Assembly: GCA_036226585.1 (NCBI GenBank)
Contig: CP108997.1
Location: forward strand, 6,076,001 to 6,140,000
Length of the DNA stretch: 64,000 nucleotides
DNA from: Streptomyces sp. NBC_00708
Lineage (GTDB): Bacteria; Actinomycetota; Actinomycetes; Streptomycetales; Streptomycetaceae
Direction: 5' to 3'
Program-made: the position numbers and the translations under genes
Notes under the pieces: model-generated
Databases searched by the model: none
What the model was told of the DNA's origin: nothing
Seen by the model: the letters and a program-made list of their open reading frames with translations, nothing else
Shown here: positions 1-64,000 of the stretch, one piece after another
Position numbering within the stretch: position 1 is the first letter of the stretch
Layout: each line of letters begins with the position of its first letter

Positions 1-275
1 TTCTGAAGGAGGTCGGCGTCGACGCGACGGGTGGGCGCGGGATCTTCATCGTGGCGGCGATGAGCAGGAACTGGGGTTACTACCCGGCCCGTGGCCTGCC
101 GGGCAAAGTGGTGTGGGCCGAGATCGCCCTCGCTTCCGTGAGCCCGGAGGACGACCGCGACGCTTCGGTGTCGTCCCCCGGCCGACGCGCGACGGGTGAT
201 CTCCGTGCGTCCGGGGATGAGCGGGCCGACCCGAACGTGATCGGTCGCGTACTCGTCGGCATCAAGGAACTCTGA
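1..275 (+). CDS. C-terminal part of an RsbW-like ATP-binding protein (partial)
   Basis: The gene enters from the left edge in frame 3, so only about 90 residues are visible. They contain GGRGIFIV, the G2-type glycine box of GHKL/HATPase_c_2 domains, followed by a W-rich strand (NWGYYPARGLPGKVVWAEI). This arrangement is typical of the many small Streptomyces anti-sigma-factor-like serine kinases that bind ATP and inhibit sigma factors or anti-anti-sigma proteins. The last 45 residues are a charged, low-complexity tail not expected in the core domain. The N-box and first glycine box lie outside the window, so kinase activity cannot be judged. Confidence 0.7.
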   Translation, partial: LKEVGVDATGGRGIFIVAAMSRNWGYYPARGLPGKVVWAEIALASVSPEDDRDASVSSPGRRATGDLRASGDERADPNVIGRVLVGIKEL

Positions 276-421
276 GCGCCCGCCGACCGAATGTCTTCCG
301 CCCGCGCAGCTCGTCGCTCCGTGGCTTCGTACGGAAGTCACCGAGTCAGCGCCCTGCGAGATGCGACATAGGCGAGTGAACCACCAGCACGTACTGGACC
401 TACCCCTACGAGGACAACCTG

Positions 422-1165
422 ATGACGAACTCGCTTACGACGGCGGCGGACGCCCCCGATACGACGACCGAGGCGGCCACGACTCGCGCGCTGAAGCTTG
501 TCCTGGAGTACGCCGGTCTCGGCTTCGAGCTGGAGGAGGGCGGCGCGGCGGGTGGCTGCCGTCTGCGGTTGACTCCCTCGGCCGCCCACCCCTGGACGCG
601 CGGAGACGTGCGGGGTCACCTGCTCGCCGAAGGCATCGCCGTAGAGGCGGCACGTTGTGAACAGCCCCTGCCCGGTCCCGGCCCCGGCCACGAACTGCTT
701 CTCCTCCTGCCTTCGGACGCGGAAGTCCGGGCTCTCGGGCGACTGTTCGAAGCCCGTCTCACCGAGGCGCAGTACGCGGCACTGCAGCTGCATCGCGCGC
801 TGGCGCGCATCGGTGTCGAGCGGCATGTGGACATCCAGACCACGGGGGACCGGGCCCTCATCGACATCGGCGTGTTCGACACAGACGCGGCCACGCTGCT
901 GTACCGCGGTCTCGGCGGTGACGAGGCGGTTCTCCGTGACCTCGATCTTGCGGACTGGCACGACCACGAGCGGTTCGCCCGGGAACTGGAGCGGGCCATC
1001 TCCGCGACCGGGCAGGTGCCGCTTGTCGAGTCGGTGCCCACCTGCGGGCATTGCCAGGGCCGGTACGGCGGCAACCGCATCCGGCTCGACTACCTGGATC
1101 CCGACGACGCTCTGCTCCTCGCGGACGCGCTGCTCCGGGTTGCCGCGCCGGCAGATCCGACCTAG
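422..1165 (+). CDS. Hypothetical protein, 247 aa
   Basis: I do not recognise the family. ATG is preceded at a suitable distance by GAGGACAA, and the frame has normal Streptomyces codon bias. The protein is acidic and soluble, with no signal peptide or membrane segment. Residues 1-20 are a Thr/Ala-rich leader. A CxxC pair (CGHCQGRYGGNRIRLDYLD) near residue 208 could bind metal or be redox active. The middle part (FEARLTEAQYAALQLHRALARIGV) looks helical. A long frame runs antisense across it, but the codon bias and ribosome binding site favour this strand. It stands alone between the ATPase fragment and the convergent cold-shock-like gene. Confidence 0.65.
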   Translation: MTNSLTTAADAPDTTTEAATTRALKLVLEYAGLGFELEEGGAAGGCRLRLTPSAAHPWTRGDVRGHLLAEGIAVEAARCEQPLPGPGPGHELLLLLPSDAEVRALGRLFEARLTEAQYAALQLHRALARIGVERHVDIQTTGDRALIDIGVFDTDAATLLYRGLGGDEAVLRDLDLADWHDHERFARELERAISATGQVPLVESVPTCGHCQGRYGGNRIRLDYLDPDDALLLADALLRVAAPADPT

Positions 1166-1228
1166 GTCCGCGGCCCCGACAGGCATGGGCGCGGCCGTAG
1201 CGGCGATGCGCGCGGGCGGCCGTTGATG

Positions 1229-1489
1229 TCAGGCGCGCTGCGGGGTGATGCTCACCGCGCGGTAGTCGTAGCCGTCCTGCTTGAAGCCGGGCGCTTCCCA
1301 GGTGAGATCGACCTTCTGCCCCGGTGACAGCGTGCGGAAGCCGGGCGCCTGAATGTCGGAGTAGTGGCCGAAGCACCCTCCGGGGGTCTCGGGTGAGTCG
1401 AGGACACCCCAGCCCTCCTCATCCCTCCACTCACGCACCGTCGCCGTCACGACCGCCGTCTTCTTGCGGACCTCTTTACGGCGTCCCAT
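1229..1489 (-). CDS. Cold-shock-domain-like small protein, 86 aa
   Basis: The protein resembles CspA-type OB folds. VREWRDEEGWGVLDSPETPGGCFGHYSDI matches the layout of the RNP1 region (KGFGFI) and RNP2 region (VFVHFSAI) of cold-shock proteins, but the aromatic RNA-binding residues are only partly kept (W, G, F, H, Y). A basic N-terminus (MGRRKEVRKK) precedes the domain. AAAGGAG sits just upstream of the ATG. It may bind nucleic acid but is diverged from true Csp proteins, so the function is inferred from fold only. A truncated relative lies at 4672-4801. Confidence 0.7.
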   Translation of the reverse strand: MGRRKEVRKKTAVVTATVREWRDEEGWGVLDSPETPGGCFGHYSDIQAPGFRTLSPGQKVDLTWEAPGFKQDGYDYRAVSITPQRA

Positions 1490-1609
1490 CTGCCGCTCCT
1501 TTCACCTAGGGCGTTGTCACCAGTTGACCGGGCGCCGGCAGGCGATGTCGAGCCATTTGTCCTTGGTGTGCCGTACCCATCAGCACGCGGTCCGAGCCCG
1601 TCGGCCGCC

Positions 1610-2482
1610 CTACCTGGCGAGTTCGACCGGCTCGTACAGTCGCGTCAGCTTCAGGGGATTCCGCACCAAGTAGACGCGGGTGACCCGTCCCTCCTCCACC
1701 ACGAGGCTCACCGCCGTGGCCGGCTCGCCGTCGATCTCGATCCGGCCGCCGGACGCCCCGTTGAGCCACACCGGTGTTGTCGTGAGTGCGGCCATGTGCA
1801 CCCGGTTGGTGCGCGCGAGCACATTCGCCACGAGTTCGACCCCGTGGATCGGAGCCAGAGCGGCGGCGGCAAGTCCGCCACCATCGGCGATCAGGACCAC
1901 GTCCGGCGCCATGACCTCCACAAGTTCCCGCAACTGCCCGGTACGCAGGGCGAGCAGGAACCGCTCCACCACTGCCCGCTGCTCCGAACGGCTCACCTTC
2001 ACCCGGGGCTGCCGGGCCGCCACATGCTCGCGTGCTCGCCGCGCGATCTGCCGCACCGTGGCCGCGGGCTTCCCGACGGCCTCGGCGATCTCGTCGTACG
2101 GCAGCTCGAAAACCTCGCGGAGCACGAAGACCGCCCGCTCCGTCGGCCTGAGCGTTTCGAGGACGGTCAGCATCGCGATCGAGACGCTCTCCGCGAGCTC
2201 CACGTCGTCGGCGACGTCAGGGCTGGTCAGCAGCGGGTCCGGCAGCCACTCGCCGACGTAGTCCTCGCGGCTGCGCGCCAACGTCCGCAGCCGGTTGAGC
2301 GCCTGCCGTGTGACGGTCCTGACGAGGTACGCCCGCGCGTCGCTCACCCGCGAGCGGTCGACCCCGGCCCACCGCAGCCAGGACTCCTGCAGCACGTCCT
2401 CCGCGTCGGCCGCGGAGCCGAGCATCTCGTAGGCGACCGTGAACAGCAGGCTGCGATGGGCGACGAACGGGTCCTCGGTCAT
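1610..2482 (-). CDS. ECF41-family RNA polymerase sigma factor (SigJ-like)
   Basis: Sigma region 2 is at residues about 8-70 (AYEMLGSAADAEDVLQESWLRW) and region 4 at about 115-160 (LRPTERAVFVLREVFELPYDEIAEAVG). A C-terminal SnoaL-like extension of roughly 110 residues follows. ECF41 sigma factors are defined by this extension, with a DGGG motif and a conserved NPDKL motif. Both are visible here, as IADGGG and as NPLKL near residue 277. In this family the extension replaces a classical anti-sigma factor and tunes activity. The start codon overlaps the stop of the upstream carboxymuconolactone decarboxylase-like gene by 4 bp (ATGA), so the two are co-translated. A matching ECF41-type promoter precedes the pair, which implies autoregulation. 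Confidence 0.9.
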   Translation of the reverse strand: MTEDPFVAHRSLLFTVAYEMLGSAADAEDVLQESWLRWAGVDRSRVSDARAYLVRTVTRQALNRLRTLARSREDYVGEWLPDPLLTSPDVADDVELAESVSIAMLTVLETLRPTERAVFVLREVFELPYDEIAEAVGKPAATVRQIARRAREHVAARQPRVKVSRSEQRAVVERFLLALRTGQLRELVEVMAPDVVLIADGGGLAAAALAPIHGVELVANVLARTNRVHMAALTTTPVWLNGASGGRIEIDGEPATAVSLVVEEGRVTRVYLVRNPLKLTRLYEPVELAR

Positions 2483-3057
2483 GGCGCCGACACCACGTCG
2501 GCCGTCTCAGGACGCGCGGCCAGCGGGATCTCGCAGGCATCGGAGTATCCCTGTGAGGTGATCCCGTGCGCCGTGTTGCACCGGGCCGCCAGGTTGGCGA
2601 AGCCGATGTACACGGTGAGCTCGACCAGCGCCGCCGGGCCGAGACGGCCGAGCAGGCTCGCCGACAGCTCATCGGTGACGGTCGTCGGCGTGCTCGTCAT
2701 GGCCTCGGCGTACTCCATCACCTCACGCTCCAACGGCGTGAACACCTCCGCCTCCCGCCAGCGCGGAACCTGGCTCGCCTTGGCCAGGTCCAGGCTCTGG
2801 TTCAGTGCCGCGAAGTAGTTGATGTCCAGGCACCAGCTGCATCCGACCTGCGCTGCGACGGCCATGTGCGCGAAGGTCTTGAGGCTCGCGTCGACCGCGT
2901 CCCAGGTGGCCACCTTGGCCGCGAACTCCTGGTTGGCCTCGGCGAGGGCGGGGTTGTTCCACAGCACCTCGTTGGGCTCGGGCACGGAACCGAGCTGCTT
3001 GATCAGATTCTCGCGGAGCCCGGCGGGGAGCTCTGCCTTCGGTACGCGTAGCGCCAT
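2479..3057 (-). CDS. Carboxymuconolactone decarboxylase/AhpD-family protein, ECF41 partner
   Basis: The protein has 192 aa. The AhpD-like core is visible with GCSWCLDINYFAA, a CxxC redox pair followed by the usual small-residue helix (family form CxxC...H; the His is replaced by N/Y here). ECF41 sigma genes are characteristically next to such carboxymuconolactone decarboxylase, oxidoreductase or epimerase (COE) genes, and the pairing is kept here with a 4-bp overlap. I place the start at the ATG at 3057, preceded by GGGAGAA. An in-frame start at 3090 would lie at or upstream of the transcription start implied by the promoter. The substrate is unknown; a thiol peroxidase-like or decarboxylase role is possible. 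Confidence 0.85.
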   Translation of the reverse strand: MALRVPKAELPAGLRENLIKQLGSVPEPNEVLWNNPALAEANQEFAAKVATWDAVDASLKTFAHMAVAAQVGCSWCLDINYFAALNQSLDLAKASQVPRWREAEVFTPLEREVMEYAEAMTSTPTTVTDELSASLLGRLGPAALVELTVYIGFANLAARCNTAHGITSQGYSDACEIPLAARPETADVVSAP

Positions 3058-3093
3058 CGTGTTCTCCCTGGACGTTTGCCTGTTTGACATGAA

Positions 3094-3120
3094 GACACCG
3101 CCGGGCCCACGAATGTGACA
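3094..3120 (-). promoter_or_regulatory. Putative ECF41-type promoter
   Basis: On the minus strand TGTCACA (3114-3120) is followed after 16 nt by TGTC (3094-3097). This is close to the ECF41 consensus of TGTCACA and CGTC with about the same spacing. It lies about 40 bp upstream of the AhpD-like gene start and should drive the AhpD-sigma pair. Confidence 0.6.
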
Positions 3121-3257
3121 ACCGCCGTCGCCACTGCGCGGAAATCGTCAGCACGCGGGTCGACCCCCGGCCGCGCCCAGGAGGCAGGAGGCGCGGACGA
3201 ATCCAGGCCTCTGCCCGGTCCCGGGAAGCCCACGACGCGATACGTGGCAGGGAAGAG

Positions 3258-3274
3258 CCTCCGCTTCGCGGAGG
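3258..3274 (-). terminator. Short GC hairpin downstream of DinB gene
   Basis: CCTCCGC/GCGGAGG form a 7-bp stem with a TTC loop, placed 5 bp beyond the stop of the leftward DinB-family gene. There is no clear T-tract, as is common in Streptomyces. Confidence 0.5.
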
Positions 3275-3278
3275 TGCG

Positions 3279-3794
3279 CTAGTAGTAGCCCTTCGTGCCG
3301 TCGAGCAGCTCGCGGACGATATCCGCGTGCCCCGCGTGCCGCCCCGTTTCCTCGACGAGGTGGATCAGTATCCAGCGGAGGTTGGCGCTGCCGTCGTGGA
3401 AGTCCGGGTGGCGGCCGATGTCGTCCAGGCCGGCCGCGGCGACGATCTCGTTACTGCGGGCGCACTGGGCCTCGTACTCCGAGAGGAGCTCTGCGAGGGG
3501 GCGGCCGTCGGTGTGCCAGTCGGCGCTCTCGCGTGACTCGTCGAATGCGGGGTTCTGCTTCTTGTCGCCGCCGAGGAACACCACTTCCAGCCATATGTGC
3601 TCGGTCCAGCGCATGTGGGAGATGAGACCGGACATCGTCATGGCCGGTGAGGTCGGGATCACCGCGCGGTGCGCGTCCTCGTCGTTCAGGCCCTTGCATT
3701 TCCAGCGCAGGATCTGCCGTTGCAGGTCCAGCCAGCCGATGAGAGCGGTACGTTCGTCCGCTTGGCGCGGGGGGCGTTGCAGTTCCGATGACAT
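3279..3794 (-). CDS. DinB/DUF664-family protein
   Basis: The protein has 171 aa from the second in-frame ATG (MSSELQ). An earlier start adds 12 residues without a better ribosome site. The sequence matches the mini-circle/DUF664 branch of the DinB four-helix bundle. GLISHMRWTEHIWLEVVFLGG supplies the first metal-binding His region, and ILIHLVEETGRHAGHADIVRELLDG supplies the C-terminal HxxEExxRHxxHxD motif. Members bind a divalent metal, and some act as bacillithiol- or mycothiol-dependent transferases, but most are uncharacterised. The metal ligands look complete. It stands alone. Confidence 0.85.
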   Translation of the reverse strand: MSSELQRPPRQADERTALIGWLDLQRQILRWKCKGLNDEDAHRAVIPTSPAMTMSGLISHMRWTEHIWLEVVFLGGDKKQNPAFDESRESADWHTDGRPLAELLSEYEAQCARSNEIVAAAGLDDIGRHPDFHDGSANLRWILIHLVEETGRHAGHADIVRELLDGTKGYY

Positions 3795-3850
3795 GCCGGC
3801 GCACGCTACCAGGGCGGTGGGGAGGGGCACCCCGGATGACGGGTTGCTCC

Positions 3851-3930
3851 GCCGTTCACGACGTCGGCCCGCCGTTCACGACGTCGGCCCGCCGTTCACG
3901 ACGTCGGCCCGCCGTTCACGACGCCGGGCC
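3851..3930. repeat. Four tandem copies of a 20-bp repeat
   Basis: GCCGTTCACGACGTCGGCCC is present exactly three times (3851-3910), and a fourth diverged copy (ACGCCGGGCC at its end) fills 3911-3930. The array sits between two leftward genes, just upstream of the DinB gene and downstream of the membrane protein. Each unit contains ACGACGTCG, a partial palindrome around GACGTC. Confidence 0.95.
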
Positions 3931-3949
3931 GACGTCAAAGAGGCACGCG

Positions 3950-4624
3950 CTAGCCGGAGATCTGATCCAGCAGCCCGTACACGGCCGCGTAGGCCACCGG
4001 GGAAGCGACCACCGCCACGGCGAGGCCCAGGCCGCGTTCGCGCCAGGTGCGGGCCAGTGCCAGGGGCAGCGCGCAGGCGATCACGGCACAGGCGACGGCC
4101 TGGTCGGCGTACCCGAGCGTCAGCCAGTAGTGCAGACACTCGCTCCCGAAGAGGCCGCCGACCGCGCCCAGGGACCCGACGCGCCGCCACAGCCGGGGAC
4201 TGCGCCGCGACCAGGCGCCGGCCGTACCGAAGAGCGGGCCGGCGACACACGCCATCACCAGCCAGACGAGGGGGAAGACGAGGCTCCCCATGCCCTCGCG
4301 GCCCAGTTCCGCGTAGCCGTAGTAGCCGACGACGAGGCCGATCTCCGCGAGCGCACCGGCCACGGCGATGCGGCGGACATCGCCGACGCGCGGCGCGAGG
4401 ACCGCGCCGGTGGCGAAGGCGAGCACCGACCACACCCCGCCGGAGTTCGCCAACTGGTTCCAGGACGAGGGCAGCCAGCCCTGGAGCAGGTTGGTCAGGA
4501 CGCCGAGCGCGATACCGGTGGTGGCGCACACCGCTTGCGTGAGGGTCGCGTGGTCCCGACCGGCGGCGGGGCGCCCGAGGGCATGGGCCGGGGTCGCCAC
4601 GGACGTGGAGGACGGGGAGGTCAT
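3950..4624 (-). CDS. DUF6518-like integral membrane protein
   Basis: The protein has 224 aa with about six hydrophobic segments and no catalytic motif. The sequence LGVLTNLLQGWLPSSWNQLANSGGVW is characteristic of a small actinobacterial family that I recall as DUF6518; its function is unknown. The N-terminal 30 residues are polar and probably cytoplasmic. The start ATG lies only a few bases from a perfect 17-bp palindrome at 4647-4663, which probably acts as an operator for this gene. No cognate regulator is next to it, although an HxlR gene follows some 230 bp upstream. Confidence 0.7.
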   Translation of the reverse strand: MTSPSSTSVATPAHALGRPAAGRDHATLTQAVCATTGIALGVLTNLLQGWLPSSWNQLANSGGVWSVLAFATGAVLAPRVGDVRRIAVAGALAEIGLVVGYYGYAELGREGMGSLVFPLVWLVMACVAGPLFGTAGAWSRRSPRLWRRVGSLGAVGGLFGSECLHYWLTLGYADQAVACAVIACALPLALARTWRERGLGLAVAVVASPVAYAAVYGLLDQISG

Positions 4625-4646
4625 GGCGGTGACTATACATTCAAGT

Positions 4647-4663
4647 TATACACGCGGTGTATA
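4647..4663. promoter_or_regulatory. Perfect 17-bp palindromic operator candidate
   Basis: TATACAC-GCG-GTGTATA is a perfect inverted repeat with 7-bp arms, 23 bp upstream of the DUF6518-like start. A partial extra copy of the half-site (CTATACAT) lies at 4633-4640. The AT-rich arms stand out in this GC-rich DNA and suggest binding by a dimeric regulator of TetR, GntR or PadR type. Confidence 0.55.
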
Positions 4664-4671
4664 GGGGGGTG

Positions 4672-4801
4672 ACCAGTGGCCGAAGCGGGCTCCGGGAGTC
4701 TCGGGTGCGTCGAGGACGCCCCAGGCCTCCTCGTCCCGCCACTCACGTGCAGTCGCGGTCGCGACCGCCGGGTCCTTGCGCGGCTGTCCTCGGCGGCCCG
4801 T
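4672..4801 (-). pseudogene. Truncated paralogue of the cold-shock-like gene
   Basis: Translating the minus strand from 4801 gives a stretch with REWRDEEAWGVLDAPETPG, clearly homologous to residues 1-42 of the protein at 1229-1489. The position of its ATG is ACG here, and similarity stops abruptly after FGHW, next to the palindrome and the DUF6518-like gene. The gene has therefore lost both its start codon and its C-terminal half. It looks like a remnant left by a recombination event. Confidence 0.8.
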
Positions 4802-4849
4802 GCGCCGCTTACTTCGCTCGTGGCCGCAGGAGTTGGCCCTGTGTGGTGA

Positions 4850-5206
4850 TCATTCCAACTCTTCCGCCGTCGCGGGTCCCATCTCTTCGGCCCACCGTCG
4901 ACTCCAGGCGTCCAGCGGGCTCAGCGACTCGACGAGATCGCGGCCGAGCCGTGTGAGGCGGTAGCCGTCGCCGTCCAGGGCGAGCAGGCGGGCTGCGGAC
5001 AGTTCCTCGATCCGGGTGCTGAGCACGCTGGAGGACATGCGCTCGCAGCGGCGCTGCAACTCACGGAAGCCGGCCGGAGCCTGGCTCAGTTCCCACAGGA
5101 TCCGCATCGTCCAGCGCCGTCCGAGCAGGTCGAGAGCAGCCATCACCGGGCGACCCGATGCGGACCCCCGTACCGGCTTGCCCGGACGTGGCGCTCTGGC
5201 TTCCAT
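4850..5206 (-). CDS. HxlR-family transcriptional regulator
   Basis: The protein has 118 aa from the ATG at 5206; upstream in-frame starts would run into the intergenic operator region. The winged-helix core is complete: MAALDLLGRRWTMRILWELSQAPAGFRELQRR, the recognition segment MSSSVLSTRIEELSAARLL, and the wing DGDGYRLTRLGRDL. It lacks the N-terminal cysteine of redox-sensing HxlR members. It is divergent from the AhpD-like gene at 5275, separated by 68 bp holding an inverted repeat, and most likely controls that gene and itself. Confidence 0.9.
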   Translation of the reverse strand: MEARAPRPGKPVRGSASGRPVMAALDLLGRRWTMRILWELSQAPAGFRELQRRCERMSSSVLSTRIEELSAARLLALDGDGYRLTRLGRDLVESLSPLDAWSRRWAEEMGPATAEELE

Positions 5207-5220
5207 GCTCACTCCTTGCG

Positions 5221-5260
5221 CTTCGGTTATCAAAGCATCATAGTGGTTCGAAAATCGAAG
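5221..5260. promoter_or_regulatory. Putative HxlR operator in divergent promoter
   Basis: CTTCG (5221-5225) and CGAAG (5256-5260) flank an AT-rich core containing TTATCAAAGCATCATAG in the HxlR/AhpD-like intergenic region. The AT-rich stretch probably holds both promoters. Confidence 0.4.
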
Positions 5261-5274
5261 CAGGAGGTGCCGTG

Positions 5275-5835
5275 ATGCCCCGCATCGCACCGCTCACCCC
5301 GCCCTACATCGCCGACATCGACCGGGCGCTCCGCCGATGGATGCCGCCGGGTGTTCCGCACGAGCCGCTTGCGCTGTTCCGCGTCCTGCACCGCAACCCG
5401 GAGCTGGCCTCACGCATGTTCGCCCTCGGCGCCGGGCTGCTGGGCCACGGGCTCCTCCCGGCCATGGACCGGGAGATCGTCATCGCCCGTGTGACCGCGC
5501 GATCCGGCTGCGCCTATGAGTGGGGTGTCCACGCCGCGACTCTGGCGCCGCAGACCGGACTCACCCCGGAACTGCTCCGGGCGACTGCCCAACCCGATGC
5601 GGCAGGCAGTGCTTCATGGTCGCCACGCCACACGGCGCTGCTCCACGCGGTTGACGAACTCGACGGCACGACCCGGCTCACACCGTCCGCCTGGGACGCC
5701 CTGCGGGCGTACTACGAAGACGATCAGGTGCTCGAACTGTTCGTACTGATCGGCTGGTACCGAACCATCAGCTGTCTGGCCAACGGGCTTCTTCTGGAGG
5801 AGGAGCCCTGGGGTACTCGTTTCCCCACGCGGTGA
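5275..5835 (+). CDS. Carboxymuconolactone decarboxylase/AhpD-like protein
   Basis: The protein has 186 aa. The start ATG has AGGAGG 7 bp upstream (5262-5267). The family core is SGCAYEWGVHAATLA, in which the usual E and H surround a single cysteine (CxYEWxxH) rather than the CxxC of true AhpD, so peroxidase chemistry is unlikely. The C-terminal half (ALLHAVDELDGTTRLTPSAWDAL, LELFVLIGWYRTIS) matches actinobacterial CMD-like proteins often paired with HxlR or TetR regulators. The divergent HxlR gene suggests induction by an electrophile or aromatic compound. Substrate unknown. Confidence 0.85.
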   Translation: MPRIAPLTPPYIADIDRALRRWMPPGVPHEPLALFRVLHRNPELASRMFALGAGLLGHGLLPAMDREIVIARVTARSGCAYEWGVHAATLAPQTGLTPELLRATAQPDAAGSASWSPRHTALLHAVDELDGTTRLTPSAWDALRAYYEDDQVLELFVLIGWYRTISCLANGLLLEEEPWGTRFPTR

Positions 5836-5885
5836 CTGCGTTTCGCGTCAGACCGTGAGCAGCCGGCTGCTGCGCGTCGCGAGCG

Positions 5886-6145
5886 GTGAGTCCCCCGCAG
5901 CCGTGGGATTACCGCACGCAGCAGCGCATTCTCGAACCGTTGCCGGTGCGCCCCGAGGCACATTCCCTGCGTCCGGGCGCCGTGGTGCTGGCGGGGCAGT
6001 CCGCCTTCTTGTTGTCCCTGGACGAGTTCAGCGATGACCAGCACGCCTGGTTCTGGGTTCTCGTCACTCGCCGACTGGTGAGAGAGGCCGTTACGAATCC
6101 CTGTACGGCGGCGAGAACTTCACGGTGACGCCGCGGGTCTTCTGA
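5886..6145 (+). pseudogene. Small conserved-type ORF interrupted by a frameshift
   Basis: From GTG at 5886 one frame encodes PQPWDYRTQQRILEPLPVRP, then SAFLLSLDEFSDDQHAWF, and WVLVTRR. At about 6068-6072 the plausible protein continues in another frame as TGERGRYESLYGGENFTV and TPRVF, ending with TGA at 6143-6145. Without the shift the frame ends at 6128 with an unrelated tail. The joined product of about 85 aa reads naturally across the shift, so I infer a one-base indel (or a sequencing error). The family is unknown to me. A strong hairpin terminator follows. Confidence 0.55.
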
Positions 6146-6165
6146 GCGCCCGCAGCGCGTGAAAA

Positions 6166-6203
6166 GGGCGCGGAGTACGGGACCGTATCCGTACTCCGCG
6201 CCC
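6166..6203. terminator. Strong bidirectional hairpin terminator
   Basis: GGGCGCGGAGTACGG (6166-6180) and its perfect complement (6189-6203) form a 15-bp stem with an 8-nt loop. AAAA precedes the stem on the plus strand. It lies between the convergent frameshifted ORF and catalase. Confidence 0.8.
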
Positions 6204-6398
6204 TGGTTCAGGGAAAAACAGGGGCCGCGGCGGTGGTGCGAAGGGGGGCTGCACGGGCCTTCAGGTCTGGTGACCGGGCCGCCCTCCCGCGTACCACCGC
6301 ACTGGCATCACGCCACCGCCGCGGCCTCGTCCTGCCCGCGTCGCGCACTACCCCTCATCCGGGTGGACGCGTCGGCGCGGGCAGGGCTCGGGGGGAGG

Positions 6399-7856
6399 TC
6401 AGTCCTCGCGGAGGGCGCGGACCGCCTCCTCCACGCGCTTGCCGTACTCGGGGTCGGCCGCGTGGAAGTGGGCGAGGTTCTTCTCGATGACGTCGTCGCG
6501 GGAGACCTGGGAGAGGCCGCCGGCGATGTTGGCGATCAGGCGGGACTGCTCGTCGGCGGACATCAGCCGGTACAGCTCGCCCGCCTGGAAGAAGTCGTCG
6601 TCCTTGGTGTGGGCGGGCGCCTCGTGGGTGCCGGTCCAGCCCTGGACGGGGAGCGGGGCGGAGAGCGCCGTGTCCGTCTGGGCGGGGCCCGCGTACGAGT
6701 TGGGCTCGTAGTTCTTGTCGTGGCGCGAGCCGTAGCGCGTGGCGTGGAGCCCGTCGCGGCCGTAGTTGTCCGCGGTCGCCGCGCGCGGCGCGTTCACCGG
6801 GAGCTGGGTGTGGTTGATGCCCAGGCGGTAGCGCTGCGCGTCCGCGTAGGCGAACAGGCGGCCCTGGAGCATCTTGTCCGGGGACGGGCCGATGCCGGGC
6901 ACGAAGTTGTTCGGCGAGAACGCGGCCTGCTCGACCTCGGCGAAGACGTTGTCCGGGTTGCGGTCGAGCACCAGCCGGCCCACGCGCTGGAGCGGGTAGT
7001 CCGCGTGCGGCCACACCTTGGTGACGTCGAACGGGTTGAAGCGGTAGTCCGCGGCCTCGGCGGCCGGCATGAGCTGCACGTACAGCGTCCAGGACGGGTT
7101 CATGCCGCGCTCGATGGCCTGGAGCAGGTCCGTCTGGTGCGAGCTGCCGTCCTTGCCGACGAGCTCGGCGGCCTGGTCGGCGGAGAGGGAGCGCACGCCC
7201 TGGTTGGTCTTGAAGTGGTACTTCACGAAGTACGCGTCGCCCGCGGCGTTCGTCCACTGGTAGGTGTGCGAGCCGTAGCCGTTCATGTGGCGGTACGAGG
7301 CGGGGATGCCCCGGTCGCCCATCAGCCAGGTCACCTGGTGCGTGGCCTCGGGGGCGTGCGCCCAGAAGTCCCAGACGTTGTCCGGCTCCTGACGGCCCGT
7401 GAACGGGTCGCGCTTCTGCGAGTGGATGAAGTCGGGGAACTTGATCGGGTCCTTGATGAAGAACACCGGGGTGTTGTTCCCGACGAGGTCGTAATTGCCG
7501 TCGTTCGTATAGAACTTGAGCGCGAAACCGCGCGGGTCGCGCACCGCGTCCGCGCCGCCCAGCGAGTCGGCGACGGTCGAGAAGCGCAGGAACGTCTCGG
7601 TGCGGCGGCCCACCTCGGAGAGGAAGTCGGCGCGGGTGAAGGCGGTGACGTCGTCGGTCACCTCGAAGTAGCCGTACGCGCCGGAGCCCCGGGCGTGCAC
7701 CACGCGCTCCGGGATGCGCTCCCGGTTGAAGCGGGCGAGCTTCTCCAGGAGGTGCCCGTCCTGGAGGAGGATCGGGCCTCCGGCACCCGCGGTGGCGGAG
7801 TTCTGGTTGTCGGCGACCGGGGCGCCGGACTCGGTCGTAAGCACACGCTGCGTCAT
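6399..7856 (-). CDS. katA: Monofunctional haem catalase
   Basis: This 485-aa protein has the length of small-subunit (clade 3) catalases, which dismutate H2O2. The haem-pocket His is in [17 protein letters not shown] (about residue 54), the distal Asn is in [19 protein letters not shown], and the proximal Tyr is in [14 protein letters not shown] (R-x3-Y, near residue 340). There is no signal peptide, so it acts in the cytoplasm. A 22-bp element 100 bp upstream is identical to one in front of the urate-degradation operon at 19.7 kb. Catalase may therefore be co-induced with uricase, which makes H2O2. The next genes encode glyoxylate enzymes. Confidence 0.95.
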
Positions 7857-7956
7857 GGTGTCGGGGCGACCTTCCGTACGGGAGCTGCTGAACTGCGACG
7901 GCCAGGGGGCAGAGTCCTGGGGGCGTGTCCGGAGCGTAGAGAGGCCCGGGATGCGG

Positions 7957-7978
7957 CGTCAACAGTTTGTTGAAATTC
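7957..7978 (-). promoter_or_regulatory. Urate/catalase shared operator-like element
   Basis: On the minus strand this contains TCAACAAACTGTTGA (7959-7973), an inverted repeat TCAACA-AAC-TGTTGA. The identity to 19656-19677 covers all 22 bp in the same orientation relative to the downstream gene. Such exact conservation in AT-rich sequence indicates a common regulator. Confidence 0.65.
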
Positions 7979-7992
7979 GTGGTGGGAGGGTG

Positions 7993-8054
7993 TTCCGGAC
8001 GGTGCCGGCGCCTGGGCGCGACAGGACAGGTGTCAGCGACGGCACCGTCCGGAA
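7993..8054. terminator. Large inverted repeat downstream of glxR
   Basis: TTCCGGACGGTGCCG (7993-8007) pairs perfectly with 8040-8054 across a 32-nt loop, 32 bp beyond the glxR stop. It most likely terminates the hyi-glxR transcript before the catalase promoter. Confidence 0.6.
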
Positions 8055-8085
8055 GTCTGGGGGGAAGGGGTGGAGCGGCCGGCGA

Positions 8086-8985
8086 TCAGCCCTTGACGGG
8101 CTGGCCCGACAGGCGCTCGACCGAGCGCAGCAGCGCCGAGTGGTCCAGGCCGCCGTCACCCTGCGCGCGCAGCGAGGCGACGAGCTGGGCGACCACACCG
8201 CCGACGGGCAGCGCGGCACCGACGTTGCGGGCGGCGTCCGTGACGATGCCCATGTCCTTGTGGTGCAGGTCGATCCGGAAGCCCGGGGCGAAGTCCCGGT
8301 TCAGGAAGTTGTCCTTCTTGCGGGTCAGCACGGTCGAACCGGCCAGGCCGCCGTTCAGGACGTCCAGCGCGGCGGCGAGGTCCACGCCGGACTTCTCCAG
8401 GAAGACCACGGCCTCGGCGCACGCCTGGATGTTCACCGCGACGATCAGCTGGTTGGCGGCCTTCACCGTCTGGCCGGAGCCGTGCGGGCCGCAGAGCACG
8501 ATGGTCTTGCCGAGTGCTTCGAGCAGCGGCTTCGCGGCGTCGAAGTCGGCCTGCTCGCCGCCCACCATGACGGAAAGGACGGCCTCGATCGCGCCGGCCT
8601 CGCCGCCGGAGACGGGGGCGTCCAGGACCCGGATGCCCTTCTCGGCGGCGTTCTTCGCGAGGTCCACGGAGGTCTGCGGGGTGATCGAGGACATGTCGAT
8701 CAGCAGCGCGCCGCGCTTCGCGTTCTCCAGGATGCCGTCGGGGCCGTACGCGATGGCCTCGACCTGGGGCGACGCGGGCACCATCGTGATGACCACGTCC
8801 GCGTCCTTGACCGCCTCGGCGATCGAGGAGGCGCCGGTGCCGCCGGCCGCGGCCAGCCGGTCGACCTTGTCCTGCTCCAGGGTGTAACCGGTGACGTCGT
8901 AACCGGCCTTGATCAGGTTCTCCGACATGGGCGAACCCATGATGCCGAGACCGATCCACGCAACCTTGGGGAGGTTGTTGCTCAT
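8086..8985 (-). CDS. glxR: 2-hydroxy-3-oxopropionate (tartronate semialdehyde) reductase
   Basis: The 299-aa protein belongs to the beta-hydroxyacid dehydrogenase family and reduces tartronate semialdehyde to D-glycerate in the glyoxylate/allantoin branch. The N-terminal Rossmann motif is WIGLGIMGSPMSENL, the substrate loop is DAPVSGGEAGA, and the catalytic lysine is in GSGQTVKAANQLIV (near residue 171). KDMGIVTDAA near the end is also conserved. The length is normal. It lies 41 bp downstream of hyi in one operon. The gcl gene that usually accompanies hyi and glxR is not in this window. Confidence 0.93.
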   Translation of the reverse strand: MSNNLPKVAWIGLGIMGSPMSENLIKAGYDVTGYTLEQDKVDRLAAAGGTGASSIAEAVKDADVVITMVPASPQVEAIAYGPDGILENAKRGALLIDMSSITPQTSVDLAKNAAEKGIRVLDAPVSGGEAGAIEAVLSVMVGGEQADFDAAKPLLEALGKTIVLCGPHGSGQTVKAANQLIVAVNIQACAEAVVFLEKSGVDLAAALDVLNGGLAGSTVLTRKKDNFLNRDFAPGFRIDLHHKDMGIVTDAARNVGAALPVGGVVAQLVASLRAQGDGGLDHSALLRSVERLSGQPVKG

Positions 8986-9026
8986 GAGGGTGCCTTCCGA
9001 TCAGCGTGTACAGGGGCTCCGGGGCC

Positions 9027-9866
9027 TCAGCGGGCGGGACGCGCCGCGGCCGGGAGCCAGTCGAAGGAGTCGGCGCTCGGGCGGTCGCCGGGCTTGTACT
9101 CCAGCCCGACCCAGCCCTCGTAACCGGCCTTCGTCAGCTCGTCCAGGAGCTGCTCCAGGGGGAGTGAGCCGGTGCCGGGCGCGCCGCGGCCCGGGTTGTC
9201 GGCGATCTGGACGTGTCCCGTCCTGTCGGCGTACGCGGTGATGACCTGGCTGAGGTCCTCGCCGTTCATCGACAGGTGGTACAGGTCCAGCAGGAACTTC
9301 GCGTTGCCGAGGCCGGTCGCGGCGTTGACCCGGTCGACGACCTCGATCCCGGCCGGTGCACTCACCAGCGGGTAGCGCGGGGACTCCGGCGCGTTCAGGG
9401 TCTCGATCAGCAGCACCGCGCCGATCCGGTCGGCGGCGCGGGCCGCCAGGACCAGGTTCTCCAGGGCGAGTTCGTCCTGGGCGGCGGGGTCGACGCCGTC
9501 GACCCGGTTGCCGTAGAGCGCGTTGAGCGCCTTGCAGCCGACCGAGGCGGCGAAGTCGGCCGCCACCTCGATGTTGGCCCGGAAGCGGTCCGACTCCGTG
9601 CCGGGCACGGAGAGCGCGCCGCGGTCGGGGCCGGGAAGCTGTCCGGCGTAGAAGTTCAGGCCCACCAGCTGGGTGCCGGCGTCGTCGAGCGCCTTCTTGA
9701 GGGCGTCGAGCTCGGCCTGGTCGGGGGTGGGGGTCTCGATCCAGGGCCACCACAGCTCGACCGCCGTGAAGCCCGCCGCGGCGGCTGCCGCGGGACGCTC
9801 CAGGAGCGGGAGTTCCGTGAAGAGGATCGAGAGGTTCACATCGAAGCGCTGGTCCGGGTAGCCCAT
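9027..9866 (-). CDS. hyi: Hydroxypyruvate isomerase
   Basis: The 279-aa TIM-barrel protein of the AP-endonuclease 2/Hyi family interconverts hydroxypyruvate and tartronate semialdehyde. Conserved segments are FDVNLSILFTELPLLERPAAA, GFTAVELWWPW, the metal/catalytic Glu in AVLLIETLN, the KFLLDLYHLSMNGEDL helix, GHVQIADNPGRGAPGTG and the second Glu in WVGLEYKPGDR. It is first in the hyi-glxR operon. Two TTCNNNNNNNNNGAA-type boxes lie just upstream (9884-9919), consistent with control by an IclR-type glyoxylate/allantoin regulator such as AllR. Confidence 0.93.
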   Translation of the reverse strand: MGYPDQRFDVNLSILFTELPLLERPAAAAAAGFTAVELWWPWIETPTPDQAELDALKKALDDAGTQLVGLNFYAGQLPGPDRGALSVPGTESDRFRANIEVAADFAASVGCKALNALYGNRVDGVDPAAQDELALENLVLAARAADRIGAVLLIETLNAPESPRYPLVSAPAGIEVVDRVNAATGLGNAKFLLDLYHLSMNGEDLSQVITAYADRTGHVQIADNPGRGAPGTGSLPLEQLLDELTKAGYEGWVGLEYKPGDRPSADSFDWLPAAARPAR

Positions 9867-9883
9867 GAGGGTTTCGGCGCTCC

Positions 9884-9919
9884 TTCCGTATTGCGGAAGT
9901 TTGTTTCTGCTTAATGGAA
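9884..9919 (-). promoter_or_regulatory. Two IclR-type operator boxes upstream of hyi
   Basis: TTCCGTATTGCGGAA (9884-9898) is a 5-bp inverted repeat with a 5-nt core. TTCTGCTTAATGGAA (9905-9919) has the same 15-bp frame. The two starts are 21 bp apart, two helical turns, so dimers could bind on one face. A related box is found before the urate operon. Confidence 0.55.
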
Positions 9920-10075
9920 GATTGCCCGGCGAGTGGCGGGGCTGTCAAGGGGGTGGCCGGAATTCGGGCCGGTCAGGAGGTCCCTACGACTCGGGGCGGC
10001 GGGTGCGGGCGGAAGCTCCGGACACGCGAAGGGCAGGCGGAGGACGGCCGAAGGGCATGCGGCAGACATGCGAAA

Positions 10076-10110
10076 GGCGGGGCGGGGGCCCGTCGGCCCG
10101 CCGCCCCGCC
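10076..10110. terminator. GC-rich hairpin downstream of the CBM3-GH16 gene
   Basis: GGCGGGGCGG...CCGCCCCGCC form a long stem about 20 bp beyond the stop of the leftward gene. The remaining 150 bp towards hyi hold no other feature I can see. Confidence 0.55.
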
Positions 10111-10129
10111 CGTTCGTCCCGCTACCGGA

Positions 10130-11572
10130 TCACCCGGCCGGAACCGTGTCCTGGAACGTCGTCCCCGCCGCGCGGTACGCGGCCACCTTCGCGTTCACCT
10201 GCGCCGGTGTGAGGACGTGGTCCTTCACGTGCAGCACGTAGTCCACCTGCTGGTCGTACGCGCGGGGCGTGGTGCTCGTCTGGCCCGCCAGGTCGATCAG
10301 CCACTGGTTGAAGTTGATCGACATGCCGCGCTCCGGCAGGTAGGCCGCGCCGTGCGTGCCGAAGAGCTGCCCGTCGATGTAGTACGTGATCGCGTTGTTG
10401 TCGATGGTCACTACCAGGTCGTGCCAGCCGGCGTAGCTCTGCCGGGACTCGGTGTGCTGGTTGACGGCCTCCCACGGGTCGGGCCGGTAGGTCTCCCACG
10501 AGGTCGTGTAGAGGATGTTGCCGCTCTCGCCCCAGCCGCCGTTGGGCAGGTACTCGAAGTCGTACTCGGCGTAGTCGTCCGCCATCGGCGCCTTGAGGTC
10601 GTTGATGGTGAAGAACGTCTGGACGAGGTGGTCGCCGTCCGGGCCCGACTTCGGCGCGTCGTTGAACTTGACCCGCGCCGCGTAGGTGCCGTTGCGGAAC
10701 TTCATCGACTGGGTCAGGATCTCGGTCTGCTTCGTGGACTCGCCGGTGCCCGCCGTCGACGTCTCCAGGTTCATGAGGGAGTTGCCGCTCTGCGTGGCGA
10801 ACGTGACCTTGTCCGGCGCCCAGGTGGCGCCGGGCACGCCGGGCCCGCCCGCGTTGGAGCGGACGCTCCAGCCGTGCGCGGCGATCTGCGGGTCGCTGTG
10901 GCCGCTGTAGTTGAAGTCGTCGAAGAGGGCCGGCCCGTCCTCGCCCGGGTCCGTCGGGTCCGTGGGATCGGTCGGGTCGGTCGGATCGGTGGGGTCGTTG
11001 CCCTCGGGAGCCGTGCCCCAGACCGTCGCGCCGCCGAGCTGCGCGGTCACCTTCGACCAGTCGCCGTACGCGGTCGAGCCGGAGCCGAAGGAGTAGTCGT
11101 CGCTCTGGGTCAGCGTCTGCCAGTTCGCCCGGTAGAACCGCAGCTGCATGTCACCGGTGTCGGCGCCCGGGGCCAGCGAGCCCGCGCCCGGGGTGAAGCC
11201 GATCTCCAGATAGCGGTCGGCGGTGGCGGTCGGCTTCGCGAGGGTGCCGAACGTCCCCGTGATGTTCCCGCAGCCCTTCACCGCCCAGGAGCAGGCGAAA
11301 CGGTAGACCTCGCCCACCGCGTCGCCCTTGAAGTAGTAACGGACCTTGACGTCGCTGAGCTGCACGGAAGCGCTGCCGGTGTTCCGTACCTTCAGCCAGG
11401 GTTCGCTCTGGTCGGCCGTGGCCCCGGACGCGCCGGTGCGGTACTGCACGGCCAGCGGTCCGCCGGCGGCGCTCGCCGTCGTGGGGACGGCGGCCAGCGC
11501 CGTACAGCCGAGCGCCACGGTGGCGGCGGCAGCGGCGGCGGCGCGCAGCCGGCTCTTCGCGAGTGACTTCAT
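10130..11572 (-). CDS. Secreted CBM3 + GH16-like carbohydrate-active protein
   Basis: The protein has 480 aa from the ATG at 11572. Residues 1-34 are a signal peptide (MKSLAKSRLRAAAAAAATVA, ending TASAAGG). Residues about 35-190 form a family 3 carbohydrate-binding module (SEPWLKVRNTGSASVQLSDV, RYLEIGFTPGAGSL). A linker of DPT repeats follows. The catalytic-type domain carries EYDFEYLPNGGWGE, fitting the ExDxxE-type GH16 signature, with a concanavalin-like fold suggested by the preceding strands. It should cleave or bind a beta-glucan extracellularly; the substrate is uncertain. It lies directly downstream of the GH20 gene. An upstream in-frame extension lacks a ribosome site and is ignored. 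Confidence 0.8.
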   Translation of the reverse strand: MKSLAKSRLRAAAAAAATVALGCTALAAVPTTASAAGGPLAVQYRTGASGATADQSEPWLKVRNTGSASVQLSDVKVRYYFKGDAVGEVYRFACSWAVKGCGNITGTFGTLAKPTATADRYLEIGFTPGAGSLAPGADTGDMQLRFYRANWQTLTQSDDYSFGSGSTAYGDWSKVTAQLGGATVWGTAPEGNDPTDPTDPTDPTDPTDPGEDGPALFDDFNYSGHSDPQIAAHGWSVRSNAGGPGVPGATWAPDKVTFATQSGNSLMNLETSTAGTGESTKQTEILTQSMKFRNGTYAARVKFNDAPKSGPDGDHLVQTFFTINDLKAPMADDYAEYDFEYLPNGGWGESGNILYTTSWETYRPDPWEAVNQHTESRQSYAGWHDLVVTIDNNAITYYIDGQLFGTHGAAYLPERGMSINFNQWLIDLAGQTSTTPRAYDQQVDYVLHVKDHVLTPAQVNAKVAAYRAAGTTFQDTVPAG

Positions 11573-11613
11573 GTGCCTATTCCTTTCGGGAACGTCGTGG
11601 GGGAGCAGGGGAA

Positions 11614-13206
11614 TCACGGGGTCGGCGCTGTTCCTGGGGATGCCGCGGTGAGCGGCCGGGGGTTCAGGGGGCGGTAGCGGACGCCGAGAGCGTCCAGTCG
11701 GGCGGTATGAGGGCCCAGGCGGGCGAGGAAGCCGGGCCAGCCGGTGTCGCCGCCCGACCAGGCGCGGTCCGCGAGGGCGCACAGCCTCGGATACGTCCGG
11801 TACTCGATCCGGTCCGGAGTGGGCGCGTACTCGGTCCACAACTGGGCCTGCGTGCCCAGCAGTCGGGAGGTGTCGGCCGCGTCCCAGTCGTCGGTCAGCG
11901 AGCGGTCGCCGTGCACCGTGCGCAGGTCGACCGTCGGGCCGGGCTGCGCCAGCGGCTCACCGGGGTCGGCGGACTCGGCGTAGTCGAGATAGGTGGCCAG
12001 GTAGTGCGCGGCGACCACCTGGTGGCCGCGGCGGGCGGCGGCGCGGGCGTGGGCTGGGTCGCGCCAGGTCATCACGGTGAAGTCCAGGGGGAGTTCGGTG
12101 CCGGTCTCGGCCCAGCCGACCGGGATACGGCCCCGCTCGGTGACGTGCGCCCCGATCCGGCCCATGAACCAGCCGTGCAGCGCCCGCGCGTCCGGCAGCC
12201 CCTCGGCGGCGGCCCGCTCCCGGGCCGCCGGGCTGTTCTCCCACTCGGTCGTCGGGCACTCGTCGCCGCCGACGTGGATGTACGGCGACGGGAACACGTC
12301 CATGACCTCGTCCAGCACCGTCCGGCAGAAGTCGAAGACCTCCTCGTGGACCCCGAACACCGTTTCACAGACACCCCACTTGGTCCACACGCCGAGCCGC
12401 CGCGACGGGTCGTTGCCCAGCTCCGGATGGGCGGCCAGGGCCGCGCGCACATGGCCGGGCATCTCGATCTCCGGCACCACCCGCACCCCGCGCGCCGCCG
12501 CGTACGTCACGAGGTCGCGCAGCTCCCGCGTGGTGTACGCCCCCGAGTGCGGGACGCCGTCGAAGGTCTCCGGGACCCGGTCCGGGGGCCCCTGCATCGA
12601 CTGGCTGCGGTGGCCGCCGATCCCGGTGAGCTTCGGGTACGCGGCGATCGGCATCCGCCAGCCCTGGTCGTCGGTGAGGTGGAGGTGCAGGGTGTTCAGC
12701 TTGTGCAGCGCCATGAGGTCCACGTAACGGCGCAGGTAGGACACCGGCTGGAAGTGCCGGGCGACGTCGAGCATCGTGCCGCGCCACGGGTGCGCCGGCA
12801 CATCGCTGATCTCCACGCAGGGCAGCGTCCAGGCACCTCCGCTCCCGGCCCGCGCGGAGAGCGCATCGGCCGGCAGGAGCTGGCGCAGCGTCTGGACCCC
12901 GCACAGCAGGCCGGGCAGCCGGGCCGCCCGCAGCAGGACCGTGTCCGGGCCGATGGTGAGGCCGTACCCCTCCTCGCCGAGGCCGCTGAGCTGCGGGTCC
13001 AGGGCGAGCACCACGCGGCCGGTGGCACTGGGGGCCAGCGGCAGCCCGGTGGTCGGGCCGATGAGGGTGCGCAGCAGGTCGGCGGCGCCCTCCGCCCCCG
13101 GGTAGGCGCGGATGCCGGTGTCCGGGGCGAGGGTGAAGCGGCCGGGGCGGGAGGAGACCTTGCGCGGGCGGGGGACGAGGGTGTGTTCGGGGCGGGATAC
13201 GGGCAT
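11614..13206 (-). CDS. GH20 beta-N-acetylhexosaminidase
   Basis: The 530-aa protein has an N-terminal GH20b domain (residues 1-130) and a (beta/alpha)8 catalytic domain starting at HPWRGTMLDVARHFQPVSYL. The catalytic pair is in YIHVGGDECPTTEW: Asp polarises the substrate acetamido group and Glu is the acid. TDDQGWRMPIAAYPKLT and VVPEIEMPGHVRAALAAHPE are family hallmarks. No signal peptide is visible, so it probably hydrolyses imported chitobiose or similar sugars in the cytoplasm. It sits 60 bp downstream of the ABC transporter genes and is likely in the same operon. The layout matches the dasABC-dasD arrangement of S. coelicolor. Confidence 0.92.
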   Translation of the reverse strand: MPVSRPEHTLVPRPRKVSSRPGRFTLAPDTGIRAYPGAEGAADLLRTLIGPTTGLPLAPSATGRVVLALDPQLSGLGEEGYGLTIGPDTVLLRAARLPGLLCGVQTLRQLLPADALSARAGSGGAWTLPCVEISDVPAHPWRGTMLDVARHFQPVSYLRRYVDLMALHKLNTLHLHLTDDQGWRMPIAAYPKLTGIGGHRSQSMQGPPDRVPETFDGVPHSGAYTTRELRDLVTYAAARGVRVVPEIEMPGHVRAALAAHPELGNDPSRRLGVWTKWGVCETVFGVHEEVFDFCRTVLDEVMDVFPSPYIHVGGDECPTTEWENSPAARERAAAEGLPDARALHGWFMGRIGAHVTERGRIPVGWAETGTELPLDFTVMTWRDPAHARAAARRGHQVVAAHYLATYLDYAESADPGEPLAQPGPTVDLRTVHGDRSLTDDWDAADTSRLLGTQAQLWTEYAPTPDRIEYRTYPRLCALADRAWSGGDTGWPGFLARLGPHTARLDALGVRYRPLNPRPLTAASPGTAPTP

Positions 13207-13265
13207 GCGGGGCCTCCGGGAGGGGAGCTGGGTCGTCGGTCAGGCCGTGTCCGGTGGATCAGGGC

Positions 13266-14108
13266 CTAACCCTTGACGGCGCCGGCGGCGAAGCCGGAGG
13301 TGACATGGCGCTGGAGCAGCAGGAAGACCACCAGCGCGGGCAGGGCGAACAGGGTGGAGGCTGCCATCGTGGCGCCCCAGTCGGTGCCGAAGGTGTTCTG
13401 GAACGAGGACAGCCAGACCGGCAGGGTGCGGCTGTCCTGGTGCTTGATGATCAGGAAGTTGGCGTACGCGAACTCGTTCCAGGCGGTGATGAAGCCGAAC
13501 AGCGAGGTGGCCATCAGACCCGGCGCGAGCAGCGGCAGCGCCACCTTCCGGAAGGCGCTGGTCCTGGTGCAGCCGTCGACCTGCGCCGCCTCCTCCAGCT
13601 CCGGCGGGATCGTCCCGATGAAGCCGCGCAGCACGATCACCGAGAACGGCAGCGTCACCATGAAGTAGACGAGGGTCAGCGTGGGCAGCCGGTCCAGCAT
13701 GTCCGTGTCGCGGGAGATGATGTAGACCGGGATGATCAGCGACTCCCAGGGCGCCATCTGCGCGATGAACACCATGAGCATGAACTGCCGCCGCCCCTTC
13801 CAGCGCAGCCTGGCCACCGCGTACGCCGAAGCCAGCGCGACCACCAGGGCCAGCAGGATCGAACTTGCCGTCACCAGAAGGCTGTTGCGCCAGAACATCC
13901 CGAAGCCGTCGGCCTGCACGGCGGTACGGAAGTGGTCGAGGGTCCAGGTGTGCGGGAAGAGCTGCGGGTCGGTCGACTGGATGTCCCTGGACGGCTTGAA
14001 CGCGGTCGAGATCATCCAGTACACGGGGAACAGACAGACCAGGACGGTCAGCGTGGCGGCGGCGTTCAGCGGCAGCCGCCGCAGACGCGCGGTACGGGCA
14101 CGGCTCAT
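13266..14108 (-). CDS. Carbohydrate ABC transporter permease (MalG-like)
   Basis: The 280-aa protein has six predicted membrane helices. The EAA loop that contacts the ATPase is ELEEAAQVDGCTRTSAFRKV (near residue 175). The N-terminal helix (LTVLVCLFPVYWMISTAFKPS) is typical of CUT1 MalG-type subunits. The start overlaps the stop of the upstream permease by 4 bp (14105-14108). No ATPase gene is present; Streptomyces CUT1 systems commonly share the multitasking ATPase MsiK. The substrate is inferred from neighbours as an N-acetylglucosamine oligomer. Confidence 0.9.
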   Translation of the reverse strand: MSRARTARLRRLPLNAAATLTVLVCLFPVYWMISTAFKPSRDIQSTDPQLFPHTWTLDHFRTAVQADGFGMFWRNSLLVTASSILLALVVALASAYAVARLRWKGRRQFMLMVFIAQMAPWESLIIPVYIISRDTDMLDRLPTLTLVYFMVTLPFSVIVLRGFIGTIPPELEEAAQVDGCTRTSAFRKVALPLLAPGLMATSLFGFITAWNEFAYANFLIIKHQDSRTLPVWLSSFQNTFGTDWGATMAASTLFALPALVVFLLLQRHVTSGFAAGAVKG

Positions 14109-15091
14109 CGGATCTCGTCCTCCTGGCGGAGCATCTGGCGGAAGTAGAGGACGAGCACCCCGGACATCAGGACCACGGTGACCATCGAGGCGGCCGAGCC
14201 CAGGTCGTAACGCTGGCCGGCGAGCGCGGTCTGCACCGCGTACACGGGCAGGATCGTCGTCGCGTCGCCCGGGCCGCCCCGGGTCATCACCCAGATCTGG
14301 ACGAACGCCTTGAACGTCCAGATCACCTCCAGCGAGAACACCAGCAGGAAGATCGGGCGCAGCACCGGAAGGGTGACCGAGCGGAAGATCCGGGCCGCGC
14401 TCGCCCCGTCCAGCCGCGCCGACTCGTACAGCTCGGCCGGGACCGTGGTCAGCGCGGAGTAGAGCGTGATCGCCGCGAACGGCACCGACTGCCACACGAC
14501 CAGCAGCACCAGGATGGAGAAGGCGGCGGTGCCGTGCGCGAACCACGGATAGCGGTCGAACGAGGAGAAGCCCGCACCGGTCAGCAGATGGTTGACGATG
14601 CCGAACTCGGAGTGGAACAGCCACTGGAAGACCGTGGTGGCCGCGATCACCGGCATGGCCCAGGCCAGCACCAGCGAACTGAGCACCACCGTCCGGGCGA
14701 TCTTGCCCAGGCGCTCGGTCATCAGGGCGACCAGCGTCGCGATCGCCATGATCAGGACCACGTTGACGGCCATGAACAGGAAGGTGCGCCGGACCACCTC
14801 CCAGAACCGCGGATCGGTCAGCAGTGTGCGGTAGTTGCGCAGCCCGACGAACTCCGCGTCCCCCGTGATCAGCTGCCGCAGCCGGAAGTCCTGGAGCGAG
14901 ATCAGGACCGCCCGCAGCAGCGGATAGACCAGCAGGTAGAGCATGCCGCCGACCGCCGGGGCGATCAGGGCGTACGGCCACAGGCCGCGCGGTTCCCCGG
15001 ACCGCCGCCGGCGGGGCGGCGGCCCGGACGTGCCGGGAACGGCCCGGCGCTTGGGACTGGGGGGTGCGGTCCGTTCCCGGATGACCGACAC
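14105..15091 (-). CDS. Carbohydrate ABC transporter permease (MalF-like)
   Basis: The 328-aa protein begins with a basic cytoplasmic segment of about 35 residues, followed by six membrane helices. The EAA motif is ELYESARLDGASAARIFRSV (near residue 225). MalF-type markers include FVGLRNYRTLLTDPRFWEVV in the first periplasmic loop. It lies 51 bp downstream of the binding-protein gene and overlaps the second permease, so the three form one transcription unit. Confidence 0.9.
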   Translation of the reverse strand: MSVIRERTAPPSPKRRAVPGTSGPPPRRRRSGEPRGLWPYALIAPAVGGMLYLLVYPLLRAVLISLQDFRLRQLITGDAEFVGLRNYRTLLTDPRFWEVVRRTFLFMAVNVVLIMAIATLVALMTERLGKIARTVVLSSLVLAWAMPVIAATTVFQWLFHSEFGIVNHLLTGAGFSSFDRYPWFAHGTAAFSILVLLVVWQSVPFAAITLYSALTTVPAELYESARLDGASAARIFRSVTLPVLRPIFLLVFSLEVIWTFKAFVQIWVMTRGGPGDATTILPVYAVQTALAGQRYDLGSAASMVTVVLMSGVLVLYFRQMLRQEDEIR

Positions 15092-15141
15092 GGCACGCCT
15101 CCTCTCGACGGTCTGGGCGGATGGTGAGGGATGGGTGGGGA

Positions 15142-16410
15142 TCAGGAACCGGAGTTCATGGCCCGGGTGATGTCGGCGGACGCCTTGGCGGCCTCCTTCG
15201 CCGGGTCGCCGCCGGTGAGGACGGCGGTCATGTAGTCCTTGATCGGGTTCTCCGCCTCGACCGCCGCCCAGCTCGGGGTGTTGGGCGTGGCGTGACCGTT
15301 GGCGGCGCCGACCGCCATCGCGGCCGCGCCCGGGTCGCCGGCCACCGCGGAGGCGAGGGTGGTCCGGTTCGGCACGTAGCTCATGGCGACGGCGAGCTTC
15401 TTCTGCCAGGCGTCACCGGTGAGTTCCTTGATGAAGGTGAGCGCGGCGTCCTGCTTGCCGGACGCGGTGGGGATCACCAGGTCCGAGCCGCCGGTGAAGA
15501 CGGCTCCCGGGGTGTCGGCCGTCTTGCCGGGGATCGGGAAGAAGCCCAGCTTCCCCTTGAGGTCCGGGTTCTTCTCGATGACGACGTTGGCGCCGCCCGG
15601 GGTGGAGATGACCTGGGCGACCTTGCCCTGGGCCATCACATCGGCCTGCGGCGGGTCGGCCTCGTCGGCGTCCTTGGGGCCCTTGCCGAGTGCCTGGAGC
15701 TTCCCGTAGAACTCCATCCCGCGCAGCGCCTCCGGGGTGTCCAGGGCGCCCTTCCACTTCTCCCCGGACTGGGTCGCGAGGTCGCCGCCCTCGTCCCAGA
15801 CGAAGCCGGCCAGGGCGTACCAGGTCTGGCCCGGCAGGTAGATGCCCTGGTTGCCGCCCTTGTTGAGCTTCTCGGTGGCGGCGATCCACTGGTCGCGGGT
15901 CTTGATGGTCTTCGCGTCGATGCCGGCCTTCTCGAAGAGGTCGGTGCGGTAGATGACCACGCGGTTGGCCGCGTAGTACGGGATGCCGTACTGCTTGCCC
16001 TCGTACGCGCCCGGCTCGGCGAGGCCCTTGAGCCAGTCCTTGCCGTTCAGCTCGTCCACCTTGTCGCTGAGGTCGAGCAGTCCGCCGCTCCCGGCGAACT
16101 GGGCGACCTGCGTGTTGCCGCTCTCGATGACGTCCGGGGCGTCGTTGCTGGCGAGGGCGGCGGTGATCTTCTCGCCGATGCCGTCCCACTCCTGGATCTG
16201 GACCCGGGCCCGGATGTCGGGGTGCGCCTTCTCGAAGCCCTGGACGAACTCCTTCTGGAACTGCGCCGAGACGCTGTCGCGCATCAGCCAGACGTCGATG
16301 CTCGTCCGGCCGTCACCGGACGCGTCGGACGAGTCGTCGGACGAGCCACAGGCGCTGAGGACGGCGGCCAGCACGAGCACGGACCCACCGGCAAGCAAGC
16401 GGTACTTCAC
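15142..16410 (-). CDS. Sugar-binding lipoprotein of ABC transporter (CUT1)
   Basis: The protein has 422 aa. The lipoprotein signal ends with the lipobox LSAC (Cys21). A family 1 solute-binding fold follows, with DVWLMRDSVSAQFQKEFVQGF, APDVIESGNTQVAQFAGSGG, and the ligand-contact region YGIPYYAANRVVIYRTDLFE. It captures the sugar outside the membrane for the two permeases downstream. Direct repeats of ACCTGACC lie 22-40 bp upstream of the start, matching half-sites in the promoter of the divergent GntR gene. This indicates repression by that regulator. The position next to GH20 suggests chito-oligosaccharides, but the sequence does not prove it. Confidence 0.9.
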   Translation of the reverse strand: MKYRLLAGGSVLVLAAVLSACGSSDDSSDASGDGRTSIDVWLMRDSVSAQFQKEFVQGFEKAHPDIRARVQIQEWDGIGEKITAALASNDAPDVIESGNTQVAQFAGSGGLLDLSDKVDELNGKDWLKGLAEPGAYEGKQYGIPYYAANRVVIYRTDLFEKAGIDAKTIKTRDQWIAATEKLNKGGNQGIYLPGQTWYALAGFVWDEGGDLATQSGEKWKGALDTPEALRGMEFYGKLQALGKGPKDADEADPPQADVMAQGKVAQVISTPGGANVVIEKNPDLKGKLGFFPIPGKTADTPGAVFTGGSDLVIPTASGKQDAALTFIKELTGDAWQKKLAVAMSYVPNRTTLASAVAGDPGAAAMAVGAANGHATPNTPSWAAVEAENPIKDYMTAVLTGGDPAKEAAKASADITRAMNSGS

Positions 16411-16432
16411 GGTTCACCTCTGGGAGAACAGG

Positions 16433-16453
16433 ACCTGACCACCTGACCAGTGA
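16433..16453 (-). promoter_or_regulatory. GntR half-site repeats upstream of the binding-protein gene
   Basis: ACCTGACC (16433-16440) is followed without a gap by ACCTGACCAGTG (16441-16452). The ACCTGACCA half-site also forms the arms of the inverted repeat at 16584-16610. Confidence 0.55.
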
Positions 16454-16583
16454 AGGCCGCTGGACAGCTCACCTCTTGTTGGTGGATGAAGGTGGCATGG
16501 ACCAATGGAGCCGTCAAGCCCCTTGTATTCAACGGGTTTTGGCGACCTTCCGGAGAGGCGGCCCGTGAAAGCGGCTACAATCC

Positions 16584-16610
16584 ACCTGACCAGTGGTTCA
16601 GTGGTCAGGT
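16584..16610. promoter_or_regulatory. Inverted-repeat operator upstream of the GntR gene
   Basis: ACCTGACCA (16584-16592) and TGGTCAGGT (16602-16610) are perfect 9-bp arms around a 9-nt core. The TGGTC/GACCA content resembles DasR-family operators. It lies 27 bp before the regulator start. Confidence 0.65.
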
Positions 16611-16637
16611 ACCTAACCCGCCAGAAGGGGGCAGCTC

Positions 16638-17477
16638 ATGGACGCCGACGCATCGGGGACGGTGCTCAAACGGGAGCGGGCCCGTGACGCCATCCTGGAA
16701 ATGATCGAGTCCCGGCGCCCCGGTGACGCCATCCCCTCGGAGCGGTCCCTGTGCGCCACGCTCGGCGTCTCCCGGCCCACCCTGCGCGCCGCGGTGGACG
16801 AGCTGGTCGCGACGGGCCTCCTCGTGCGCGAGCACGGCCGGGGCATGTTCGTCGCGCCCGAGAAGATCACCCAGGAGCTGATATCGGCCGACCTCGCCCT
16901 GTCGGTCCCGCAGGCGGCCGGGGCCTGGTCGAGCCGGCTGCTCGAGTTCACCACGCTCCAGGCCGGCGCCCGGGTCGGCCGCAAGCTGCGCATGTCACCG
17001 GCCGCCGACATCGTGTACGTCGCCCGGCTGCGGCTGGTCGACGGCGCGCCCATGGCCATCGAGCACCTGCACATCCGGGCGGAACTCGTACCCGGCCTGT
17101 CCGCCGAGGAACTGGAGAGCGGCGACCTGTACGAGCACCTGCGCGAGCGCCACGACGTGCACGTCCACGAGGCGGTCCAGGCGATCGAGCCGACCGTGGT
17201 GACCCGCGCCGAGGCCCGTCTCCTGGACGTGCCCGAACTCTCCCCGGCCCTGCTCTTCGAGCGGCTGACCTCGGACACCACGGGCCGCCCCGTCGAGTAC
17301 GTGCACTCGCTCTACCGGGGCGACCGCTACCGCATCGTCTCCCGGCTGGCCCTGGGCCCGGCGGCCGCTGTCGAGCCGGTCGAGGGCGCCCACCATCCGG
17401 GCATCCCGCCGGGCGACTTCGCGCAGCGCGAGCCGATCACGTCCTCGACGCGCGGGGACATCCAGTCGGGGGACTGA
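16638..17477 (+). CDS. GntR-family (HutC/DasR-like) regulator
   Basis: The 279-aa protein has an N-terminal winged helix (residues about 10-72: RARDAILEMIESRRPGDAIP, LGVSRPTLRAAVDELVATGL, HGRGMFV) and a C-terminal UTRA effector domain. The UTRA domain has ADIVYVARLRLVDGAPMAIE, VLTR-type RAEARLLDVP and PVEYVHSLYRGDRYRIVSRL. UTRA domains of this branch bind sugar phosphates such as GlcN-6-P. It is divergent from the transporter operon and both promoters carry ACCTGACCA sites. It is distinct in sequence from canonical DasR as I remember it, so I leave the symbol empty. The last 30 residues are a disordered tail. Confidence 0.9.
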   Translation: MDADASGTVLKRERARDAILEMIESRRPGDAIPSERSLCATLGVSRPTLRAAVDELVATGLLVREHGRGMFVAPEKITQELISADLALSVPQAAGAWSSRLLEFTTLQAGARVGRKLRMSPAADIVYVARLRLVDGAPMAIEHLHIRAELVPGLSAEELESGDLYEHLRERHDVHVHEAVQAIEPTVVTRAEARLLDVPELSPALLFERLTSDTTGRPVEYVHSLYRGDRYRIVSRLALGPAAAVEPVEGAHHPGIPPGDFAQREPITSSTRGDIQSGD

Positions 17478-17575
17478 GGGGGAGGGCGGGACGACGGCCC
17501 GCCGTGCGCAGGTCCTCGCTCCCGCAGGCCCTCGCCCGCGCAGGTCCCCGCCGTCCGCAGGTCCCCGCCGTGCCC

Positions 17576-17647
17576 GCAGGGCGCCACCGCGTTGCGCCCT
17601 GCGCAATGACCGGTGCACCTCTTGCGGTGGCCCTCGGGGAGGGCCAC
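17576..17647. terminator. Two consecutive GC hairpins between GntR and lactonase genes
   Basis: GCAGGGCGC/GCGCCCTGC (17576-17602) is followed by GTGGCCCTC/GAGGGCCAC (17627-17647). The first probably ends the GntR transcript. The second lies 46 bp before the lactonase start and may be a terminator or leader structure. The 5' part of this gap (17478-17575) is only a run of GCAGGTCC-like imperfect repeats. Confidence 0.5.
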
Positions 17648-17692
17648 TGTGGCTGACACATCCGACGCTACCGACCCCACGAGGTGCCTCGC

Positions 17693-18880
17693 ATGACGTC
17701 CCCCACCAGCCGCCGCACCCTGCTCGGAGCCCTCCTGGCGGGCGGCGCCCTCGCCGCCGCCCCCAGCCTGCCGCGCTCCGCGCACCACCCCGCGCCCCGC
17801 CACCCCCACCACCCGCCGCACCCCGCCCACCCCGCGACCCGGAGCACCCGCACTCTCTACCTCGGTACCTACACCTCGACCAGCCCCGGCGGCACCGGCA
17901 TAGGTGTCGCCGCGTACGACCCGGCGGCCGGGAGCATCACCGACCGCACCGTCGTCACCGGCGTCGAGAACCCCTCGTACCTCGCCCTCCACCCCACGGG
18001 CAGCACGCTCTACGCGGTCGACGAGCAGCAGAACGGCGGCGTCACCGCGGTCGCCCTCGCCGACGACGGCACCTTCCGGGTCCTGGGCACCCGGTCCACC
18101 GGCGGCGCCGGCCCCTGTCACCTCTCGGTCCACCCGGGCGGGCGGTGGCTGTTCAGCGCCAACTACACCTCCGGCAGCGTCGCCGTGCACCCGCTGGCCG
18201 AGGACGGATCGGTGGGGGAGCGGACCGACCTGGTGGCCCATAGCTCACCCGCCCCCGGACCGGGCCAGGACGGCCCGCACGCGCACCAGATCATCACCGC
18301 CCCCGACGGCGGCCACGTACTCGCCGTGGACCTGGGCAACGACACGGTCTACACGTACCGGCTGGACGAGACGGCCGGCACCCTGGAACAGCTCTCGTAC
18401 GCCGCGCTGCGGCCGGGCGCCGGGCCCCGCCACCTCACCTTCCACCCCGACGGCCGCCACGCGTACCTCGCCTGCGAGCTGGACAACACGGCCGTCGTCT
18501 GCGGCTACGACCCCGCCACCGGCACGCTCACCCCGGGCGACCCGCAGTCCACCGGCACGGGCTCCGGCACCAGCTACCCCGCCCAGTTCCTGGTCACGGC
18601 GGACGGCCGGTTCGCCTACCTCGCCAACCGGGGGCACAACAGCATCACCCGGTACGCGATCGAGGACGGCGGGGCCGCGCTGCGCCTGCTCGACACCGTG
18701 TCGGTCGGCGGCGACTTCCCCCGGCACACCGCCTTCTCGCCGGACGGCACCCTGCTCCTCGCCGCCAACCAGAAGTCCGGCACGGTCACCACCTTCCGGG
18801 TGGACACCTCCTCCGGCGCGCTGACCCCGGTCGGCACCCCGTACGCGGCTCCGGCGGCCGTCTGCGTGCTGCCGGTGTAG
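17693..18880 (+). CDS. Secreted lactonase-family (7-bladed propeller) protein
   Basis: The protein has 395 aa from the ATG at 17693, with GAGG about 9 nt upstream; the GTG at 17684 would overlap that site. SRRTLLGALLAGGALAAAPS is a twin-arginine-type signal, followed by a His/Pro-rich segment (residues 25-50). The rest is the Pgl/lactonase propeller (PF10282): GVENPSYLALHPTGSTLYAV, GPCHLSVHPGGRWLFSANY, GPRHLTFHPDGRHAYLACEL, GDFPRHTAFSPDGTLLLAAN. Intracellular relatives hydrolyse 6-phosphogluconolactone; an exported one may act on other lactones. The His-rich linker could bind metal. Confidence 0.85.
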   Translation: MTSPTSRRTLLGALLAGGALAAAPSLPRSAHHPAPRHPHHPPHPAHPATRSTRTLYLGTYTSTSPGGTGIGVAAYDPAAGSITDRTVVTGVENPSYLALHPTGSTLYAVDEQQNGGVTAVALADDGTFRVLGTRSTGGAGPCHLSVHPGGRWLFSANYTSGSVAVHPLAEDGSVGERTDLVAHSSPAPGPGQDGPHAHQIITAPDGGHVLAVDLGNDTVYTYRLDETAGTLEQLSYAALRPGAGPRHLTFHPDGRHAYLACELDNTAVVCGYDPATGTLTPGDPQSTGTGSGTSYPAQFLVTADGRFAYLANRGHNSITRYAIEDGGAALRLLDTVSVGGDFPRHTAFSPDGTLLLAANQKSGTVTTFRVDTSSGALTPVGTPYAAPAAVCVLPV

Positions 18881-18945
18881 GGCGCTAGGGTCGAGCCCGA
18901 GCCGCAGGTCGCACCGGACGCGGTGCGACGTATCAGGGAGGCACC

Positions 18946-19197
18946 ATGCGCTTGAGAGTGGAGTTCACCACCGAGCCCTTCGATCTCGACGAGGCGCCCG
19001 CGCACGCGGTCGTGGCGCGCGAGGTCATCCAGTCGGCCGAGCTGGACGCCGTGGACGTCGGCCCGTTCGGCAACACGGCGGAGGGCGGTGCCGACCAGGT
19101 GCTCACCGCCGTGGACAGCCTGCTGCGGCAGGCGCTGGCATCGGGTGCCACCCGGGTCTCGCTCCAGGTCAACGTCATCGGAGAGGACGCGAAGTGA
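18946..19197 (+). CDS. Small conserved hypothetical protein, 83 aa
   Basis: The ATG follows GGGAGGC. The sequence (MRLRVEFTTEPFDLDEAPAH, DVGPFGNTAEGGADQVLTAV, ATRVSLQVNVIG) suggests a compact alpha/beta fold similar in size to thiamine-binding/DUF77-like proteins. That similarity is weak and I do not claim a function. Its last 4 bp overlap the start of the HTH gene (GTGA), so they are co-translated, and the pair precedes the urate operon. Confidence 0.75.
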   Translation: MRLRVEFTTEPFDLDEAPAHAVVAREVIQSAELDAVDVGPFGNTAEGGADQVLTAVDSLLRQALASGATRVSLQVNVIGEDAK

Positions 19198-19571
19198 CCG
19201 GACCGGTGGACCACCCCCTCGTCACCGCCGTGAAGCCGCTCGCCGACGCCATGGGCGCCGAGCTGCTCGGGCCGGGGGACGCGCACCCCGACGACGTGGT
19301 GCTGGCCTGGGAGGGCGAGGACGTCGTGGCGGTCCGGCTGCCCCAGCTCTCGGAGTCGCTGGACCACATCCTGGCGGCCATGGAGCGCCGGCACGGCATG
19401 CCGCTGGCCGAGCTGGACCGCAAGGCCAAGCAGGAGGCCGTCCGGCTTCTGGAGGCACGCGGTGCCTTCTCCGTACGACACGGGGTGGAGACCGTGGCGG
19501 GGGCCCTGGGAGTCTCCCGGTTCACCGTGTACAACTACCTGAACAGGGAAAACGGCGCGAAGAGCGGGTAG
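19194..19571 (+). CDS. Helix-turn-helix (Fis/PucR-type C-terminus) protein
   Basis: The 125-aa protein has a C-terminal HTH (GVETVAGALGVSRFTVYNYLNRE, residues about 96-119) like the DNA-binding ends of PucR or Fis-family regulators. The N-terminal half holds DVVLAWEGEDVVAVRLPQLS and a helical segment (SLDHILAAMERRHGMPLAELDRKAK). Its position next to urate genes recalls the S. coelicolor urate region, so it is a candidate regulator of purine catabolism. It is translationally coupled to the 83-aa gene and ends before a classic terminator. Confidence 0.8.
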   Translation: MTGPVDHPLVTAVKPLADAMGAELLGPGDAHPDDVVLAWEGEDVVAVRLPQLSESLDHILAAMERRHGMPLAELDRKAKQEAVRLLEARGAFSVRHGVETVAGALGVSRFTVYNYLNRENGAKSG

Positions 19572-19613
19572 TTGGACACCGCACGCACAGCCGTTTGACG
19601 CATGATCGATCAA

Positions 19614-19646
19614 GCCGCCGCCCGTACCACCGGGCGGCGGCTTTTT
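19614..19646 (+). terminator. Rho-independent terminator
   Basis: GCCGCCGCCCG (19614-19624) pairs with CGGGCGGCGGC (19631-19641) and is followed by TTTTT. It is one of the few terminators here with a true T-tract. The T-tract abuts the urate-operon operators. Confidence 0.9.
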
Positions 19647-19677
19647 CTGTATACGGAATTTCAACAAACTGTTGACG
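19645..19677 (+). promoter_or_regulatory. Operator cluster upstream of the urate operon
   Basis: TTCTGTATACGGAA (19645-19658) resembles the TTCCGTAT-type boxes before hyi. It is followed by TCAACAAACTGTTGA (19661-19675), a 6-bp inverted repeat with a 3-nt core. The second element lies in a 22-bp block identical to one before catalase. The cluster sits 72-104 bp upstream of the first urate gene. Confidence 0.65.
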
Positions 19678-19748
19678 TCGTGTTGCGGAGGGCGTTAGCT
19701 ATCCGCAGCCCGACCAACGCACAGCGAAGAACAGCCACGGAGGCTCCC

Positions 19749-20258
19749 GTGACTTCGAGCTCCACGCCGGGCCTCGCCCGGTTCAACACCCAGGCGGACG
19801 CCGAGGCGGCCGCCGCACTGCACGAGGTGTGTGCCAGTGCGGCATGGGGAAGAGCGATCCTCTCCCACCGCCCGTACGCCACCACCGAAGCCCTGCTCTC
19901 CGCGAGCGACACCGCCACGGCGGCACTCGGCGCGGAGGACCTGGCCGAGGCCATGGCCGGTCACCCGCCGATCGGCCGCCCGAAGCCCGGAGACCCGACC
20001 TCCTCCCGTGAACAGCGGGGGATGGCCGGGGCCTCCGAGGAGCTCAAGGCCGAGATGCTCGAACTCAACCTGGCCTACCAGGAGCGGTTCGGACATGTCT
20101 TCCTGATCTGCGCCACCGGGGCCACCGGTGAGCAGATGCGCGACGCGGTGAAGTCCCGGATCGGGAACTCGCCCGAGCAGGAGCGGGGGATCGTGCGCAC
20201 CGAACTGGGCAAGATCAACCGCATCCGTCTCACCCGCCTCGTCACGGAAGACGCCTAA
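19749..20258 (+). CDS. uraD: 2-oxo-4-hydroxy-4-carboxy-5-ureidoimidazoline decarboxylase
   Basis: The protein has 169 aa from the GTG at 19749, with CACGGAGG upstream. An ATG at 19602 is rejected because that frame would run through the terminator and operators. The enzyme converts OHCU to S-allantoin, the last step of urate oxidation. Family hallmarks are WGRAILSHRPYAT, the catalytic His motif GHPPIGRPKPGD, SREQRGM and the GHVFLICATGATGEQM...R segment. It is the first gene of the uraD-uraH-uricase operon (18-bp gap to the next gene). Confidence 0.93.
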   Translation: MTSSSTPGLARFNTQADAEAAAALHEVCASAAWGRAILSHRPYATTEALLSASDTATAALGAEDLAEAMAGHPPIGRPKPGDPTSSREQRGMAGASEELKAEMLELNLAYQERFGHVFLICATGATGEQMRDAVKSRIGNSPEQERGIVRTELGKINRIRLTRLVTEDA

Positions 20259-20275
20259 GAGAAGGAGAGAAGGTC

Positions 20276-20668
20276 TTGAGCACCTTCGCCACCGCATCGG
20301 TGTCCACCCACATCCTGGACACCAGCATCGGCCGCCCCGCCGCGGACGTCGCCGTCTCGCTCGCCGCCCGCTCGGGCAGCGACGCGGACTGGGTGACACT
20401 CGGCGGCTCCGCGACCGATGCGGACGGGCGCTGCAAGGACCTGCCGGCCCTGCCGGAAGGCACCACCCACGTACGGCTCGACTTCGAGACCGAGCCGTAC
20501 TTCACCGCCAAGAAGCAAGCCGAGGCGCAGCAGGACGCCCCCCGCGTAAGGGACAGCGGCGCGTTCTTCCCCGAGGTGGCGATCACTTTCGCCGTCACCC
20601 CGGGCGAGCACTATCACGTACCGCTGCTGCTCAACCCGTTCGGCTACTCCGTATACCGAGGGAGCTAG
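20276..20668 (+). CDS. uraH: Hydroxyisourate hydrolase (transthyretin-like)
   Basis: The 130-aa protein starts with TTG after AAGGAGAGAAGG. It hydrolyses 5-hydroxyisourate to OHCU. It carries THILDTSIGRPAADV (N-terminal catalytic His and the GxPA motif), FFPEVAITF, HYHVPLLLNPFGYSVYRGS, and the diagnostic C-terminal YRGS tetrapeptide. It lacks a peroxisomal or secretion signal. The length is close to the usual 110-130 aa, and the gene ends 7 bp before uricase. Confidence 0.95.
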   Translation: MSTFATASVSTHILDTSIGRPAADVAVSLAARSGSDADWVTLGGSATDADGRCKDLPALPEGTTHVRLDFETEPYFTAKKQAEAQQDAPRVRDSGAFFPEVAITFAVTPGEHYHVPLLLNPFGYSVYRGS

Positions 20669-20675
20669 CAGACAC

Positions 20676-21599
20676 ATGCCCACGATTCTCGGCCAGAACC
20701 AGTACGGCAAAGCAGAGAACCGCGTCGTCAAGATCACGCGGGACGGCGACACCCACCACATCAAGGACCTGAACGTCTCGGTCGCCCTCTCCGGCGAGAT
20801 GGACGACGTCCACTACTCCGGCTCCAACGCGCACGTCCTGCCCACGGACACCACCAAGAACACGGTGTTCGCGTTCGCCAAGGAGCACGGGATCGAGTCC
20901 GCCGAGCAGTTCGGCATCCACCTCGCCCGTCACTTCGTGACCTCGCAGGAGCCGATCAAGACGGCGCGCATCCGCATCGAGGAGTACGCCTGGGAGCGCA
21001 TCGCCACCTCCGACGCGAACTCCCGCTTCATCGGGTCCGACGAGGTCAAGCACTCCTTCGTCCGCAAGAACCAGGAGATCCGCACCGCCCAGATCACCTA
21101 CGACGGTGAGAAGTGGCAGGTCATCTCCGGGCTCAAGGACCTGACCGTGATGAACTCGACCAACTCCGAGTTCTGGGGCTACGTCAAGGACAAGTACACG
21201 ACGCTCAAGGAGGCGTACGACCGCATCCTCGCGACCGACGTCTCCGCCCGCTGGCGCTACAACTGGACCAGCGACGAGCAGCGCATGCCGAACTGGGAGA
21301 AGTCCTACGAGCAGGCGCGCAAGCACATGCTCCACGCCTTCGCCGAGACCTACTCGCTCTCGCTCCAGCAGACCCTGTACCAGATGGGTTCGCGCATCAT
21401 CAACAACCGCAGCGAGATCGACGAGATCCGCTTCTCGCTGCCGAACAACCACCACTTCCTCGTCGACCTGGAGCCGTTCGGCCTCAAGAACGACAACGAG
21501 GTGTACTTCGCGGCCGACCGTCCGTACGGGCTCATCGAGGGCACCGTGCTCCGGGACGGCGTCGAGCCGCAGATCCCGGTCGACATGACCAACCTCTGA
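20676..21599 (+). CDS. uox: Factor-independent urate oxidase (uricase)
   Basis: The 307-aa protein oxidises urate with O2 to 5-hydroxyisourate and H2O2 without a cofactor. Both T-fold halves are present: LGQNQYGKAENRVVKITRD (Lys of the catalytic dyad), PTDTTKNTVFAFAKEH (its Thr partner), RIRIEEYAWERI, and EIRFSLPNNHHFLVDLEPFGL with the conserved His. The C-terminal DMTNL lacks a peroxisomal signal, as expected. The H2O2 it makes explains a shared control element with catalase at 7.9 kb. Confidence 0.97.
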   Translation: MPTILGQNQYGKAENRVVKITRDGDTHHIKDLNVSVALSGEMDDVHYSGSNAHVLPTDTTKNTVFAFAKEHGIESAEQFGIHLARHFVTSQEPIKTARIRIEEYAWERIATSDANSRFIGSDEVKHSFVRKNQEIRTAQITYDGEKWQVISGLKDLTVMNSTNSEFWGYVKDKYTTLKEAYDRILATDVSARWRYNWTSDEQRMPNWEKSYEQARKHMLHAFAETYSLSLQQTLYQMGSRIINNRSEIDEIRFSLPNNHHFLVDLEPFGLKNDNEVYFAADRPYGLIEGTVLRDGVEPQIPVDMTNL

Positions 21600-21669
21600 C
21601 GCGGCGCCGCGCCGGTGCCCGCCCGCCCACGACGGCGGCCGGGCACCGGCCGGGCCGGAGGGAACCCTC

Positions 21670-23067
21670 ATGGCACAGCCAGCATCCGGGGCCGCGGAAG
21701 CAGAAGGCCCCTGTTCCACCCCGCCGGAGCGTGCGGTGCATCCGGTGGACGAGAAACTCACCCCCTCGCGGCTCCTGCCGGCCGCGCTCCAGCACATCGC
21801 CGCCATGTACGCGGGTGTCGTCACCCCTCCGCTGATCATCGGACAGGCCGTCGGCCTCGACGCGGCGGGCATGACCCGGCTCATCGCGGCAAGCCTGCTC
21901 ATCGCCGGCTGCGCCACCCTGCTCCAGACCCTCGGCATCCGCGGCCTCGCCGGAAACCGGCTGCCGTTCGTCAACGCCGCGTCCTCCGCCGGTATCGCCC
22001 CGATGCTCGCCATCGCGGAGACCAACGCGCCCGGACACCAACTCCCCGCGATCTACGGGGCGGTGCTCGTCGCCGGGGTGTTCTGCCTGGCCGTCGGGCC
22101 GTTCTTCGGCAGACTCCTGCGCTTCTTCCCGCCCCTGGTCACCGGGGTCGTCATCACCCTCATCGGGGTGACCCTGATGCCCGTACCGGTCTCCTGGGCG
22201 CAGGGCGGCGACAAGACGGCCGCCGACTTCGGTGACATGAAGTACCTCGCGCTCGCCGCGTTCACCCTGGTCGTCATCCTGCTGATCCAGCGCTTCGGTC
22301 GCGGATTCCTGCGCCAAGTCGCTCTGCTGATGGGCCTGTTGATCGGGACGCTGGCCGCCGTGCCCTTCGGGCTCGCGGACTTCTCCTCGCTGCGCGACGC
22401 CCCGCTCGCCGCCGTGCCCACGCCGTTCGCCGTCGGCGCGCCGGAGTTCCAGCCGGCCGCGATCCTCTCCCTGTGCATCGTGATGCTCGTCCTGATGACC
22501 GAGTCCTCCGCCGGGATGCTGGCCGTCGGTGAGATCTGCGACCGCCGCACCGACGGACGCACCCTCACCCGCGGCCTGCGCACCGACGGCCTCGCCACCC
22601 TCATCGGCCCCGTCTTCGGCGGCTTCCCCACCAGCGCCTTCGCGCAGAACGTGGGCGTCGTCTCGCTCACCAGGGTCCGCAGCCGCTACGTCGTCGCCGC
22701 GGCGGGCGCCGCCCTGCTGGTCCTCGGCCTCTTCCCGGTGCTCGGCGCGGTCGTCTCGCTCGTCCCGATGCCCGTGCTCGGCGGCGCCGGCATCGTCCTG
22801 TTCGGCTCGATCGCCGTCAGCGGCATCCGTACGCTCTCCGAGGCCGGACTCGACGACAGCTCCAACATCATCCTCGTCGCCGTGGCCCTCGGCGCGGGCA
22901 TCGTGCCGCTCGCCGCGCCCGGCTTCTACGCGGACTTCCCGTCCTGGGCCCAGACCGTCCTGGGCTCCGGCATCAGCGCGGGAGCGCTCGTCGCGGTCCT
23001 GCTCAACCTGTTCTTCCACCATCTCGGCACCCACGGCCGCACCGCCGTGGCACTCAAATCCTCCTAG
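21670..23067 (+). CDS. NCS2-family urate/xanthine permease
   Basis: The 465-aa protein has 12-14 membrane segments. The NAT/NCS2 signature is QNVGVVSLTR (Q-N-x-G-x4-T-R), and the conserved acidic helix contains MTESSAGMLAVGE. LQHIAAMYAGVVTPPLIIGQ in the first helix is typical. It probably imports urate or xanthine with cation symport and supplies the uricase pathway directly upstream. It shares high similarity with the second permease at 24787, so the deaminase gene lies between two paralogues. Confidence 0.92.
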   Translation: MAQPASGAAEAEGPCSTPPERAVHPVDEKLTPSRLLPAALQHIAAMYAGVVTPPLIIGQAVGLDAAGMTRLIAASLLIAGCATLLQTLGIRGLAGNRLPFVNAASSAGIAPMLAIAETNAPGHQLPAIYGAVLVAGVFCLAVGPFFGRLLRFFPPLVTGVVITLIGVTLMPVPVSWAQGGDKTAADFGDMKYLALAAFTLVVILLIQRFGRGFLRQVALLMGLLIGTLAAVPFGLADFSSLRDAPLAAVPTPFAVGAPEFQPAAILSLCIVMLVLMTESSAGMLAVGEICDRRTDGRTLTRGLRTDGLATLIGPVFGGFPTSAFAQNVGVVSLTRVRSRYVVAAAGAALLVLGLFPVLGAVVSLVPMPVLGGAGIVLFGSIAVSGIRTLSEAGLDDSSNIILVAVALGAGIVPLAAPGFYADFPSWAQTVLGSGISAGALVAVLLNLFFHHLGTHGRTAVALKSS

Positions 23068-23109
23068 GGTCCTGCCGTGCCCACATCCCGCATGAGAGAA
23101 GGAAGCACC

Positions 23110-24507
23110 ATGGCAGCACCGGCAGCCCCCGACCGGGTGGAACGCATCGTCATCGAGAACTGTTCGATCGCGACCGTCGACGTCGCCGACACCGAGTACG
23201 CCTCGGGCTATGTCGTCGTCGCCGGCAACCGCATCGAGTCCGTCGGCGCCGGCCGGGCACCCGAGGGCCTGGAGAACGTCGTACGCCGGATCGACGGCAC
23301 CGGGCACCTCGCCACGCCCGGCCTGATCAACACGCACCACCACTTCTACCAGTGGATCACCCGCGGCCTGGCCACGGACCACAACCTCTTCAACTGGCTG
23401 GTCGCGCTGTACCCGACGTGGGCGCGCATCGACGAGCAGATGGCCCGCGCCGCCGCGCAGGGCTCGCTCGCCATGATGGCGCTGGGCGGCGTCACCACCG
23501 CGATGGACCACCACTACGTCTTCCCGAAGGGCTCCGGCGACCTGTCCGGCGCCATCATCGGGGCCGCCCGCGACATGGGCGTACGCTTCACCCTCGCCCG
23601 GGGCTCCATGGACCGCAGCGAGAAGGACGGCGGGCTGCCCCCGGACTTCGCCGTGGAGACCCTGGAGGGTGCGCTCGCCGCCACCGAGGCGACCGTCGAC
23701 GCCCACCACGACGCCTCCTTCGACGCGATGACCCAGGTCGCCGTCGCCCCCTGCTCGCCGTTCTCCGTATCCACCGAACTCATGCGCCAGGGCGCCGAAC
23801 TGGCCCGGCGCAAGGGTGTGCGACTGCACACCCACGGCTCGGAGACCGTGGAGGAGGAGAAGTTCTGCCACGAGCTGTTCGGCATGGGCCCGACCGACTA
23901 CTTCGAGTCCACCGGCTGGCTCGGCGAGGACGTGTGGATGGCGCACTGCGTCCACATGAACGACTCCGACATCGCCGCCTTCGCCCGCACCGGCACCGGC
24001 GTCGCCCACTGCCCGTCCTCCAACGCCCGCCTCGCCGCCGGCATCGCCCGTGTCCCGGACATGCTCGCCGCAGGCGTCCCGGTCGGCCTCGGCGTCGACG
24101 GCACCGCGTCCAACGAGTCCGGCGAGCTGCACACCGAACTGCGCAACGCCCTCCTCATCAACCGCCTCGGCCCGCACCGCGAACGCGCCCTGAACGCCCG
24201 TCAGGCCCTTCGCCTGGGCACCTACGGCGGCGCCCAGGTCCTCGGCCGGGCCGCCCAGACCGGCTCTCTGGAGGCCGGCAAGCTCGCCGACCTGGTCCTC
24301 TGGAAGCTGGACACCCTCGCCCACGCCTCCATCGCCGACCCGGTCACCGCGCTCGTCTTCGGCGCCGCCGCCCCCGTCACCCTCTCGCTGGTGGACGGCA
24401 AGCCGGTCGTCGAGTCCGGCCGCCTGGTCACCGCGGACGAGGACGCCATCGCCCGCGCCACCCGCGACGAGGCCCGCCGCCTCGCGCAGATCGCCGCCGG
24501 GGCCTGA
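23110..24507 (+). CDS. 8-oxoguanine deaminase-like amidohydrolase
   Basis: The protein has 465 aa from the ATG at 23110 (AGAAGGA upstream). This is a subtype-III amidohydrolase of the ATZ/TRZ group. The metal His pair is in INTHHHFYQWITRGLA, further ligands are in HTHGSETVEEE and HCVHMNDSDI, and the Asp is in GLGVDGTASNESGEL. FNWLVALYPTWARID and HYVFPKG are typical of 8-oxoguanine/guanine deaminases that feed urate or xanthine formation. No signal peptide. It is likely co-transcribed with the first permease (42-bp gap). Confidence 0.88.
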   Translation: MAAPAAPDRVERIVIENCSIATVDVADTEYASGYVVVAGNRIESVGAGRAPEGLENVVRRIDGTGHLATPGLINTHHHFYQWITRGLATDHNLFNWLVALYPTWARIDEQMARAAAQGSLAMMALGGVTTAMDHHYVFPKGSGDLSGAIIGAARDMGVRFTLARGSMDRSEKDGGLPPDFAVETLEGALAATEATVDAHHDASFDAMTQVAVAPCSPFSVSTELMRQGAELARRKGVRLHTHGSETVEEEKFCHELFGMGPTDYFESTGWLGEDVWMAHCVHMNDSDIAAFARTGTGVAHCPSSNARLAAGIARVPDMLAAGVPVGLGVDGTASNESGELHTELRNALLINRLGPHRERALNARQALRLGTYGGAQVLGRAAQTGSLEAGKLADLVLWKLDTLAHASIADPVTALVFGAAAPVTLSLVDGKPVVESGRLVTADEDAIARATRDEARRLAQIAAGA

Positions 24508-24596
24508 CGGACCCGGCCCGGCGATCCCGATACCGGCCGGACGAGGGGGACGGCCCTCGGCCCGGCCGCCGCGGACCCGAGCGGGGCCCGCGGCAA

Positions 24597-24643
24597 CCGG
24601 TACGGGAGGCGCGCCGCACACGCGTACGCGCCTCCCGTACCGG
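24597..24643 (+). terminator. 17-bp-stem hairpin terminator
   Basis: CCGGTACGGGAGGCGCG (24597-24613) pairs perfectly with 24627-24643 across 13 nt. It ends the urate operon. The remaining gap to the second permease (24644-24786) holds its promoter and the ribosome site ACCGGAGG. Confidence 0.8.
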
Positions 24644-24786
24644 CGACACCGGCTGACCGCACCAGCTGGACGACCTGCCTCACCGCACCACCGCAGCACA
24701 CGGGGCCCGGTCAGCCGGACCGGCCCCGGTTCCACCTCCCTGAACCCCACGTCACCGCCGACGTGTAACCGACCGGAGGAACCGCC

Positions 24787-26238
24787 GTGGCAGCTACGCC
24801 CAGGTTTCGCGACGACGCAAGTGCGACCCCCCACCCCGACGGCGCGCCGGAGACGGCCCCGTCCGACCGGAAGCATCCGGTCGACGAAACGCTCCCCCCG
24901 CTGAAGATGTTCACCAGCGGCCTCCAGCACGTGGCCGCGATGTACGCGGGCGTGGTGGCCCCGCCCATGATCGTGGGGCCCGCCGTGGGCCTCACCCCGA
25001 AGGAGACCGCCTTCCTGATGGGGGCGAGCCTGTTCACCGCGGGCATCGCCACCCTGCTCCAGACGCTCGGCTTCTGGCGGATAGGCGCCCGGCTGCCGTT
25101 CGTCAACGGCGTCTCGTTCGCCGGCGTGACCCCGATGGTGGCGATCGGCAAGGACCGGGGGCACGACGGGATCGCCGTCATCTTCGGCGCGATCATCGTG
25201 GCGAGCCTCCTGGGCTTCGTCCTCGCCCCCTACTTCTGCAAACTGGTCCGCTTCTTCCCACCGGTGGTCACCGGCACGGTCATCACCCTGATCGGTGTCT
25301 CCCTGCTGCCGGTCGCCTTCAACTGGTCCCAGGGCGGCAACGCCACCGCCCACGACTACGGCTCCACCACCAACATCACCATGGCGGCGGTCACCCTGGT
25401 CGTGGTGCTGGCCCTGCGCAAACTGCTGCGCGGCTTCCTCCAGCAGATCGCGATCCTGCTGGGGCTGATCATCGGCACCCTGATCGCGATCCCCGTCGGC
25501 ATCACCGACTTCGGCGCGATCAAGAACGCCGACGCGATCGGCTTCCCCACGCCGTTCCACTTCGGGGCACCGCAGTTCGAGATCGCCGCGATCGTCTCGA
25601 TGAGCATCGTGATGCTGGTCTGCATGACCGAGTCGACGGCGGACATGCTGGCCCTCGGCAAGATCGTCGACCGCCCCGCCGACGAACGGACCATCGAGGG
25701 CGGTCTGCGCGCCGACACCCTGGGCAGTGCCATCAGCCCGCTGTTCAACGGCTTCATGTGCAGCGCCTTCGCCCAGAACATCGGCCTCGTCGCGATGACC
25801 AAGGTCCGCAGCCGCTTCGTGGTCGCGGCCGGCGGCGGCATCCTCATCCTGCTCGGCCTGGTCCCGGTCGCCGCATCCGTGATCGCGCTGGTGCCGCTGC
25901 CGGTCCTCGGCGGCGCGGGCATCGTCCTGTTCGGCTCGGTCGCGGCCAGCGGCATCCAGACCCTGGCCGGCGCCGCGCTGGAGAAGGGCGAGAACGCGCT
26001 GATCGTCGCCGCGGCCGTCGGTGTCGGGCTGATCCCGATCGCCGCGCCGGACTTCTACCACGCCTTCCCGAAGGACCTCCTGGTCGTCCTCGACTCCGGG
26101 ATTTCGACGGGCTGCGTGGTGGCGATCGTCCTCAACCTGGCCTTCAACCACCTCGGCCGCACACCGGATTCGCAGGAGGCGGGGACCGCCCCCGGCGGCC
26201 ACGACCCGGTCAAGGCGATGGAGGTCGCCGCCCACTGA
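24787..26238 (+). CDS. Second NCS2-family purine permease
   Basis: The 483-aa protein starts with GTG after CGGAGGA. Its architecture is the same as the permease at 21670, with the NAT motif QNIGLVAMTK and the acidic helix MTESTADMLALGK. The HPVDETLPPLKMFTSGLQHV leader is also shared, so the two arose by duplication. The core substrate residue pattern (TE in the acidic helix, QN in the NAT motif) is the same, which suggests both carry oxidised purines. A hairpin between it and the deaminase shows it is a separate transcript. Confidence 0.92.
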   Translation: MAATPRFRDDASATPHPDGAPETAPSDRKHPVDETLPPLKMFTSGLQHVAAMYAGVVAPPMIVGPAVGLTPKETAFLMGASLFTAGIATLLQTLGFWRIGARLPFVNGVSFAGVTPMVAIGKDRGHDGIAVIFGAIIVASLLGFVLAPYFCKLVRFFPPVVTGTVITLIGVSLLPVAFNWSQGGNATAHDYGSTTNITMAAVTLVVVLALRKLLRGFLQQIAILLGLIIGTLIAIPVGITDFGAIKNADAIGFPTPFHFGAPQFEIAAIVSMSIVMLVCMTESTADMLALGKIVDRPADERTIEGGLRADTLGSAISPLFNGFMCSAFAQNIGLVAMTKVRSRFVVAAGGGILILLGLVPVAASVIALVPLPVLGGAGIVLFGSVAASGIQTLAGAALEKGENALIVAAAVGVGLIPIAAPDFYHAFPKDLLVVLDSGISTGCVVAIVLNLAFNHLGRTPDSQEAGTAPGGHDPVKAMEVAAH

Positions 26239-26255
26239 CGTATCGTCAATACAGC

Positions 26256-26287
26256 GTGGCGCGTACGGGGTTGGCCGTACGCGCCAC
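26256..26287. terminator. Bidirectional hairpin terminator
   Basis: GTGGCGCGTACGG (26256-26268) pairs with 26275-26287 across a 6-nt loop, between the convergent permease and chitosanase genes. Confidence 0.8.
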
Positions 26288-26295
26288 GAGTGGGT

Positions 26296-27159
26296 TCAGC
26301 CGATGTGGAAGCTGTCCCCGTAGACCTTCCAGTCGAGCGGCGGGTCCAGGTTCAGATTGCCGTTCCGCAGGAAGACCCGCTGGGCGGTGTCCACCCGGCT
26401 GGTGTCCGAGTGGGCCTCCTCCTGCTTCATGGCCCACACCCGCGCGTCCAGGAAGGCGTCGAGGTAGGCCACCTCGTCACCGCCCTGGGCCGGCGGCTTC
26501 GCCTTCTCCAGGGCCCGCTGCCGGATGGATCCGAAGCTCGTGCTGTCGCCGCCGTCGCCGTGCATCACGATGGCGTCGTAGTACGCGAACTGGCCGAGCG
26601 TACCCAGGCCGTCGCTCTTGCCCCGGCTGACGGCCGGGTCGAAGTACACCCGGTCGCGCTCGTCGTTCTGTGCCTGCTGGAAGTCCGGATCCTGGGCGGC
26701 CGTCTCCCAGGCGTCCTGGAAGCCCGGGTCCAGGCCGTCGTGCGAGTCGCTGCCGTCCACCTCGCGCAGGGCCGGCAGATACCCGGCCAGCACGTTGTCC
26801 GGCTTGCGCTGGGTGTACAGCTCCACCAGGTCGAGCATGTCGCCGGTGCCGGAGCAGAAGCCGATGATGCCCGCGGTGTAGCCGCGGCCGTCGTCGATGT
26901 CCTCGATGTAGCCGTACTGCGCCTTCCAGTCCAGCGAGGAGTTCTCCGCGCTGGAGACCAGCTGCATGGCGATGTCCTTCTTCGCCGGATCGTCGAGACC
27001 GGTCGAGGCCGCCTCCGGTTGGTGAGCCGCCGTGGGGGCGGGGGTGGGGCCGGCGAAGGCGGTGGCGGGCACCGCCGTGAGGGTCAGTCCGAGCGCGACG
27101 AGCGCGACGCGCACGGAGCGGGTGGTGCGACGTGCGGTGCGCTTGTGGGGAGCGTACAC
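26296..27159 (-). CDS. csnA: Secreted GH46 chitosanase
   Basis: The 287-aa protein has a signal peptide to about residue 36 (VALVALGLTLTAVPATAFAG) after a basic start. The mature part follows the GH46 chitosanase pattern seen in the Streptomyces N174 enzyme. AMQLVSSAENSSLDWKAQY has the acid Glu, YIEDIDDGRGYTAGIIGFCS has the catalytic Asp, and DERDRVYFDPAV and LGQFAYYDAIVMHG are also present. It endo-cleaves chitosan outside the cell. A CsnR-type palindrome lies 38 bp upstream of the start, which fits the known ROK-repressor control of chitosanase in S. lividans. Confidence 0.95.
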   Translation of the reverse strand: MYAPHKRTARRTTRSVRVALVALGLTLTAVPATAFAGPTPAPTAAHQPEAASTGLDDPAKKDIAMQLVSSAENSSLDWKAQYGYIEDIDDGRGYTAGIIGFCSGTGDMLDLVELYTQRKPDNVLAGYLPALREVDGSDSHDGLDPGFQDAWETAAQDPDFQQAQNDERDRVYFDPAVSRGKSDGLGTLGQFAYYDAIVMHGDGGDSTSFGSIRQRALEKAKPPAQGGDEVAYLDAFLDARVWAMKQEEAHSDTSRVDTAQRVFLRNGNLNLDPPLDWKVYGDSFHIG

Positions 27160-27196
27160 CTGTCCTCCAGGGGAGTTCGTCGTTCCGGTGTTCTGT

Positions 27197-27211
27197 TAGG
27201 AAGCTTTCCTA
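27197..27211 (-). promoter_or_regulatory. CsnR-type operator
   Basis: TAGGAA-GCT-TTCCTA is a perfect palindrome. It matches the form of the box bound by the ROK-family repressor CsnR at Streptomyces chitosanase promoters. No csnR gene is in this window. Confidence 0.7.
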
Positions 27212-27269
27212 TCAGGGTCGAACGGCAGGCGTACACCCCTTCGACACAGGTGAGTTGAGCGGCCCCGCG

Positions 27270-28100
27270 CTAGGAGCCCTTGATCTCGTAGCGGTCGCCG
27301 TAGACCTTCCAGATCAGTGGCGGGTCCAGGCTCAGGTTGCCGTTCCGGAGGAAGACGCGCTGGGCGGTCTCCACCCGGCTGGTGTCGCTGTGCGACGGCT
27401 CCTCGCGGATCGCGGCGACCCGGGCGTCGAGGAAGGCGTCGAGATACGCGGCCTCGTCGCCGCCGTCCGCGGGGGAGCGGGCGTTGTCGAGCGCCCGGTC
27501 CCGGATGGTACGGAAGCCGGTGCTGCCGTCCGCGTCGGCCTCGCCGTGCATCACGTACGCGTCGTAGTAGACGAACTGCCCCAGCGTCCCGAGCCCGTCC
27601 TGCTTCGCCCGGCGCACCGCCGGATCGAAGTACGACGCGTCCCGCTCGGCGTCCTGCGCCTCCCGGAACCTCGCGTCACCCGCCGCCTCGGCCCAGGCCC
27701 GGGTGAACGGGCCGCCGAGCCCGGTGTGCGCGTCGCTGCCCTTCACCTCCCGCAGTGCGGGCAGGAACCGTTCCAGCGCGTTGCCCGGCCGGGACGTCGC
27801 GTACCGCTCCACGACCCGGAGCATGTCGCCGGTCCCGGAGCAGAAGCCGATGATGCCGCCCGTGTAGCCGCGCCCGTCCCCGATGTCCTCGATGTACCTG
27901 TACTGGGCCTTCCAGTCGAGCGTCGAGTTCTCCGCGCTGGAGACCAGTCGCATGGCGATGTCCTTCTTCGCCGGGGCGGCGAGCCCGGCGCCGGAGCCCT
28001 TGCCGGACGAACCCCCGGCCTGGGCGCAGCCGGTGAGCACGGTGGCGGTCATGAGGAGGGCGGCGAGCGGGGTGACCAGGGAACGCGCGGAGAGCTTCAC
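27270..28100 (-). CDS. GH46 chitosanase, lipoprotein form
   Basis: The protein has 276 aa from the GTG at 28100. The N-terminal signal ends in the lipobox LTGCAQ, so this enzyme should stay tethered to the outer face of the membrane. The GH46 catalytic Glu (LVSSAENSTLDWKAQY) and Asp (EDIGDGRGYTGGIIGFCSGT) are intact. Identity to the neighbouring chitosanase is high throughout, indicating tandem duplication with signal swapping. The 111-bp gap to the neighbour contains the csnA operator, but none is obvious before this gene. It is divergent from the alpha/beta hydrolase gene. Confidence 0.92.
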   Translation of the reverse strand: MKLSARSLVTPLAALLMTATVLTGCAQAGGSSGKGSGAGLAAPAKKDIAMRLVSSAENSTLDWKAQYRYIEDIGDGRGYTGGIIGFCSGTGDMLRVVERYATSRPGNALERFLPALREVKGSDAHTGLGGPFTRAWAEAAGDARFREAQDAERDASYFDPAVRRAKQDGLGTLGQFVYYDAYVMHGEADADGSTGFRTIRDRALDNARSPADGGDEAAYLDAFLDARVAAIREEPSHSDTSRVETAQRVFLRNGNLSLDPPLIWKVYGDRYEIKGS

Positions 28101-28160
28101 CGGTCCAGCCTGCCAGGCCGGCGGCGTGTGACTGGCGCATTCGGCGGTAGCGTCGGGGGC

Positions 28161-28844
28161 ATGGATGATCAGTCTGTGGTGGATGTCGGCGACGTGCGGC
28201 TGGCGTACCGGAGCTGGGGTGACCCGTTCGGGTCGCCCGTCGTACTGCTGCACGACCTCGGCGCGAGCGCGGCGAGCTGGGAAGCGGCCGGGAGCCTGCT
28301 GGGGCAGGAGTGGCGGGTGTACGGAATCGACCTGCGCGGCCACGGCGAGAGCGACTGGCCCGACGAGTACGACCTGGAGCTGATGCGCGACGACGTGCTC
28401 GGGTTCCTGGACGAGTGCGAGGTGGACCGGGCGGGCGTGGTCGGCCACGGCATGGGCGGGGTCGTCGCCCACCTCCTGGCGCAGGAGCACCCGGACCGGG
28501 TGGAGCGGCTGGTGCTGGTGGAGACCCCGCCGCCGTTCCCCGGTGCGGCGGGTCCGGCGGTCGTCCCGGACGGGCCGGCCGACTACGACGAGGCCGTGCT
28601 CGCCTCCGTGAACGCCGAGCTGGCCGATCCCGATCCCGCGTGGGCGGAGGGGCTCGGCGAGATCGTCGCGCCGACGCTGATCCTGGCGGGCGGGCCGGGC
28701 AGCACGATGCCGCAGGGGCGGCTCCAGGACATGGCGTCGCTGATCCCGGACTGCCATCTCGTGACGCTCGGCGGCGGCCACAGCCCGCACCGGGCCGATC
28801 CCGAACAGGTCGCCCAGCGGATCACGGAGTTCTTCACAAGCTGA
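28161..28844 (+). CDS. Alpha/beta-hydrolase-fold protein lacking the nucleophile Ser
   Basis: The 227-aa protein has the oxyanion segment VVLLHDLGASAASW, the strand DLRGHGESDWPDEY and a terminal His in LGGGHSPHRADPEQVA. The nucleophile elbow reads VVGHGMGGVVAHLL where GHSMGG is expected, because the codon is GGC instead of AGC. Without the Ser, classical esterase or lipase catalysis should be impossible. It may bind a ligand, use other chemistry, or be a recent inactive allele. It starts at ATG 28161, 60 bp from the divergent chitosanase lipoprotein gene. Confidence 0.85.
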   Translation: MDDQSVVDVGDVRLAYRSWGDPFGSPVVLLHDLGASAASWEAAGSLLGQEWRVYGIDLRGHGESDWPDEYDLELMRDDVLGFLDECEVDRAGVVGHGMGGVVAHLLAQEHPDRVERLVLVETPPPFPGAAGPAVVPDGPADYDEAVLASVNAELADPDPAWAEGLGEIVAPTLILAGGPGSTMPQGRLQDMASLIPDCHLVTLGGGHSPHRADPEQVAQRITEFFTS

Positions 28845-28903
28845 GGCGCGGGGCGGTTCTTCACCGGCCGAGGTGCGGGGCGCGTGCGTGCGCCCCGCCC
28901 GTC

Positions 28904-29494
28904 TCAGCCCTCCGGCCGCCAGTCCGGCCGACGGCCGCCCCGGGCGACGGCCCGGTCCAGCAGCGGCGCGTTCCCGGCGACCGGGACCGGCGGGCCGAAC
29001 GGCGAGGTGGCGGGCGGGTTGTCACCCAGCTCGGCGAGCAGCGCGAGCGAGTTGTGCAGATGGGCGTCCTCGGCGTCGAACGGCTGCCCGGTCGCCTTCG
29101 CCAGGTCCCAGCCGTGCAGCACCAGCTCGTTGAGCGCGACCATCCCCGCCACCTGTCCGGGCAGGTCCACGCTGCCCGCCCTGGTCATGCCCTCCCAGGC
29201 GTCCGGGGAACGCCAGGCGGCCACCATCTCGTCGAGCGCGGCGGGCAGCGTGGTGCGCCAGCCCGGCTCCAGGACGCCGGACTCCACGGAGGGGGCGCTG
29301 TCGGTGGTCGCTCCGAGGTCCTTGCGGGCCGCGTCGCGGAAGGCGACGGCCAGGCCCTCGACATGGGCGAGCAGGGCGCCCACGGTCACCCCGGGGCACG
29401 GGGTCGCGGCCCCGAGCGCGGCATCGTCGACGGCGTCGAGCTGCGCGGTGATCCGACGGGCGGCGGGTTCCAGATCCAGCGGTGGTGTGTCCAT
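28904..29494 (-). CDS. TIGR03086-family metal-binding (mycothiol-transferase-like) protein
   Basis: The 196-aa protein resembles the maleylpyruvate isomerase N-terminal/DinB fold in Actinobacteria. PCPGVTVGALLAHVEGLAVA supplies the first His, and ALNELVLHGWDLAKATGQPFD supplies the family HGWDL motif with the second His and Asp. Such proteins bind zinc and some use mycothiol. The substrate is unknown. It converges with the alpha/beta hydrolase gene. Confidence 0.85.
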   Translation of the reverse strand: MDTPPLDLEPAARRITAQLDAVDDAALGAATPCPGVTVGALLAHVEGLAVAFRDAARKDLGATTDSAPSVESGVLEPGWRTTLPAALDEMVAAWRSPDAWEGMTRAGSVDLPGQVAGMVALNELVLHGWDLAKATGQPFDAEDAHLHNSLALLAELGDNPPATSPFGPPVPVAGNAPLLDRAVARGGRRPDWRPEG

Positions 29495-29792
29495 ACCCGT
29501 AGAGACTGCCGGACCGCCCGGGACTCATCGCTCGGCGCACCACGTGTCCCGGCGGAACGATCCGGTGGCAGAGTTCCACCTCACGGCGTGACCGCACGTC
29601 GTGCGGCGGTCCCTGGCCGGTCGGCCCGAAAATCGGAGCGGCTGTCACAGCTCGCCGATATGGTCACGACGGGGCGGATGGGGTGCTGCTGACGGTTCTT
29701 CACCTGCGAGGGGGGACGGGCCGGACGGCGGGCCGCCCGCTTCGGCCATGCCATGAAGCGGGTCCCCGTTCCGACCGATCGGGAGTCGTATC
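29495..29792. other. Intergenic region, divergent promoters
   Basis: It separates the leftward TIGR03086 gene from the rightward LamG gene. I see no convincing small gene or repeat; it should hold both promoters. Confidence 0.4.
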
Positions 29793-31880
29793 TTGCGAAG
29801 AACCAGGTTGCGCGCACTGACCGTCGTACTCGCGGCGGGGATGGCCGTGGGCACCTCACTGCCCGCCTTCGCGCTGTCCGGGCAGCGGCCGGCACGGCCT
29901 TCCCTCGACCAACTGACGACGGGGGACCGGCCCTGCGACGCGGTCACGCCGACCGCTGTGCGGTCCTCACCCACCCTCCGGGCCGTACTGAACGACCCCG
30001 ACGGCGATCCGGTCAGCGCGCAGTTCGAGGTCACCTGGAACACCGAGGGCTCCACGTCGCCGAGTCGTCTGCGGGTCGCCACCACGGCCAAGGCCAACGG
30101 TTCGTCGTTCTCCTGGACGGTCCCTGACACGGTCCCGGAGGGACCGGTCGGCTGGCGCGTACGGGCCAAGGACGCCGACGGCTACGGCCCCTGGAGCGAC
30201 TCGCTGCACCAGGGCAGGTGCCAGTACGTCAAGGACGTCCACGTACCGGCCGCGCCCCAGGTCACCTCGCCGGACATACCGCTCGGCAGCGACGAGTGGG
30301 TGGACGCCGTGGGGCGCTACCCGAGCTTCACCTTCGCCTCGTCCTCTCCCGACGTCACCGCGTATCGCTACGCCTTCCCCGCAGGGTCGGCCATGTCCAC
30401 CGCGCGACCGGACGAGCCCGGGGGGCCGGTGACCGTGCGGTTGACGCCGCCCTCCGAGGGAGTGAACACCCTGGAGGTCCAGGCGGTCGACGGGGCGGGG
30501 AACGTCAGCGAGCCCACCCGGTACTTCATCCGGGTTGGATCACCCGCGGGTGACGTCGCCCGGTGGAAGCTGGACGACCCCGTGGGCTCCATGACCGCCG
30601 AGGCGGCTGCCGGCGGGGTGCCGGCCTGGGTGAAGCCGGGCGCCACCTTCGGGGCCGAAGGGCCGAGCGGCACGACCGCCGCGGGTGCCGCCGCGTTCGA
30701 CGGCTCCTACGGCGCCGGTCTCGTGGCCGAGACCACGGCCGTGGACTCCACCAAGACCTTCACGGTCAGCGCGTGGGTCCGTCCCGAGGACACCGACCGG
30801 CGCATGACGGCGGTCAGCCAGACCGGCTTCATGGCACACTCCGACTTCACTCTCGGCACGGTCCTCGGCGAGGACGGACAGCCCTCCTTCACCTTCTCCC
30901 TGCCCGGGGTGGACGGGGCGACCCGCGTCACGGGCGGCTCCCCGACGCCGGGCGACTGGTCCCACCTCACCGGCGTCTACAACCCGGTGACCAAGACGGC
31001 GCGGCTCTACGTCGACGGCGCCCTCGCCGCGTCGGGCGACGCGGCCGTCCCCGCCGACACCATTCAGGGATACCTTCAGATCGGGCGCGAACTGGAGGAC
31101 GACGGCATCCACTGGACCGGCGCCTGGCACGGGGACATCGCCGACGTCCGCGTCTGGGACCGGATCGTGCTGCCCGACGAGATCGCCGACATCGGCCACC
31201 GCACACCGCAGCGCACCGGGTACTGGGCGATGAACACCGTGCGCACCGACGATTCGTACATCGACACGCCGGATGCCGGCGGAAGCCAGAGCCTCATCCT
31301 CTCCGGCGACGCCCACCTGGACACGACCGACCCGCTGACCGGCGAAGGCAGCATCTCGCTCGACGGGGACGGTGACTACCTCGACAGCGACGGCCACCAG
31401 GTCGACACCGACCGGAGCTACACCGTCACGGCCCAGGTGCGGCTGCACGAGTGGCTGCCCGAGCGGGACATGGCGGTGTTCGCCCAGGGCGGCGACGAAG
31501 CCGACGCCTTCACCCTGCGCTACCGGGGAAGCGACTGCACCTGGCAAGCCGTCTTCGCCCACGCCGACAGCGCCGAGGCGGCGACGACCACGCTGACCGC
31601 CTTCTACGGCGACGGCACGCACCACCTCGCGGTGCAGTACGACAGCAAGGCCGGTGAGGTCCGCCTCTTCGTCGACGGCGGGCTCGCCGACAGCGCCCCG
31701 TACTCCGCGACCGACGCCTGGAACGCCTACCGGGCGCTCCAGGTCGGCCGGGACGGCAACGGGCAGGGCGGGTTCCACCATCTCGACGGCGACGTGGACG
31801 AAGTGCGCACCTACGCCGGTCTGTTGTCGCCCAAGGAGATCAGCCGGCTCAGCGAACCGGGCGAGCACCCGGACCTGTAG
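29793..31880 (+). CDS. Secreted protein with two LamG-like (concanavalin) domains
   Basis: The 695-aa protein starts with TTG and has a signal peptide (RALTVVLAAGMAVGTSLPAF, A-L-S cleavage). Residues 35-250 contain fibronectin-like strands (VGWRVRAKDADGYGPWSDSL). Two LamG/pentraxin-like jelly rolls follow at about 255-470 (TFTVSAWVRPEDTDRRMTAV, ARLYVDGALAASGD) and 475-690 (SYTVTAQVRLHEWLPERDMA, EVRLFVDGGLADSA). No catalytic residues are visible, so it is probably an extracellular carbohydrate- or surface-binding protein. A strong hairpin terminator follows. It is flanked by glycan-degradation genes. Confidence 0.8.
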   Translation: MRRTRLRALTVVLAAGMAVGTSLPAFALSGQRPARPSLDQLTTGDRPCDAVTPTAVRSSPTLRAVLNDPDGDPVSAQFEVTWNTEGSTSPSRLRVATTAKANGSSFSWTVPDTVPEGPVGWRVRAKDADGYGPWSDSLHQGRCQYVKDVHVPAAPQVTSPDIPLGSDEWVDAVGRYPSFTFASSSPDVTAYRYAFPAGSAMSTARPDEPGGPVTVRLTPPSEGVNTLEVQAVDGAGNVSEPTRYFIRVGSPAGDVARWKLDDPVGSMTAEAAAGGVPAWVKPGATFGAEGPSGTTAAGAAAFDGSYGAGLVAETTAVDSTKTFTVSAWVRPEDTDRRMTAVSQTGFMAHSDFTLGTVLGEDGQPSFTFSLPGVDGATRVTGGSPTPGDWSHLTGVYNPVTKTARLYVDGALAASGDAAVPADTIQGYLQIGRELEDDGIHWTGAWHGDIADVRVWDRIVLPDEIADIGHRTPQRTGYWAMNTVRTDDSYIDTPDAGGSQSLILSGDAHLDTTDPLTGEGSISLDGDGDYLDSDGHQVDTDRSYTVTAQVRLHEWLPERDMAVFAQGGDEADAFTLRYRGSDCTWQAVFAHADSAEAATTTLTAFYGDGTHHLAVQYDSKAGEVRLFVDGGLADSAPYSATDAWNAYRALQVGRDGNGQGGFHHLDGDVDEVRTYAGLLSPKEISRLSEPGEHPDL

Positions 31881-31884
31881 AGCC

Positions 31885-31919
31885 GGGGCCCGCTCGCAGC
31901 GCCCCTGCGAGCGGGCCCC
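31885..31919 (+). terminator. 15-bp-stem hairpin terminator
   Basis: GGGGCCCGCTCGCAG (31885-31899) pairs perfectly with 31905-31919 across 5 nt, directly after the LamG gene stop. Confidence 0.85.
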
Positions 31920-32091
31920 GGGGCCGGCCCCATCGGAGCGAGCTCCCTCGTCCAGGTCATGCCGGGTGACCGGACAGAGGGCCGGGGGCACACCGGCACA
32001 TTGCGGAAGGTTCCGCTCCGTCCTCTTGTCGGCGACCCCCACCGCATGCGATACAGGTCTGGACCATTGCTCCCGGATGGAAGGCAAGACC

Positions 32092-33072
32092 GTGCGATCC
32101 CCCCACACGCATGCCGCGTTGGCCTGTTCCGCCGCCCTGCTCGTCGCCGCACTGACCACCGCCTGCGGCTCGGAGGCCGAGGCGGACACCGGGAAGCCCA
32201 CCGCGCCGCACGGGGTGACCGCGCAGGCGAGCAGCGCCACCTCGGCGCACGTCATGTGGGAGGCGGCCACCGACGACACGGCCGTCACCGGCTACGACGT
32301 CTACCGCCAGGGCAAGAAGGTCAAGTCCGTCGCCGCGAGCCGGGTGATGATCGACATCGACGGGCTCACCGCGTCCACCGCCTACACCTTCACCGTCCGC
32401 GCCCGCGACGCGGCCGGCAACCTCTCCGCGCCGAGCGCCGCCGCCTCCGTCACCACCCCCGCCCCGACCCCGGCCGACCACGAAGCTCCCACCCGGCCGG
32501 TGAAACTGCGCGGCAAGGCCGACGGCAGCCGGGCGGCGACCCTGTCCTGGGGCGGCTCCACGGACGATGTCGGCGTCACCGCGTACGACATCTACCAGGA
32601 GGGTTCGCGCATCCACAGCGTGCCCGGTACGCAGACCACCGCGCGGCTGACCGGCCTGCGCCCCGGCACCGTCTACACCTTCACGGTCCGCGCCCGCGAC
32701 GCGGCCGACACCTCCTCGCCCGACAGCGACGGCCTCGACATCACCACCGCTTCGGCCCCCGGCGCCCCCGCCTCCACCGCCCCCACCGACCTGCGGATCA
32801 CCAGTGGGGCGGACGGCAAGGAGTACGCCGTCGAGCTGGACTGGAAGCAGCCGGAGACGGGCGGCAAGATCCCCGCGTACCAGCTCTACATGAACGGCCG
32901 GCTGACCACCACCATCGTCTGGGGAGGCGAGCCGCCCGCCGGCCGGGCGCACTACCGGCTCACCGTCAACGACCCGCGCGGCACCCGCTACACGATGAAG
33001 ATCCGCGCCAAGCTGCCGGACGGCACGTGGGGCGACTTCTCGGCCGTACGCACGGTGGTGCTCGGGGACTGA
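32092..33072 (+). CDS. Fibronectin type III repeat lipoprotein
   Basis: The protein has 326 aa from the GTG at 32092, preceded by GGAAGG; an ATG at 32077 is the alternative. The lipobox is LTTACGS (Cys near residue 23). Two clear FN3 domains follow, each with ATDDTAVTGYDVYRQGKKVK-like and STAYTFTVRARDAAGNLSAP-like strands, plus a third diverged one (residues about 220-326). There is no enzymatic domain. FN3 repeats of this kind are usually linkers in secreted chitinases and cellulases, and the ones here resemble those in the chitinase at 38.8 kb. It is likely a surface scaffold or binding protein. Confidence 0.8.
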   Translation: MRSPHTHAALACSAALLVAALTTACGSEAEADTGKPTAPHGVTAQASSATSAHVMWEAATDDTAVTGYDVYRQGKKVKSVAASRVMIDIDGLTASTAYTFTVRARDAAGNLSAPSAAASVTTPAPTPADHEAPTRPVKLRGKADGSRAATLSWGGSTDDVGVTAYDIYQEGSRIHSVPGTQTTARLTGLRPGTVYTFTVRARDAADTSSPDSDGLDITTASAPGAPASTAPTDLRITSGADGKEYAVELDWKQPETGGKIPAYQLYMNGRLTTTIVWGGEPPAGRAHYRLTVNDPRGTRYTMKIRAKLPDGTWGDFSAVRTVVLGD

Positions 33073-33115
33073 GGCACCCGCCGGGGCCGGCCGGGGACCC
33101 GGACCGTCCCGATGG

Positions 33116-34297
33116 TCAGCCGGGGACCCGGACCGTCTCGATCCAGGACGGGGGCTGCGGGGCCTCCGTCCCGATGAGCGCGGCGATGAGCCGGCATGAG
33201 GGCGACTCGTCGGGCCAGGGCGTGCAGCCGTCGGTGAGGACCACCACGATTCCGGGCCGCTCCGGGGCGGCCAGCGCCCTCGCGATGCCCACCCGCATGT
33301 CGGTGCCGCCGCCCCCGCCGAGCGTGATCTGCTCGGTGGACGTCACGCGCGAGACGGCGTGCACATCGGCGTCGCAGGCCAGTACGGAGACCCGGTTGCC
33401 CCGGATGCCCACCTCCCGGAGTACGCCGGTGACCTCGCCCAGCGCGGCGGCCAGCTCCCCTTCGCCCATCGAGCCCGAGGTGTCGACGACGACGGCCACC
33501 CGGGGCAGCGGCCTCCGCAGGCTCGGCAGGACGATGCCGCGCAGGGCCGCGCTGCGCCGGGACGGGCGGCGGTAGGTGTAGTCCACCGCCCCCGAAGCCC
33601 AGGCCGCCGCCTCCCGTACCGCGCCCGCCAGCGCCTGCCGCCAGTCGACGGTCGGCTCCAGGACCTCGTCGGCCCAACGCCGCCAGCCCTCCGGCAGGTT
33701 GCCCCGGGTGCGCCGGTGCGCCCGCATCGACTCCGCCGTCCGGCGCCGCAGCGCCTCCACCTCGGTCGCGCTCACCGGCGACGGCCCGTCCGGGCCGGCC
33801 AGCTCCCACGGTTCGGGGCGGCCGTGCGCGCCCGAACCGCAGTTGTGCGGTGGCGGGCCCGGCGGCAGCGCGGGGAGATACGCCTCGAAGAGCTGCCCGT
33901 TCGGCAGGCCGAACAGCGCCGGCTCCATCCGCCCCTCGGGCAGCGCCAGACCGTCGCTGATCAGGTCGTCGTTGATCTCGCAGTCCTGGGCGACGTTGAC
34001 CCGGTGCGCGTCGCGCTGATCGGCCGCCGGGAGCCGGCCGGCCCTGCCGTGGTGGTCGCGCAGCAGATGCGCGACCTCGTGCACCCACACCCCGGCCAGC
34101 TCCGCGACGGGCGTGCGCTCGACGAAGGCGGGCGACACATAGCACCGCCAGTGCCGGTCCACGCCCATGGTCGGCACCCGGTCGCTCTCCACCACCGACA
34201 GCGCGTACAACGCCGTGGCGAGATAGGGCCGTTCGCTCGCCGCCCGGTAGCGCGCGGCCAGCAGCTTGGTGTGGTCCAGCCGCGCGGGTACGGGCAC
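33116..34297 (-). CDS. VWA-like protein with metallopeptidase-type N-terminus (DUF2201-like)
   Basis: The 393-aa protein has an N-terminal zincin-like motif, VWVHEVAHLLRDHHGRAG (HExxH). VNVAQDCEINDDLISDG lies in the same domain. The C-terminal half is a VWA-like domain with the MIDAS motif VVVDTSGSMGEGE and the segments TDMRVGIARAL and VVVLTDG. This pairing is the DUF2201 architecture usually encoded with MoxR ATPases. It is last in the four-gene LRR-ANK-MoxR-VWA operon, 3 bp after the ATPase gene. It may be a metal-dependent adaptor or protease remodelled by the MoxR ring. Confidence 0.88.
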   Translation of the reverse strand: MPVPARLDHTKLLAARYRAASERPYLATALYALSVVESDRVPTMGVDRHWRCYVSPAFVERTPVAELAGVWVHEVAHLLRDHHGRAGRLPAADQRDAHRVNVAQDCEINDDLISDGLALPEGRMEPALFGLPNGQLFEAYLPALPPGPPPHNCGSGAHGRPEPWELAGPDGPSPVSATEVEALRRRTAESMRAHRRTRGNLPEGWRRWADEVLEPTVDWRQALAGAVREAAAWASGAVDYTYRRPSRRSAALRGIVLPSLRRPLPRVAVVVDTSGSMGEGELAAALGEVTGVLREVGIRGNRVSVLACDADVHAVSRVTSTEQITLGGGGGTDMRVGIARALAAPERPGIVVVLTDGCTPWPDESPSCRLIAALIGTEAPQPPSWIETVRVPG

Positions 34298-34300
34298 GGC

Positions 34301-35515
34301 TCAGCCGCTCCCCGGCAGCGCGCCGGAGAGCTGGAGCAGTTCCAGGAAGGCGTCGATGCCCTCCGGCACCGGCCAGTCGGTGTCCCGCATCGACGCCAGG
34401 TCCACCGCGGCCCGCGCCGCCACATCCGGTACCCCCGCCGCCACGGCCTTCGCCAGCACCGCCCAGCCCGCCTCCCAGCGGGGCCGGGTCAGCTCGGCCT
34501 GCACGGCGGCCACCACGGCGATCAGGAAGGCCAGTTGCCGGTCGCCGCGGTCGGGCAGGGCGAAGGCGTCCGGGTCGGCCAGTACCCGGTCGGGGTCGGG
34601 CAGGTCGAGGTTCTCCAGGTACGAGAGCAGCTCGATGCCCGCCCCGTCCCCGACGGCCCCGGTCAGCGCGGCGGCCATGGCCTCCCGGCCGGTGCCGGTC
34701 GCGTACCCGGTGGCGAGCAGCCGCAGCGCCATGTCCCAGGTCCGGGGCGACGGCCAGGCCCTGCCCCGGCTCTCCGCGTCCTCCGGGAGGTGGTGGACCA
34801 GGCCCGGCCGCGCGGTGAGGAAGCCGGAGACCGCGCCCCGGGCCCGCGCCACCGCACCGGCCGTCCTCGCGGGGTCGACGACCGGGACGGCGGCCTCGGG
34901 CCAGGTGCCGGCCATGCCGCGGGCGACGGTGCGCGGGTCGTGCGTCCAGTGCAGGTGCACGAAGCGGTTGGCGAGCGGCGGGCTGAGGTGCCAGCCGTCC
35001 GCCGCGCTCGACGGCGGATTGGCCGCCGCGACGATGCGTACGCCGTCCGGCAGCTTCAGGCTGCCCACCCGCCGTTCGAGGACGACGCGGAGCAGGGCGG
35101 CCTGCACGGCCGGGGGAGCGGAGGACAACTCGTCGAAGAACAGCAGCCCCTGACCCCGCCGGGCCAGCCGGACCGCCCAGTCCGGCGGCGCCATCGGCAC
35201 CCCGGTCGTGGCCGGGTCGTCACCGACGACGGGCAGACCGGCGAAGTCGGAGGGCTCGTGGACGCTGGCGATCACGGTCTCCAGGTCCAGGCCGAGGCCC
35301 GCCGCGAGCTGTTCCAGCCCCGCCGACTTGCCGATGCCCGGCTCGCCCCACAACAGCACCGGCTGGTTCGCGGTCACCGCGAGGGCCAGCGCCTCCAGTT
35401 GGGGGCTGTCGACGGTCACGGTGCGGGTGGCACGCAGCCGCTGGTTGAGCGCGTCGGCGGCGTCCAGCGGGTGCGAGGCCGCCTGCGCCGGGACGCCGGG
35501 GGCCACGGTGGTCAC
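34301..35515 (-). CDS. MoxR-type AAA+ ATPase
   Basis: The 404-aa protein has Walker A LLWGEPGIGKSAGL (near residue 58), Walker B GLLFFDELSSAPPAVQAALL, sensor 1 RIVAAANPP, and the MoxR-type SPPLANRFVHL segment. The C-terminal lid is rich in charged helices. MoxR ATPases work as hexameric remodelers of VWA-domain partners, encoded here by the next gene. The GTG start overlaps the stop of the ankyrin gene by 4 bp, so the stoichiometry is probably coupled. Confidence 0.92.
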   Translation of the reverse strand: MTTVAPGVPAQAASHPLDAADALNQRLRATRTVTVDSPQLEALALAVTANQPVLLWGEPGIGKSAGLEQLAAGLGLDLETVIASVHEPSDFAGLPVVGDDPATTGVPMAPPDWAVRLARRGQGLLFFDELSSAPPAVQAALLRVVLERRVGSLKLPDGVRIVAAANPPSSAADGWHLSPPLANRFVHLHWTHDPRTVARGMAGTWPEAAVPVVDPARTAGAVARARGAVSGFLTARPGLVHHLPEDAESRGRAWPSPRTWDMALRLLATGYATGTGREAMAAALTGAVGDGAGIELLSYLENLDLPDPDRVLADPDAFALPDRGDRQLAFLIAVVAAVQAELTRPRWEAGWAVLAKAVAAGVPDVAARAAVDLASMRDTDWPVPEGIDAFLELLQLSGALPGSG

Positions 35516-37269
35516 GCGTCCTCACCTTCCTCGTCGTCGTTCTCGTCCTCGTCGTCGTCCCACTCGTCCCACCACTCCGCGCCGATGTCCGGGTGGTCCG
35601 CGAGCACCCGTTCCGCGAGGAACCTCAGATCGGTCCGCCGGTACTTGCGGATCATCTGCTCCAGCGACAGTTCCGTCTGGTCGGTCACGTCGGTGCGGGC
35701 GCCCGCGTCGAGCAGCGCCTGCACGAGGTCCGCCGGGCCCCGGCCCGAGACCGCGACGCTGAGCGGGGTGCGCTGCCGGTGGTCCCGGGCCTCCAGGTCC
35801 AGCCCGGCCTTCAGCAGCCGGGGCAGCAGCACGGTGTGGTCGAGCAGCGGCAGGACATGGAGCAGCGTGTGACGGCCGCCGTCCCGCAGGTGCGGATCGA
35901 CGCCCGCGTCCAGGAGCGCCACGACGCCTGCCGTGTCCCCGTGCTGGGCGCGCAGAAAGAGGTCGCGGCGCTGGGCGGCGAGCGCCTTGGGGAGGCGGCC
36001 GGTGCCGGTGCGGCAGGCGTGCTCCACGGCGAAGCAGCCGGTGACCGCGCCGCCGAACGCGCGCAGGGCGTTCTCGCGCTGCCGCTCCTGCGGGGTGTGC
36101 GGCGAGGCGAGTATCCCGTCCTGGAAGCGCACTTCGTGCCAGTCGCCCCGGCAGCGCACCCGCACCGGCGCGGGCGGCGTGACTCCCGGCGGGCCGAACG
36201 GGCCCTCGTGGCCGGGGAAGAGCGCCCCGCCCACCAGCGGGTGCAGCTGGGACGGGGTCACGACGCCCTCGGCCAGCAGCTCCAGGTCGGGCAGCCTGCG
36301 CCAGACCGCCTCGGGCAGGAAGGGCGCGCTCCCGGCCGCCTCGCGGTCGACGATCCTGATCCGCATCCGGCCGCCGAGTCCCGGGCGGGTGAAGTCGAGC
36401 AGGGCACGCGCCCGCCAGTCCTGGCCGATCTGGAACCGCTGTGCCGTGCCGGGCGCGGCGAACCGGCGGACCTCCGCCTCCAGCCGGGCCAGGTCCAGGT
36501 TCAGGGCGGACACGATCGCCTCGGGGGCGGTCCGGTAGTACGAGGGCATCTCCGGAGGCGTCGGATCCCACTCGATCCCCGCCCCCGCCAGCGCGTCGGC
36601 GACCCGGCCCTCCCGGTACACCAGGTGCAGCCACTCGGCACGGGCCACCGGGTCCCCGGCGCCCGGGTCCCGGTCCGGCAGGCGGTCCGCCGGGAGAGGT
36701 GAGCCGCCGGCGTCGAGGAACGGCAACCGGTCCGCGCCGCCGGACCGTTCGCGCAGCTCGCCGGCCCGGCTCGCGCGCCACAGGTGCCCGAGGGTCCGCC
36801 AGTCGTCGGTGCCGCCGGACACGGCCAGGCTCCGCTGCGGGCCGAACCGGAGCAGGACCCGCTGGGGGCCGTCGACCATGGGTACGGTCCGCAGCTGAAG
36901 GTACGCGGTGCCGGCGTCCGGGCCCCGCGCCCCGGAGTCGTAGCCCGCGAGGAGCACGGTCCGGTCGGTGGCCAGCGTCGAGCGTCCGGCGAGTATCCGC
37001 GGCAGATGCCAGCGCAGCAGGTCCGGCACCAGGTCGCGGAGGTCGTCCAGAACGGCCTCGGCCACCGGGGTGCCGTAGCGGGCGGCGACCTTCGCGAGGT
37101 CGATGCGCACATCGAAGCCGGCCGCCGCGCAGGCCCCCTGCCAGTCACCGGCCGCCCGGCGCGCGGCCGAGGCCTCGATCATGGTGCGCGGCACCGCGTA
37201 GCGGCGGACCTGGCGCCAGCTCGCCGCGTCCTGCGAGCCGAGGAACCGTACGGCGTCCCGGGGGCTCAT
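35512..37269 (-). CDS. Ankyrin-repeat protein with large unknown N-terminal region
   Basis: The 585-aa protein starts at 37269, overlapping the LRR gene stop by 4 bp. Residues 1-415 show no motif I recognise; features include WRQVRRYAVPRTMIEASAA and a W/R-rich centre. Residues about 425-535 contain three or four ankyrin repeats (LFLRAQHGDTAGVVALLDAG, LLHVLPLLDHTVLLPRLLKA, TPLSVAVSGRGPADLVQALL). The protein ends with a very acidic tail (DDDEDENDDEEGEDA). It probably offers the target-recognition surface of the MoxR-VWA operon. Confidence 0.8.
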   Translation of the reverse strand: MSPRDAVRFLGSQDAASWRQVRRYAVPRTMIEASAARRAAGDWQGACAAAGFDVRIDLAKVAARYGTPVAEAVLDDLRDLVPDLLRWHLPRILAGRSTLATDRTVLLAGYDSGARGPDAGTAYLQLRTVPMVDGPQRVLLRFGPQRSLAVSGGTDDWRTLGHLWRASRAGELRERSGGADRLPFLDAGGSPLPADRLPDRDPGAGDPVARAEWLHLVYREGRVADALAGAGIEWDPTPPEMPSYYRTAPEAIVSALNLDLARLEAEVRRFAAPGTAQRFQIGQDWRARALLDFTRPGLGGRMRIRIVDREAAGSAPFLPEAVWRRLPDLELLAEGVVTPSQLHPLVGGALFPGHEGPFGPPGVTPPAPVRVRCRGDWHEVRFQDGILASPHTPQERQRENALRAFGGAVTGCFAVEHACRTGTGRLPKALAAQRRDLFLRAQHGDTAGVVALLDAGVDPHLRDGGRHTLLHVLPLLDHTVLLPRLLKAGLDLEARDHRQRTPLSVAVSGRGPADLVQALLDAGARTDVTDQTELSLEQMIRKYRRTDLRFLAERVLADHPDIGAEWWDEWDDDEDENDDEEGEDA

Positions 37270-38399
37270 CGGTACAGACTCCTGACCGCCCGCAGATCGG
37301 CGTGGGCGCCGCCGTCCGGGCGCAGCAGCGTCGCGAAGGAACGCTTCACCCGGCGCGGCAGTCCCGGGCCGAGCCCCACGTACTCCAGCCGGGAACCGGG
37401 CTCGACCGCGGCGAGCAGGGTCTTGGCCCCCCGGCCGGTCAGCCCGGTGTGGCTGAGCTCCAGGCGGCGCAGCGGACTGCCGGCCAGCGCCTCGGCCAGC
37501 GCGCCCGCGCCGAGGTCGCCGGTGACGTTCGGCGGGGCGCCGAGGCTGCGTTCCGAGGGCGGCCGGCCCAGGTCCAGCGCCTCGATCCCGTCGAGCGCGC
37601 CGGCGAGGGCGCGGGCTCCGGCGGGCCCGATCCCGTTGCCGCCGAGACCGAGACGGACGGGCCGGGCGGGGTCGGCGGCAGCCGCGAGCACGGCGGCGCC
37701 CTCGTCGCCGAGGTGGTTGGACGGCAGGTACAGCTCCCGCACCCCCGCGTCCAGGATCAGCCGGGCCAGCAGCGGCGCGTCGTCGGCGCCGAGCCCGTTG
37801 CCCCCGAGGAACAGCCGCTCGACGGGGCGCGTCCGGCCGGTCAGGACGTCCAGCAGGGCCGTCAGACCGTCGGCCGTGACGCCGGTGTTGACCAGGTCGA
37901 GGGTGCGCAGGGCGGTGTTGCGGCGCAGCATCGGGACCAGGGCGCGGACGCCGGCGTCCCCGAGAGGGTTGCGCTTGAGCCAGAGGGCCCGGACGGTGGC
38001 GTCGTCGGCCAGGGCGGCGGCGAGCGCGGCGGCCCCGTCGGCGCCGATGCGGTTGCAGCCGAGGTAGAGCGTGTGCAGCCCGTGGCCGCCGCCGACCGCC
38101 GCCGCGACGGCCGCCGCGCCCTCGTCCCCGAGGGAGTTGGTGCCGAGCAGGACGTGGGTGGCGTGCGCGGACCGGGCGACGGCGGGCATCACCCGGACCG
38201 CCCCGGCGGCGCCGAGGCCCTGCTTGCACAGGTCGACCCGGCCGTCGGCCCGCAGCGCGCCCAGCGGGAACGTCTCGTCGGCCCCGACGGGCCCCTGCGC
38301 CGCCAGCCGGTCGAGCAGGGGGCCGAGCAGTTCCGGGTCGGCGAGGGGCAGGTCCGGATGTTCAATGGCCGGACAGCGCACCGGCATCGGCTGCGACAT
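37266..38399 (-). CDS. Leucine-rich-repeat (RI-type) protein
   Basis: The 377-aa protein has about nine repeats of 27-29 residues. They have the ribonuclease-inhibitor-like form LxxLxLxxNxLGDxGAxALAxAL, for example LHTLYLGCNRIGADGAAALA and VRELYLPSNHLGDEGAAVLA. The repeats imply a curved binding scaffold without enzymatic residues. It is the first gene of the LRR-ANK-MoxR-VWA operon, and its stop overlaps the ankyrin start by 4 bp. No signal peptide is present, so all four products act in the cytoplasm. Confidence 0.88.
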   Translation of the reverse strand: MSQPMPVRCPAIEHPDLPLADPELLGPLLDRLAAQGPVGADETFPLGALRADGRVDLCKQGLGAAGAVRVMPAVARSAHATHVLLGTNSLGDEGAAAVAAAVGGGHGLHTLYLGCNRIGADGAAALAAALADDATVRALWLKRNPLGDAGVRALVPMLRRNTALRTLDLVNTGVTADGLTALLDVLTGRTRPVERLFLGGNGLGADDAPLLARLILDAGVRELYLPSNHLGDEGAAVLAAAADPARPVRLGLGGNGIGPAGARALAGALDGIEALDLGRPPSERSLGAPPNVTGDLGAGALAEALAGSPLRRLELSHTGLTGRGAKTLLAAVEPGSRLEYVGLGPGLPRRVKRSFATLLRPDGGAHADLRAVRSLYR

Positions 38400-38506
38400 C
38401 GCTTCTCCCCAGTCCCCCGTCGGGCCGGTTCCCGGCGGGGGAGGGCGACCGTGCGCTCCGCCCGCTCGGGACGAACCGACTCCGTCGACTCTCCTCTACG
38501 AAAAGG

Positions 38507-38582
38507 TGGCAAGACAGGTCGGATTCGAACCGACGTCCTCCAGCTTGCTGCTTGGGCGCGACGACCTCTGCGCTACAGCCTT
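38507..38582 (-). tRNA. tRNA-like sequence with degenerate anticodon arm (probable pseudo-tRNA)
   Basis: The 76-nt minus-strand sequence has a 7-bp acceptor helix (AAGGCTG/CTGTCTT, one T-T mismatch) and a D arm TA-GCGC...GCGC. It has a perfect T arm (GTCGG-TTCGAAT-CCGAC), a G discriminator and an encoded CCA. The acceptor pairing extends three more base pairs outward (GGC/GCC). The anticodon stem is one nucleotide short (CCAAG versus CTGG), and the loop CAGCAAG lacks the universal T33, so no anticodon can be assigned safely (GCA if the loop is taken as drawn). It may be a pseudo-tRNA or attachment-site remnant. Confidence 0.55.
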
Positions 38583-38675
38583 GCCGTCGGTGATCCTAAC
38601 CATGGTGCCGGGCAATTCGCACACCTGCACCATCAGTTGCCGTGGTGTGAGGGGGATCCCCGCCCGAATCCCAAG

Positions 38676-38709
38676 TGGTCTGTACCTCTTGACGGCTTGG
38701 TCCAGACCA
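38676..38709 (+). promoter_or_regulatory. Chitinase-promoter direct repeats (DasR-type sites) with -35
   Basis: TGGTCTGTACCT (38676-38687) and TGGTCCAGACCA (38698-38709) flank TTGACG (38689-38694). This is the classical Streptomyces chitinase-promoter arrangement, with a 12-bp direct repeat around the -35 region. The second copy extends to TTGGTCCAGACCAA and also fits the DasR element TGGTCTAGACCA. Confidence 0.8.
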
Positions 38710-38791
38710 ATTACTTTCCCGTGTGCTCCATGGCACGACATCCGCACCTCCCCGAGGACCGCCTCACCGGTCCCTGCCGTAAGGGAGAACC

Positions 38792-41080
38792 ATGTTCGAG
38801 CACCTGACACTCAGACGGAGAACGGCGACCGCGCTGCTCGCCGTCCTCGGTCTCCTCCTCACCCTGCTGTCCCTGCAGGCCGTCCCCGCGCACGCGGCGG
38901 GCAAGCTCACGGCGACCTTCACCTCCGCCGACAACGGCCCCTGGTGGAAGGGCACCTACGTCCTGCACAACGACACGGACACCGCCGTCACCGGCTGGAG
39001 CCTGGAGTTCGACCTGCCCGCCGGGGTCGCCATCAGCTCCTCGTACAACGGCACCGTCACCACCCAGGGCAGCCACCTCACGGCGGTCAACGCCCACTAC
39101 AACGGCACGGTCGCCGCGCACAGCACCACCGAGCCGTACAGCTTCTGGTTCGTCGCCACCGGCCCGATCAAGGAGCCGGCCGGCTGCCGGATCAACGGCG
39201 ACAAGTGCGACGGCTCCGCAGACGCGCCCCCGGGTGCGCCCGGCGGGCTGAAGCAGACCGATGTCACCGCCCGTACCGCGTCGCTGTCCTGGACGGCCGC
39301 CACCGCGGGCGACTTCCCCGTGGCCTCGTACGACATCCTCGCGGGCGGCGAGGTCCTCGGCTCCGCCACCGCGGCCACCTCCGCGACGGTCACCGGACTG
39401 ACCCCGGCGACCACCTACGCCTTCACCGTCCGGGCCAAGGACACCCGGGGCAACGTCTCCGCCGAGAGCGCCCCGCTGACCGTGAAGACCGTCGACCCGG
39501 CCACCGACACCTCCGCCCCCACGGCCCCCGGCGCCCTGCGCTCCACCGCCACCGACTCCTCGTCCGTGACGCTCGCCTGGACCGCGTCGACGGACAACCA
39601 GCGCGTCGCCGCCTACGACATCTACCGGGGCTCCGCCCTCGCCACCACGGTCTCGGGCACCACGACCACCGCGACCGTCGGCGGCCTCTCGCCCTCCACC
39701 TCGTACACCTTCACCGTGAAGGCCCGGGACCCCGCGGACAACGCCTCGCCCGCGAGCAACGCCCTCACCGTGAAGACCGACGACATCGTCGGCGCCGGCA
39801 ACTACGCGAAGGTCGGCTACTTCGTCCAGTGGGGCATCTACGGCCGCCAGTACTTCGTCAAGAACCTGGAGACCTCCGGCGCCGCCGCCAAGCTCGACAT
39901 CGTCAACTACGCCTTCGCCAACATCGACCCCAACAACCTCACCTGCCTCAACGGCGTCACCAAGGGCACGACCGCCGACCCGCAGGACCCCGAGCAGGGC
40001 ACCGGAGCGGGTGACGCGGACGCCGACTACGCCCGTCCGTTCAGCGCCTCGCAGTCCGTGGACGGTGTCGCGGACGACGGCTGGGGCAAGCTGCGGGGCA
40101 ACTTCAACCAGCTCAAGAAGCTGAAGAAGCTGCACCCCGACCTGAAGATCGTGGTCTCGCTCGGCGGCTGGACCTACTCCAAGTACTTCTCCGACGTCGC
40201 CGCCACCGACGCCGCCCGCAAGAAGTTCGTCTCCTCCTGCATCGACATGTACATCAAGGGCAACCTGCCCGAGTACAACGGCGCGGGCGGGCCGGGCAGC
40301 GCGGCCGGCATCTTCGACGGCTTCGACATCGACTGGGAGTGGCCGGGCACCGGCACCGGACACCCCGGCAACCACTACTCGCCCGACGACAGGAACAACC
40401 TCACCCTGCTGCTCGCCGAGTTCCGCAAGCAGCTCGACGCGCTGGGCGGCGGCCACCGCCTCCTCACCGCCTTCACCCCCGCCGACCCCCAGAAGATCGA
40501 CGAGGGCTGGGACCTGTCCAAGGTCTTCGACTCGCTCGACGTCGCCAACGTCCAGGGTTACGACTTCCACGGCTCCGGCAGCGACAACTCCTGGGAGCCG
40601 AACCGCACCGGCCACCAGGCCAACCTCTACAACGACGCCCAGGACCCGTACGACTTCCACTTCAGCGCGGACAGCGCCATCAAGGCGTACACCGACGCGG
40701 GCGTCGAGCCGCGCAAGCTGACCCTCGGCATCCCCTTCTACGGGCGGGGCTGGCAGGGCGTCACCGACGGCGGCGTCGCGGGCGAGTGGCAGCCGGCCGG
40801 CGGAGCGGCCCCCGGCCAGTTCGCGGAGGAGGCCGGCACCCGCGGCTACTCCAACCTCATCGGCGCCTATCCGGCGATGACGGTCCATCACGACGAACAG
40901 TCCGTCTCGACGTACGGCTACACCGGCAGCCAGTGGTGGTCCTTCGACGACACCTGGTCGATCGGAAAGAAGACCGACTACGTGAAGGACAAGGGCCTGC
41001 TCGGCGTCATGGTCTGGGAGATGTCGGGAGACACCACCCAGGGCACGCTGATGGGCGCCCTGGACAACGGACTGAAGTAG
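38792..41080 (+). CDS. Secreted GH18 chitinase with CBM2-like and FN3 domains
   Basis: The 762-aa protein has a signal peptide to residue 36 (ALLAVLGLLLTLLSLQAVPA, AHA-A). A CBM2-like chitin-binding module (about 37-140) is followed by two FN3 domains (about 147-232 and 240-325) and a GH18 barrel (about 335-760). The catalytic DxxDxDxE motif is FDGFDIDWEWPG near residue 508-513, and KIVVSLGGWTYSKYF is the SxGG strand. The mature enzyme cleaves chitin extracellularly. Paired DasR-type repeats precede it, so chitin or GlcN-6-P induction is expected. Its products would feed the GH20/ABC block at 11-16 kb. Confidence 0.95.
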   Translation: MFEHLTLRRRTATALLAVLGLLLTLLSLQAVPAHAAGKLTATFTSADNGPWWKGTYVLHNDTDTAVTGWSLEFDLPAGVAISSSYNGTVTTQGSHLTAVNAHYNGTVAAHSTTEPYSFWFVATGPIKEPAGCRINGDKCDGSADAPPGAPGGLKQTDVTARTASLSWTAATAGDFPVASYDILAGGEVLGSATAATSATVTGLTPATTYAFTVRAKDTRGNVSAESAPLTVKTVDPATDTSAPTAPGALRSTATDSSSVTLAWTASTDNQRVAAYDIYRGSALATTVSGTTTTATVGGLSPSTSYTFTVKARDPADNASPASNALTVKTDDIVGAGNYAKVGYFVQWGIYGRQYFVKNLETSGAAAKLDIVNYAFANIDPNNLTCLNGVTKGTTADPQDPEQGTGAGDADADYARPFSASQSVDGVADDGWGKLRGNFNQLKKLKKLHPDLKIVVSLGGWTYSKYFSDVAATDAARKKFVSSCIDMYIKGNLPEYNGAGGPGSAAGIFDGFDIDWEWPGTGTGHPGNHYSPDDRNNLTLLLAEFRKQLDALGGGHRLLTAFTPADPQKIDEGWDLSKVFDSLDVANVQGYDFHGSGSDNSWEPNRTGHQANLYNDAQDPYDFHFSADSAIKAYTDAGVEPRKLTLGIPFYGRGWQGVTDGGVAGEWQPAGGAAPGQFAEEAGTRGYSNLIGAYPAMTVHHDEQSVSTYGYTGSQWWSFDDTWSIGKKTDYVKDKGLLGVMVWEMSGDTTQGTLMGALDNGLK

Positions 41081-41140
41081 CGCCTACCTGCCCATTCCCC
41101 TCAAATCGAGACTTACCGCACATAGCGGTAGGCTGGTCGC

Positions 41141-41164
41141 GGCGGTGCCCCACGTGGCACCGCC
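41141..41164. terminator. Hairpin terminator after chitinase
   Basis: GGCGGTGCC (41141-41149) pairs with GGCACCGCC (41156-41164) across a 6-nt loop. The following 63 bp lead to the repeat-peptide gene and its AGGAGG-like site. A second small stem, TTACCGC/GCGGTAG, lies at about 41113-41131. Confidence 0.6.
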
Positions 41165-41227
41165 GTGCCTCACCACCGGATCCGGTACGGGGTCCGGCCC
41201 CCAGCCGTTCGATGCGCGGGAGGAACC

Positions 41228-41617
41228 ATGACCAGTCCCGACCAGGACCCGAACCAGCAGGAAGGCCCCGCGGACGGTGGTGCGGCCGGTACGCCGGGCG
41301 TCCACGACGGAGGCGCGGACGGCGGGGCGGAAGGTCCCGCGGACGGCGGTGCCGCGGGCACGCCGGGTGTCCATGACGGCGGTGCGGACGGCGGGGCGGA
41401 AGGCCCTGCGGACGGCGGCGCTGCGGGTACGCCCGGCGTGCACGACGGAGGCGCGGACGGCGGGGCGGAAGGCCCTGCGGACGGTGGTGCCGCGGGTACG
41501 CCCGGCGTCCACGACGGCGGTGCGGACGGTGGCGCCGAGGGTCCGGCGGACGGCGGCGCGGCAGGCACCCCCGGTGTGCACGACGGTGGTGCCGACGGCG
41601 GCGCGGACCGTTCTTGA
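41228..41617 (+). CDS. Repeat-containing precursor-like peptide, 129 aa (five identical-length repeats)
   Basis: The ATG follows GGAGGAACC. The protein is a 12-aa leader (MTSPDQDPNQQE), five tandem 23-residue units and a final RS. Every unit starts with GPADGG, contains GTPGVHDGGADGG, and carries one His and three Asp (the last unit has a fourth, from its Glu to Asp change). There are no Cys, Trp, Tyr or Lys. The very low complexity and regular units look like a multi-core substrate for modification. It overlaps the JmjC oxygenase start by 4 bp, so enzyme and substrate are coupled. His-Asp in each unit are natural targets for hydroxylation. I know of no described function for this protein, and the substrate role is inference. 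Confidence 0.75.
   Translation: MTSPDQDPNQQEGPADGGAAGTPGVHDGGADGGAEGPADGGAAGTPGVHDGGADGGAEGPADGGAAGTPGVHDGGADGGAEGPADGGAAGTPGVHDGGADGGAEGPADGGAAGTPGVHDGGADGGADRS
41264..41608 (+). repeat. Five 69-bp tandem repeats encoding the peptide units
   Basis: Five in-frame copies of 69 bp fill exactly 345 bp. They differ mainly at synonymous third positions, while the encoded residues are constant apart from the final Glu to Asp. This suggests purifying selection on the protein rather than recent slippage. Confidence 0.9.
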
Positions 41618-42825
41618 GCACGTCCCCGGCCGGCATCCAGGACCTCCGGGCCGCGAAGGCGGCCCCCGGGGTCCTGGAGTCACGTCTGACGCCCGGCACG
41701 AGCCGGGAGACGTTCGCCCATGACATCTGGGCCCGCACGGCCCTGCTCACCCGCCGGGCCGGCGACTTCTCCGACCTCTTCTCGTCCGGCGCCGTCGACG
41801 AACTCGTCTCGCGGCGCGGACTGCGTACGCCGTTTCTGAGGGTCGCGAAGGACGGTGCGACGCTGCCCGAGGCCTCGTTCACCTCGCCGGCCGGGGTGGG
41901 CGCCACCATCGCCGACCAGGCCGACGACACCGCGCTGTGGCGGGAGTTCGCCGACGGCGCCACCCTCGTCCTGCAGGCGCTGCACCGCACCTGGGCCCCT
42001 GTGGGCGACTTCACCGCCGCGCTCGCCGCCGAACTGGGCCACCCGGTGCAGGCCAACGCCTACGTCACCCCGCCGCAGAACCGGGGCTTCGACGCCCACT
42101 ACGACGTCCACGACGTCTTCGTGCTCCAGATCGAGGGCACCAAGCGCTGGATCGTCCACCCGCCCGTGCACCCCGACCCCCTGCGCGACCAGCCCTGGAC
42201 CGACCGCCGCCGGACTGTCACCGAGGCCGCCCGGGGCGAGCCGTATCTCGACACCGTGCTGGCACCGGGCGACGTCCTCTACCTGCCGCGCGGCTGGCTC
42301 CACGCCGCCGAGGCGCAGGGCGAGGTCTCGGTCCACCTGACGCTCGGCGTGCACGCCTGGACCCGGTACGCCCTGGCCGAACAGCTCATGCGCGCCGCAC
42401 TGGCGGACCTGCGCGAGGACCCCTGGATGCGCGGCTCCCTCCCACTCGGCGTGACCGGCCCCGACGAGGAGGCCGCCCCGGTCCGCGAACGCCTGCGCGC
42501 GGCCCTCGCCGCGGCCGACCCCGCGCCGCACTTCCACCGCACCCGGCGCGCCCAGGCCCGCCCCGCACCGCTCGGCCCGCTGGCCCAGCTCGCCGCCGTG
42601 GACGGGCTCGGCCCCGGCACCCCGGTCCGGCTGCGGGACGCGCTGGAGGCCCGCCTCGAAGGCCGCCGCCTGGTCACCCGGGTGGGCTGGCTCGACTTCC
42701 CGGACGCGGACCTGCCGGCCCTGGACCGCCTGCTCGCCGGCCAGGTGCGCACCGCCGGTGACCTCGGCCTCGCCTGCGCGGGGAGGCTGCTGCGCGCGGG
42801 CGTCCTCGTCCCGGCGGCGCAGTGA
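41614..42825 (+). CDS. JmjC/cupin ribosomal-oxygenase-like 2OG-Fe(II) hydroxylase
   Basis: The 403-aa protein starts with TTG overlapping the peptide stop. It resembles the YcfD/MINA53/NO66 ribosomal-oxygenase family, which hydroxylates Arg or His side chains with 2-oxoglutarate. The iron triad is intact: HYD (residues about 161-163, in FDAHYDVHDVFVLQIEG) and the distal His in YLPRGWLHAAEAQGE (near residue 230). KRWIVHPP is the family strand. The C-terminal winged-helix-like part matches ROX dimer/winged regions. It is coupled on both sides, to the repeat peptide and to the Suc/ferredoxin-like gene, so its substrate is probably that peptide. Confidence 0.88.
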   Translation: MSTSPAGIQDLRAAKAAPGVLESRLTPGTSRETFAHDIWARTALLTRRAGDFSDLFSSGAVDELVSRRGLRTPFLRVAKDGATLPEASFTSPAGVGATIADQADDTALWREFADGATLVLQALHRTWAPVGDFTAALAAELGHPVQANAYVTPPQNRGFDAHYDVHDVFVLQIEGTKRWIVHPPVHPDPLRDQPWTDRRRTVTEAARGEPYLDTVLAPGDVLYLPRGWLHAAEAQGEVSVHLTLGVHAWTRYALAEQLMRAALADLREDPWMRGSLPLGVTGPDEEAAPVRERLRAALAAADPAPHFHRTRRAQARPAPLGPLAQLAAVDGLGPGTPVRLRDALEARLEGRRLVTRVGWLDFPDADLPALDRLLAGQVRTAGDLGLACAGRLLRAGVLVPAAQ

Positions 42826-43727
42826 GGACGGAACGCTTCTTCTGCGCCGACGCGGCACGGGCCCGCGGTGACGCGCTCCCGGGCACGGCGCCGTACGGCC
42901 TCGTCTGGGTGCTCGTCGAGTACCACGCGCCGTGGCCGGCCAACGGCTACGACGGTCTCGCGCTCGACCCCGGCGCCAAGGCCCTCCTCTTCGAGGCGGC
43001 CCGCGCGGTCCGCGCCCGCATCCTCCTGATCAGACGCCACGGCCGCCGCGCGGGGGACGCCGGCCCCCGGCGCTGGGCCGTACTGCGGTACGACGCCACC
43101 GGCGCCCACCGCCAGCAGTGGGGCACCTGGGAGCGCGACGAGGACCTGGCCAGGATCGCCGACGTACTCGGGGCGCCCGGGGAGCCGGGGGAGACGGGCC
43201 TCCCGCCGGTCGTCCTCGTCTGTACCCACGGCCGGCACGACACCTGCTGCGCCCTGCGCGGGCGTCCGGTGGCCGGCGCGCTGAGCGAGCGGTGGCCGGA
43301 CCTGGTGTGGGAGTGCACGCATGTGGGCGGCGACCGCTTCGCCGCCAATGTGCTGGTCGCGCCCGACGGCGTCTACTACGGCGGCCTGGATGCCGCTTCG
43401 TCCGTCGCCGTCGTCGAACAGCACCTCGCGGGGCGCGTCGACGCCGAGCACCTGCGCGGTTACACCGACCTCTTCCCGGCCCAGCAGGCGGCCCTCGCCG
43501 CCGTACTCGCCCGCTACGGCCCGGCCGCCCGCCACGCCTACACGGTCACCGGCACCACCCGCGCGGGCCCCCACTGGCTGATCCGCCTCACCGGCCCCGC
43601 CCCGAGCACGACGGCGTACGACGTGGAGGTCACCGCCCACCGCACCCCACCCCGCCAACTCACCTGCAACGGCCCGGCGACGAGCGCGGCCATGCTCCAC
43701 GAGGTGACGTCGATCCGAGTCGGCTGA
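42822..43727 (+). CDS. Sucrase/ferredoxin-like (thioredoxin-fold) protein
   Basis: The 301-aa protein starts with GTG overlapping the oxygenase stop (GTGA). It carries the Suc_Fer-like pattern: CTHGRHDTCCALRGRPV, WECTHVGGDRFAANVLV and GVYYGGLD. The first two motifs (CTH...CC and CTHVGG) are the likely 2Fe-2S ligands, as in Apd1-type proteins. It could supply electrons or sense redox state for the cassette. The N-terminus begins with CADAARARGDALPGTAPYG. It ends before the convergent mcrC gene. Confidence 0.8.
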   Translation: MRTERFFCADAARARGDALPGTAPYGLVWVLVEYHAPWPANGYDGLALDPGAKALLFEAARAVRARILLIRRHGRRAGDAGPRRWAVLRYDATGAHRQQWGTWERDEDLARIADVLGAPGEPGETGLPPVVLVCTHGRHDTCCALRGRPVAGALSERWPDLVWECTHVGGDRFAANVLVAPDGVYYGGLDAASSVAVVEQHLAGRVDAEHLRGYTDLFPAQQAALAAVLARYGPAARHAYTVTGTTRAGPHWLIRLTGPAPSTTAYDVEVTAHRTPPRQLTCNGPATSAAMLHEVTSIRVG

Positions 43728-43818
43728 AGGACCCGCGGAGGGCCCTGCGGGCCCGGCCTTGCGCGGCACGGCACGACCCGCCCCTGTGCGAAGCGGCACG
43801 GAGCGTGCACCGGGCAGA

Positions 43819-45165
43819 TCACTGCGGAGAGTGGCCGGCCACCAGACGGGCGGACAGGTCCCCGAACCAGGCCAGCAGTTCGGACGGCTCACGGTCCAGG
43901 TCCACGACGTGCTGGTGCAGTCGCACCCCGCTGCGGTCGCCCGGCCTACGGCTGCCGCGGACCTCGTGGATCCGCTCCCCGTGCTGTCCGGCGGCGTAGA
44001 CGAGATGCCCTTCGCCCAGACCGAGCACGGTGCAGTAGGCGAGCATCTGGTAGAGGTCCGCGCTGGGGTACGCCCCGGCTTTCTCGGCCTTGTACTTGGC
44101 GTCGACGACCGCGACCGGAGTACGTCCGTCCGGCTGGTGGACGACCAGGTCCGGGCGCATCCGGATGCTGTGGGCAGTGTCGAGGTGATGCGGGTCCTGC
44201 AACCGGCCGATGAGCCCGTGTTCACGCAGGGCCTCCCGCAGGGCTCCGGTGATGAAGTCCTCGAAGAGGACGTTCATGTCGAAGAGGAAGCCATGCAGGG
44301 GGAGTTCGCCGGGCCGGTGCTCGGGTGACGTGCCGCGGAGCACTGCCTCGGACAGCTGCAGCGCCGGCCGGTAGCGGGCATTGAGCCGGGACGGTGTCCA
44401 CCCGGGCAGGCCCCGCCCTCGGACGAGCGGCGCGGCGTCGGCGAGCCGTACCCGTTGGTGGTGCAGGCGCCGTCGCACGTCACCGGGAACATCGGGAAGC
44501 CGTAGCAGCGCCTCGCAGGCCGCCCGCAGGATCCGGTTCTCGGGGATGTCCGAGGTGTACGCGTCGTAGGCGATCTCGACCGGCGGGGTCCGGCCGAAGT
44601 GCCGCCGGATCTGCTCTGCCTCGCGCACCCGCCCGCGCAGGACGAGCGCCGACTCCGCGACCCGCTGGTAGCCCTGGAGAACCCCCTGGCGCAAGGCATG
44701 GTCGATCTGCCGTTCCACGGCGTACGCGAGTGCGGGCACGACCTCCTCGTGGACGCCGACATCGACGGTGCCGTCGCGCCCCTGCCGCCAGGCCCGGGCG
44801 GGATCGAGGCTGAAGCCGAGGAGGAAGAACAGGCGGCGGACAGGGGTTTTCGGCATGATACGCAGGGTGAGCGCCTCGCGTGTCCGGAGGGCCGGGGCGC
44901 CGCCCGGGGTGGGGGCGGTGGGCAGCGGCACGCGGACGGCTCCGACGCGGCTTCCTGCCCGCAGAAGCCAGTGGCCGGGACGTTCGGGGTCAGGGGTGGC
45001 TGACTCCAGCACGCCGGAGGCGGCCAGCGCGCGACCGGCGGCGGTGTCGAGCGGGACGGAGCGGGCCGGGGCATGCTCCCGCAGCGTGATCGCAGGTTCC
45101 GCGCCGTGACCCCGGGGTGGCGTGACCGGCGACGCGGCGGGGCGCCCGTTCCGCGGTGTGCTCAC
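43819..45165 (-). CDS. mcrC: McrC-type nuclease subunit of McrBC restriction
   Basis: The protein has 448 aa from the GTG at 45165, which overlaps the mcrB stop by 4 bp. It shows the McrC pattern, with VEIAYDAYTSDIPENRILRA in the middle. The PD-(D/E)xK nuclease is in the C-terminal third: FDMNVLFEDFITGALREAL, then RPDLVV (PD near residue 339) and VAVVDAKYK (D-x-K near residue 355). It partners the McrB GTPase to cleave modified (typically methylated) DNA. An in-frame extension upstream of 45165 lacks a ribosome site. Confidence 0.9.
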   Translation of the reverse strand: MSTPRNGRPAASPVTPPRGHGAEPAITLREHAPARSVPLDTAAGRALAASGVLESATPDPERPGHWLLRAGSRVGAVRVPLPTAPTPGGAPALRTREALTLRIMPKTPVRRLFFLLGFSLDPARAWRQGRDGTVDVGVHEEVVPALAYAVERQIDHALRQGVLQGYQRVAESALVLRGRVREAEQIRRHFGRTPPVEIAYDAYTSDIPENRILRAACEALLRLPDVPGDVRRRLHHQRVRLADAAPLVRGRGLPGWTPSRLNARYRPALQLSEAVLRGTSPEHRPGELPLHGFLFDMNVLFEDFITGALREALREHGLIGRLQDPHHLDTAHSIRMRPDLVVHQPDGRTPVAVVDAKYKAEKAGAYPSADLYQMLAYCTVLGLGEGHLVYAAGQHGERIHEVRGSRRPGDRSGVRLHQHVVDLDREPSELLAWFGDLSARLVAGHSPQ

Positions 45166-46931
45166 CCTTGCGCTTCCCGCAGAGCGTCGAGCCCGTAGCA
45201 GTGCTCGATGTCGATACCCTCGCCGAAGTGGTACTCGCTCAGCAGCGGAAGGATCTTCGTCCGCCACGTACGGTCGAGGCCGCCGGGTCGATGGGCCCCG
45301 GGCTTCATCAGGTACGAGGGGCCGATGGCGAAGTCCGGGTCGTTCAGTCGGCCGTTCAGCGCGTCGAGGAGGCGGGCGGGCTCGTCGTCCCTGCCCTCGC
45401 GCTCCAGCCAACGAGCCAGCAGGCCCCGCGTCGGCTCGGAGCGGGGGGAAAGCTCCACGAAGGCGAACCGGCGGCGCATCGCGGCATCGACGAGAGCGAT
45501 GGAACGGTCGGCGGTGTTCATGGTGCCGATCACGAACAGGTTCGGCGGCAGGGCGAAGTCGTCCCCGGAATAGGTGAGGCGGACGGTCTTTTTGCGGTAC
45601 TCCAGCAGGAAGTACAGCTCCCCGAACACCTTGGCCAGATTGGCGCGGTTGATCTCATCAATGATCAGAAAGTGCGGGATGTGCTTGTTGCCGTCGCGCG
45701 ACGCGAGGTCGGCGAGCTCGCGTAGCGGGCCGGCGTTCAGCCGGAACGCGACCTCGCGGGTCTCCGGATCCTCGACGGGCCGGAATCCCTCGAAGAAGTC
45801 CTCGTAGGCGTACGACGGGTGGAACTGCACCAGCTTGACCTGTTCGGCGCCACCTCCGAAGTGCTCGGCGAGTTTCATCGCCAGGTAGGTCTTGCCGGTT
45901 CCGGGCGGCCCGTAGAACACCAACTGGCGTTCATCCCAGAGTAGTTCCCGGATCTCGTCGAGCCAGGACCGGTCGTGGACCAGGAGTTCAGAGGCGAGAG
46001 CGTCCGTGACGGGGGCGAGTTCCAGTTCCTTCGTCCGCGCCGGGGGTACTTCCTCGTCCGTGACGGGGGCGGGGGCGCCGAGCGCGGTCAGGGCATCCGC
46101 GACCGACGTGAGATCCACGACGTCGTGCTGCACGGAGAGCTTCTGCTGAAGGTCTTCGGGCAGTTCGTCGTACGGATGTGCCTGGGACTGCCACGAGACG
46201 GCGCGGCGCAGGTTGGTCAGCCCGCCGGGGGAGTCGGTCTGCTGGGCCTCGCCGGCGATCTGCCCGAGATGCAGCTGCCCCTCGGACAAGGTGGCGACGG
46301 TGTCCCCGACGCGCATCTGCGTCAGGAAGGCGTGCAGGTCGTCGACGAGGCCGCGCTTCTGACTGTAGGAGGCGGTGCCTTCGTAGCCGTCCTCGACGTA
46401 GCGGCGCAGGCCGCTCTTCGTCGGGTCCGGCTCGTCCAGTGGCGGCAGATGGGCGCCGGACAGTGAGACGAGTCCTTCGCTCAGCCACATCCGGTGCACG
46501 AGATCCCTGCCGGACACGTTGGAACCGCGCACCAGCCAGGACTTGCGCGGCGCACGCCAGCTCGGAGTGAGGTAGTCCGAGAGCGGATGCCCGGAGGCGT
46601 CCCGCCATGCCTCCGGCCCGCTCACGCCGTAGCCGATGACGAGCGAGGCCGCGGCGGAGGCGGAGTTGCACTCGATGTCCCGCGCCGCCACCCAGTACCG
46701 GCTTCCCCCGTCGGGGGCGTTGGCGAGGGAACCGTCCGCACGGAGCGCGGCCCGCTGCCGGCGCGTGTGGTCGCTCAGGCCGGGCCACTCGGTGGCGCTG
46801 ACGGACGACCCTTGACGTACCAGGAACCTGAGAGAACCGTTGTTCCCGGATTCGGTGCACAGACATCCGTGCGCGGTGGGACCGTCACCAGGAAGCCGGA
46901 GACGGAACTCGGGGTAGTCCGGGTGTTTCAT
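45162..46931 (-). CDS. mcrB: McrB-type AAA+ GTPase of type IV restriction
   Basis: The protein has 589 aa from the ATG at 46931. Residues about 1-330 are the variable specificity part and lack a domain I recognise. The AAA+ part has Walker A FYGPPGTGKTYLAM (near 344), Walker B IIDEINRANLAKVFGELYFL (near 426), and MNTADRSIALVDAAMRRRF, the McrB-specific motif. McrB binds GTP, translocates on DNA and recruits McrC. The N-terminal part is less GC-rich than neighbours, as expected for a mobile specificity module. The upstream 500 bp hold remnants of other genes. Confidence 0.9.
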   Translation of the reverse strand: MKHPDYPEFRLRLPGDGPTAHGCLCTESGNNGSLRFLVRQGSSVSATEWPGLSDHTRRQRAALRADGSLANAPDGGSRYWVAARDIECNSASAAASLVIGYGVSGPEAWRDASGHPLSDYLTPSWRAPRKSWLVRGSNVSGRDLVHRMWLSEGLVSLSGAHLPPLDEPDPTKSGLRRYVEDGYEGTASYSQKRGLVDDLHAFLTQMRVGDTVATLSEGQLHLGQIAGEAQQTDSPGGLTNLRRAVSWQSQAHPYDELPEDLQQKLSVQHDVVDLTSVADALTALGAPAPVTDEEVPPARTKELELAPVTDALASELLVHDRSWLDEIRELLWDERQLVFYGPPGTGKTYLAMKLAEHFGGGAEQVKLVQFHPSYAYEDFFEGFRPVEDPETREVAFRLNAGPLRELADLASRDGNKHIPHFLIIDEINRANLAKVFGELYFLLEYRKKTVRLTYSGDDFALPPNLFVIGTMNTADRSIALVDAAMRRRFAFVELSPRSEPTRGLLARWLEREGRDDEPARLLDALNGRLNDPDFAIGPSYLMKPGAHRPGGLDRTWRTKILPLLSEYHFGEGIDIEHCYGLDALREAQG

Positions 46932-46999
46932 GGAGAGCGGCCTTCCGTGCGGAGGGGCGGGCACGGCAGCAGTGTATCTGTTGACGCTGTACACAAGTC

Positions 47000-47289
47000 G
47001 CGTCCCCCTCGCGACCTCGCGAGCCGAGACTCTGCGTGACCGGTACCGCCGTCGGCTGCCCAATCGCCTGGACGAGCTCGACGGTCCTGCCCACGGGACT
47101 GTCGACCTGCCACTGCATGTTGTCTGGTCCGGCCGCACGAACTACACCCTGGACCGCCCCAAGTCGTGTATGACCCCGGTCGCCGAACAGGCAGCCCATG
47201 TAAGGGACTCGAAGGACCTCGTCCGCCCGGCCTTCGCGGTGGGGCGCGAGGGCCGGGGCGAGTTCGTCAGGTTCGCGGCGGGAGCGTGA
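47000..47289 (+). pseudogene. Chimeric remnant of two regulatory-type genes (DUF397 tail)
   Basis: The frame first encodes RYRRRLPNRLDELDGPAHGT and VDLPLHVVWSGRT. This pattern belongs to a small Streptomyces family, usually of about 120 aa, that lies beside XRE/DUF397 pairs. After position 47170 the frame becomes AAHVRDSKDLVRPAFAVG, the C-terminal half of a DUF397 protein. Neither has its other half, so a deletion fused two neighbouring genes. The short segment downstream (47290-47412) holds nothing I can support. It marks an indel at the edge of the defence island. Confidence 0.6.
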
Positions 47290-47412
47290 GCGTGCCGTGC
47301 GGCGCCGAGGTGCCCGCCTGCGGGGCCCTCATGGGGACGCCGGGCGCGTGACCTTGCCGGCCGGGCCCGTTTCCGGTGGTGGGGACGGCCCCGGCGCCAG
47401 ACGCGCCGCGTC

Positions 47413-48144
47413 TCAGTCGTGCGCGTTCTCGGCCTGGGGCGGAGCGTCGTCCGCCTGCCGTGACCACGATGTCGGGGGCGGGCCGAACGCGCGCCGGGCG
47501 GCCCTCACCGACAGGGTGGCGACTGCGGCATTGGCACCACCACCGATCACCGCGCCGATGCCGAAGGGGACCACGCGACCGAGCACGATGATGCCCTGCT
47601 TCGTTCCGTACTTCGTGATGAAGTTCCGCCCAAGGACCTTGTTGATCTGACGGAGTGTCTGCGCGGGGACCGAGGCGACGACCTGACGCCCCCAGTGCTG
47701 CCCCGTGCGTTCGGCGATCTTGCCGATGGTGGCGGAGCCGGATTTGCCGAGCAGGATCCCCATCACGATGGTTCGGCGCCGTTCCAGCTCGTCCAGGGGG
47801 ATTCCGTGGACCTCGGCGACCGAGAGCGCGAAGAGGACGCTCATCTCGAGGGAGGAAAGGGCCTCGCCCGCAGACAACGCGAGCGCGACCGCTGTGCCGA
47901 CGCCGGGCGCGGCCGCACTCCCTCCGACCGCTGCGCCCGTCCCGGAGAGGGCGCTCACGTAGAGCCGCTCCAGATTGCGGATCACCTCGGCCGGCGAAGC
48001 GTCCGGGTTCCGCTGGCGGGCCCGGGCGATGTTCTTCCGCACCAAGGGGCTCTGGATGGCGAGCGCCTTGTCCAGAAGCTCGAGGGCGCGTCCTCCGGAT
48101 ATGTTCTCTTCCGGCGTCGGCTCATCGGCGGTACCTGCTGTCAT
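47413..48144 (-). CDS. Hypothetical membrane-associated protein, 243 aa
   Basis: Two Gly/Ala-rich hydrophobic regions (about 75-105 and 195-225) suggest membrane-inserting helices. The middle (LDELERRRTIVMGILLGKSG) is amphipathic. There is some resemblance to EcsC-type proteins, but this is weak. It ends with a polar tail. The ATG overlaps the stop of the preceding 201-aa gene by 4 bp, so it is the last gene of the methylase operon and a candidate accessory or effector component. Confidence 0.7.
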   Translation of the reverse strand: MTAGTADEPTPEENISGGRALELLDKALAIQSPLVRKNIARARQRNPDASPAEVIRNLERLYVSALSGTGAAVGGSAAAPGVGTAVALALSAGEALSSLEMSVLFALSVAEVHGIPLDELERRRTIVMGILLGKSGSATIGKIAERTGQHWGRQVVASVPAQTLRQINKVLGRNFITKYGTKQGIIVLGRVVPFGIGAVIGGGANAAVATLSVRAARRAFGPPPTSWSRQADDAPPQAENAHD

Positions 48145-48746
48145 GTGAGGAACTCCTTGGGCTCGTGTTGACCGGCTTGTGCTGTGCGCGATGCCGCAGC
48201 GGATCGCGGGCCGGGCTGATCGACGGGGCCGTATCCGAGCGAGGCGCGATTGATGAGCCGGTCGCCGAGTTCGCCTACGGGCTTGGGCGTGGACGCGGAC
48301 TCGGGCTTCCGTCCCGCTCCCTTGCTCGCGGGTCTCTTCTTGGCAGAGGTCTTCGGGGCGGGCTTTTTGCCGCCGGCACGCTGCGGCGGGACCACTTTGG
48401 CCCGGCGGGCGCTCTGCGCGGCCGGCGTGTTGCGCGCCGCGTACTTCTTGCGGAGCGCCGCGAGCCTCTCGCGTTCCTGGGGAGCGATGTGGGCGGGGAG
48501 GGCATGCGTGATCGCCCGGGCCCGGCTGAGTGCGTAACGCGCCTCGTGCCAGCGCTTCTTCTCGATGGCCGAGCGGAGCGCCTCGATGGTCTGCTGCAGC
48601 GCCTTGATCTTCGCGGGCTGCCGCCTGGGTAGGGAGGACTCGGCGCCGCTGCTTCGCTTCTGGCCGGCGGCACGGGTGCCCCAGTCGGTACCCGAGGACA
48701 GGACGACGATCGCGCGAGGGTTGCTGGACTGGTTCAGGCGTACCAC
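48141..48746 (-). CDS. Hypothetical basic protein, 201 aa
   Basis: Residues 45-100 are helical and probably coiled coil (KIKALQQTIEALRSAIEKKR, LAALRKKYAARN). Residues 105-150 are a Lys/Pro/Ala-rich segment (KKPAPKTSAKKRPASKG) like nucleic-acid-binding tails. There is no known domain. GTG start; the gene is 73 bp downstream of the methylase gene and coupled to the 243-aa gene. Its location in the defence operon suggests an accessory DNA-associated part. Confidence 0.65.
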   Translation of the reverse strand: MVRLNQSSNPRAIVVLSSGTDWGTRAAGQKRSSGAESSLPRRQPAKIKALQQTIEALRSAIEKKRWHEARYALSRARAITHALPAHIAPQERERLAALRKKYAARNTPAAQSARRAKVVPPQRAGGKKPAPKTSAKKRPASKGAGRKPESASTPKPVGELGDRLINRASLGYGPVDQPGPRSAAASRTAQAGQHEPKEFLT

Positions 48747-48818
48747 GTGTCTCGGTTCCTTGGGCGAGGGTCGGGCACCCCCGGGATGGCCACGGGCGTG
48801 GTCACCCCGGGGGATCGG

Positions 48819-51800
48819 TCAGTCGTGGCGGGGGCCGTGGCCGGGAGGCGGGGTGAGGGTGGAGCGGTAGCTGCCGTTCTCCCCTTCGGTGAGGGGCGTT
48901 TCCAGGGTGACGCCGGCGGCGGCCATGCGGTCGTACTCGTCGAGGATCAGGCGCTTGGTGCGGTACTCGCCGTGGGCTGCCTCGTCCTTGCGCTTCAGGA
49001 TGGGGAACGTGTCGAGGATGTACGACGCGTCGTCGCGGGTGATGCCGTAGAGGTGGAAGAAGAGGGCGTCGAGTTCGGCGCGGATGACGGTTCGCCGGTC
49101 TTCGACCCAGCGGAAGGGGCTTCCAGTGTCGCCGAGGTCACGGGCGAAGTGGGCCATGTCAGAGCTCGTATAGGTCAGTTCGACTAGGCGTGGGGTAATC
49201 CACTGAGCGTGGTCGTCGAGTTGCTCAGGGCTGAGAAACGGAAGCTGTTCGAACTGAAAAAAGTTCAAGTTGGTTCCACCGAGCTTTTGGCGAAGCACGT
49301 AGTCGAGGATGATGGCGGTGGAGTTCACGTAGAGCAGGGAAGGTGCGATTGCGGTACTCGGCACCAGAATATTTCCCGAGTCGCCGAGACCTGACTTTGG
49401 GAACGCGTATGTGACGGCGGTCCGTTCATCGGTGGCCCGGCAAATCTTGCGGAAGCCAATGCTCCAGTTTCGATCCCAACCCTTGCTGGCAAGGCGAGAG
49501 GTGACGCCTGATTCCTTGATCTCCTTGCCGATTTCATCGAATTTGCCAGTCGGGATGTCGTTTTCTGGCACCCAGTAGCGCGGCAAGGGGGCGGCTGAGG
49601 GATCCTGTTTCTCCGCGGGGGTGAAGGCGCGCACAGAGCCGTCGACTGTGTAGGTCGCCCAGCGGTGGTCGTAGTGGTGAAGCATCTTGGCCTCGTTGAG
49701 CGGAAGAAGGCGCTCGGCACCGCGGACAAGCACGTTTCCATCCAAGGCCCAGCCGTCTTGGAGTAGGTCGTCGAAGGTCTCGTTGTTCTGGGCAGAGGGT
49801 CGGAACAGGTGGGAGTCGCTGGTCATGTTGAAGAGACCTTGCATGAAGCTCACCCCCCACGGGTTGCCGTCCTTCTTGCCTTCGTTGACCAGTACTGGGA
49901 CGCGGCGGTAGATACTCAAGGTGATTTCAGCGTCCCGGCGACTTCGGAAGACTGGGCAGGTGCCTGTATTGGGGTTGAGAAGAATGATCTCTTGGGGGGA
50001 GAGCGTGAACGTCTTCTCCGAGTTTGAGAGTTCGGCCGGATCGTGGAGGAAGAAGCCGAATCGGGCATCCTGTATCGGATTGGCGCGACCGGTCAGGGAC
50101 AGGACGCTGAACTTGAACGAGCGGTGGACATCAGGGAAAACGGGCGCGGCATTCTCGAAGTCGTGGAGGGCTGCGATCGCGCCCTTGGCAACCAGGTCCT
50201 TGAAGAAGAACTGCGTCGTCGCGTCCGTCGCGATGCCAGTCGGAACGATGATTCCGATCCGACCTCGGGGCGAGCCGAGGCGTCGGTCTTGTTCCGCAAA
50301 GATCGTGTCAGTTTTGATACGCCCCCGGCCGCACAGGGGGTAGAGCCCAGAGACACTTGCAAAGTGCCGAGTCCCATCGATTTGTCGCTTGGCGGCCTGA
50401 TATGCGCCGTAGAGGTACGCGTCTTCGGTTCTGAGTCCATCGATGAGTCTCTTGCGGAGGGCCCCCGCAGCATTGGCGATCTCGGGAGATCGAGCAGCGA
50501 AGAACTCCTGTTCCTTGAGTTCCAGGTGTTCCCACGGCGGATTCCCCACCACCGCGTCGAACCCGCCGGCCCATCCCGTCCCCGGCTGGACACCCGTGCC
50601 CGACTCAGGGACCGCGAACACCTCGGGGAACTCGAGGTGCCAGTGGAAGAAGTGGTACTGCTTTCGCAGCTCCCAGATCTCGGTGTGGGTGGTCTCCGGT
50701 ACGGCTGACCGGATTCGGCTCCGTAGCGCCCGGAATACCTGGTCGGTCGGGGCCTCGGGGGCGCCGTCATGCTTGGGCCAGACGAAGGCGGCGCACCAGG
50801 CGTCGGCGGCGTGCATGTCGTCGACGTAGGCATCCGACTCGGTGTGGGCCCGGTAGGCGGATTCCTGCGCTCGCACCTGCTCCAAGAGGTCGGAGGGGGC
50901 GGCGGTGATGCGGGCGAGCTCGGCGGCGTAACGGTCGTTGCCAGGCAGGGTCTCCGTGTCGAAGGTCAGCTCGTCCTGGCCCCCCCGCTGGGACTTGTTC
51001 CGCTTGACCAGCCCGGCCGCGTACTTCCTGTCGTCCCCCTCGATCGGCTTGAACGCGTCGTCCGGCACGCCGCCCGCCAGAAGCTTCGGCGTCGCACCGA
51101 TCAGGCCGTTGCCGTGCTTCACATGCGCATCCAGGAACCCCAGCGGCTTCCCCGGTTCCAGCGCCTCCAGCCACAGCGAGACCTTCGCCAGCTCCACGGC
51201 CATCGGGTTCAGGTCGACGCCGTAGATGCAGCGGGCGATGACCTCGTGCAGGGCGTGGCGTACCGCGTCGACCGTCGGCTCCGGGTTGCGCTCGCGTACC
51301 GACGCGACCCGCTTCGCGATGCGGCGGGCCGACGCCACCAGGAAGTGGCCCGAGCCGCAGGCGGGGTCGCAGACCGTCAGGGACAGCAGCTCGTCGACGA
51401 TGTCGTCCGCCGGGTCGGGGCGGCCGGCCGTGGCGGCACGCTCCTCACCCCGCTTGACCGCATCGTCTATCACCGGGTTCAGCGTGGTGTCGAGCAGGCA
51501 CTCGATGAGCGAGGACGGGGTGTAGTAACTTCCCGTCGTCTTGCGGCTGTTGCCCGCGACCTCCACCAGCTCGAAGGCGCGGTCGGACGCCGAGTGCTTC
51601 GGTTCGAGTTCGAGCAGGGACTCGTAGACCGAGCCCAGTTCCTCGGCGTCCAGGTGGCGGTAGTCGACGGAACGCCAGCGACGGGCGCCGGGGTCGCGGA
51701 CCTGAGCGAGGTGGCGGACGGCGGTCAGCAGCGACTCGTTCGACAGCTTCAGGCCGTCGAGCGGGGCGTCCACGTCCTTGTGGGAGAAGAGGCCGCCGAG

Positions 51801-52916
51801 GCCGGGGAGGGCCAGCTCCTCCCGGCCGCCCTCGGCGCCCAGCGCGTCGAGGACGATGCGCAGGGCCTCGTAGAGATCGCCATGGGCCGTGCCCTGCCGG
51901 CGGCGGGCGTGGGTGCGCAGACGGGCGGAGGAGAAGTACTTCTCGTACGTCTCGCGCTGATGCTCGGTCGCGTCGGGGCGGAGCAGGGACTCGCGGTCCT
52001 CGGCGACGAAGACGAAGAGGAGCCGGTAGACGAGACGGAGGAGGGCGGCCTGAAGCTCCTTCGGCTTCACGTCCTCGCGCAGTGCCGTGTTGGCGGGGTG
52101 GCGCAGGAAGCCTGTGCCGAGGACGGTGAGCGCGTGCTGGACACCGAGGCGGAGCTGATCGAGGGCGCGGGCCCCCGACGTCACCGCCTCCGAGCGCCAC
52201 TTCTCCAGCCAGCACCCCGACGCCGGCTGCCCGTCACCGACCTCGAAGCGCGAGGCGTGCAGCGTCATGTAGAGCAGCACGAACTCGCTGAAGAGTTCAC
52301 CGTCGAAGATCGACTCGAGGTCGAACTCGACGTACGCGGCCGTCGCCAGCGCCGACGAGTCGCGCAGCAGGCGGACGCGCCGGCCGTTGGTGAGGATCGC
52401 CCACAGGTGGGCCTCGGTGCGGTTGAGGCAGTCCTGGAGCATGGACTGTGCCGGCACCTGCCCGGCCGAGGCCCGCTTGTCGAGCTCCTGGTTCCAGGGG
52501 ATCTGGTGGACCAGCGCCGCGCCGTGCCGGTGGGAGACGGGGAAGTACTTGGACGGGTCGATGCCGGCGGGGATGCCCGGCGCGCCCACCTCCGTCAGGC
52601 GGCCGAAGTCGAGCTTGCGGAACAACTGGGCGAGCCAGTCGTTGCCCGCGCGGCCCGTCGGGTCGGCGGCCGGGGCGCCCGTCTTCGGGTCGGAGGGCAG
52701 GGCGGTGCGCAGGTCGCGCCAGAGCGGCTTGAGGTACTCCCAGGCGCGCTCCGCCTCATCGCGGACGGCAACGGAAGCGGGCAGGTGGTAGTCGGCCGGC
52801 TTCGTGCCGGGCAGCTTCGCTGCCTCCGCGATGCGCAGCAGCATGTCGGAGGGGAGCAGGCCGCCGACCGTCGTGACGGAGGTGAAGGCCGGGGCGGTGC
52901 GGGTGGCGGCGGACAT
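48819..52916 (-). CDS. Adenine-specific DNA methylase, DrmMI/Eco57I-like
   Basis: The 1365-aa protein has SAM-binding motif I VCDPACGSGHFLVASARRI (near residue 517), YGVDLNPMAVELAKVSLWLE (motif X/II region) and catalytic motif IV GNPPWEHLELKEQEF (near 795). The N-terminal 450 residues are the helical part seen in DISARM DrmMI and type IIG enzymes. Residues about 805-1255 fall in a segment (49150-50500) of clearly lower GC, the usual place of the target-recognition domain. ATG shares one base with the SNF2 gene stop (TGATG). It probably methylates self DNA at a specific site. Confidence 0.85.
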   Translation of the reverse strand: MSAATRTAPAFTSVTTVGGLLPSDMLLRIAEAAKLPGTKPADYHLPASVAVRDEAERAWEYLKPLWRDLRTALPSDPKTGAPAADPTGRAGNDWLAQLFRKLDFGRLTEVGAPGIPAGIDPSKYFPVSHRHGAALVHQIPWNQELDKRASAGQVPAQSMLQDCLNRTEAHLWAILTNGRRVRLLRDSSALATAAYVEFDLESIFDGELFSEFVLLYMTLHASRFEVGDGQPASGCWLEKWRSEAVTSGARALDQLRLGVQHALTVLGTGFLRHPANTALREDVKPKELQAALLRLVYRLLFVFVAEDRESLLRPDATEHQRETYEKYFSSARLRTHARRRQGTAHGDLYEALRIVLDALGAEGGREELALPGLGGLFSHKDVDAPLDGLKLSNESLLTAVRHLAQVRDPGARRWRSVDYRHLDAEELGSVYESLLELEPKHSASDRAFELVEVAGNSRKTTGSYYTPSSLIECLLDTTLNPVIDDAVKRGEERAATAGRPDPADDIVDELLSLTVCDPACGSGHFLVASARRIAKRVASVRERNPEPTVDAVRHALHEVIARCIYGVDLNPMAVELAKVSLWLEALEPGKPLGFLDAHVKHGNGLIGATPKLLAGGVPDDAFKPIEGDDRKYAAGLVKRNKSQRGGQDELTFDTETLPGNDRYAAELARITAAPSDLLEQVRAQESAYRAHTESDAYVDDMHAADAWCAAFVWPKHDGAPEAPTDQVFRALRSRIRSAVPETTHTEIWELRKQYHFFHWHLEFPEVFAVPESGTGVQPGTGWAGGFDAVVGNPPWEHLELKEQEFFAARSPEIANAAGALRKRLIDGLRTEDAYLYGAYQAAKRQIDGTRHFASVSGLYPLCGRGRIKTDTIFAEQDRRLGSPRGRIGIIVPTGIATDATTQFFFKDLVAKGAIAALHDFENAAPVFPDVHRSFKFSVLSLTGRANPIQDARFGFFLHDPAELSNSEKTFTLSPQEIILLNPNTGTCPVFRSRRDAEITLSIYRRVPVLVNEGKKDGNPWGVSFMQGLFNMTSDSHLFRPSAQNNETFDDLLQDGWALDGNVLVRGAERLLPLNEAKMLHHYDHRWATYTVDGSVRAFTPAEKQDPSAAPLPRYWVPENDIPTGKFDEIGKEIKESGVTSRLASKGWDRNWSIGFRKICRATDERTAVTYAFPKSGLGDSGNILVPSTAIAPSLLYVNSTAIILDYVLRQKLGGTNLNFFQFEQLPFLSPEQLDDHAQWITPRLVELTYTSSDMAHFARDLGDTGSPFRWVEDRRTVIRAELDALFFHLYGITRDDASYILDTFPILKRKDEAAHGEYRTKRLILDEYDRMAAAGVTLETPLTEGENGSYRSTLTPPPGHGPRHD

Positions 52917-55894
52917 CAGGCGACAGCTCCAGCGGGGGTCACGCCGGCGGCGGCCGGGTTCGCGGGCAGGTATACGTAGGCGCCGAGGATGTCGGCGGGC
53001 TTCTGCGGGACGACCTTCAGACCGCGGACGATCTCCCGGAGCCGGGTGTCGGTGTCGGCCCTGCGGACCCGGCGGTGCGAGGCGTCCAGTTCGGCCGCCA
53101 GCCGCTCCCCGTACTCCTCCAGGTGGGCCGTGAGTTCGCCCAGGCCGTCCAGCGTGCGCGTGATCTGGTTGCGGGACATCTGCGGGTTGGTGTTGGACGA
53201 GGCACGGGCCGCGAGCAGCTCGGCCGCCGCCTCGTCGTCGAGCCAGCGGGCGCGCTGCGGCATCCCCTCGAAAGCGAGCAGCCGGGCGTCCTCGGCGACC
53301 ACCTGTTTCTCGCCCGTACGGGACGGAAGGGTGAGGTGGAAGCGGTAGCGGACCAGGAGCAACGTCGTACGGGACGTGACCGCGTCCGTGGTGACGACTC
53401 CGCAGCGGCGGGCCGGCCGAGGCCCCGATGTGTCGCTGTCCAGCGCGGAGTTGAGGACGTACGAGGCGAGGGCGCCGATCGCCGGGTCCGTGCGCACCAG
53501 GGCTGCCTCGCCCCGGGCGATCGCCGGGGACGTGCGGAACGGGATCTCGCGGTCCTCCTCCACGACGCGGTTGCCGAGCGTGGCGGCCAGCGCGTCGCGC
53601 AGCCCGGCCGGGGCGCCGCCGATCTGGGCCGTGAAGTCGCCGGAACCGTCGCGCGGGTCGCGTACGAGGGCGTCCAGGCCGTGCAACGCGGCGAGGGCGA
53701 AGTCGCGGACCTCGTGGGCGCCGCCCAGCGCGGCGCGTACCGACGCCACCTCACGGGCGACGTCCTCCGGGTGGATGGAGCGCTGCGCGTACTTGGAGCG
53801 GGAGGTCTTCTCGCGCTCGGCGGCCGAATTCCAGTCCCGCTCGACGCGGTCCAGGGTCTGCTGGGCACCCGGGACCTCGAAGAGGGCCTCCTGGCTGCCC
53901 CGGCGGCCGTGCAGCAGCAGCCACTCCACGACGGCGTCGGTGACACCGGACGCGGTCTCGTCGGGGACGGAGACGGAGATGCCGAGGTCCTTCTGGATCT
54001 GGCGGTGCTTCTTGAAGAGGACTTCGAGGACCTTGCCGTCGATGCCGTTGTCCTCACCGAACATCGTGATGACCCGGACCTGGTCGCGCTTCTGTCCGTA
54101 GCGGTCGACGCGGCCCTCGCGCTGGTCGTGCCGGGTCGGGTTCCAGGCCAGGTCGTAGTGGACGACGGCATCGAAGTGGTGCTGGAGGTTGACGCCCTCG
54201 GACAGGCAGTCCGTGGCGATCAGGACCCGGCGGGAGGCCGGGTCGTCCACGCCCTCGGCGCCGAGCTGCTCGATCCGCTCCAGGCGCTGCTGCGGCGACA
54301 GGGTGCCGGTCACGGCCGCCACGTGTACCTTCCTGCCGAGCTTGCCCGGCTTGCCGTCCGCGTCGCCCAGCTCCGCGGCGAGGTACTCCGCGGTCGGGAT
54401 GTAGCGGCAGAAGACGATGGGGTGGTAACCGTCGGCGAGCAGCGACTTGAGGTGCTTGACCAGTGCCTTGAGCTTCGCGTCGCCCTGCTGGCCGGCCAGG
54501 GCGGCGGCCCGCTCGGACAGTTCCAGCAGACGGGCACCCGCGTTCTCGCTCTCGCTCGCACCCGGGGCGACGTCCAGCCCCTCCAGCGCGTCCGTGTCGG
54601 CGGCGTCCTGGTTGAGCGGGGCGCCGAGGATGTCGGCCTCTTCCGCGCTGCGCGCGACGGCCGCCGTGGAACGGGTCCTCAGCGTCTGGGCGGCCGCCTC
54701 CGGCGACGAGACCATCGAGCGGAGCAGAGCGATCACCGACCACCAGGCGATCCGCGCCTCGCGCTTGCCCTGGCTGCCGGCCGTCTTCACGCGGTCGGCG
54801 GCATACGCGATGGCGTCGTCCAGCAGGGCGCGGTACTCGGGCGTGAGCTTGTACGGCTCGTCCTTCATCCAGCGGTCGGACGGGAAGGCGGTGCGCTCGG
54901 CGAGCGAGTCGTCGGCGAGGCCGTCCTCCTTGGTGAGGTACTGGCGTACGTCGGCGCGCTTACGTGCGACGAAGTGCTCGGCGAGCCTGGCGCGGCCGGC
55001 CGGGCTCTCGAGGTCGACGGTCGCCAGTTCGGGGCGGACCAGGCCGAGCAGGTTGCGGAACGCGGACTCCTTGCCGGAGTGCGGGGTCGCCGTCAGCAGC
55101 AGCAGGTGCCGGTCCTGATCGGCGGCGACGCGCTGCAGCAGCTCGTAACGGAGCTGACTGGTCCCGGACCTGCCGCCCGTGTGGGTGTCGTCTGCGGAGA
55201 CGCAGGTGTGCGCCTCGTCGACGATGACCAGGTCCGGGCAGTGGCGGACGAAGTCCTCGCGGTGGCGGGTGGACTTGATGAAGTCCGTCGAGATGATGGT
55301 GTGCGGGTGCTTGTCGAAGAGCGACTGGCCGAGATCCAGACCGCGCTCCAGACGGGACACGGTCGAGGCGAGGACGAGCTCGGCGTCGATGCCGAACTTC
55401 TCGCGGAGCTCCCCCTGCCACTGCTCCGCGAGCGCGGGCGCGCACAGGACCGTCATCCGGCTCGCCTCGCCCTGTGCGAGCAGTTCGGTGGCGATGAGCC
55501 CCGCCTCGACGGTCTTGCCGATGCCGACGTCGTCCGAGATCAGCAGCCGGACCGTGTTCTGACGCAGGGCCATGAGCAACGGGACGAGCTGGTAGGCGCG
55601 CGGCTCGACGGCGATCGAGGCCAGCGAACGGAAGGGGCCCGCACCCGAACGGAAGCCCACCCGCAGCGCGGTGCGCAGCAGTCCGGCGGCCCGCTGGTCG
55701 CCGAGGTCGTCGGCGTCCGGGGCGGCGAACTCTGCCGGGCGCACCTCCTCGAAGGCGGGGAAGACGGCCGCGATGTCGTCGTCGCCGCCCCCCAGCGGGC
55801 GCAGCACCAGCATGTCGGGTGCGCTCTCGGGCAGCACCACCCATTCGCGGCCGCGGGCGGCCACCAGGGAACCGGCGGAGTACGTGAGGCTCAT
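52916..55894 (-). CDS. DrmD-like SNF2-family helicase
   Basis: The protein has 992 aa from MSLTYSAGSLVAARGREWVV, the usual N-terminus of DrmD-like proteins. A TTG at 55948, overlapping the kinase-helicase stop, is the alternative start. SF2/SNF2 motifs are all present: I (LISDDVGIGKTVEAGL, near 121), II (VIVDEAHTC, near 224), III (LLLTATPHSGKESAF) and V-VI (DCLSEGVNLQHHFDAVVHYD, HDQREGRVDRYGQ, near 598). SNF2 helicases of DISARM act with a methylase to block or process foreign DNA. It lies between the kinase-helicase and the methylase in one operon. Confidence 0.88.
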   Translation of the reverse strand: MSLTYSAGSLVAARGREWVVLPESAPDMLVLRPLGGGDDDIAAVFPAFEEVRPAEFAAPDADDLGDQRAAGLLRTALRVGFRSGAGPFRSLASIAVEPRAYQLVPLLMALRQNTVRLLISDDVGIGKTVEAGLIATELLAQGEASRMTVLCAPALAEQWQGELREKFGIDAELVLASTVSRLERGLDLGQSLFDKHPHTIISTDFIKSTRHREDFVRHCPDLVIVDEAHTCVSADDTHTGGRSGTSQLRYELLQRVAADQDRHLLLLTATPHSGKESAFRNLLGLVRPELATVDLESPAGRARLAEHFVARKRADVRQYLTKEDGLADDSLAERTAFPSDRWMKDEPYKLTPEYRALLDDAIAYAADRVKTAGSQGKREARIAWWSVIALLRSMVSSPEAAAQTLRTRSTAAVARSAEEADILGAPLNQDAADTDALEGLDVAPGASESENAGARLLELSERAAALAGQQGDAKLKALVKHLKSLLADGYHPIVFCRYIPTAEYLAAELGDADGKPGKLGRKVHVAAVTGTLSPQQRLERIEQLGAEGVDDPASRRVLIATDCLSEGVNLQHHFDAVVHYDLAWNPTRHDQREGRVDRYGQKRDQVRVITMFGEDNGIDGKVLEVLFKKHRQIQKDLGISVSVPDETASGVTDAVVEWLLLHGRRGSQEALFEVPGAQQTLDRVERDWNSAAEREKTSRSKYAQRSIHPEDVAREVASVRAALGGAHEVRDFALAALHGLDALVRDPRDGSGDFTAQIGGAPAGLRDALAATLGNRVVEEDREIPFRTSPAIARGEAALVRTDPAIGALASYVLNSALDSDTSGPRPARRCGVVTTDAVTSRTTLLLVRYRFHLTLPSRTGEKQVVAEDARLLAFEGMPQRARWLDDEAAAELLAARASSNTNPQMSRNQITRTLDGLGELTAHLEEYGERLAAELDASHRRVRRADTDTRLREIVRGLKVVPQKPADILGAYVYLPANPAAAGVTPAGAVA

Positions 55895-55944
55895 GGAATG
55901 TCTCGGATCCTTCGACGCGTACGGAGGGTGCGGAGCGAGTGAGG

Positions 55945-58900
55945 TCAACGGGTGCGGAAATAGCCGAAGTTGGCGCCAACGATGGCGTCCCAGTCCGCTC
56001 CGGGGGCGAAGTGCAGCACTTCCCAGCCGGCGTCTTCGAGACGCTCGACGGCGCCACCGTCCCGGGTCGGATCAGTACCGTGGGAAGGGCCGGCGACGAA
56101 CACCGCGACGTTCGCACCGGCCGGCCGGAAGACGAAGTCCGGCCTGGCATCCGCCTCCGGGACCAGTGTGCCCGACTCGTCCGGCAGCCGGTGGCCCTTC
56201 GCCCGGAGCCAGCCGAGGAGATCCCCGGCCTCGACGAGCGCGGTGAGATCCGCCTCCAGCGGGGTGCCGGCGGAGGGCCGTTGGGGGTTCTGCGCCGCGA
56301 GCCGCCGGAACTGCTCGGTGCGCGACTCACCCCGGTCCTCCTTGAGCGTCGTCGCGCTTGCCAGGCGCAACAGCAGCGGGCGCGCCGCATGGCGGCTCAG
56401 CTGCCGGTGGACGCCCTGGTTGCCATAGGTGAGCAGGCACTCGTAGCAGCCCCGGGCACACTTCTCGTCGCTGCTCGGGCCGCCGTTGTCCGTGCCGTCG
56501 GCCGGGTCGAAGTGGCAGATCTCCAGTGCGGTGCGGGCGGCCTCGGCGAGGGCACGCTTGTCGTGCTGGATGCGGCGCAGCACGCCCGCCCCGCCCTCCG
56601 CGGCCTCCGTGAACAGGACCCGGCGGCGCGGACCGTCGTCCGGCGGCAGGAGCTCGGCCGTCAACTCGGCGTCCTCCAGCTCGAATGCGGCCTCGATGCC
56701 GCGCTCCATGGCGTACATGAACGACAGTGCGACGGGCTCCGGCTGCGGCTCGTCGAGCGTGACGACGAGGATGTTGCGCCGGTCCTCCACGTACGGCAGG
56801 ACGCGCTTCTTGCGGCGCTTCTCGTTGCCCTCCTCGTCGACGACCGGCATGCCGGTGCCCTCGATGGCCTCGGCGGCGGCCTTGTCGTTGAGCCAGCGCC
56901 CGTCGCCGAGATCGAGCCAGTAGCCGTCCGGCTCGCCCTGCTTGTCGCGGACCCGGCCCAGGTTGGTGATGCGGACGGTCGCCGAGTCGCCGTAGTCCAG
57001 GTCCAGGACCGGTGCGCCCTCCGCGTCCGTGACGTGCGAGGTGAGGCGGCCCTTGCGGGTGCCGTGGTCCTGGAAGGCGTACGAGGTCTCCAGCCGGAAG
57101 CCGGCCCGGCGCCGCTCCTCCTCGTCGGAGGAGATCCGCTCCCGCGGTGTCGTGAACACGGTGTGCAGATGCAGCAGGCTGGTGCGCCGGCCGGTCAGTG
57201 GCTCCTGGCACAGGTCGCAGACGTCGGCGCCCGCGGACCCCTCGTAGTGGTAGCCGCAGTGGTCGCAGCGCTTGGCCTCGGCCGTCGCCAGGTCGCCCGA
57301 GGCATCGGGAGGCAACTGCACGCGGGTGACCTGGTAGCGGGCGCCCTCGTGGTAGATCAGCGCGCCGGGGCCGAACTCGCGGATGGCGAGGAAGCGGGGC
57401 CGCTGCAGATAGTCGCCGTCCGCGTTCCGCCGGTTGCCGGAGCGCGGGATGTACGCGGCCAGCGGCAGCCGGGGGAAGCTGTAGCCGGGCAGGAACCCCT
57501 CGGAGGCCAGGTAGCGGTACGGGCTGAAGTCGCTCATCACGGACTTGGAGTCCGACGAACGGTTCAGGAGCAGCGCGGTCTGGGTCTCCGCCTCACGCCT
57601 CCGGGACCGGGCCCGCCCCTGCTCGCCCTGGCTGAGGGTGTGGTCGACGACCCTTCGGTTCTGCTCGTACTGGTCCAGGACAGCGGCACGGAACAGCTGC
57701 CGCCACCGGTCGAACGCGGCGTCGAACGCCGTGGGCGCCTTGGCGACCTGGTCCTCGATCCACTCGTCGTACCACCAGGTCGTGTCGGCGAAATCCGGGA
57801 TCAGCGGCCCCAGGGCCGTGCGCGCGGCCGTGACCGCCCGACGCCGCGCGTCCTCGTCCAGCGACCGGTCACGGGTGTCGGACAGCAGCGGTAGCGGCAT
57901 GTCCGGGTCCGGGCGCTCCTCGCCGTCCGGGTCATACGCGACATCGACGACGTCGGGCACGGCACGGCCCAGCTTCATGCCTGTCTCGGCGAGCCAGATG
58001 CCCTGCAGATGCGAGCGGACCAGGTCCTCGTTGGCGAGGTCCAGGCGGGGCGGCGCGACCTGGCCGGCCACCATGTCCCGGGAACGGCGGAAGTAGTACT
58101 GGTCGTGGCTGTTGCCCGTGGCGCAGTACGTGGTGACGAGAGCGGGCTGCCCCGACCGGCCCGCCCGGCCGGAGCGCTGGGCGTAATTGGCCGGAGTGGG
58201 CGGGACATTGCGCATCATGACGGCGTTGAGCGAGGAGATGTCCACGCCCAGCTCCATCGTCGGCGAGCAGTACAGCAGGGGCAGCTCGGCAGAACGGAAC
58301 TCCTCCTCGCGGCGTTCACGGTCCTCGGGCGCCACCTGTGCGGTGTGCTCACGCGCGTACAGACCGGCCAGCTCTGCGGCGGCGTCCTGGTAGAGGCGGC
58401 GGAAAAACGGGTTCACGCGCGGGCCCTCACCGCTGTGGTACGTCCGGGTCAGCGGGTCCTGCGCTCCGCTCTCGCCCGTCCCCGCCTTCCAGATCAGGGA
58501 CGCGGCCGAGACCCGGAAGCCGGTGCGCTGCTCCGCCCGGCGACGGCGATACACCGGCCCGGACTGCTCCGGCCCCGCCTGCACCTCGTGCACCAGATCA
58601 GCCTCCCGCAGGACCTTCAGCAGGTCGTCGATGACCGTCTGGACGTCGTCCGATCCCAGGCCCCGGAACGCGGCCGCCGTGCGCTTGAGGTACTTGCCGA
58701 ACTTGCCGCGCGCCGACAGGAACAGTGCGGAACGCTCCATGCCGGGCTTCGACGCGTACGGGTACGCCGTCCCGACCTGCGGCTTGTCGCCCTCGGAGAG
58801 CACCCAGGGATCGACGAGCCGCTCCTCGCTTGCACGCTGAAGGGCGTCGAAGTCGTCGCGGAAGTACTGCACATCGATGGCGAGATGACGGCGCATGTGG

Positions 58901-61900
58901 TCCAGGAGCGCGTGGGCCACCTCGTAGCGCAGGGCCGGTTCGGCGTCCCGCAGTGCGAGGTGCGTGGACTGCCAGCGGTCCTGCTGCTCCGCCAGCCAGT
59001 CGAGGTCCTCGTAGTCGATGCGGAGCAGGCCCGACTGCTCCAGGTTGGGCATCGTGATGCGCCAGCCGCGTTCGAGGTCGCGGTAGAGGCGGTAGCCGAC
59101 GACGTCCCGGAACACCTTGGTGGCGCGACGCTCCAGACCGGGGGCCATGTTCGCGTTGCCGGTGTACTCGCGGGGCCTGAGATTCATGACCTCGGTGACG
59201 GCCTGGGTGAGGTCGTCGTGGCGCAGCCCTTCCTCACCGGCCAGGAGCGCCGCCTGATGCAGGGCGCTGCGCAACTGCGTCACCTGGGCGAAGTCGTTGA
59301 AGTGCCCGGCCTGCAGTGAGGCGTCCTGCCGGTTGTCCACGAACGTGAGGAGCTTGCGGGCCTCCTTGGACAGCACGTCCTCGGGGACCGAGCGCAGGGA
59401 CTTCACGATCGACGCCGACACGACGGATGTCGCCGACGAACGCCCCTCCTGGTCGAGTGTGGCGAGTTTGGCGAAGTCCCGGCCGCGCGTCTGCTCGTAG
59501 GAGATCTGGCAGTGCAGGCAGAACAGGAACGGAGCAGGGATGAACGCGGCGACCAGGCCTTCACCGGACTCGTGGCCGAACGCGTCGACGACGACGCGCT
59601 TCGGCACGCGCGGCCGGTAGGACTTCTTGACGGCGTTCACACCAAGGCCGTCAGGCTCCAGCCAGGACTCCGGCAGCCGCCGGTCCTGGACGGCCTGCTG
59701 GGGATCGGCCGGCCACTCGTAGTCCTCGCCGGGCGTGCCGATGTACAGGTAGCCCTCGCCCTCCCGGCCGCCGGATCCGGAGGTGTCACGGCGCGGCTCG
59801 TAACGGAAGGTCCCGTTCTCGTCGGCCCGCCACACGGTGACGTACTCCTGCCCGCACTCGCGGCAGAACGCCAGCGGGAACAGCGGCTTGCCGTCGCTGT
59901 CGGGCTGCTCCAACTGGTAGGTGCGGGTCAGCGGGCGGGTCAGCGGATCCTGGAGCGTCGTGTAGACGGTGTCGCCCTTGGAGAGGAACTGATGCAGCCG
60001 GAACGCGAACAACGGCCGCTCGGTCACCGGGTGTTTGGCCTGCGACCCGGCCTCCAGCGTGGCGCGGATCGCCTCCCTGACGGCTTCCGGGGCGACGCCG
60101 GACCGGGCGGCGAGGTCCTCCGCCGCGCGCTCGATCGTGCCCGGCGGGCAGCGCCGCAGACGGCCTGTACCGGGCTCGCGCTCCAGACCGAACCGCGACT
60201 CCAGCCACCGCGCCAACGGGTCCTTGGTCAGTGCCTCGTACGCCAGAGGTGCGGCGGCCGCGCGCAGTCGCTCGGCGGGAACCTCGTCCGGGGCCTCATC
60301 GGTGGCGCGCACCAGCGTCTCGCCGATGACGCGCCGGGGCAGCACGGTGGTGCCGAAGAGCCGGCCCGCGACTTTGGCGACCTCACGCTGCTGGTCCGGC
60401 CAGGTGCCCTCGGTCGACATCGTCGCGGACGTGCCGATGCACTGGAGGGTGTCCGCGGCGCGGCAGGCTTCGCGGACCCGGCGGATCAGCAGGGCGACGT
60501 CCGCCCCCTGGCGGCCACGGTAGGTGTGCAGCTCGTCGAAGACCAGGAACTGCAGACCCTCGGCCATCCGGATCAGACTCGCCCGGTCGTCGGGCCGGGT
60601 GAGCATGAGCTCCAGCATCACGTAGTTGGTGAGCAGGATGTCCGGCGGGTTCTTGCGTAGTTCGCGCCGCTGCTCGTCGCTCTCCTGGCCCGTGTAGCGG
60701 GCGAACGTGACCGGTTCGCGGCCGGCCCCGAAACCGTGGCGCAGATACTTCTCCAGCTCCTTGAGCTGCGAATTGGCCAGCGCGTTCATCGGGTAGACGA
60801 TGATGGCCCGCACCCGGCCGGGCGCGCCGGGCCCCTCGGTCTCCCGCTCCTTGAGGACCTGGTTGACGATCGGCACGATGTAGGCGAGCGACTTGCCCGA
60901 GCCCGTGCCCGTGGTGAGTACGTACGAGTCGCCGGCCTGCGCGGCGTCGATGGCCTCACGCTGGTGCCGGTGGAAGGTGAGCGGCCGACCGTTGGGACGG
61001 CGGGCGTCCTCCTTCTTGCCTGCCTGGAAGATCTCGGCGCACTTCTGGTGCAGGACGCCGTCGCGGACCAGGTCCTGGACGTTGCCGCCGTCGTCGAAGA
61101 ACGGATTGAGGGACAGCCAGGGGTTGGGCCACTGGGACTTGCCCGCCAGGTCGTCCTCGATGAAGCCGCTGATCCGGCCGTCGCGCACGACGGTGGCGCC
61201 CTTGGTGAAGCGCTCGTATTCGTCGATCAGTTCGCGGTGGATGCCGAAGACATCCATCGCGTCCGGAACGCGGGGCGCGCGGCGTGGCACGGGAACGGGC
61301 GCCGGGGCGGACGGCGCGGGGAACTCCTTGCGCAGCCTCGATACCGGGTCCATCGCCGTCCACTCCGGGCCGAGCAGGGCCGCGCTGTCGTCCGGGGCGA
61401 GGGCGAGCGGGACCAGGATCTCGCGGACCTGGGCGGCGCTCGACGGCCGGTTCACCGCCTCCTTCTCCAAGAGGCGGTTGACCAGCAGGACGAGCTCGTC
61501 GGGCAGGTCGGGGCGGATCACGGTGAGGGACGGGGGCTGCAGGTTCTGGTGCTGCTCGGCGAGGTCGAAGGCGACCTTGGCGTTGAACGGCGGCTTGCCG
61601 ATGAGGAGTTCGTACAGGACGCAACCGAGCGCGTACAGGTCGGCGGAGGCGGTGACCAGCTCGGCGCGGAACTGTTCGGGGGCCATGTAGCGGGCGGTGC
61701 CCACGGCGACGCCGGTACTGGTGAGGCGGGTCTGGTCAGTGTCGTCGACCATCCGGCCCATGCCGAAGTCGAGGATCTTGACGGTGCCGTCGCGGGTGAG
61801 CATAAGGTTCGCGGGCTTGAGGTCGCGGTGGACGATGCCCGCGCTGTGGGCCGAGGCGAGTCCACCGGCGATCTGCGCGGCGAGGGCCGCGGCCCAGGAG

Positions 61901-62289
61901 ACGGGGAGCTGCGGCTCCTCGTCGATCAGCTCGGTCAGGGGATGGCCGTCGAGAAGCTCCATGGCCAGATAGGGCAGGCCGCTGCCGCCCTGCGCGACGG
62001 CGGTGTCGACTCCGCCGGCGATGAGGCGGGTGAGATTCGGGTGACGCGGGGAAAGGCGCCGCATGATGTCCACCTCGCGGCGGAACCGCTCGACCAGGTG
62101 TCCGTCCTGAGTGGCCCCGATCGCCAGACCCGTCCGGCTGCGCAGGATCGTTTTCAGGGCGACCTCGCGGTCTGCCACGTTCTCCGCTGCTTGCAGATCG
62201 AGGGCTCGGTGGACCTGCCCCATGTTCCCGCGGCCGACGGCCCCTGTGATCCGGAACCGCCCGGCCACCGTCTGCAGGTCCACTGGCAC
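55945..62289 (-). CDS. Ser/Thr protein kinase-SF2 helicase-DUF1998-nuclease-like fusion, 2114 aa
   Basis: Residues 10-290 are a complete Hanks-type kinase: [11 protein letters not shown], the lysine in VALKTI (K46), HRDLKPAN (154-161), DFG (174-176) and MAPEQ (202-206). After a linker, an SF2 helicase follows: GTGSGKS near 463, [18 protein letters not shown] near 586, GTSATMS near 620, and [12 protein letters not shown] near 1370. Several Zn-ribbons ([23 protein letters not shown]...CDLCQ) and the DUF1998/MZB cysteines ([15 protein letters not shown], near 1946) come next. The last 100 residues ([20 protein letters not shown]) look like a degenerate PD-(D/E)xK fold. DrmA/DrmB functions may be merged here with phospho-control. 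Confidence 0.88.
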
Positions 62290-62617
62290 TCCCTAGCGTC
62301 ATCCGACAGATGGAGGGGTGATGCGCGCGGTGCGAGCCCCCGGCAGGCAACAGTACACCCCCTGCGACTTCACATGACCAGTATGGAGCTGTTGACGTAG
62401 TTAACGTATTTGCGTGCCATACCCCGATGTGCGTGGCGTCGTTGAATGAGCCACCTGGGTGGTAGGCGTCCGAGGCCCGTGGAGTTGTCGAAGCGCTGCA
62501 CGGGGAGCGGCCCTTCGCCTCCAAGGCTGTGATTCTGCGGGATCGAGATGTGTGTGAGTTGTGTCAACGTGCCCGCGCTTCTCGGTTCAGGGTGAGCCGC
62601 CGTGTACGGTGACGCTC
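62290..62617. promoter_or_regulatory. Divergent promoter region of the defence operon and N6 methylase
   Basis: The 328-bp region separates the leftward kinase-helicase operon from the rightward methylase. It contains an AT-rich patch with TTGACGTAGTTAACGTATTT (62391-62410), holding the partial inverted repeat GTTGAC-GTA-GTTAAC. No ORF of credible length lies here. Control by the HTH-methylase protein itself is possible. Confidence 0.4.
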
Positions 62618-64000
62618 ATGCCCGACACCGTCAAACCCACCCCGAGCCGGTCCGCCGGGGCGTCGTCGGCGCTCGTCACCGGCGCCGAGATCGCGCGACT
62701 GGCCGGAGTGACCCGCGCGGCCGTCTCCAACTGGCGTCGCCGCTACGAGGACTTCCCCCCGGCCGCCGGTGGCAGTGCCTCCAGCCCGCTCTTCGTCTGG
62801 GACGCGGTCCGGGAATGGCTGGAGGGGCGGGACAAGAGTCAGGAGGTCTCCCTCGAGGTGCAGACGTGGCAGGCGCTGCGGGCCGCCTACGGGGACGCCA
62901 CGGTCGCGGCGGTCGCGGCCGCCACGGAGTACCTCGCCGGCGACGCGGTGCGTGAGGCGGCGGACCGGCCCACGGGACCGGACGGCCCTCCGCTGCTCGA
63001 TCCGCCCGATGCTCCCCTCCGGAGCTTGCTGGACCGACTCGCCAAGGACGCGGGCCGGGCGGAGGCCGTGGACGCCCTGGTGGCCCGGCTGACCGATTCC
63101 GCCCGCCGTTCCGGCTCCGAGCTCGTCACCTCACCACGCATCGTCCGGGCCGTTGCCCACTTCGCTCCCGACCTGCGTGGCGGGCAGACGGTCTTCGATC
63201 CTGCCTGTGGCGTCGGGACGCTGTTGTTCGAGCTGCGCCCCGCCCGCGGCCTCATCCGGCTCGGCCAGGACAGCGATGAGGACTGTGTCCGTATCGCCCG
63301 CGCGCGCACCGCATTGGCCGGCCGGGAGAACATCCGCATCACACACGGCGACGCGTTGCACGCTGATCGTTTTCCCGGTCTCGCCGCTGATCTCGTGGTG
63401 TGCGACCCGCCCGTCGCCGTCACCGACTGGGGCCGCGAAGAACTCCTGCTCGACCCCCGGTGGGAGTTCGGGACTCCGTCCCGGGCGGAAGGCGAACTCG
63501 CCTGGCTTCAGCACGCCTACGCGCACACCGCTCCCGGAGGGCACCTGCTCGTCGTCATGCCGGCCTCCGTCGCCTATCGCAAGGCGGGCAGGCGCATCCG
63601 TGCCGAGCTGGTCCGGCGCGGAGTCGTCCGGCGGATCGTCGCCCTGCCGGGCGGCGTCGCCTCGTCGCACGCCCTCCCGGTACACCTCTGGCTCCTGCGC
63701 CGGCCCGATGACACGGGTGCGCGGCCGGACACCGTCACCATGGTCGACCTCACGTCGAACGATCCCGACGGCGACCTCGTGCCCGCGGAGGCCCAGACCG
63801 CGGAGATCCCCCTGATCGACCTCCTCGACGACGACGTCGACCTGACCCCCGCTACGCACATGCCCGTGGTGCGGCGCGACATGATCGCCGAGTACGGGAG
63901 GGCCCGTGCCGAACTCACCGCGGCGCTCTCCGCCCTCGAACGATCGCTCCCCGATCTGCGCGCGGGCGCCGGTGCCGACCTGTGGGACGGAGCCACCGTC
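62618..64000 (+). CDS. HTH-containing N6-adenine DNA methylase-like protein (partial)
   Basis: The gene runs off the right edge with 461 codons visible. An N-terminal HTH (GAEIARLAGVTRAAVSNWRR, residues about 22-41) is followed by a helical segment and an N6-DNA methylase domain of HsdM type. Motif I is VFDPACGVGTLLFEL (near 191). Motif IV reads VCDPPVAVTDW (near 260), where the catalytic tetrapeptide is normally (N/D)PP(Y/F/W). The Val could weaken base stacking and methylation. It is divergent from the kinase-helicase operon and may be a methylase-derived sensor or regulator. Confidence 0.85.
   Translation, partial: MPDTVKPTPSRSAGASSALVTGAEIARLAGVTRAAVSNWRRRYEDFPPAAGGSASSPLFVWDAVREWLEGRDKSQEVSLEVQTWQALRAAYGDATVAAVAAATEYLAGDAVREAADRPTGPDGPPLLDPPDAPLRSLLDRLAKDAGRAEAVDALVARLTDSARRSGSELVTSPRIVRAVAHFAPDLRGGQTVFDPACGVGTLLFELRPARGLIRLGQDSDEDCVRIARARTALAGRENIRITHGDALHADRFPGLAADLVVCDPPVAVTDWGREELLLDPRWEFGTPSRAEGELAWLQHAYAHTAPGGHLLVVMPASVAYRKAGRRIRAELVRRGVVRRIVALPGGVASSHALPVHLWLLRRPDDTGARPDTVTMVDLTSNDPDGDLVPAEAQTAEIPLIDLLDDDVDLTPATHMPVVRRDMIAEYGRARAELTAALSALERSLPDLRAGAGADLWDGATV

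Follow-up and report, generated by a model that had tools for sequence, protein, structure and literature searches.

A candidate RiPP-like cassette of Asp-Gly repeat peptides, JmjC_2 oxygenases and Suc_Fer-like proteins in Actinobacteria

The oxygenases NO66, MINA53 and YcfD belong to the PF08007 fold family and have HxD...H metal ligands, and JmjC enzymes of the FIH type add a hydroxyl group to the beta carbon of Asn, Asp and His. Xia et al., writing in JACS in 2025, reportedly describe macrocyclisation by a 2-oxoglutarate dioxygenase in RiPPs and may cover related enzymes. A JmjC enzyme working on a RiPP precursor has been published in biphenomycin biosynthesis, where BipG is termed an ornithine hydroxylase in a section heading of the portions drawn on here, and where the pathway has MNIO, B12 radical SAM, HExxH and TldD genes (PMC12707348). 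BpmG and PbsQ are relatives of BipG, and for PbsQ with PbsCD the consulted part of a further paper reports no further modification (PMC12257519). According to the sections considered of a 2025 survey, bacterial PF08007 homologues occur in RiPP-like genomic contexts, and those same sections do not mention the cassette described below, its repeat peptides or Suc_Fer (PMC12710340). Apd1 and Aim32 are described, in the excerpts used, as thioredoxin-like [2Fe-2S] proteins with the motif CX8C...HX3H (PMC8482512).

The locus reported here lies in the window, that is, the whole 64,000-nucleotide stretch of Streptomyces sp. NBC_00708 DNA that was analysed. Its features are as follows.

41218..41223, + strand: Shine-Dalgarno-like GGGAGG, 4 nt 5' of the peptide ATG, read in the sequence
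41228..41617, + strand: repeat peptide, 129 aa (11-aa N-terminal part, five 23-aa units, tail DRS)
41261..41605, + strand: five in-frame 69-bp units, each EGPADGGAAGTPGVHDGGADGGA, starting at 41261, 41330, 41399, 41468 and 41537
41614..42825, + strand: JmjC_2 / ROX-like Fe(II)/2-oxoglutarate oxygenase, 403 aa (PF08007, E 8.6e-29)
42097..42105, + strand: H162-Y-D164, the HxD of metal ligands 1 and 2, invariant in 21/21 and aligned with HYD of NO66
42301..42303, + strand: H230, metal ligand 3, invariant in 21/21 and aligned with a His of NO66
42822..43727, + strand: Suc_Fer-like protein, 301 aa (PF06999, E 1.4e-16)
43221..43250, + strand: C134-x8-C143, thioredoxin-like ferredoxin motif (C142 conserved too), in 42/42 aligned copies
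43320..43334, + strand: H167-x3-D171, D in 41/42 cassette copies; Hx3H in standalone Streptomyces paralogues

Like BipG, as far as the consulted portions go (PMC12707348), the cassette oxygenase is a JmjC 2-oxoglutarate enzyme in a RiPP-like gene cluster; unlike the BipG pathway, the cassette has no other tailoring gene, encodes a multi-unit Asp-Gly peptide and includes a Suc_Fer gene. It shares fold family and ligands with NO66, MINA53 and YcfD, but is encoded with a co-evolving repeat peptide and gives no pointer to a ribosomal substrate. The earlier note had called the system undescribed, which holds only in part because a RiPP precursor hydroxylated by a JmjC enzyme is already in print (BipG, PMC12707348, in the portions used). 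No report of the cassette itself was seen among the papers listed from the open PMC literature, and the strings HDGGADG, EGPADGG and GHDGGAD are absent from the open papers searched. Such peptides are called 'BatC protein' in two database records, a name for which no basis was found among the papers listed.

The gene arrangement read from the bare sequence in the earlier note was borne out throughout: the five 23-residue units are present in the 129-aa peptide, the TTG start of the oxygenase at 41614 overlaps the peptide stop by 4 bp (TTGA), and the GTG start of the Suc_Fer-like protein at 42822 overlaps the oxygenase stop by 4 bp (GTGA). The metal-binding triad that the note had called intact lies in the JmjC_2 domain (H162-x-D164...H230) and is invariant in 21 aligned sequences, in keeping with the JmjC_2 / ROX assignment. 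The nearest named relatives at the locus are Streptomyces sp. col6 and Streptomyces sp. 2131.1, whose oxygenases are 96% and 94% identical to that of the window. The window peptide has no Pfam or NCBIfam match, four of its relatives have no NCBIfam match, and PADLOC returned nothing for the window oxygenase or Suc_Fer protein.

In TRF the 69-bp array covers 41260-41607 (84% matches), and the five units are identical in protein sequence while their DNA differs synonymously only. Units 1-4 vary in 15 columns, every one at a third codon position, and their pairwise differences add up to 55 synonymous and 0 non-synonymous; unit 5 likewise differs from units 1-4 only synonymously (20 codons compared). 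The probability that all 15 changes are silent is about 9e-9, taking 29% of random changes as synonymous and the sites as independent. Selection on the protein sequence of the repeat units, as the earlier note had proposed, is supported.

The search across Actinobacteria that had been suggested there returned the pairing at every named locus. GTDB species genomes were scanned with the oxygenase alone, so that the 79 named loci were chosen by the oxygenase and not by the peptide; the count is of named loci rather than of all 108, many of L081-L108 being duplicate genomes of named loci. A repeat stands at the oxygenase start in 79/79, in 78 as a clean same-strand ORF ending at most 200 nt from that start; at L059 the repeat stops 25 nt before it, with the frame continuing onward. 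The repeats of L064 are irregular. The loci come from thirteen named genera (Streptomyces, Actinacidiphila, Arthrobacter, Pseudarthrobacter, Flexivirga, Raineyella, Blastococcus, Actinoplanes, Symbioplanes, Cryobacterium, Gordonia, Mycolicibacterium and Mycobacterium). At 74 of the 79 loci there is a Suc_Fer gene on the same strand; three of the five misses (L053, L057 and L066) are contig ends, and L067 (Actinoplanes) and L072 (Symbioplanes) apparently lack the gene, as does L223, a 15-kb stretch of another genome. The number of recognised units, whose variation was also to be looked at, runs from 1 to 7 among 90 distinct peptides.

Within the Streptomyces genomes searched the association is exclusive. 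A close oxygenase orthologue is present in 29 of 295 genomes (E <= 1.7e-140, the best of the next genome being 2.3e-49), and the HDGGADG DNA pattern adjoins it in all 29, clustered (two or more same-strand matches within 1 kb) in 28; genome G147 has a one-unit peptide and an oxygenase that runs off the contig. No clustered pattern was found in the 266 genomes without the orthologue, where scattered single matches are common and where all 15 genomes with two or more same-strand matches were inspected individually, the pattern being one that would miss peptides with Q in every unit. The cassette-type Suc_Fer protein occurs in 31 of the 295 genomes (E <= 1.9e-111, next 5.1e-33), namely the same 29 together with G190, where the gene stands beside a C-terminal oxygenase remnant and there is no motif, and G116, where it runs off the contig and no oxygenase match was found.

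The gene order, kept across families, is that of a RiPP-like locus, a ribosomally encoded candidate precursor adjoining a modifying-type enzyme that would act on it. Across families the peptide, oxygenase and Suc_Fer genes are the only ones that recur: at the 29 Streptomyces loci nothing else is found in more than 4/29 except antisense frames of these two genes, and at 20 further loci (14-15 kb, 13 families) only one other gene type is common to three families, in differing places. No protease, transporter or exporter, or other tailoring gene recurs at the 29 loci or the 20 loci of 13 families, so that leader removal and export are unsupported.

In actinobacterial families that are more distant, another tandem repeat rich in Asp stands before the oxygenase (DGDATD, DADGTD, TDADADS; in L158, DGTDQGVxGGTYGPRDA). 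Of 396 genomes searched across the phylum, 58 had matches at E <= 1e-30, Streptomyces paralogues included. At 33 of the 37 loci assigned to this sister clade a Suc_Fer gene follows the oxygenase (the match at L160 is weak, 6.5e-06). The most Asp-rich upstream ORF has a median Asp fraction of 0.33 at 36 sister-clade loci versus 0.08 at 37 paralogue loci (P-value = 2e-13, Mann–Whitney test, with rows that are not independent and a choice of ORF that itself favours Asp). Left out of the upstream-ORF comparison were L196 (the same as L193) and L110-L114, L136, L140 and L165, which duplicate the window locus or L084. In this second peptide class 28% of the residues are Asp and 0.8% are His. With a regular expression written after inspection of the upstream ORFs, a leader-like L-S/T-D-x-D-I-x-T motif was found in 35 of the 38 distinct ORFs that make up the Asp-repeat set; this set takes in L180 and L181, with oxygenases outside the sister clade; the misses are L180, L149 (LTDEQI) and L160 (LSDEDV, cut by start choice). 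Many N-termini of the second class resemble L-S/T-D-E-D-I-E-T-V, some with a following GG reminiscent of double-glycine RiPP leaders. A loose DI regular expression matches 18 of 90 DGG-class peptides, their starts being the nearest ATG, which cuts some leaders; those of Mycobacterium type begin MALDDDDITTS, and in Streptomyces peptides no DI leader was seen with this expression. No C-terminal winged-helix or RRE-like domain was found by Pfam in 12 sister-clade oxygenases.

The class of peptide switches with the clade of enzyme. On a maximum-likelihood tree of 101 oxygenases six peptide labels need 13 changes versus a shuffled mean of 53.6, the classes and clade lists having been drawn up once the data had been seen. 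Taken singly, the DGG label (26 rows) needs 2 changes and the Asp-repeat label (33 rows) 4. Among the labels, L158 is entered as DxD with the repeat given above, L182 as 'none' with an Asp-rich repeat, and 'none' includes unreadable upstream regions (at L169 and L190 no upstream ORF could be read). L147 has a DGG-clade oxygenase and an upstream ORF with no repeats. The earlier note had regarded oxygenase homologues that never neighbour repeat peptides as evidence against it; such homologues proved to be distant paralogues only, several with other short peptides. At 37 distant JmjC paralogue loci there is no same-strand Suc_Fer match, and no DGG repeats were found in the 21 searched whole, the other 16 being covered by their upstream ORF alone. 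Several have short upstream peptides of other kinds, with ends such as SDGGGTGRSDGND or DNDPxDP, for which reason their use as a plain negative control was rejected: what such loci demonstrate is that the pairing is specific, not that peptides are absent, and pairing of enzyme and peptide is thus not peculiar to Asp repeats. Two distant paralogues on Streptomyces plasmids follow short peptides, LEPDEIEVI...ADNDPSDP at L238 and ...SDNTGGKSDMNDT at L239. On a Nostoc plasmid (L240), short ORFs, an oxygenase-related cupin protein and an annotated sucrase ferredoxin follow one another in the order of the cassette, and an annotated 46-aa peptide and a second ORF (read by eye) share PKFTKxxWxxGE and have no Asp repeats. 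Given these three cases, JmjC_2 enzymes may have been paired with short peptides of their own before the repeat classes arose.

Taken together, we read the locus as a RiPP-like cassette in which the repeat peptide would be a dedicated multi-site substrate of the JmjC_2 oxygenase. Every unit would be modified by the enzyme, the likeliest chemistry being beta-hydroxylation of the Asp residues within the D-G-G / A-D-G motifs, with the Suc_Fer-like protein as an accessory and an acidic, flexible, hydroxylated poly-Asp-Gly peptide as the predicted product, possibly a metal binder; a role in binding metal is conjectured from its composition. We consider this reading as a whole to be somewhat probable. 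Of the earlier proposal of a multi-core substrate hydroxylated at His or Asp, the dedicated pair of peptide and oxygenase holds and His as a general target does not fit well.

The choice of residue turns on counts made leave-one-out, with one unit position at a time free to vary. The three Asp positions of the DGG unit are all but invariant (290/290, 290/291 and 290/291), and the His position is H in 271, Q in 17, A in 1 and R in 1 of 290 units. Hydroxylation of that His in each GVHDGG or GGHDGG unit, the reaction that NO66 and MINA53 carry out on ribosomal proteins, with another target in the sister clade, would be in line with its presence in 271 units and with NO66 (1.6e-32) and MINA53 (3.3e-23) as the closest solved structures to the window oxygenase; these nearest characterised enzymes are His hydroxylases, which counts against the Asp reading, so that His may still be the target in the DGG clade. 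We nevertheless regard this alternative as unlikely, since His is replaced by Q, R or A in 19/290 units, His is missing from the site in four of 90 peptides (Q in L050 of Flexivirga, in L027 of Pseudarthrobacter and in L145, A in L064), and the sister-clade peptides are His-poor. From the near-invariance of Asp, the replacement of His and its scarcity in the second class, His is unlikely as the general target and Asp appears to be the parsimonious one; beta-hydroxylation of Asp is our best guess for the modification.

Rather less probable is another oxidation of the repeats (cross-link, ring formation or desaturation) in place of simple hydroxylation. Going by the title of Xia et al. 2025, 2-oxoglutarate oxygenases of RiPP pathways can macrocyclise, but the units consist of Asp, Gly, Ala, Pro, Glu and Thr/Ser and offer hardly any aromatic or Cys partners for a cross-link. 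We give a smaller chance still to an unmodified peptide, serving as an acidic disordered partner, a metal buffer or a leader ORF that governs translation of the oxygenase. The start/stop overlap does suggest translational coupling, and Streptomyces peptides without a DI leader and loci without processing genes would suit it; against it stand conservation of the protein while third positions vary freely, unit numbers from 1 to 7, and a peptide class that tracks the enzyme clade. That the oxygenase is an ordinary ribosomal oxygenase beside an incidental peptide is hardly credible: NO66 or ribosomal protein L16 Arg81 hydroxylase is the name of many homologues among the 120 matches listed of the 6534 that the sister-clade profile gave in 8000 scored clusters (E <= 1e-40), yet no ribosomal gene is among the recurring neighbours of the 29 loci and 20 loci of 13 families, and co-occurrence is 29/29 with the orthologue versus 0/266 clustered without it. 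Gene context thus speaks for the peptide over a ribosomal protein as the probable substrate.

The Suc_Fer-like protein is the sole PF06999 match in this genome. It shares with Apd1 and Aim32 the Suc_Fer-like domain and CX8C, going by the part of that paper used (PMC8482512); C134, C142, C143 and H167 are conserved in 42/42 aligned copies, and C8 and C282 are conserved too. Unlike Apd1 and Aim32, it departs from the bis-histidinyl CX8CXnHX3H at the fourth ligand position, which is D (HX3D) in 41/42 cassette copies and C (HX3C) in one; HX3H was seen in 10/10 standalone Streptomyces paralogues looked at. To our knowledge, 2-oxoglutarate oxygenases generally need no electron donor. The part of electron partner assigned to the protein in the earlier note is so far not supported, because the second ligand His is Asp and some lineages have no such gene. 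In the proposed cassette it would have an accessory role, as a redox or iron protein that most but not all lineages employ, and the altered cluster ligand is offered as a specific, testable idea.

More broadly, the cassettes could belong to an unnamed, widespread class of Asp-rich tandem precursors, each with its own JmjC_2 oxygenase, many beta-hydroxy-Asp (or equivalent) sites and metal-binding products, a reading that we put forward tentatively, as one that may well not hold. If true, much of the bacterial annotation as NO66 or L16-Arg hydroxylase would be wrong, and the HX3D Suc_Fer variant would represent a new kind of iron-sulphur partner. Should the peptide be the substrate, many proteins of actinobacteria that now carry the name NO66-like or ribosomal Arg hydroxylase may turn out to modify peptides. 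The cassette would supply natural multi-site substrates, with unit numbers from one to seven and with Gln in place of His in natural variants, which make the target residue, processivity and the role of Suc_Fer directly testable.

Around the window cassette, outside the conserved unit, a co-directional gene for a CBM2-fn3-GH18 protein lies upstream, and the genes downstream are on the opposite strand. In 86 distinct 300-bp upstream regions compared with one shuffle each, IdeR/DmdR, Zur, Rex, CIRCE and Crp-like boxes showed no clear excess. LexA boxes in the same regions were in slight excess (mean mismatches 3.98 versus 4.34 shuffled, best 0 versus 2).

On a plasmid of the cyanobacterium Nostoc sp. 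C057 (L240:4536-7180), short peptide ORFs are followed by a cupin protein, which is related to the window oxygenase, and then by an annotated sucrase ferredoxin, which is the same gene order as in the window cassette. Both Nostoc peptides share PKFTKxxWxxGE. At locus L181, the peptide contains two copies of PTEDDENLDAPGEHSQDTGDE after a leader-like start (ITDNDITS) and is followed by a divergent JmjC gene; no Suc_Fer match was found in the sequence stretch examined around it. In the Streptomyces genome G190, the locus L236 (G190:C7:66500-74500) is apparently a decayed cassette, in which the Suc_Fer gene is kept and the oxygenase is reduced to a C-terminal remnant; the HDGGADG motif is absent from this genome.

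Further short peptides were also detected. One type, ending near SDGGGTGRSDGND, lies upstream of more distant Streptomyces JmjC_2 paralogues (loci L124, L131, L132, L133, L192, L193, L201 and L202). Peptides at L238:5757-5903, L116 and L125 combine a leader-like DEIEV part with two DNDPxDP-like repeats and precede a cupin gene; one of them is carried by a Streptomyces clavuligerus plasmid.

Two other features were recorded in the window.
The cassette is followed by a pair of genes on the minus strand (43819-47138).
A distinct tandem repeat, with a 20-bp unit in 4.3 copies and 95% matches, occupies 3849-3935.

The second of the two minus-strand genes matched a PADLOC restriction-enzyme model (E = 1e-17) and the first had no PADLOC match; together they resemble an McrBC-type pair.
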